22,128 bases of DNA from IMG/VR virus record IMGVR_UViG_3300020439_000092, positions 1 to 22,128 of that record; one strand, given 5' to 3'. The notes under the pieces were generated by a model, which was given only the letters and a program-made list of their open reading frames with translations, was not told the origin of the DNA and did no database searches. A program made the position numbers and the translations under genes. Below are positions 1-22,128 of the stretch, in pieces; within the stretch, counting starts at the first letter, position 1, and every line of letters begins with the position of its first letter. This DNA comes from a virus.

Positions 1-2
1 AC

Positions 3-167
3 GCAAAAAACGAAGTCGCATTTATTCAGGGCTTGGAGGAACTGGTCGCAAAATGCGACCTCAATAAAACTTTAGATGTTCCAGCTTATGTTTTGGCTGA
101 TTATTTAAATGGTTGCTTAACTTCATTCGCTTCAAGCATTAAAATGAGAGAAGAATTCAGGGAATGA
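3..167 (+). CDS. Conserved phage hypothetical protein, 3' part only
   Basis: The frame is open from the window edge and ends at TGA 165-167, leaving 54 residues; the start lies outside the window. The visible part contains LDVPAYVLADYLNGCLTSF followed by a charged end (KMREEFRE). It resembles small phage proteins with the pattern TPDFVLAEYLxxCLxAFxxAxRxRExW, which I know only as uncharacterised. The other two forward frames hit stops by about position 75, so this is the only coding frame here. It is followed after 9 nt by another small phage gene, consistent with an early or accessory operon. Function unknown. Confidence 0.6.
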   Translation, partial: AKNEVAFIQGLEELVAKCDLNKTLDVPAYVLADYLNGCLTSFASSIKMREEFRE

Positions 168-176
168 AAGAAAGAA

Positions 177-422
177 ATGGACTTCCCAGCAAAAGGATAT
201 AAAGAATTACGAGAAGATTGTCCAGATATACCAGCGGACACTTGCCCTCTAATTGACAAGACTCTTAAACACGTCACTGAAATTGAAGTTAACTTAGAAC
301 AACTTAGAGACCAAAATGAAGCTTTACGTGACGTTGGTAAGTTTTGGAGGGCTACGGCTATCAACTTGCTTGAAGAATGCTGCGAGTTAAATAAGCATAT
401 AAAAAAATTAGAGGATGAGTGA
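177..422 (+). CDS. Small conserved phage hypothetical protein with coiled coil
   Basis: This 81-residue protein is acidic and mostly helical. It opens with MDFPAKGYKELREDCPDIPADTCPLID, then a likely coiled coil (residues about 28-50: hydrophobics spaced among E, Q, N and R, including LRDQNEALRDVGKFW), then a Cys pair (EECCEL) and a K/E-rich end. The pattern TCPxID...LRxxNxxLRxxGxxW is one I associate with small phage proteins of unknown function. ATG 177 is preceded only by a weak purine stretch. The stop (TGA 420-422) overlaps the GTG start of the next gene at 419, so the two are probably translationally coupled. No enzymatic motif is visible. Confidence 0.65.
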   Translation: MDFPAKGYKELREDCPDIPADTCPLIDKTLKHVTEIEVNLEQLRDQNEALRDVGKFWRATAINLLEECCELNKHIKKLEDE

Positions 423-706
423 AAAAAGCATTTACAGTATTGGAGCTCTTACTAACAATTACCGTTATATTGTTGTTGATTTCCTTATCTCTACAAAGTT
501 ATGCAAATGCGCAGCGTCAAGCCAGAATTGCTACGTGTAAAGTATATAGAAAACAAATAGAAACCTTCCACGCAATGCCTGAATATGATTTCTCAACAAG
601 TGACTCTATAGACAGGAGTACAGAAGATATAGACCACTTAATAAAAGCTTACAACCATTGTTTTGACTGCCACTCTTCTGCTTGGGACATGACTTTAATA
701 AAATGA
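419..706 (+). CDS. Type IV/II prepilin-like protein
   Basis: This 95-residue protein has a class III (prepilin) leader. After a very short basic MKKA comes the mature-like N-terminus FTVLELLLTITVILLLISLSL, with Phe at +1 and the diagnostic Glu at +5 (residue 9), followed by a 20-residue hydrophobic helix. The usual Gly at -1 is Ala here, which prepilin peptidases can accept. After the helix come a short amphipathic stretch (AQRQARIATCKVYRKQ) and a small C-terminal part with HCFDCHSS, a possible Cys pair. Such proteins are pseudopilins or minor pilins of type II secretion or type IV pilus systems; the C-terminal domain is very small. The start is GTG 419 with AGAGGA just upstream, and the stop overlaps the next ATG (ATGA at 703-706). 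Finding it in a phage is unusual. It would need a host prepilin peptidase to mature. Confidence 0.7.
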   Translation: MKKAFTVLELLLTITVILLLISLSLQSYANAQRQARIATCKVYRKQIETFHAMPEYDFSTSDSIDRSTEDIDHLIKAYNHCFDCHSSAWDMTLIK

Positions 707-1377
707 AAAAAATATTATTATTTATCCTACTCGCCCCAGCGCTTTACGCGCAGACAACTCGATACGGCCAAATAGTCGAAAGGAATGCTTTCTCCCTACT
801 AGACAAACCCCCGGCCAAAGTTGAACTGCCGAAGCTTTTGGAAAAGCCGCCTGTTAAATTAAACCTCACCGGCATTATAACAAGGAGGGGTGTGACTAGT
901 GTTTATTTATTTTCTAAAGATATCCCTAAAAGATTTCTGACACTTTCTACTAAAAGAAGGACAGATAGCGGGGTGACACTTTTAAGCGTGGAAAAAGGCT
1001 TGGTGGAGGTAAACAATAATGGCGTGACCGAGCTACTTTCTTTTGAAAGTCACAAACTGCCCTCCACAATCACATTACCCGCTCTTAACACTAAGCCCAC
1101 TATTGTAAAAAAAGACTCAAAGAATGATAAAAATAAAAAAATATCACTACCCGCCCCAAAACCGGCTGTAGTGACTGTGCCCTCCAGACGGCCAAAAATA
1201 GACCCAAGAATTATCCAAAAAGGCTTTGAGTATTTAGATAAAGTAGAGGATAAAGAGAAAAGAGAATACATTCTTCAGAGGCTCGAAAGGCTTCAAAGCG
1301 GCCAAGAAAAAATTGACAGGAAGATTGACAGCAACGAAAGGAAGCGTCAATATGACGAGAGGCGCAGAGATAAATGA
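703..1377 (+). CDS. Secreted or inner-membrane GspC/PilP-like protein
   Basis: The start is taken as ATG 703, inside the ATGA overlap with the pilin-like gene, not the upstream in-frame ATG at 682. This gives a clean N-terminal signal or anchor, MKKILLFILLAPALYAQ, and 224 residues. Next comes VERNAFSLL, then Lys/Pro-rich spacers and a small beta-rich segment (residues about 50-115: KLNLTGIITRRG, VTLLSVEKGLVEV, VTELLSFE). This recalls the homology region of GspC and PilP, where NxF, L-x-G-I and a late V-x-L-x-x-G pattern are typical. The remainder is K/R/E-rich, with Pro linkers and a predicted coiled-coil tail ending DERRRDK. The pairing with a prepilin-like gene supports a secretion or pilus theme. 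The family assignment is by pattern only. Confidence 0.5.
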   Translation: MKKILLFILLAPALYAQTTRYGQIVERNAFSLLDKPPAKVELPKLLEKPPVKLNLTGIITRRGVTSVYLFSKDIPKRFLTLSTKRRTDSGVTLLSVEKGLVEVNNNGVTELLSFESHKLPSTITLPALNTKPTIVKKDSKNDKNKKISLPAPKPAVVTVPSRRPKIDPRIIQKGFEYLDKVEDKEKREYILQRLERLQSGQEKIDRKIDSNERKRQYDERRRDK

Positions 1378-1583
1378 CGGTAAAAAAAGATAAACTAATA
1401 GAGTTCACGAATCTTGTCAACGAGTGCTGCGAAGTCATGGATGACGGCTATGTGGCAGATTGGCTAACAAAACCGAATCCAGATTTAAATATGGATGTCC
1501 CTTTAGACATTTTCAACGAAGAGGGAACAGATAGAATTTTCCGCCTGCTGTATTTTATTGATATAGGAGAAGCGGACATTTAA
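1374..1583 (+). CDS. DUF2384 (MbcA/ParS/Xre antitoxin-type) domain protein
   Basis: This 69-residue protein overlaps the upstream gene by ATGA (1374-1377). Residues about 28-69 (DWLTKPNPDLNMDVPLDIF, then EEGTDRIFRLLYFIDIGEADI) match the toxin-binding C-terminal domain of Xre/MbcA/ParS-type antitoxins, whose hallmark is WLxxPNPxLxxxxPLDLLxxxxGxxxVxxLLxxIxxG. Normal family members carry an N-terminal DNA-binding helix-turn-helix and sit beside a RES-domain toxin. Here the N-terminus is only about 25 residues with no clear helix-turn-helix, and no RES-like gene is adjacent. It may be a stand-alone decoy or anti-toxin factor, or a domain re-used for another protein contact. The stop codon TAA 1581-1583 overlaps the start of the structured element at 1582. 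Confidence 0.6.
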   Translation: MTVKKDKLIEFTNLVNECCEVMDDGYVADWLTKPNPDLNMDVPLDIFNEEGTDRIFRLLYFIDIGEADI

Positions 1584-1689
1584 TCTTACTTTGGCGAAGT
1601 ATGTGTTTTATTATGGCTACACACCCCAGCCTTAATCTGGGCGCTAAGATGTGTTTTAACTCAGCTACACAACCAGCCAAAGTAAGATT
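1582..1689 (+). ncRNA. Structured hairpin element, copy 1 (large variant, terminator-like)
   Basis: A perfect 14-bp inverted repeat closes the element: AATCTTACTTTGGC at 1582-1595 with its complement at 1676-1689. Inside are stem TGTGT 1602-1606 / ACACA 1667-1671 with bulged A1601 (T1600 can pair A1672), internal-loop strands TTTA-TTATG-GCT (1607-1618) and TTTA-ACTCA-GCT (1655-1666), inner stem ACACA 1619-1623 / TGTGT 1650-1654, and an extra apical hairpin CCCAG 1625-1629 / CTGGG 1637-1641 with a 7-nt loop. The same architecture recurs five more times downstream. The closing stem runs straight into a T-rich tract (1688-1709), so this copy may also end transcription of the upstream small-gene operon. 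I do not recognise it as a known RNA class. Function unknown. Confidence 0.7.
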
Positions 1690-1709
1690 TTTTTGATTTT
1701 TTGTTTTTT
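1676..1709 (+). terminator. Possible intrinsic terminator at the 3' side of copy 1
   Basis: The 3' strand of the 14-bp closing stem (1676-1689) is followed by seven T (1688-1694) and then T-rich runs to 1709. The stem is AT-rich and its loop is an 80-nt folded domain rather than a short loop, so this is not a textbook terminator. There is no T-run for the opposite strand. It would separate the pilin-like/DUF2384 operon from the nuclease gene. Confidence 0.4.
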
Positions 1710-1720
1710 ACACATATGAT
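1693..1720 (+). promoter_or_regulatory. Candidate sigma70-like promoter for the RuvC-like gene
   Basis: TTGATT (1693-1698) could serve as a -35 box (4 of 6 to consensus) and TATGAT (1715-1720) as a -10 box (5 of 6), with a 16-bp spacer. A start near 1727 would give a leader of about 54 nt containing the small hairpin at 1738-1761. The region is T-rich, so chance matches are likely; this is a weak prediction supported mainly by position between a terminator-like stem and the next gene. Confidence 0.35.
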
Positions 1721-1737
1721 AAGTGATGTAAGTTGTT

Positions 1738-1773
1738 ACAGGCTAGAGTTTCTAGATCTGTTTTAAGAAAATT
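1738..1773 (+). promoter_or_regulatory. Leader hairpin with one half of the repeated loop motif
   Basis: ACAG 1738-1741 and CTAGA 1743-1747 pair with TCTAG 1751-1755 and CTGT 1758-1761 around a 3-nt loop. Directly after it is TTTAAGAAAATT (1762-1773), which matches the TTTA-N5 half of the internal-loop strand of the six structured elements and repeats the N5 (AGAAA) of copy 2. The 5' partner strand is missing, so this looks like a degenerate or half element. It lies 7 nt upstream of ATG 1781, which argues that the gene starts there and not at the in-frame TTG 1733. Confidence 0.4.
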
Positions 1774-1780
1774 AAACATT

Positions 1781-3430
1781 ATGGTTCAACATGAATTAAA
1801 CCTATTCGGCGTCGAGCAAAAAACTAAGTTCGACGATTTCAAAACTGCAAAAGATATTGTCCCTACGGTTCCGTCCAACGTTCCCGTCGACACGTCTACA
1901 GAGACCTCTAGTGCGGAAAATACAAGCTGGAAAGACCCTGCCTTCATGGACAAGGTTTTAGCTGGAAAGCTGCTTGTAATTGACCTTGGCGCCAACAAAG
2001 GCACTTTTTACGACGGAACTCCTGTCGACTTTGTAAAAGTTGAAATTATCTCAGATAAAAAGAAAAAAATTGTTTACAAGTTTGACCCTATTAAAGTTAA
2101 AGGAAAAACAGCTGAAAAAACATCTGAAAAAGAAGTAAGAGATGGTGAAGTAATTTATGTAGCCCCTCCTAAAAAGAGAGGCCAAAGAGTTATAGTAGGA
2201 GACAAAGAAAAAGCCCATGCTAAAAGATTTAAAGTCTCAGCCAAGTATATACTTAACGACCTTTTACCTCAGTACGCAGGATATGCTGTAGTAGTAGAAG
2301 ATGCACACATGGCAGTGCCGAAAGGCCCAACTTCTTTAGCTCAGTTTTTCACAAAACAGGAGCTAACAGATTTTTACGATCTTGCACAAGCCCACGGGTG
2401 CTCACTTAGATTTTATCCGCAAAAACTTACTCCGGCAACTCTAAGTGCACAAAAAATAGAAAAGGATGACTTGTATGACCCAATAGCCATACATAGATCT
2501 ATCACGGAAAGAGCTAAATCTGGAGATGATTTACATTTTAAAAAGCCTAGATATGATTTTGGTTTTTCTTCAAAGAAAAAAGAAGCTCACGTTTTCTGCA
2601 CGAGAGGCGGCAAAGCTCTAAACTACACAAGAGCTTTTGAAAAAGTATTAGAGCATACATTAGAACAGCACGCAGACGGAACGTTTAAGATATATCTTGG
2701 CAAACCCCATATTTTCCATGAGATGCTACGAACTCTTTTGCCGAGGGTAGTTGAACATAAATTTTACGCAGAAAGAAATGGTAAAACCCATGACGTTTCT
2801 GATATGGTAAGAGACTGTTTTAACATTGTTTCTATAGAAAAGTATAAGGAAGAGAAACGTAAGAATAAAAACTCTAAAATTAAGTGCTCTTTTAGAACCC
2901 AAAACAGGCAAGAAGTGCTCAAAGAAGAAGGCGACAAAGAAGGACTGACCTCTAGAGGCCACTTTGCAGGAGATGTAAATTTTACCAGTTCTTCTACCCA
3001 GCTCCCCACTTTGTTTACTTTACTATCCTGTTTTGTTGGCCAAGCTGATTACAATGAAGAAACTTCTGAAGCTACTATATTGCCAGTTTTGAGGAAGAGA
3101 GGCCCAGAAGATAACAGGATGACTCCATCTTGGAACTGGGCTAAGGAAAACTACTTCATTTTGTCGTCGCATCACCACAAGGGCGGAGTCGCTGCAAGTA
3201 ATGTTAAGCATTGGGGCTGCAAGTCATATGTCTCAAGAAAGATGAAAGAAAAGTTTGGTGAAAAAAACTTGCCTAGCGACAGAACTGAGTGGAGCAAGGA
3301 ACAAGTTGATTTCTTCAAAAAGCATAGAAACTTCTATTACCATACTGCTCTTAAGTTAATGTTTAATTTCTTCAAGGAGTATGTGGAGACTGAATGTCAA
3401 CACTTTGAAGTAGAAAATCTCGATGCCTAA
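1781..3430 (+). CDS. RuvC-like (RNase H-fold) nuclease-domain protein, large
   Basis: The protein has 549 residues from ATG 1781. Residues 1-60 are low-complexity (T/S/P-rich). The RuvC-like core follows: LLVIDLGANKGTF with the first acidic residue D68; VVVEDAHMAVPKG with E173/D174; a helix and strand with HGCSLRFYPQKLTP, as in phage RuvC-like resolvases (VEDxHAMP...G...V.P..W); and KDDLYDPIAIHRSI with D229, D230 and D233 as the late acidic site. This D-E-D order is what the RNase H fold needs for two-metal cleavage. Between motifs 1 and 2 is a K/R-rich stretch (residues about 120-155). The last 300 residues are unlike simple resolvases, which have only about 150-200 residues in all. They contain PSWNWAKENYF and SSHHHKGGVAASN (H464-N474) and I cannot assign them. 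Candidate roles are a Holliday-junction or branch resolvase, or a divergent RuvC effector. The gene sits directly downstream of structured copy 1 and overlaps the cupin gene by 8 nt. Confidence 0.55.
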   Translation: MVQHELNLFGVEQKTKFDDFKTAKDIVPTVPSNVPVDTSTETSSAENTSWKDPAFMDKVLAGKLLVIDLGANKGTFYDGTPVDFVKVEIISDKKKKIVYKFDPIKVKGKTAEKTSEKEVRDGEVIYVAPPKKRGQRVIVGDKEKAHAKRFKVSAKYILNDLLPQYAGYAVVVEDAHMAVPKGPTSLAQFFTKQELTDFYDLAQAHGCSLRFYPQKLTPATLSAQKIEKDDLYDPIAIHRSITERAKSGDDLHFKKPRYDFGFSSKKKEAHVFCTRGGKALNYTRAFEKVLEHTLEQHADGTFKIYLGKPHIFHEMLRTLLPRVVEHKFYAERNGKTHDVSDMVRDCFNIVSIEKYKEEKRKNKNSKIKCSFRTQNRQEVLKEEGDKEGLTSRGHFAGDVNFTSSSTQLPTLFTLLSCFVGQADYNEETSEATILPVLRKRGPEDNRMTPSWNWAKENYFILSSHHHKGGVAASNVKHWGCKSYVSRKMKEKFGEKNLPSDRTEWSKEQVDFFKKHRNFYYHTALKLMFNFFKEYVETECQHFEVENLDA

Positions 3431-3776
3431 CACTGTTAAAAAAGTAGAGAAAGACTGGGGCTACGAGCTTTGGCTTGCTAATAACGAAGAAGAAAACTAC
3501 TGCGGTAAGATTCTCTTCATTAAAAAAGGCTACCAAGGTTCTATGCACTTCCACTCTGAAAAGCATGAGACTTTTTACATTCTCGAAGGCAAATTAAGAG
3601 TAGATACTCTAAACACAGAAACCACTGAAAAATCTGTTGACATCCTCAACGAAGGTGATACTTTCGTTCTCGACAGGCTAAAACCTCACCAACTTATCGC
3701 GCATGAAGGCGATGTTAAGTTTATTGAGATCAGCACGTTTCATAGAGATAGCGATAGCTATCGTGTTTGGAGATAA
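3423..3776 (+). CDS. Cupin, phosphomannose-isomerase type
   Basis: This 117-residue single-domain cupin has the classic metal-binding motif 1, HFH-x4-E-x6-G (MHFHSEKHETFYILEG), and motif 2 around GDTFVLDRLKPHQL. The N-terminus DWGYELWLANN and the GKILFIKKG strand match the cupin half of type II mannose-6-phosphate isomerases and related sugar isomerases, which act on phosphorylated or nucleotide sugars. It is the length of the stand-alone cupins often found near capsule or LPS sugar genes, and I believe such genes also occur in marine phages. It overlaps the nuclease gene (ATG 3423, stop of the previous gene at 3428-3430), so the two are probably co-translated. A role in surface-sugar or nucleotide-sugar metabolism is inference. 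Confidence 0.75.
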   Translation: MPNTVKKVEKDWGYELWLANNEEENYCGKILFIKKGYQGSMHFHSEKHETFYILEGKLRVDTLNTETTEKSVDILNEGDTFVLDRLKPHQLIAHEGDVKFIEISTFHRDSDSYRVWR

Positions 3777-3777
3777 T

Positions 3778-3839
3778 GACCGCACCTATTTTAGAATTGC
3801 TACATGCTAGACATGTTTTAAGAAAGCTATAGGCCGGTC
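3778..3839 (+). ncRNA. Structured hairpin element, copy 2
   Basis: It starts 2 nt after the cupin stop. Outer stem GACCG 3778-3782 / CGGTC 3835-3839 has a C-C mismatch (3783, 3834), then bulged A3784. The second stem is CCTAT 3785-3789 / ATAGG 3829-3833. Internal-loop strands are TTTA-GAATT-GCT (3790-3801) and TTTA-AGAAA-GCT (3817-3828). The inner stem is ACATG 3802-3806 / CATGT 3812-3816 with loop CTAGA. It shares arms, loop and 3' flank with copy 6 but differs from it in all N5 segments. The next gene starts 14 nt later. Confidence 0.75.
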
Positions 3840-3840
3840 T

Positions 3841-3854
3841 ATACTTTTCAGTAT
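3841..3854 (+). promoter_or_regulatory. Mini-hairpin covering a start codon
   Basis: ATAC 3841-3844 and GTAT 3851-3854 can pair around a 6-nt loop, placing the first two bases of the ATG at 3853 inside the stem. No Shine-Dalgarno lies between copy 2 and this ATG. The same CGGTCTATACTT...TTCAGTAT flank follows copy 6 at 5711-5731 with one extra base. Four A/T-rich pairs are weak alone, so control of translation is only a suggestion. Confidence 0.3.
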
Positions 3855-4350
3855 GAAAAAAATTATATTCGCATTACTAATGTCGGTCACCTTGGTTCAA
3901 GGTGAGGAGCTTAAACTGTTCGGCAAAACTGTTATTTATGAAAATGGCAGTTGGGTCAACCCCGAGGAACCCGAGTTCAGACTAACAAGCCCAAAAACTT
4001 GGCTGAAGCGCAACTACGTTCGCCACTATATGCAAGGTTCACAAGAACTCACAGATTCAATCATAAAGATTAATTTTAAAGAACTTGTAGAAGCAGGTAA
4101 AACGGGCGATCAAATTAAGATGAACGAGTTCATCGAACTCTTTCAATTTGACAAAACTAAAGCTGCCGTCAAGGAGCATCCAGAAGCCGTAGTTGTGCCC
4201 GCTGGTATGGCACTAGGCTCGGCCGCTGAAGGCAGTAAAGGCACTGTCATGGCCACGGTAGGGCTTCTTAAGAACGTTGGCACTTTAACACTGAAGACAC
4301 TTAAGTTTTTGGCCAAGCCTGTGAACAAAGTAGTTAAAGTAGAAAAATGA
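3853..4350 (+). CDS. Secreted hypothetical protein
   Basis: This 165-residue protein has an N-terminal signal peptide: basic MKK, hydrophobic IIFALLMSVTLV, then QGEE with a likely cleavage near residue 17. Next is a short FGKTVIYENGSWVNPEEP segment (a pattern common in small exported proteins of marine bacteria), an amphipathic middle with many K and E, and a Gly/Ala/Val-rich stretch (residues about 110-155: VVVPAGMALGSAAEG, then VMATVGLLKNVGTLTLKTL) that could insert in or lie on a membrane. No enzyme motif is seen. ATG 3853 has no Shine-Dalgarno and directly follows structured copy 2. The stop overlaps the next gene by ATGA (4347-4350), tying it to the two membrane proteins behind it. Function not recognised. 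Confidence 0.6.
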   Translation: MKKIIFALLMSVTLVQGEELKLFGKTVIYENGSWVNPEEPEFRLTSPKTWLKRNYVRHYMQGSQELTDSIIKINFKELVEAGKTGDQIKMNEFIELFQFDKTKAAVKEHPEAVVVPAGMALGSAAEGSKGTVMATVGLLKNVGTLTLKTLKFLAKPVNKVVKVEK

Positions 4351-4595
4351 AGAGATATATTTTAGGCTTTCTAGCTTTCGTCGGACTTAACTTTGCTGGT
4401 TTGTTCTCTTTGGGAATGATAGTCGGTTTCGTCATGGCTTTAGGCGGAGAAAGAAATGCGGATACTCTTGAACAGTCCGGCTGGTTTAATGCGCTAGTGC
4501 TTGTCGTTTGGCCAATTATTTCTTTCTTTGCTTTCAAATTTTCAATACAAAGAATTGTCTTAAAAACTAAAGACGAAGATTCAAAACTTTTTTAA
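4347..4595 (+). CDS. Small membrane protein, two transmembrane helices
   Basis: This 82-residue protein has two strong hydrophobic segments: residues about 4-32 (ILGFLAFVGLNFAGLFSLG and on) and 47-66 (WFNALVLVVWPIISFFAFKF). A short polar loop (GGERNADTLEQSG) lies between them, and the tail is charged (KTKDEDSKLF). The basic start and charged end would put both termini in the cytoplasm. Two-helix size and placement in a phage would allow a holin-like role, but no endolysin lies beside it, so this is only a possibility. It overlaps the upstream secreted-protein gene by ATGA and is followed after 1 nt by another membrane protein. Confidence 0.6.
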   Translation: MKRYILGFLAFVGLNFAGLFSLGMIVGFVMALGGERNADTLEQSGWFNALVLVVWPIISFFAFKFSIQRIVLKTKDEDSKLF

Positions 4596-4596
4596 C

Positions 4597-4857
4597 ATGG
4601 AAACAGAAATCAGTCCTATTCAGTTGGTGCTGGCGCTCCCGTCGCTAGTGTGTCTCATTATTGCTTGGGTAGCCATGTTCCAGCAGGGCAAAACAGGGCT
4701 CGGCATTGCATGTATTCTTCTAACTTTCCTATGCGGCATAGGTGGACTTATCACCTTTATTTGGGGGTGGATGAGTAACAATGTTAATATCAAAGTAATG
4801 ATCGCTTGGACTTTGCTTATAATTATGAGCACGGTGGCAAGCGTCACGGGCTCATGA
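4597..4857 (+). CDS. Small membrane protein, three transmembrane helices
   Basis: This 86-residue protein has hydrophobic segments at about residues 8-28 (IQLVLALPSLVCLIIAWVA), 33-57 (TGLGIACILLTFLCGIGGLITFIWGW) and 64-84 (IKVMIAWTLLIIMSTVASV). Only short polar links separate them (FQQGK; MSNNVN). It resembles many unassigned small bacterial membrane proteins with a GIGGLITFIWGW-type motif. The start is 1 nt after the stop of the preceding membrane protein, and the stop (TGA 4855-4857) overlaps the ATG of the next small ORF. It may work with the neighbouring two-helix protein; holin or antiholin roles are possible but unsupported by motif. Confidence 0.6.
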   Translation: METEISPIQLVLALPSLVCLIIAWVAMFQQGKTGLGIACILLTFLCGIGGLITFIWGWMSNNVNIKVMIAWTLLIIMSTVASVTGS

Positions 4858-4979
4858 GCTCAAGTTCTCTGATAGAGTGGGAGCGTAAAAAGTTAAAGAT
4901 GGAGTGGGAGCAACTACCCAATCCGAAACCAACTTGGGAAGATTACAAGCGTATGAAAGCCCGAAAAACTTTTAAATAG
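4854..4979 (+). CDS. Small hypothetical protein, 41 residues
   Basis: ATG 4854 overlaps the previous stop (ATGA), and the frame closes at TAG 4977-4979. The product is short, charged and Trp-rich, with SLIEWERKKLKMEWEQL followed by PNPKPTWEDYKRMKARK. It is probably one helix plus a Pro turn and has no membrane segment. The ATGA coupling, which is the rule for this gene cluster, is the main evidence that it is real. It ends 5 nt before structured copy 3. Function unknown. Confidence 0.5.
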   Translation: MSSSSLIEWERKKLKMEWEQLPNPKPTWEDYKRMKARKTFK

Positions 4980-4984
4980 CTTGT

Positions 4985-5039
4985 TAGATGTGTTTTGGAT
5001 AGGCTATACTTTAATGTATTTTAACACTGCTACACACTA
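4985..5039 (+). ncRNA. Structured hairpin element, copy 3
   Basis: Outer stem TAG 4985-4987 / CTA 5037-5039, bulged A4988, second stem TGTGT 4989-4993 / ACACA 5032-5036. Internal-loop strands are TTTG-GATAG-GCT (4994-5005) and TTTA-ACACT-GCT (5020-5031). The inner stem is ATAC 5006-5009 / GTAT 5016-5019 with a 6-nt loop. It is the only copy with TTTG in place of TTTA on one strand. It forms a tandem pair with copy 4, five nt downstream. Confidence 0.7.
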
Positions 5040-5044
5040 TTAAT

Positions 5045-5106
5045 GATTTGACGTGTTTTAATCCAGATATACTGCTAAAGTATTTTAGAATGTCTACATG
5101 CAAATC
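5045..5106 (+). ncRNA. Structured hairpin element, copy 4
   Basis: Outer stem GATTTG 5045-5050 / CAAATC 5101-5106 is perfect, followed by bulged A5051. The second stem is CGTGT 5052-5056 / ACATG 5096-5100 with one G-U pair. Internal-loop strands are TTTA-ATCCA-GAT (5057-5068) and TTTA-GAATG-TCT (5084-5095). The inner stem is ATAC 5069-5072 / GTAT 5080-5083 with a 7-nt loop. It ends 3 nt before the tRNA, so processing of the tRNA 5' end and this hairpin would be linked. The G-U pair favours RNA over DNA as the folded form. Confidence 0.7.
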
Positions 5107-5109
5107 TCA

Positions 5110-5185
5110 GCCCCGATGGCCCAATGGATAAGGCAACAGCCTTCTAAGCTGTAGATTCTAGGTTCGAGTCCTAGTCGGGGTACCA
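5110..5185 (+). tRNA. tRNA-Arg (anticodon UCU)
   Basis: A full cloverleaf can be drawn. The acceptor stem is GCCCCGA with TCGGGGT (one G-U pair). The D arm is GCC/GGC. The anticodon stem is ACAGC/GCTGT with loop CTTCTAA, giving anticodon TCT. The variable loop has 5 nt. The T stem is CTAGG/CCTAG with loop TTCGAGT, then discriminator A and an encoded CCA. It reads AGA, which is the commonest Arg codon in the genes of this window, so it likely supports phage translation. It sits 3 nt after structured copy 4 and follows the small membrane-protein cluster. Confidence 0.95.
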
Positions 5186-5273
5186 ATTTGAACTTATTTG
5201 TAAATTTAGCTCTTAATTATTGGAGATGTAAATTCAAAAATTTATTTTTTAAAGAGCAGTGTAATTGTAAAGT

Positions 5274-5390
5274 ATGTGTCAATGCTCGCAATGTAAAAAA
5301 GACTTCGAAGAAACCGACTTGACTTGGGTGCAGAAAGCTGATAAGCTTTACTTGCTTTGTAAAAAGTGTTACGAGCAAATCTTTAAATAA
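5274..5390 (+). CDS. Small zinc-ribbon-like protein, 38 residues
   Basis: ATG 5274 to TAA 5388-5390. The sequence has CxxC at residues 4-7 (CSQC) and again near residues 29-32 (CKKC), separated by about 21 residues that include a beta-hairpin-like DLTWVQKADKLYLL. Two CxxC pairs at this spacing are the usual layout of a one-zinc ribbon or treble-clef protein. The 88 bp between the tRNA and this ORF hold only AT-rich sequence with weak inverted repeats (for example GCTCTT near 5210 and AAGAGC near 5252); I see no gene there. No Shine-Dalgarno is visible. A nucleic-acid- or protein-binding role is likely by family, but not shown. Confidence 0.55.
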   Translation: MCQCSQCKKDFEETDLTWVQKADKLYLLCKKCYEQIFK

Positions 5391-5396
5391 AAAATT

Positions 5397-5600
5397 ATGT
5401 TTATAGAACTAACAGAAATAGTAGGAGAAGGCATTGGCAGAATATCTAAGCCAGAAAGAACTATATGTGTCAACTCCAGCAAAATTAGTAATTTCTATTC
5501 AGATTCAACAGATAGAACTGTTATAGAACTTCGCAAAAGCTCGATAAGGGTAAAAGAAACTTATCAAGAAGTAAAAGAGCTTATTTTAAAGTTGACTTGA
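5397..5600 (+). CDS. Small FlbD-like protein
   Basis: This 67-residue protein follows the zinc-ribbon ORF by 6 nt. The pattern MFIELTEIVGEG, then ICVNSSKISNFY, then TVIELRKSSIRVKETYQEVKELILKL matches the compact fold of FlbD and related small proteins (MIxLTxxxG..xxVNxxxIxxI...xTxIxLxxGxxxxVxESxxEVxxxI). FlbD is a flagellar-operon protein in bacteria. Similar short proteins occur in phages, where the role is not known. The last codons (from 5590) are part of structured copy 5, so the stop codon (TGA 5598-5600) lies in its second stem. The match is by pattern only. Confidence 0.5.
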   Translation: MFIELTEIVGEGIGRISKPERTICVNSSKISNFYSDSTDRTVIELRKSSIRVKETYQEVKELILKLT

Positions 5601-5649
5601 TTTAGTAGAGCTACACTCCAGAAGTGTTTTAAATTCGCTTCAAGCAACT
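5590..5649 (+). ncRNA. Structured hairpin element, copy 5
   Basis: The pairing is perfect in every stem: outer AGTTG 5590-5594 / CAACT 5645-5649, bulged A5595, second stem CTTGA 5596-5600 / TCAAG 5640-5644, inner stem ACACT 5613-5617 / AGTGT 5623-5627 with loop CCAGA. Internal-loop strands are TTTA-GTAGA-GCT (5601-5612) and TTTA-AATTC-GCT (5628-5639). The 5' arms overlap the last codons and stop of the FlbD-like gene. It is in tandem with copy 6, two nt downstream. Its second stem differs completely from all other copies, yet still pairs, which is good evidence of selection on structure. Confidence 0.8.
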
Positions 5650-5651
5650 AA

Positions 5652-5717
5652 TAGGCCGTACCTATTTTAAATGAGCTACATGCTAGACATGTTTTAGCCT
5701 CGATATAGGGCGGTCTA
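5652..5717 (+). ncRNA. Structured hairpin element, copy 6
   Basis: Outer stem TAGGCCGT 5652-5659 / GCGGTCTA 5710-5717 has two G-U pairs, then bulged A5660. The second stem is CCTAT 5661-5665 / ATAGG 5705-5709. Internal-loop strands are TTTA-AATGA-GCT (5666-5677) and TTTA-GCCTC-GAT (5693-5704). The inner stem is ACATG 5678-5682 / CATGT 5688-5692 with loop CTAGA. The 3' arm overlaps the stop codon of the minus-strand IPT/TIG gene (5715-5717). It is therefore the junction where the + and - strand operons meet; no ordinary T-tract terminator is visible there. Confidence 0.75.
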
Positions 5718-8700
5718 TACTTGTTCAGTATTAACAACTACTTCTCTACCGTCAGGGTTTATAACTTTTGTTACATAGTAGTCAACGCCGTTTAAGTTTT
5801 CTACTATAGTAAATATGGCTGAATGGTTAGAGCTGACTTGCGGGGCAGCCCTACCGCTCAAGACATTAAACTGTACTGTCGGAGAATCATGTATAATAGT
5901 GAACCTCTCGCCTGCTGTTAAACTGTCAGTAAGCACGCCTTGTAGTTTCACTAATGCGTCTTGCCCTTCTGATATTGTAAACTGTGGCACTGTAATCTGC
6001 GCGCCTGTTGAAGATGTGACAGTAAAATCTGCTTCTCCAGAATGCTGCACGGTCTGTATAAAAACTTTATCTAAATAACTAAACCCTGAGCCACTAATAT
6101 TAAACGTACTGCCAGTTGTTCCCTCGGAAACAGAGAAGTTAGGAGTCTCTAACTCTAACGCAGGTATTAGCTGCACCAACCCGCCAGATGTCGTGCTGTC
6201 TGCCTGCCCTTGGGGGCTTTGAACGACTAAGAATCCTGAGCCAGTCTCTATAGAGCCAAACGGAGGTTGAAATCTTATAACTCTATTAGATTCTGCGACA
6301 AATCCTGAAGCAGCATGCAAAGTCCCGCTTGGCTGCAGGGTGTCCCCAATGTAGCCTGAGCCAGAGAAAAACACGCCTGTAACAGGAGATAAGTTATTAC
6401 CACTTATAAAACCAGATATTCTCTTGTTGAATTTATCTCCAGTAGATATGCCAGATATAACCGGGGTAGGGTATACAATGTTGAAAAACTCATTAGTTAA
6501 TATTTTGTTTATATTTTCTTCTGTTTTACTTCCTGTGAAAGTATAGCTGCTGTCTCTATGATCTTCCCAGCTATTCAGTATAAACATCTGCCCACTTCCA
6601 GTAAAGTTGTCGCCTACGTTTAACTCTATCAAAGTTTTAGACTTACCATCATCTCCAGATGTTCTTATTTGACTTTTTATATCAAAGAAGGCGTGTTTAT
6701 CGTCACCCGTGATACCTATTACTGAATCGCCGCTTGCAAAGTCTCCGAAAGCGTTTATACCAGTTATAGATATACCCGAGCCGACATCTAAATTAAAGTT
6801 ATCATGACCACTTATGCCGGATATTGTGGCCAGCGGGAAGAAAGTTTCAGTTGTGCTTAATATAGAATCATTATTGTTGCCAGTTATTAAAATAGTAGAC
6901 GCCACGATTTCTCTTGGAACTTTTACGTCTATAGAAAAGCCTGACTCTGAAAATTTATTTGTCTGTTGAAAGTCTCCGGAAACTAAATTTCCATTTTCAT
7001 CTATAAACGCAGCATTTAGTCCTGAGAAATATTCTCCAGTTATAGTTATTTGCTCATCAAAAGTAGCATACTGTCCAGATACACCAGATACTCTTGCTAT
7101 CTTAAATTCCTGAGACCCAGTTATAGTTCTATTGAACCTATCCTTCAACCTGACGACTCCAGAAAAGTCGCTAGAGACAAGGTTCCGAGTTTCTACATTA
7201 CCTTGCTCAGGAGTAAATGTTATAACTTTTTGAGATGGCAGGTCTATAGATATTTTTGTGGAACTCTTAGAAGCAAAAGACCTTTGAGTAATATCATTTC
7301 CGTCTTTGTCGTAAAAGATTATTTCGTTTACTATATTTAAATTTTTACCTATTATATCAAGCCTATCTTTTTCCCCTAGGACTGTGTAGTCTAGGGGAGA
7401 CTTTGGCTCGGGGACAAATTTGGTTATAGAGGGCTTGTTTGGAACTATAGAAAACTTGGTATTAGATTCGCCAGTACCTCCACTTGTAGCGATTGTTATA
7501 AAATCAGTCAGCGCTCCGTTTGGTATATCAAATTGAATACCAGTTGTAGTGTTTTGAGTTATATTTAAACCTGTTAGGTCTGATATCAAAACTTGAGCGT
7601 CTTTTAAACCGCTAAAGTAACCACTAACACTTACCGTGGTTCCCTCTTCTCCAGAAGTTGGGTTAAACCCACTGACCGTTGGCTTCTTGTAAACAGATAT
7701 AGCTTCAGAAAAATTACTTGTTCCAGCTATATTGCTAACTCTAAGTTTTATTCCTGTGCTATTAAACTCTTGAGGAAACTCAAAAAAGTTTTGCGTAACA
7801 AGATCGCCACTACCAGAAACGCCAGTAGCTTTAAAGAACCCAAACTCTTCTTCTGTTACAGAATCAAAAAAGCTAATCTTAGATTGCTTCAAAAGATTTA
7901 AGCCAGTCAAAGATCCTGTAGAAAGAGGTTCTCTAGTTATGTCTGTCCCACCTTTTACGTCTTCTATAAAAGGATTGCCAACGACAAAGAAACCGCTGTC
8001 TAAAGTCTCTGATTGTCCAAATAGACCACTAGCTAATACATCAACGTGAAAAGAACCGCGCCCAGAAACCTCTCCCTCTTGCAAGCCAGAAGGAACGTTT
8101 ACCTCAAGTCTATCACCAAAAGAAGATGAAATTATACCCGTACCAGTTATATTAACCGATATGCCAGTATTATCTGACCTAGTAAGGGTTATCTTATCAA
8201 TACCTTTTAAGTCTTTTCCTGTTATACTTATCTGGGAGCCGGTTATAGAAAATTTAGGATTAGCTCCTAATACTTGAGGAACAGACCCGCTAACAATAAC
8301 TTCTTTTCCAGAGGGGTATATATCTCCTATATCACTATAAAGAGAAACAAGGTGAATACCAGATCTTAAATTTTTAGGCAGCTTTCCAGATATTAAGTTG
8401 CTATTTAAAACCCTAAAATCATCAGTGTCTCTATTTCCTACTTTTACTTTTACTCTGTTGTCGCCAGTTATGTTAAGTACCTGATTAACAAAATTTCTTC
8501 CCTCTAAAAATACAGGAGCGCCACCCAAAGCTCCAGAATCTGGAACAACTCGGTCTATCAAAGCTAAATGAGAAAAAGAGTTCTCTTCTCCAGAAGGCGC
8601 CAAAGATATACCACTTTGCAAAAAGTATGTAAAGTTACCTCTGCTTTTGCCGGTAGGGGCTGTAACCGTCAAAGAGTTTGCGGTCACGTTAGAAGGTGAA

Positions 8701-9320
8701 ACTACTTCGTTACTTAAAGGAAACTGTACTCCAGTAATAGCAGAAAAAGAATATCCAGATATCACTAACTGTTCGCTTGGCAATTGAAAGCCCGGCTCAA
8801 CAGATGTTACCTGCGGGACAGGAACAAAGTTGTCAGGCGAGATACCGCTGTTGTATAGCGCACCACCTTCACCACTTCTTAAGGATGAAAATACTGTTAC
8901 TCCTGTATATTCAGCGTCTTTAGGTATATTTACTTCTATTCTAGTTGGGGAGGCTACAGTAAAATTTGCTTTTTTAGAACCAAAGTTTACCTCTGTGATT
9001 CTATAAAAATTTTCCCCAGTCACAATTATAGGTTCATCTACAAAACCTGTTATTTTTTCTAACGGACCAACATTAATCCTGTGGTTCTCTTTAAGTAAAA
9101 CTGTTTGCTCACCAAGAGATGTTACCGCACCGTCCAGAGCAATAACATTAACGTCATCTGTTTTTATTTCTGGAGGCAAAGCCCCACTTAAACCTGTGCC
9201 AACGACAGCAAGCATTCTTTCCTCCCCTATGCTTACATCGCCCCAAACAACTTTATGAACAGCAGTTAGCTCTTCTCCGCTAATAAAAAATCCTGAGTTT
9301 GGGAAAAATATATTTGACAT
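5715..9320 (-). CDS. Giant IPT/TIG-repeat virion protein (likely tail fibre or appendage)
   Basis: This 1201-residue protein is built from about eleven Ig-like IPT/TIG-type repeats of roughly 80-110 residues. Repeats typically open with a PxVxxxxP or PxIxxxxG strand, continue with a V-x-I-x-G-x-x-F/L turn (examples: EPIIVTGENFYRITEV; QLVISGYSFSAITGV; TTVSVSGYFSGL; TFNISGSGFSYLDKV) and end with a VxVP or IxVP edge. It is unusually rich in SG and TG dipeptides at loops. There is no signal peptide; the N-terminus MSNIFFPNSGFFISGEELTAV may be the virion-attachment part, and the last 60 residues differ from the repeats. IPT/TIG domains in phages occur in fibres and decoration proteins that touch cells or glycans. 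It is the last gene of the minus-strand block, 3 nt after the stop of its neighbour. Exact virion position is unknown. Confidence 0.65.
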   Translation of the reverse strand: MSNIFFPNSGFFISGEELTAVHKVVWGDVSIGEERMLAVVGTGLSGALPPEIKTDDVNVIALDGAVTSLGEQTVLLKENHRINVGPLEKITGFVDEPIIVTGENFYRITEVNFGSKKANFTVASPTRIEVNIPKDAEYTGVTVFSSLRSGEGGALYNSGISPDNFVPVPQVTSVEPGFQLPSEQLVISGYSFSAITGVQFPLSNEVVSPSNVTANSLTVTAPTGKSRGNFTYFLQSGISLAPSGEENSFSHLALIDRVVPDSGALGGAPVFLEGRNFVNQVLNITGDNRVKVKVGNRDTDDFRVLNSNLISGKLPKNLRSGIHLVSLYSDIGDIYPSGKEVIVSGSVPQVLGANPKFSITGSQISITGKDLKGIDKITLTRSDNTGISVNITGTGIISSSFGDRLEVNVPSGLQEGEVSGRGSFHVDVLASGLFGQSETLDSGFFVVGNPFIEDVKGGTDITREPLSTGSLTGLNLLKQSKISFFDSVTEEEFGFFKATGVSGSGDLVTQNFFEFPQEFNSTGIKLRVSNIAGTSNFSEAISVYKKPTVSGFNPTSGEEGTTVSVSGYFSGLKDAQVLISDLTGLNITQNTTTGIQFDIPNGALTDFITIATSGGTGESNTKFSIVPNKPSITKFVPEPKSPLDYTVLGEKDRLDIIGKNLNIVNEIIFYDKDGNDITQRSFASKSSTKISIDLPSQKVITFTPEQGNVETRNLVSSDFSGVVRLKDRFNRTITGSQEFKIARVSGVSGQYATFDEQITITGEYFSGLNAAFIDENGNLVSGDFQQTNKFSESGFSIDVKVPREIVASTILITGNNNDSILSTTETFFPLATISGISGHDNFNLDVGSGISITGINAFGDFASGDSVIGITGDDKHAFFDIKSQIRTSGDDGKSKTLIELNVGDNFTGSGQMFILNSWEDHRDSSYTFTGSKTEENINKILTNEFFNIVYPTPVISGISTGDKFNKRISGFISGNNLSPVTGVFFSGSGYIGDTLQPSGTLHAASGFVAESNRVIRFQPPFGSIETGSGFLVVQSPQGQADSTTSGGLVQLIPALELETPNFSVSEGTTGSTFNISGSGFSYLDKVFIQTVQHSGEADFTVTSSTGAQITVPQFTISEGQDALVKLQGVLTDSLTAGERFTIIHDSPTVQFNVLSGRAAPQVSSNHSAIFTIVENLNGVDYYVTKVINPDGREVVVNTEQV

Positions 9321-9323
9321 TTT

Positions 9324-10211
9324 TTACAAGTTTAAAGGTGACCCATCTGGGAACACTGGTCTGGCTGTTGGTATTATGCCGGATGCTACTAGGTCTACCC
9401 TAGGCGTATTTGATACTATACTTAAATTATGCGTAACTTTATTTCCAACTGATGCAGATACAGATCTAGACTGAAGAACCCCAAAGCAAGAAAAGGTTTC
9501 TGTCGCCCCTGCAGCATCAGGCTCGTTGTGTCTATATAGATTTATTAAAAATTTACTTGATATACCATTGTAAGGCAAAAACCCTGTAGGGTTATCTACC
9601 TCTATTCCCATTGATACAGTTTTCTTCCCGAAATAGATTCTATCTGGAACAGTTTTTCCAGCAGAATAAACAGGATTAATTTCTGAAGAATAATTATATG
9701 AAGTATTTATAAAGTCGTTTATCTCACCCAGCAGATTACTTGATGTATTTTCTATAGTTATGTTTTTGCAGTTTAGTATTTTATCCTCAGATATAATTTC
9801 TTGGTTTTGGGTAAATTCACCTTGCAGATCGTCAAAAAACACAATTGTAGAGTTTGCTATGACCGGAGAGTTAGGTTGAAAATCTATGCTGTAACTCGAA
9901 AGATAACCGCTCGTAAAAGTCATTCCTCCGAAGCTCCCGCTAATTATTTGGCCTTCGTTACTTCTATTGTCAGAACCTATCTTCTCGCCTTGATTTGCTA
10001 TAAAGCTTTTGATTTTATCAAGTCCGCCAGTTAAGTAATGAGAAAAAGAAAGAGTAGAGCCTATACCTGCATTAGCGAAATAGTTTTTTGAGTGTCTTTG
10101 CCCAGCATCGTATCTCGGGTCTATAGAAGCCTGCACATCTAGAGAACACTGATTAGCAATTATATCTAAATCATTTAATCTAAGCTTGGTATTTTTTGAA
10201 GAGAATATCAT
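9324..10211 (-). CDS. Virion structural protein, paralogue C
   Basis: This 295-residue protein is related to its two upstream neighbours. Shared landmarks are GYLSSYSIDFQPNSP (others: LLSSYSLNLAPYSP and AYLSSYSSSCSVGEIP) and a later PVYSAGKTVPDRIYFG (others: PVYKLGQEFP; PVYAFNDKSP). It has beta-rich composition, no signal peptide and no membrane helix. The YLSSYS...P motif followed by a mixed beta domain recalls phage tail or neck-type structural proteins seen in marine phage genomes, but I cannot name a family. ATG 10209-10211 overlaps the TAA of the upstream gene by one base and has GGAG a few bases upstream. The product is probably a virion part made with the IPT/TIG protein. Confidence 0.55.
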   Translation of the reverse strand: MIFSSKNTKLRLNDLDIIANQCSLDVQASIDPRYDAGQRHSKNYFANAGIGSTLSFSHYLTGGLDKIKSFIANQGEKIGSDNRSNEGQIISGSFGGMTFTSGYLSSYSIDFQPNSPVIANSTIVFFDDLQGEFTQNQEIISEDKILNCKNITIENTSSNLLGEINDFINTSYNYSSEINPVYSAGKTVPDRIYFGKKTVSMGIEVDNPTGFLPYNGISSKFLINLYRHNEPDAAGATETFSCFGVLQSRSVSASVGNKVTHNLSIVSNTPRVDLVASGIIPTARPVFPDGSPLNL

Positions 10212-11056
10212 TAATAAAAGCTCCTTAATGTTTTAGAAGTTTCAGCGATGCCATTTGCCCCAGCAGAGATTTGACTATTATCAACGACAGCTCTTTCCAT
10301 ATTTATTTGCATCTCGCTATTATTATCTAAACTTTTTACTTTTAGTTGAAAATTTTCGTTCTTGCCAGTAAAGCTAATTCCTGTTTCGTGAACATTCTCT
10401 GTTACCCGAGCTTCTTCTGTCGCTGCATGATACAAAAATGATGATGGAAACTCTTGTCCTAGTTTATACACCGGTTCATATTCAAAATTTATAGAGTAAT
10501 CCACAGACTGAAGTATGCCCGTGGAATCTTCGCTTGAAATCGTCGCAGGAGACTGTCCTGCCATGAATGATGAAAATGCAGAATGCCCAACATTGGACGC
10601 CAAAGCTTGAACATCTGAAGACCTAGAAACTGTCTGCGACTTAAGCTCGCCGCTAACAGGAATATTTTGCCCAGAACCAAAAAGCTCAAAGTTAACGCTG
10701 CATTGAGCAGGAGAATAGGGCGCTAGATTCAAAGAGTAAGAAGACAAAAGCCCCTCGCCGCTTACGCCACCAAACTTTATTGATACCCCAGAAGTCTGCG
10801 AAGCTCTAGAATTTTTCAAACCACTAGCAATTTCATTTATAATATTTGTTCCAGTCAAAACTGGAGTATAAGAAAAAGAAACGCTAGAAGTTCTGGCTCC
10901 TTGCGGGGTCTGTTCTGACACGCCCCTAAACCCTATGGCTCTAACAGGCTGTAAATCAGCAGCCTGACTCAAAGAACAATCGTAAGCTATAATTTTTTCA
11001 GTATTAGCACCAAACTCTAGGGTCAGAGGTATTTTGTCGTATCTAATGGAAGCCAT
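10211..11056 (-). CDS. Virion structural protein, paralogue B
   Basis: This 281-residue member of the three-gene paralogue set has SYTPVLTGTNIIN near residue 70, GEGLLSSYSLNLAPYSPAQ near 105-125, and EPVYKLGQEFPSSFLY near 200-215. It is Ser/Gly-rich and beta-rich, without signal peptide or membrane segment. A GAGGT Shine-Dalgarno lies in the end of the upstream gene, whose stop is 2 nt before this start, so translation is probably coupled. Similar length and the same order of landmarks in B and C suggest gene duplication within the operon. Function in the virion is inferred from the context of tail genes and the repeat-rich fibre-like protein. Confidence 0.55.
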   Translation of the reverse strand: MASIRYDKIPLTLEFGANTEKIIAYDCSLSQAADLQPVRAIGFRGVSEQTPQGARTSSVSFSYTPVLTGTNIINEIASGLKNSRASQTSGVSIKFGGVSGEGLLSSYSLNLAPYSPAQCSVNFELFGSGQNIPVSGELKSQTVSRSSDVQALASNVGHSAFSSFMAGQSPATISSEDSTGILQSVDYSINFEYEPVYKLGQEFPSSFLYHAATEEARVTENVHETGISFTGKNENFQLKVKSLDNNSEMQINMERAVVDNSQISAGANGIAETSKTLRSFY

Positions 11057-11057
11057 A

Positions 11058-11861
11058 TTACCTCAATATTGCACCTTTCATTGTGAAGTTTATTTGCACG
11101 TTAGAGTTATTATCGGCAGAGTATTGTTCTGAGACCAAAATCATATCACTAAATGAAAAAGTCTGTATGTTTGAAGTAGAGTTATTTTCATTTATTATCA
11201 AACTTACATCTTTGAATACAGTCTCCTCTGGAATAAATCTCATGTTTTTAATTTTGTAATCATCTAGCTCTATGCTAAATTGCATTGTCACATCAAGAGG
11301 AGAATCAGAAACGACTTCAGATGGAGACTTATCGTTAAAGGCATAAACAGGCGTTCTAGGCGTTTGTATATCCAAAGAGTAACTTAGTACCCTATTGGTA
11401 TTAAACTCGTCTAAATTGATGCTTATAGAGTTGTATCCTGCTATTTTTAGCTCTGTATCGTGAGGTGTGGTTGCTCCAAAGTCAAAAAAGTTCCCTGTGC
11501 CTAACTCTCCGTATATTTCCGCCTGCATACCCAAGGTGGGTATTTCTCCTACAGAACAAGAAGATGAGTAGGAAGAAAGGTAAGCTTCTGTAAATTTAGT
11601 TGTTTGACTTCTGTAATCTACTTGTCCACTAAAAGGCAGCTCCCCTGTGAACTGAAGAAAAAAATCATCATGAACTAACAAGCTTTCAACCGAAATTGAC
11701 GCTGTCTGTGGCGAGGTGGGAGCATAGATTATCTGCTCTAAACCTAAAGAATTTATAGGAGAAGCTGAGGTTTCATACCCAAAAGAAATACTCTGAACAG
11801 CATTTATTCCTGTCCCGTTTACCGCCAACTTTTGGTTTTCTCGCCTAACCCTTGATAACAT
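11058..11861 (-). CDS. Virion structural protein, paralogue A
   Basis: This 267-residue protein is the first gene of the minus-strand block. Landmarks are QSISFGYETSASPIN near residue 25, AYLSSYSSSCSVGEIPTLGMQ near 95-115, and TPVYAFNDKSPSEV near 170-185, aligning with paralogues B and C. The SSYS-x5-GEIPTLG form is the most typical of what I have seen in phage structural proteins, so A may be closest to the ancestral version. There is no signal peptide or membrane helix. ATG 11859-11861 has no clear Shine-Dalgarno. The gene is divergent from the tail M-like gene across 50 bp. Confidence 0.55.
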   Translation of the reverse strand: MLSRVRRENQKLAVNGTGINAVQSISFGYETSASPINSLGLEQIIYAPTSPQTASISVESLLVHDDFFLQFTGELPFSGQVDYRSQTTKFTEAYLSSYSSSCSVGEIPTLGMQAEIYGELGTGNFFDFGATTPHDTELKIAGYNSISINLDEFNTNRVLSYSLDIQTPRTPVYAFNDKSPSEVVSDSPLDVTMQFSIELDDYKIKNMRFIPEETVFKDVSLIINENNSTSNIQTFSFSDMILVSEQYSADNNSNVQINFTMKGAILR

Positions 11862-11870
11862 CTACATTAT

Positions 11871-11888
11871 TTACACTTTTTAGTGTAA
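11871..11888. promoter_or_regulatory. Perfect inverted repeat in the divergent spacer
   Basis: TTACACT (11871-11877) and AGTGTAA (11882-11888) are exact complements around TTTT. The spacer (11862-11911) is the only non-coding DNA between the minus-strand structural block and the plus-strand tail block, so promoters for both directions should be in or near it. A TAATAT (11886-11891) could be a weak -10 for the + strand, but I see no convincing -35. The repeat could be an operator for a dimeric regulator or a short hairpin. Confidence 0.45.
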
Positions 11889-11911
11889 TATTTTGAGAGG
11901 AATAAGGAAAA

Positions 11912-12487
11912 ATGGCTGACGAGAATAGTATTTACAATATAACAGAATACGACAACTCTTTAAATTATAGCAAAGACGATATCGTTGCTGTCTTTGAGAG
12001 GTTCTCTTCTTTTAGTGTGCCAAAGACCGTAAAATACTACTACAGCTTAACAAGCAGCAATCAAGGCAACACTCCGGCGGCAGACTCTATCTATTGGGGC
12101 GGGGTTACAAGTCTGAACGGCTCTACAAAATCAAAATTTATTTGGTCTCCATCATATAATTTACAAGCAAATCATAAACCAAGAGTAAACTCCGTTGTTT
12201 TTGGTAACGGCTACGAACAAAGGTTCCAAGACGGTATATTTAACGACCTAATAACCATAAATGTCAAATTTGAACACAGAGACATAAAAGAAGCTAGGGC
12301 GATAAATCATTTCCTTAAATCAAGAAAAGCTGTTGAATCTTTTATCTTTGAAGATTTGCCAGAACCTCACAACGATTTAGTTTCGGCGGGCTACAGAAAA
12401 ATGTTTGTTTGTAAAAGCTGGACGAGTGAGTTTGTATTTTATAACAATTATACTATTACTGCAGACTTCGAACAAACTAATACTTAA
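11912..12487 (+). CDS. Minor tail protein M-like with N-terminal carbohydrate-binding-like module
   Basis: Residues about 80-191 carry the tail M-type domain: FIWSPSYNLQANHKPRVNS, VVFGNGYEQRFQDGIFND, and a beta-rich end with the WTSEFVFYNNYTITADFEQ strand. The FG(N/D)GYEQR motif is the hallmark of phage minor tail protein M and related proteins. Residues about 8-65 form an extra domain (YDNSLNYSKDDIVAVF, YYYSL, NQGNTPAADSIYWGG) that matches the Y..GD.V...Y......N.G..P......W pattern of family 5/12 carbohydrate-binding modules. Lambda M is shorter (about 109 residues) and has no such domain. A good Shine-Dalgarno (AGGAATAAGGA) precedes ATG 11912. The gene starts the tail-tip run M-L-K-I-J. Confidence 0.8.
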   Translation: MADENSIYNITEYDNSLNYSKDDIVAVFERFSSFSVPKTVKYYYSLTSSNQGNTPAADSIYWGGVTSLNGSTKSKFIWSPSYNLQANHKPRVNSVVFGNGYEQRFQDGIFNDLITINVKFEHRDIKEARAINHFLKSRKAVESFIFEDLPEPHNDLVSAGYRKMFVCKSWTSEFVFYNNYTITADFEQTNT

Positions 12488-12492
12488 ACACA

Positions 12493-13689
12493 ATGCCCGA
12501 AGGTAGTTACGATATAGTAGATAAAGAGCAAGCAAAGAAGTCAATTAAGTCTTTGATGCATGAATTGACGAACTTAACACCTTCGTCTTTAATGACTCTT
12601 TTTGAGATAGACTTTACAAATGTAGTTCAGTCTATAAACTCTAGCCTAGTAAAAGACTCTAATGAAATAGGTCTCTTTCCTAATTTTGAGCAAGGTAAAG
12701 AAAACATTTTAAGATTTCATAATAATATAAAAGTGTTTAACTCTTACATAATTTGGCAAGGCAAAACTTTTTTCCCTGCGCCAATTATGGCAGAAGGTTT
12801 TGAAATAACCTCTCGCGGCGTCTTGCCCAGCCCCACCTTAAGTCTTAGCTCCCAAACAGAAGAAGGCATAGAAGCTCTATCTATTATAAGAAGAGTTATT
12901 AGAAAGTATGGAGATATAGTAGGCGCTAAAGTAACGAGGATAAGAACTTTTGCTAAATTTTTAGATAAGAATAATTTTTCTGATATCTCTAGCCCAGATT
13001 CACAAAGAGGCATATATGCTTCAAATTTTCCAGAAGAATACGAACCAGACCCTTATGCAGAATTACCTAGGGACGTCTTCTTTGTGGAAAGAAAAGCTAG
13101 CGAAGACAAAAACTCTATTAATTATGAACTAAGCTCTTCGTTAGATGTAGAGGGCGTTAAGCTTCCCAGAAGGGTTGTTACAGCTTCTAAGTGCGGTTTT
13201 ACTTATAGAGGCTGCGGTTGTTTCTATGAAGGCGATGGAAACTCTGCTCAATCTTTAGCTGACCACGTATATAAAAAATGCGGCATTAGGAGAACAGATT
13301 TAACTTTGCCGGAAGATGCGCCCCCTGTAGCTACAATAAATGACCAAAACATAAAAGATATGATAGGAGTTTCTGAGTTTGTATTTAAAGGAAGATACTC
13401 CAGCAAAGCTTTTTATGAATCTGGAGACTACATCTATATGGAGAAGAACGGTATTAGATATTACTTTGTTGCAAAAGTTGATATCCCAGCCACAGAAAAT
13501 ACTGAGTACTCTCCTCCTAACCCTGATTTTTGGATAGCAGATCTATGCTCTAAAACTCTACAGGGGTGCAGAAAAAGATGGGGCACACAAGGCTCTGTCG
13601 TCATAGGAGAAAGTGAAGACTTTAAGAAAGGGGAGCTTCAGTTTGGCGGGTTTCCTAATGCTACTAAACTAGAACAAAACGCAAGATGA
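12493..13689 (+). CDS. Minor tail protein L-like, iron-sulfur type, with inserted carbohydrate-binding-like module
   Basis: This 398-residue protein follows the M-like gene by 5 nt. The C-terminal half carries the L-type cysteine set: C234-x8-C243 and C352-x6-C359 (SKCGFTYRGCGC and LCSKTLQGCRKRWG). In lambda L the four iron-sulfur ligands have the same two spacings (x8, then x6), so a 4Fe-4S cluster is likely. Additional Cys at 241 and 263 are also present. The gap between the pairs is 108 residues here against about 22 in lambda. The insert contains FKGRYSSKAFYESGDYIY, GIRYYFVAKVD and PPNPDFWIAD, again a family 5/12-like carbohydrate-binding pattern. The N-terminal half matches the usual L layout (LFEIDFTN, IIWQGKTFFPAPIMAEGFEITSRG). 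L caps the tail tip near J. The stop overlaps the K-like gene start. Confidence 0.85.
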   Translation: MPEGSYDIVDKEQAKKSIKSLMHELTNLTPSSLMTLFEIDFTNVVQSINSSLVKDSNEIGLFPNFEQGKENILRFHNNIKVFNSYIIWQGKTFFPAPIMAEGFEITSRGVLPSPTLSLSSQTEEGIEALSIIRRVIRKYGDIVGAKVTRIRTFAKFLDKNNFSDISSPDSQRGIYASNFPEEYEPDPYAELPRDVFFVERKASEDKNSINYELSSSLDVEGVKLPRRVVTASKCGFTYRGCGCFYEGDGNSAQSLADHVYKKCGIRRTDLTLPEDAPPVATINDQNIKDMIGVSEFVFKGRYSSKAFYESGDYIYMEKNGIRYYFVAKVDIPATENTEYSPPNPDFWIADLCSKTLQGCRKRWGTQGSVVIGESEDFKKGELQFGGFPNATKLEQNAR

Positions 13690-14429
13690 TTTTAGATAAA
13701 GAAAATCGTGAATTTATCAAAAATCACGCTTTGGAAGACACTCCCAAAGAATGTTGCGGTTTTTTATATTCAGACGAAGACACCGGCCTAGTAAAAACTA
13801 AAAAAGCCAGAAACATAGCTAAGGAAAAAAATATTTCTTTCTCTGTTGATACTTTAGATTATTTTAAAACTTCTAATCTCGGGCAAATAAAAGCTATTTA
13901 TCATTCTCACACAAACGGTAATCCAGATTTTTCTCTCAAAGATAAAGAAGACAGCCTCAAACATAAAATAGACTTTGTTTTGTATGATTTAACTTCTGAT
14001 ACTTTTAAAGTCTTCAGGCACGAACATGAAAAAATAGAAATTTTAGAAAAAAAATTTAAGTGGGGAGAGTCTGACTGCATATCTTTAGTTCAGGACTACT
14101 TAAATAAATCAGTTGGGTATAATCTGCTACTGCCTAAATCTTTAAACGATAGAGATTCTAAATGGCGTGCTAAATCAAAAAGTTTTGTTGAGGAAACATT
14201 TGAGTTAAATAAAAAAAATTTAATAAAAGTTTCTTTTAATACAATAGAAGATTTAAAACAAGGTGACATCCTATGTTTTTCTATAAAAGATAATGTGGAT
14301 CACTTTGGCGTATATATTTCAAACAATAATTTTCTCCACCACAAAATAGGTAGAAGACCTAATTGTGAAAAGATTGATAAATATTTTAAGAATTTAACTC
14401 AAGTGTATAGATATAACAATGGACGATAA
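13686..14429 (+). CDS. Tail protein K-like: JAMM peptidase plus NlpC/P60 domain
   Basis: This 247-residue two-domain protein is typical of lambda K. Residues 1-115 form a JAMM/MPN metalloprotease: E22 (PKECCGFLY), then H73-S-H75 with x7, S83, x2, D86, an intact E...HxH-x7-S-x2-D zinc motif. Residues 120-247 form an NlpC/P60 hydrolase, with Cys130 in KWGESDCISLVQDYL and His206 in DHFGVYISNNN, followed by FLHHKIGRR. In phages this pair cleaves peptide cross-links in peptidoglycan at the tail tip and takes part in tail assembly. The ATG overlaps the stop of L by ATGA, and the 3' end overlaps the I-like gene by 11 nt. No key residue is missing. Confidence 0.9.
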   Translation: MILDKENREFIKNHALEDTPKECCGFLYSDEDTGLVKTKKARNIAKEKNISFSVDTLDYFKTSNLGQIKAIYHSHTNGNPDFSLKDKEDSLKHKIDFVLYDLTSDTFKVFRHEHEKIEILEKKFKWGESDCISLVQDYLNKSVGYNLLLPKSLNDRDSKWRAKSKSFVEETFELNKKNLIKVSFNTIEDLKQGDILCFSIKDNVDHFGVYISNNNFLHHKIGRRPNCEKIDKYFKNLTQVYRYNNGR

Positions 14430-15351
14430 ACTAACAACTATAAAATTTCACGGGGAGCTAGGCAAAGCTATCGGCAGAGAAATTTGGAAACTCTCCGTAA
14501 ATTCTGTTAGTGAGGCTATGAAAGCTGTGCAAGAGCAGACTAAAAAACTTTATACAAACTTGATTGAGAATGATAAGAAAAATATTAAATATAGAGTTCT
14601 TATAAACGGTAAAGATTTTGTCCACGATACTTCCAGAAATATTAACGAACTAGAAGGCGTGGAACACTCTGAATTAGTTTTAAAAAGAGATTTAGAAACT
14701 ATTGACGTCATTCCTGTCATTGAAGGGGCCGGAAGCGACGCATTTACTACTATACTAGGAGCCGTTTTAGTAGTGGCAAGTTTTTTTGTAGCTGGCCCCA
14801 TGGGCGCGGCTTTGCTTATGGCGGGCATTGGCCTTATGGCAGCAGGTATAGCTAACCTGCTTACACCCATGCCAGAGTTTGAAGATTTTAGACAGATAGA
14901 AGGCGGTGGGCGTCCGTCTTTTCTATTTACTGGCCCCGCCAATACAGTAAGAGAAGGTGGGCCAGTTTTCGTAGGCTATGGAAGACTTTTAGTTGGGAGT
15001 CATGTCATACAATCAAGCATAGAAACCAAAGACCAAAAAAATGGCAACTATATGAACAGGTCCGCAGATAAATTAACTTTCGTGCCTTTCAAAAACTATT
15101 GGGGCTACGACGGTTACGGACTCGACTATGGCAATAACTTAAAAGACAAGTCCGGTAACCCTACCCTAGGAGACACTGTTATGAAAACTAGGGCAGAGCA
15201 AGTGAGTAAATCAGATGGCTCTCCAGATGAGTGTGACCCTACTAATAATTATGTTAGTTCAACTGTGCCCGATAACACTATAATAGTAAGCAACGGTGAC
15301 GACTACATTACAGTAGGAAATGAAATTAAAATAGAAGCTAAAGAAAGATAA
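14419..15351 (+). CDS. Tail assembly protein I-like
   Basis: This 310-residue protein has an N-terminal ubiquitin-like fold (TTIKFHGELGKAIGREIWKL, then NSVSEAMKAVQEQ and KYRVLINGKDF), as in phage tail assembly protein I. The middle (residues about 103-150) is a Gly/Ala-rich hydrophobic stretch, with IEGAGSDAFTTILGAVLVVASFF and GPMGAALLMAGIGLMAAGIANLL. Then comes the typical EGGGRPSFLFTGPANTVREGGPVFVGYGRLLVGS motif. I is used in tail-tip assembly with J and, in lambda, is not retained in the virion. The last 100 residues are longer than in lambda I (223 residues), rich in D, N and G, and not recognised. The start has no good Shine-Dalgarno and lies inside the K-like gene. Confidence 0.85.
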   Translation: MDDKLTTIKFHGELGKAIGREIWKLSVNSVSEAMKAVQEQTKKLYTNLIENDKKNIKYRVLINGKDFVHDTSRNINELEGVEHSELVLKRDLETIDVIPVIEGAGSDAFTTILGAVLVVASFFVAGPMGAALLMAGIGLMAAGIANLLTPMPEFEDFRQIEGGGRPSFLFTGPANTVREGGPVFVGYGRLLVGSHVIQSSIETKDQKNGNYMNRSADKLTFVPFKNYWGYDGYGLDYGNNLKDKSGNPTLGDTVMKTRAEQVSKSDGSPDECDPTNNYVSSTVPDNTIIVSNGDDYITVGNEIKIEAKER

Positions 15352-15352
15352 T

Positions 15353-18300
15353 ATGGGTAAAAAGGATCCACGCGTATCAAGACCGCCTATTACAGATGAA
15401 GCAGGTGTTTTTCATTCTGGAGAAACAGGATTATACTCTGCGGTAAGCGAAGTTGTTATTGCTGACTTAATCTGCGAAGGCGAAATAGAAGGTATTGTTA
15501 GCGGAGAATATAGATTCCAAGGGCAGGAAGGTAATGTAGGATATGATGATTCAAAATTTACAGCTTACACAGCGCTAGATGAAAACGGTAACTGTAAAAC
15601 TGACTTAGGCTTTTTACGCTCAGTTTACTGGAATGAAGTTCCTGTCGTTGATAAAGATGGCTTTTATAATTTTCAAGAAGTAAATTTAAACTGGGTTAAA
15701 GGTATACCGCAAGGAGAAATACCCTCCCTTAACGACAGTCTACCTAATCAAGCAAACTCTAAAGGTGTTAATGATTTTGAGCTTTCTGTTTTTAGGTCTT
15801 TAGGAGACAGACTTTTTGGTCCTTCTATAGACCTTTCTACTCCAGAAAAAACGCCGGGGTATAGGTCTCCTAAATTAGTTGAAAATACTAATAACGATTA
15901 TAACAAAGCTTATGGCTCAGAAGACTTTGGCGGAGGTGGCGAAGAAGAAGTTAATAATCCGCCAACTTTACTTGGGGAAATAGACAGAAATGCAAAAGTA
16001 TATAATGTCTTAAATAAAGAGTGTGTCGCCATACAAGTCAATATAAAGATTCCTAGATTGATGGAAACTCTTTTTGACGACCCTTATGATAACGCTATTG
16101 TTCCGCCACAAGGCAAAGGCAGGCAGAGCTTTTTCGACAAAAAAGAAAAGCATCAAAACGCACAGCTCACATTTGGCCAAGGCGATCAAAAGGCTAGAAA
16201 AATTAGATATCAAATATACACTAGACCTGTATACGATACAAGAAACATTATAACTAGCTCAGATACTGCAAAAACTCCCAGCGCAGAAGATTTATTTGTT
16301 CCATGGAAAAGTATTCCTGATGTGGACGACGTAATCTTCGGTAAAATAGAAGAACCGTATTTAAGAAGTGTTGAGATAGACTTTAGAAAAGGCATTTGGA
16401 AAAAAGAAAACCCAAGAGATAGTAAATTTTATAAATACTTTCAAGGCTGGGAAATTAAAATTATCCGCCTCACCCCTGACTCTGTTCATTCCTATCTTAA
16501 AAATGAATCTTTTGTAGATTCTATAGTAGAAATATACGACTCTGTAATTAGATATCCATACTGCAGTATGGTTTATTCTAAATTTAATGCAGAATTTTTC
16601 AGCAGGCTGCCTAGCAGAGCCTATGAAACAAAATTACAAAAAGTAAAAATACCCAACACCTATGACCCTATACTAAGAACTTATACAGAACCTTTAGGGT
16701 ATTGGGATGGTTGTTTTGAAGCTAGAAAAGAGTGGACAAATAACCCTGCGTGGTGTTTTTACGATTTAATTACCAATAACAGATACGGCTTAGGTGAGTA
16801 TATAGATAGTGACATTGTTGACAAGTGGACACTGTATGAAATAGCTAAATATTGCGACGTACTTGTTGCTGATGGCAAAGGTGGACTTGAGCCCAGATTC
16901 ACTCTTAATCATATTATCACATCTAGAGAAGAAGCTTATAAAGTTGTAAATGATTTAGCATCTGCGTTCAGAGCTATAGTTTATTTTGCTTTTGGCGGCA
17001 TATATGTTTCTCAAGATAGGCCAAAGCTGCCTATTTATCTTTTTAACAACTCTAATGTTGTAGATGGTAACTTTGTATATTCTTCGTCGGCAAAACGAGC
17101 TAGACATACGGTAGCTATTGTTAGATACAATGACAAAAATAATCTTTACCAACCTTCTATATGTTATACCGAAGACCAACTTGGTATACAAAGATATGGA
17201 ATTAAAGAGATAGAGACTAGCGCCATAGGATGCACAAGCGAAGGCCAAGCAAAAAGATTTGGTGAGTGGATACTAAGAAGTGAAGTTTTGCAAACAGAAA
17301 CTGTAGCATTTACAGCAGGCAACGAAGGTAACTACATCAGGCCCGGAGATGTTATTACAATATATGATGAGTTTAGAAATGACAGAAAGCTGGCAGGCAG
17401 AACTTTAAAAGTTGAAGAAACTGCGACTGGCGTTATACCCAGCGGCCTATATTCAACTTATGACAGAGCAGATGACAACGGGTCAATGCTTGTTACGGGC
17501 AATGCAATAGTCATAGATAAGCCTATACATTTTGTTCCTGATACAGAGTACAAGCTATCAATACTGACACCAACTAACTATTATGAAGCTTCTCAAATAA
17601 CTCCTTCTAATTGCGTCGAAGATGTAACTTTAGAAACAACTACTGAGACCGAAGGCGAAAATATAACAGAAGAAATTGAAACTGTTATAGATTCTCCAGT
17701 TAACCTTTTTTCTTTAGAGGACACATCGCCCAAGTCTCCCGGCATGAGTCTAGCAGGCAGATTAAGCGATAACTTTAATGACAGCATAGATAACACTAAT
17801 ATTTTTACGACTACTAAAACTATTAGCGTTGCAGAAGGTAAAGCAGAGTTTTCTTTTGGCTTTAGCTCTTATCAAAACGGCGCCAAGAAAAAAGAATATT
17901 TCGACGGTAAAGTAAGAGAAAGCTCTAAGCCCGGGTTTCCTAAAAGAATAGTTATTGAAGACCAAGATGGAAATGTAATAGCAGAAACTAAATATATAGG
18001 AGCAGAAACTCAATCAATAATGCAATTAGGCGGAGTAAGAACCGCTAGAGCTCAAACGCAGCTTAGAGAAAAAGCTCAAAAACAAATGACCCACGGAGAG
18101 GGTGCAATTCGCGAAGGAGCTCAAATTAGTACTAGAAGAAACGGTGATATATTTGACTGTTTACAGTTTTACAGCACCGACCCCGACGTCTCTGATGAAA
18201 CTAGATCTTTGGCACAAGAAGAAATAGCTTACTTAGACGCTAAAGAAGATGCTTTTAGTCACCGCATACCTTTTAGCGCTAATGTGCATCAGTCAAGCAA

Positions 18301-21259
18301 TAAAAGCTCTGAGAACTTATTGCTAATTAATAGTGCAAAACAAATATCTCTTAAATTTATAAAACCTGCAGGGGTCACCTCTCTTGTAGTAAAAGTCATA
18401 CATCCTATTACAGCTTATGCTGCTGCTACAGACGTAAACAAGCTACACCTTAGTTCTAGAGTTGAATATAGAGAAACTACGCCATCTCAACCCACTACTG
18501 CATTTCAAGATATTTTTCAATTTAATCACATTAAAAAAGTTAAAACCTTTGAAACTAGAACTAGAACAGCAAGCGAAACAAAGACCACTACCGTAGAAAC
18601 TATAACGGTTAGCGCAGACAATACAGACGAAGCTTTAACTTCTGCCGACTATCCAGAGATAAGAAAAAATCAAGTTCAGAATATTTACTTTAGTGGTTTT
18701 CAGGCTTTACCTTTCACTGGAAATTATCATTCAGATTTTTCAGTCAGCGGTAGTGGCATAGTAACAAAAATATTTTTTGACAGCTTACATCAAAGCGGGC
18801 TTGATTTCACTGGGTACTCTATTACTGGGTACAACAACTCTTCTGTTATAGGAGACTTGGCCGCTGGTAACACAGGTGCTTACTCTTCTGAATATACTAA
18901 TCCAGATGGAGCTAACTTAATTTGGTCTATAGAACCCAGATATAAAGATAAGACGAGGAATAGAAATTACACTCTCAATGACGAACTAGCTTCTGGAGAA
19001 CAGCAAACTTTTAAAGTTGTAAATATTATTGAGAATGATAGCAAGTATGATATTACAGCTATAGAGCATAATATGGAAGTATACGAATCTACTGCACCGC
19101 CTGTGGTAGATTATGGCTCGAGCATAGGCGGCCCTGTTGAAAACGTAAGAGTTGATGAAAACGATGTAGAAAAGCCTAACGAAACAGAAGAAAAGAAGAC
19201 CCCTCCTCCTTTCGAATATGATCCATCTGATGAAGGGGCGTGCTGTGTTAGTAACGGAGATACAAACTCTTGCTTTAATAACTTAAAAAGAAGTGAATGT
19301 GATGAGCTTAAAGGGGAGTTTTATAAAGACAGAAGCTGCAAAGATATTCAAGAAGAGGGAATATGTGTTAAGCCTACCGAGATAACTGAACCTAAACCAG
19401 AAACGCCTGTCAACTTTACAAACGAAAGGTTCTTCCCAATGAAGTTTAAACTAAATATTAATTTAGGAGACTTCAGCCCCTCTCAAGGATTAGAGGACCA
19501 AGTTGCTAGCAATTACAAAATCAAACCTGTAAACGACGAAGATGTGTTTGGTAATATGTCTACAGAAGCCAACCAACAAGCAGCTTTGGATTATTACAAC
19601 TCATTAACTTATTTTGCCAATCGCGGCGAATCCTTTTATTTTGAGTACTCTGAAAAAACAGATCAGTATGGAGACTTTTACTTAGTTGATAGAAAACTAG
19701 CTTTCGATAATGAATCTGACGCTATAGCAGGCAGCAGGCTTAGATATGTCGTAGATGATTATTGCGAGCATAGCCAAGAGTATCTTGAGTCCCTAGGATA
19801 TGTCGTGGTTGATAGAGTTTTCCCCGCCTCCTACGGGTTGAGAGACTTAACTAAAGAGTCTTTAAGAACAATAGAGTGGGACGACTCTGTTACAGCAAAA
19901 GACAAATGTAATGATCCAAAAGATAATACCCATATAGGCCATGCTTTTAATGGAGACTATAGCGCAGAAAATATAAAAAATGGCAATGTATACTGGGTTG
20001 CTCCACCTAATCAAAAATACAAAGTTTTGATACAACACGCGCTTTATGTTTTCCCAGATTTTCTAAGAGATGACGACGGAAACGTAATTCCTGTAGAGAG
20101 AAGAGATGAAGCCACTAAAGATATACGCGACTTTTCTTTTTCAAATCTTAGCTCTAATCGTCAACAAGAAAATGGAAAACTTGCCTATCAAGAGGGATGC
20201 TTATGTGATGCCGATGATAGTTATGAACCTTTTGCGGACGTTAATTTTGAGTATATTGATGCAATAGTCGACAAATCTGAACAAACTCAAAAAATAGTAA
20301 AAAATTATGCAGACTTTGCTAAATTAAACTTCTGCGGAGAAAACTACAACGAAGATTTTGAGTTTACCTTCTTTCCAAAAACTACTTTTAGCAACAAAGC
20401 CCAATATAACTCTATTCTAGAAAAAGGTGATAAAGAGCTTTTGGACTACATACACCCCGGTCAATATGCCATGTTTACAGTAAGCGTTTCTCCTGAGTTT
20501 GATTTAGATTCAGCGGGCGAAGTGCTAGATTGCCATGACCAAAACGGCTATAGATATACTTTCGCTGTTAACTTGAACGATATACCTTCACTGTTACCGG
20601 GAGAAGCTAACACATGCAATCAGTCTCCAGCCGTGGTACTTAATCACCCAGAAGCTGATAACACTAGAGTAGATTCCAAGATAGCTCCAAAATTATATAA
20701 AACACCTAAAGACTACATAGACAAATACTTTGTTACTGTAGATGACTATACAGAAAAAGGAATATCTACTTCTACCTATATGCCTGTTGAGTATCCCGGA
20801 AAGATAAAAGTTACTCATGACCAAGACGGAAACGTAGTTGCAGACGACAGAACAGAGTGTCTGTACGTTAGAGGTCTTGAAACCAGAGAAGATAATGATA
20901 AAAGAAAATATAAAACTGAAGAAGGCAGAGGTATAGATGTTAACTCAGATAACTCTTCGAAACTAACTACATCGTTTACTTTTGGCCACGGCCTAAATGA
21001 TTCTGGGTTAACAATGGTTGATGGCTATCTTGCTGTAAATGATTGCAAAGAATACAATAGTGTCGACCTACAAGGAACTACAATCAAAAGCTATAACGTG
21101 CATATAGATTTAGCTCCTTCCTTTAAACATACCCAAATAGCCTCAACCTCAACTAGCTTGTTTTATGAAGGTAATATAGAAGATGACAGATCTGACAACC
21201 CTTCTGACCCAGAAACCGGAACAGAGAAAATAGTACCAAGAAGATTTTCAGACCAATAA
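15353..21259 (+). CDS. Tail tip host-attachment protein J-like, enlarged
   Basis: At 1968 residues it is much longer than lambda J (1132). The N-terminal part is typical: EVVIADLICEGEIEGIVSGEYRF near residues 33-55, a Trp-rich core with WTNNPAWCFYDLITNNRYGLGEYI near 460-485, VNDLASAFRAIVYFAFGGIYVSQDRP near 533-558, and EGNYIRPGDVITIYDE near 658-675. Later parts diverge. There is a Ser/Gly-rich beta region near 1105-1185 (IYFSGFQALPFTGNY) and a Pro/Glu linker. A Cys-rich module follows at about 1296-1340 (GACCVSNG, CFNN, SECDELKGEFYKDRSC, GICVKP). The last 600 residues are unrecognised and probably contain the receptor-binding part. Three loops of type D-x-D-G-N-V occur near residues 870, 1573 and 1822 and could bind calcium. 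It ends 2 nt before the next virion gene. Confidence 0.85.
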   Translation: MGKKDPRVSRPPITDEAGVFHSGETGLYSAVSEVVIADLICEGEIEGIVSGEYRFQGQEGNVGYDDSKFTAYTALDENGNCKTDLGFLRSVYWNEVPVVDKDGFYNFQEVNLNWVKGIPQGEIPSLNDSLPNQANSKGVNDFELSVFRSLGDRLFGPSIDLSTPEKTPGYRSPKLVENTNNDYNKAYGSEDFGGGGEEEVNNPPTLLGEIDRNAKVYNVLNKECVAIQVNIKIPRLMETLFDDPYDNAIVPPQGKGRQSFFDKKEKHQNAQLTFGQGDQKARKIRYQIYTRPVYDTRNIITSSDTAKTPSAEDLFVPWKSIPDVDDVIFGKIEEPYLRSVEIDFRKGIWKKENPRDSKFYKYFQGWEIKIIRLTPDSVHSYLKNESFVDSIVEIYDSVIRYPYCSMVYSKFNAEFFSRLPSRAYETKLQKVKIPNTYDPILRTYTEPLGYWDGCFEARKEWTNNPAWCFYDLITNNRYGLGEYIDSDIVDKWTLYEIAKYCDVLVADGKGGLEPRFTLNHIITSREEAYKVVNDLASAFRAIVYFAFGGIYVSQDRPKLPIYLFNNSNVVDGNFVYSSSAKRARHTVAIVRYNDKNNLYQPSICYTEDQLGIQRYGIKEIETSAIGCTSEGQAKRFGEWILRSEVLQTETVAFTAGNEGNYIRPGDVITIYDEFRNDRKLAGRTLKVEETATGVIPSGLYSTYDRADDNGSMLVTGNAIVIDKPIHFVPDTEYKLSILTPTNYYEASQITPSNCVEDVTLETTTETEGENITEEIETVIDSPVNLFSLEDTSPKSPGMSLAGRLSDNFNDSIDNTNIFTTTKTISVAEGKAEFSFGFSSYQNGAKKKEYFDGKVRESSKPGFPKRIVIEDQDGNVIAETKYIGAETQSIMQLGGVRTARAQTQLREKAQKQMTHGEGAIREGAQISTRRNGDIFDCLQFYSTDPDVSDETRSLAQEEIAYLDAKEDAFSHRIPFSANVHQSSNKSSENLLLINSAKQISLKFIKPAGVTSLVVKVIHPITAYAAATDVNKLHLSSRVEYRETTPSQPTTAFQDIFQFNHIKKVKTFETRTRTASETKTTTVETITVSADNTDEALTSADYPEIRKNQVQNIYFSGFQALPFTGNYHSDFSVSGSGIVTKIFFDSLHQSGLDFTGYSITGYNNSSVIGDLAAGNTGAYSSEYTNPDGANLIWSIEPRYKDKTRNRNYTLNDELASGEQQTFKVVNIIENDSKYDITAIEHNMEVYESTAPPVVDYGSSIGGPVENVRVDENDVEKPNETEEKKTPPPFEYDPSDEGACCVSNGDTNSCFNNLKRSECDELKGEFYKDRSCKDIQEEGICVKPTEITEPKPETPVNFTNERFFPMKFKLNINLGDFSPSQGLEDQVASNYKIKPVNDEDVFGNMSTEANQQAALDYYNSLTYFANRGESFYFEYSEKTDQYGDFYLVDRKLAFDNESDAIAGSRLRYVVDDYCEHSQEYLESLGYVVVDRVFPASYGLRDLTKESLRTIEWDDSVTAKDKCNDPKDNTHIGHAFNGDYSAENIKNGNVYWVAPPNQKYKVLIQHALYVFPDFLRDDDGNVIPVERRDEATKDIRDFSFSNLSSNRQQENGKLAYQEGCLCDADDSYEPFADVNFEYIDAIVDKSEQTQKIVKNYADFAKLNFCGENYNEDFEFTFFPKTTFSNKAQYNSILEKGDKELLDYIHPGQYAMFTVSVSPEFDLDSAGEVLDCHDQNGYRYTFAVNLNDIPSLLPGEANTCNQSPAVVLNHPEADNTRVDSKIAPKLYKTPKDYIDKYFVTVDDYTEKGISTSTYMPVEYPGKIKVTHDQDGNVVADDRTECLYVRGLETREDNDKRKYKTEEGRGIDVNSDNSSKLTTSFTFGHGLNDSGLTMVDGYLAVNDCKEYNSVDLQGTTIKSYNVHIDLAPSFKHTQIASTSTSLFYEGNIEDDRSDNPSDPETGTEKIVPRRFSDQ

Positions 21260-21261
21260 AC

Positions 21262-22128
21262 CATGTCTAAAAAAATAAACATATACTGGGACTCGTATAA
21301 CGGAGAAAATGACGAGTATGATTATAAAGAGTACGATGAGTTTATACTTTTGGTCAAGTTTGGCACTGACTTTTCTTCTACTACTTTTTCATCTCAAAAG
21401 TCTGAAACAGAACAGAACAATATAGATAACGGATTAGGGGGAACTTTTTTTACTATTGATGGAAGAGATTTTCTTACCTCTTCTCCAAATGACGAGAACT
21501 TAAAACTAGAAGATTTTCAAACTTACAAGTTTACATATTTCGCAGAAAAGACGGGCAGGTATTTCTTTTCTATTTGGTCTGTATTAGATGGTAAATTTTT
21601 TGGGCCAGTTTACTACCCGCCGAGACAAGATCAAGACGCTGTGGACGCAGATAGCTCGGGCAGCACAGGAAGCAGCGAAGGCGGTGTTAAAGTAGACGAT
21701 GACGTTGATGCTGTGGACATTACGGAACAGTTGAAGATATACGCATTGACGTTGAACGGAGAAGCAGAAGGTTTAGACGGAAGTCCTGCTAGTAAACAGA
21801 TAGGAGACAATACAAGTGTTGCAAAAATAAGAAATGAAGACAGCCCCTCTTTTACCTACAAAGCGTCTGCGCCTCCGTCTGCTGCCTCTAATTTAACTTT
21901 CAAGGGACTAACTAGAGCCACCATAAGAGAAGTAAGCCCCAACAATCAGCCGAGTCCTAACATACTTTATGAATTTTACAACCAAGACTTGATCAAGGGA
22001 GAGTTTATTTTTTCTTCTTTTTTTAATTCAGAGATAGGAATAAAAAATATACCAGAAGGTGAAACGCATCATAAAGATGAAGAAAATAGTTTCGTCGTAA
22101 CAAATAAACTTAAAAAAGAAAAGCTGCC
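21262..22128 (+). CDS. Virion protein downstream of J, incomplete
   Basis: ATG 21262 follows the J stop by 2 nt, and the frame stays open to the window end (289 codons visible). The protein starts MSKKINIYWDSYNGEND, then a beta-rich domain with FILLVKFGTDFSS and FTYFAEKTGRYFFSIWSVLDGKFFGPVYYPP, which reads like an Ig or fibronectin-like strand pattern. A D/S/G-rich linker (residues about 125-150) is followed by DITEQLKIYALTLNGEAEG and more beta segments. There is no signal peptide. Place and composition suggest a tail-tip or fibre protein working with J. The end is missing, so total length and domain order are unknown. Confidence 0.6.

Follow-up and report, generated by a model that had tools for sequence, protein, structure and literature searches.

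The iron-sulfur site of gpL, the hub protein of the phage lambda tail tip, is said to have been described originally by Tam in 2013. The four cysteines of gpL (Cys173, Cys182, Cys205 and Cys212) follow an x8, 22, x6 spacing (PMC10721106), and in two other described systems the hub has an extra domain between the cysteine segments. The RcGTA hub (Rcc01696) carries there a domain named oligosaccharide-binding, and its description counts six oligosaccharide-binding sites in the distal tail proteins and three in the hubs, with a proposed role in aiding capsule passage (PMC7296036); the R4C hub (vBDshSR4C_014) is likewise described with an oligosaccharide-binding domain between the cysteine segments (PMC10276861). 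Lactococcal, streptococcal and other phages are reported to have "evolved" distal tail and Tal proteins with added small carbohydrate-binding-type modules, which are often BppA-like and lie inside a galectin domain (PMC7291167). For Alishewanella phage LSH1, a gpM homologue with an N-terminal galactose-binding-like decoration is reported, together with a gpL C-terminal region that is called hypervariable (PMC13243795) and lacks cysteines for a cluster. CBM-decorated tails and a sugar-binding-type domain in the hub slot (RcGTA, R4C) are therefore already known, and the new element of the present analysis is a marine phage clade with a smaller, seemingly different predicted fold in the hub slot and the same predicted fold on the neighbouring ring. 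In those parts of the open-licence PMC literature that were searched, no description was found of a gpL-type hub with a CBM5/12-type domain in its Fe-S loop.

The DNA analysed here, hereafter the window, is the IMG/VR virus record IMGVR_UViG_3300020439_000092 at its full length of 22,128 bases. Its plus strand carries a lambda-type tail-tip operon with genes for an M-like distal tail protein (11912-12487, 191 aa), an L-like hub protein (12493-13689, 398 aa), a K-like protein with JAB and NlpC/P60 domains (13686-14429), an I-like protein (14419-15351) and a J-like protein (15353-21259). This arrangement resembles phage lambda (gpM and gpL, 8iyk) and the T1 tail tip (9l9p), with a tail-tube-fold distal tail protein, a hub consisting of an HDI domain and a four-cysteine Fe-S domain with x8 and x6 spacings, and K, I and J genes downstream. 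Beside the M-like gene, on the minus strand at 5715-11861, are four genes, one encoding 1201 aa, that showed weak TIG-like or virion-structural matches; no Pfam match above cut-off and no convincing PHROG family was found for any of the four. Additionally, positions 12984-22128 of the window are 100% identical to the end of NZWA01000041.1, a 76,987-base contig in a Flavobacteriales MAG bin, and a link to a Flavobacteriales host is uncertain because the membership of this contig may come from binning.

The L-like protein matches lambda gpL (8iyk_L) with an E value of 1.7e-13 by phmmer, and a Pfam scan placed PF05100 on residues 71-264 (E 2e-33). Its cysteines are C234, C241, C243, C263, C352 and C359, of which C234-x8-C243 (13192..13221, plus strand) and C352-x6-C359 (13546..13569, plus strand) form two pairs separated by 108 residues, whereas the corresponding loop of lambda gpL has 22. 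An insertion exactly between the two cysteine pairs (C243 and C352), with the lambda gpL spacings of x8 and x6 left intact, had been claimed in an earlier note made from the DNA alone, and both points were borne out. The PF05100 match and the four cysteines at these spacings identify the protein as a lambda gpL-type hub, and the conserved cysteines suggest that it binds a 4Fe-4S cluster. The inserted stretch begins with a variable linker (residues 244-292; 13222..13368, plus strand) that contains a conserved APPVAT..D stretch and is 47-151 residues long with a mean pairwise identity of 0.39 among 51 clade sequences. The last approximately 59 of the 108 residues form the module itself (residues 293-351; 13369..13545, plus strand), for which a CBM5/12-like fold is predicted and in which Y308, P341, P342 and W347 are invariant among the 51 sequences. 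Downstream of the second pair is a conserved C-terminal LQFGGFPNA segment (13636..13662, plus strand), and outgroup L proteins have the same segment 3' of their second pair. When the clade profile was aligned with 97 outgroup L sequences (alignment probability 100), both ends of the old loop stayed beside the cysteines and the middle of the outgroup loop faced VATIND of the APPVATIND stretch in the window, a hint that the module was inserted between this stretch and the second cysteine pair.

In the M-like protein, PF05939 (E 9e-19; PHROG 14) is restricted to residues 75-189 (12134..12478, plus strand), and the predicted model of this core aligns structurally to lambda gpM with a Z of 12.4; the family match and the modelled tail-tube fold together identify a lambda gpM-type distal tail protein. 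The N-terminal module that the earlier note had attributed to this protein was recovered at residues about 5-64 (11924..12103, plus strand), 5' of the PF05939 core, and it too has a predicted CBM5/12-like fold. Y42-Y44 and W62 are invariant in this module among 44 sequences. Lambda M, in contrast, has 109 aa and no N-terminal module. DUF2460, to which the distal tail protein of R4C belongs, was weakly listed for 17 of the 44 clade M proteins (best E 0.0018), and on account of these weak matches the clade may form a link between lambda gpM and the GTA-type distal tail proteins.

To place the two additions, L loci of the clade were collected from IMG/VR with the window L as query (75 loci) and with the L alignment (the best 80 of 576), two sets that overlap; the outgroups comprise 72 loci of bacterial genomes and two IMG/VR sets, each retrieved with its own outgroup query and limited to 80 loci (out of 162 and 272), and one of the outgroup sets (outgroup B) consists largely of close relatives. 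The overlap reduces 148 clade L loci to 95 distinct frames and 139 M loci to 84. The gap between the cysteine pairs was 22 residues in all 219 outgroup loci that were measurable (67 of 68, 73 of 80 and 79 of 80), compared with 106-215 in all 95 distinct clade frames, the strict motif being matched in 148 of 152 clade loci; gaps were left unmeasured in 9 of 228 outgroup and 4 of 152 clade loci. For M, the residues before the core were counted from the first methionine, and an extension of at least 50 residues was found in 134 of 139 clade loci (84 distinct frames) but in none of the 189 outgroup loci (0/45, 0/69 and 0/75). Three of the five short clade M proteins are cut by a contig end, and the other two, on one contig, have an interrupted frame. 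Since both counts separate the clade from the outgroups, the M and L additions mark one and the same clade and define it; likewise, the contention that lambda M and L lack such modules held for lambda and extended to the measured outgroup loci. A gap of 201 residues in one of 68 bacterial outgroup loci was set aside as mis-paired cysteines, as a shortest-gap rule reads 22 in all measured loci, and a permissive rule that read 33 in two clade L loci gave way to the strict motif, which reads 106-215 in all 148 matched loci. A frameshift or assembly artefact was rejected because 95 distinct frames, drawn from many metagenomes, share the architecture.

Within the clade the modules evolve faster than the cores, with pairwise identities of 0.42 against 0.60 in L and 0.45 against 0.59 in M. 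Searches of 50,697 phage records, from which very near relatives may be absent, found no single place covering 80% of the window L among 416 matching records, or 80% of the L of a relative among 573; for the window M, none of 119 matching records reached 80% cover. With the M of a relative as query (284 matching records), one place in a Salmonella phage covers 83% at 25% identity, and the L module by itself matched phage records only at E 2 or worse.

The two modules also resemble each other. Comparison of the L and M module profiles with hhalign gave a score of 41.2 (probability 95), whereas 100 column shuffles reached at most 20.4 and profile windows not overlapping a module at most 15.1. 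HMMs of the modules, run over 1823 frames of the fetched loci, strongly found 75 L and 66 M frames, each detected members of the other set at E 0.0015-0.005, and no third kind of frame with the module was found among these 1823. Combined with a common strand, IKYYF in one and IKYYY in the other, the score beyond the controls and the cross-detection make homology, that is two copies of one module, the simplest reading of the sequences.

Structure prediction of both proteins, which the earlier note had proposed as a check, placed the modules in a CBM5/12 fold. For L, the AlphaFold2 model from 51 clade sequences was poor as a whole (mean pLDDT 47.7), although residues 281-350 reached block means of 73-91; for M, 44 sequences gave a mean pLDDT of 76.6 with block means of 77-89 over residues 11-70. 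Realignment against the PDB gave 50 listed rows for L, and every one of the first 25 spans the module. Of these 25, 21 are chitinases or deacetylases of chitin oligosaccharides, representing about seven proteins, and the other four are tail proteins of phages or injection systems. The matched parts of the enzymes are presumably their CBM5/12 domains, judging from the nature of these enzymes and from the residue ranges. The best rows were a tail fibre of cyanophage A-1(L) (Z 6.9, rmsd 1.3 over 50 residues) and, jointly, a GH18 chitinase (Z 6.9, rmsd 2.6 over 51 residues). For residues 9-77 of M the match is a Vibrio deacetylase (9jeo; Z 6.2, rmsd 1.2 over 46 residues), the one module row (rank 24) among the 50 listed for M. 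The Foldseek lists, which are ordered by the whole model, were headed for L by the lambda and T1 hub proteins followed by low-scoring cereblon chains, and the M and BFVD lists were headed by tail-tube cores; in the L list, the A-1(L) tail fibre was the single later module match visible (rank 40, E 1.5). A Z of 6-7 is middling for the alignment tool used and can mean merely a common arrangement. Despite this, the uniform identity of the matched rows led to acceptance of the fold call, and both modules likely have the CBM5/12 (chitin-binding) fold.

The sequences give this call less help. The pattern Y..GD.V...Y........P....W, which the earlier note read in both proteins, is literally absent from both: L has YESGDYI...YYF...PP...W, in which I replaces V, and M has YSKDDIV...YYY...P...W, in which D replaces G, with spacings in each case that differ from the pattern of the note. 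The pattern by itself is weak because shuffling the residues 20,000 times reproduced a loosened form of it in 140 cases for L and 165 for M, and the claim rests on conservation and the predicted fold. A signature pattern for the clade, written after the alignment was seen, fits 94 of 95 L frames and misses L141; in L058, from the same contig, S replaces the signature W. In Pfam scans of the window proteins, the alignments and the module slices, PF02839 (CBM_5_12) was not matched above its cut-off; matches below it came from two of 51 L proteins (best E 0.29), from three of 42 L modules (0.065) and from one of 31 M modules (0.05). A six-frame search of 24 virus records with PF02839 gave none over the cut-off. 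Profile searches of PDB sequences returned no significant match for either module, the best for L being an Anabaena injection-system baseplate protein (E 0.5) and M yielding nothing credible. When the module profiles were compared with PF02839 stretches from bacterial genomes, the similarity was slightly above that of 150 shuffles (L 20.8 against 17.1; M 19.8 against 17.0), and this weak match aligns the W....Y..GD.V segment.

In CBM5/12 domains, an aromatic pair (WW or YW) after the second strand serves as the ligand platform. Of 20 PF02839 stretches aligned for comparison, one of which (L233) contributes three residues, 19 were usable and 12 of these are over the cut-off; the pair is present in 9 of the 19, including 8 of the 12. 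At the homologous loop, the canonical pair was found in 0 of 95 clade L frames, and at M positions 45-50 no aromatics were found in 31 sequences. Other aromatics are strongly conserved, in L at 302, 308, 313, 315, 323-325, 346 and 347 and in M at 8, 19, 42-44 and 62, and some of these surely serve the core of the modules. The description of the modules as carbohydrate-binding-like in the earlier note was therefore upheld for the predicted fold and not for the sequence, which has no CBM_5_12 match over the cut-off and no canonical aromatic pair. The note had also named, as evidence that would speak against it, the same inserts in all homologues without an aromatic face; here the outcome is divided, as the inserts are clade-wide and the canonical pair is absent, whereas ordinary L and M homologues have no insert and other aromatics are conserved. 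As a separate observation, CBM_5_12 stretches below the cut-off are found 4-5 kb downstream of L, in large frames of one Xanthomonas and one Stenotrophomonas prophage (L231, L232); they are also without the aromatic pair, and by position their host frames are J-like.

The preferred explanation is that the distal tail ring and the hub ring of a lambda-type tip are each decorated with a small domain of the CBM5/12 fold, the two domains being homologous: M carries its copy at the N-terminus, and L in a surface loop of the iron-sulfur domain. With six gpM and three gpL as in lambda, 6+3 module copies would be arranged around the tip; this copy number and the surface exposure would follow by analogy. 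The modules would make weak multivalent contacts with polysaccharide of the host surface, and the J protein would find the final receptor. Decoration is favoured by the L gap of 106-215 against 22, by an extended M in 134 of 139 clade loci and none of 189 outgroup loci, by the predicted fold and the relatedness of the modules, and by the published oligosaccharide-binding sites of RcGTA and R4C; the faster evolution of the modules fits it without proving binding. Overall, a CBM-decorated tip that makes weak multivalent contacts with the host surface has about an even chance of being the correct account. Sugar binding is plausible, and glycan contact may be one function of the modules; this part of the explanation is the weaker one because of the missing CBM_5_12 match, the loose pattern and the absent aromatic pair. 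Caution is also advised because the carbohydrate-binding module of the phage A-1(L) neck fibre is reported not to bind its own host (PMC10966104).

The same absence of the canonical pair, together with the strong conservation of core-type aromatics, is what would be expected if the CBM5/12-like fold were a building block that binds no sugar, the M and L modules packing on each other, on J or on side fibres as a structural collar that stiffens or sizes the tip. This main rival also draws on the co-occurrence of the modules throughout the clade and their homology to each other. It is nevertheless rather unlikely, as both sequence and length are more variable in the modules than in the cores and the modules occupy the sites of decorations described for RcGTA, R4C and LSH1 (PMC7296036, PMC10276861, PMC13243795). 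Contact with a cell partner other than sugar, such as a surface protein or lipid, or docking of phage proteins such as side fibres, would accord with the CBM5/12-like folds of tail fibres in phages and of one injection-system baseplate, where a ligand is not evident; the enzyme relatives of the fold are, however, chitin-active, and this reading is improbable. Finally, the fold call itself could be wrong, the modules being other small beta domains (e.g., SH3-like) that resemble CBM5/12 by convergence. Single members weakly match SH3 models and the Z values are middling, but chitin-active enzymes fill nearly all of the top rows, with an rmsd of 1.3-2.7 over 45-51 residues at ranks 1-14 of the L list, and the weak PF02839 profile match aligns the same W....Y..GD.V segment, leaving such an error highly improbable.

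Returning to the decorated tip, each described relative differs from it in some respect. The predicted fold is like that of the CBM5/12 domains of chitinases and chitin-oligosaccharide deacetylases, which the modules do not match at the family level in sequence and whose aromatic pair they lack. Compared with the evolved Dit and Tal proteins, the clade has a CBM5/12-like module at the N-terminus of an M protein that lacks a galectin domain, and an insert in the Fe-S loop of L, and LSH1 differs from it in the fold of the decoration. Like the RcGTA and R4C hubs, the window L has an extra domain between the two cysteine segments. The R4C hub, however, is PF09931 plus PF09356, whereas PF05100 is the sole family listed for the window L at E up to 1; by eye the R4C insert sequence has no Y..GD.V..YY..P..W signature. 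The clade shares the RcGTA and R4C layout, with a seemingly different, smaller fold in the hub slot.

A broader and distinctly unlikely proposal is that lambda-type hubs use their four-cysteine Fe-S site as a socket for unrelated surface-probing domains, of which this clade would carry a matched 6+3 set. The cluster would staple both ends of an outward loop, such that domain inserts leave the hub undisturbed. At least three inserts would have used this socket, namely the CBM5/12-like module of the clade, a second extra domain in five loci and the GTA-type oligosaccharide-binding domain; in the clade, one and the same module would have been fitted both into the socket and onto the distal tail ring. 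If true, the proposal gives a function to the conserved but unexplained hub cluster. The 22-residue and the filled loops are also a natural experiment on the role of the Fe-S domain, which the lambda structure paper left open, and the two small domains are directly testable for host-surface binding.

Further variation was seen in the L proteins. The five loci with a second extra stretch (L033, L037, L118, L121 and L129) carry it between the first cysteine pair and APPVAT; it is Gly/Ser-rich, of the GSGTGALFSV...GYAVGDTLTF type, and extends the L loop to 206-215 residues. In two Stenotrophomonas prophages (L220, L221), a different insert of roughly 180 residues lies in the L HDI domain after LDA.NF, and the Fe-S loop stays at 22 residues.
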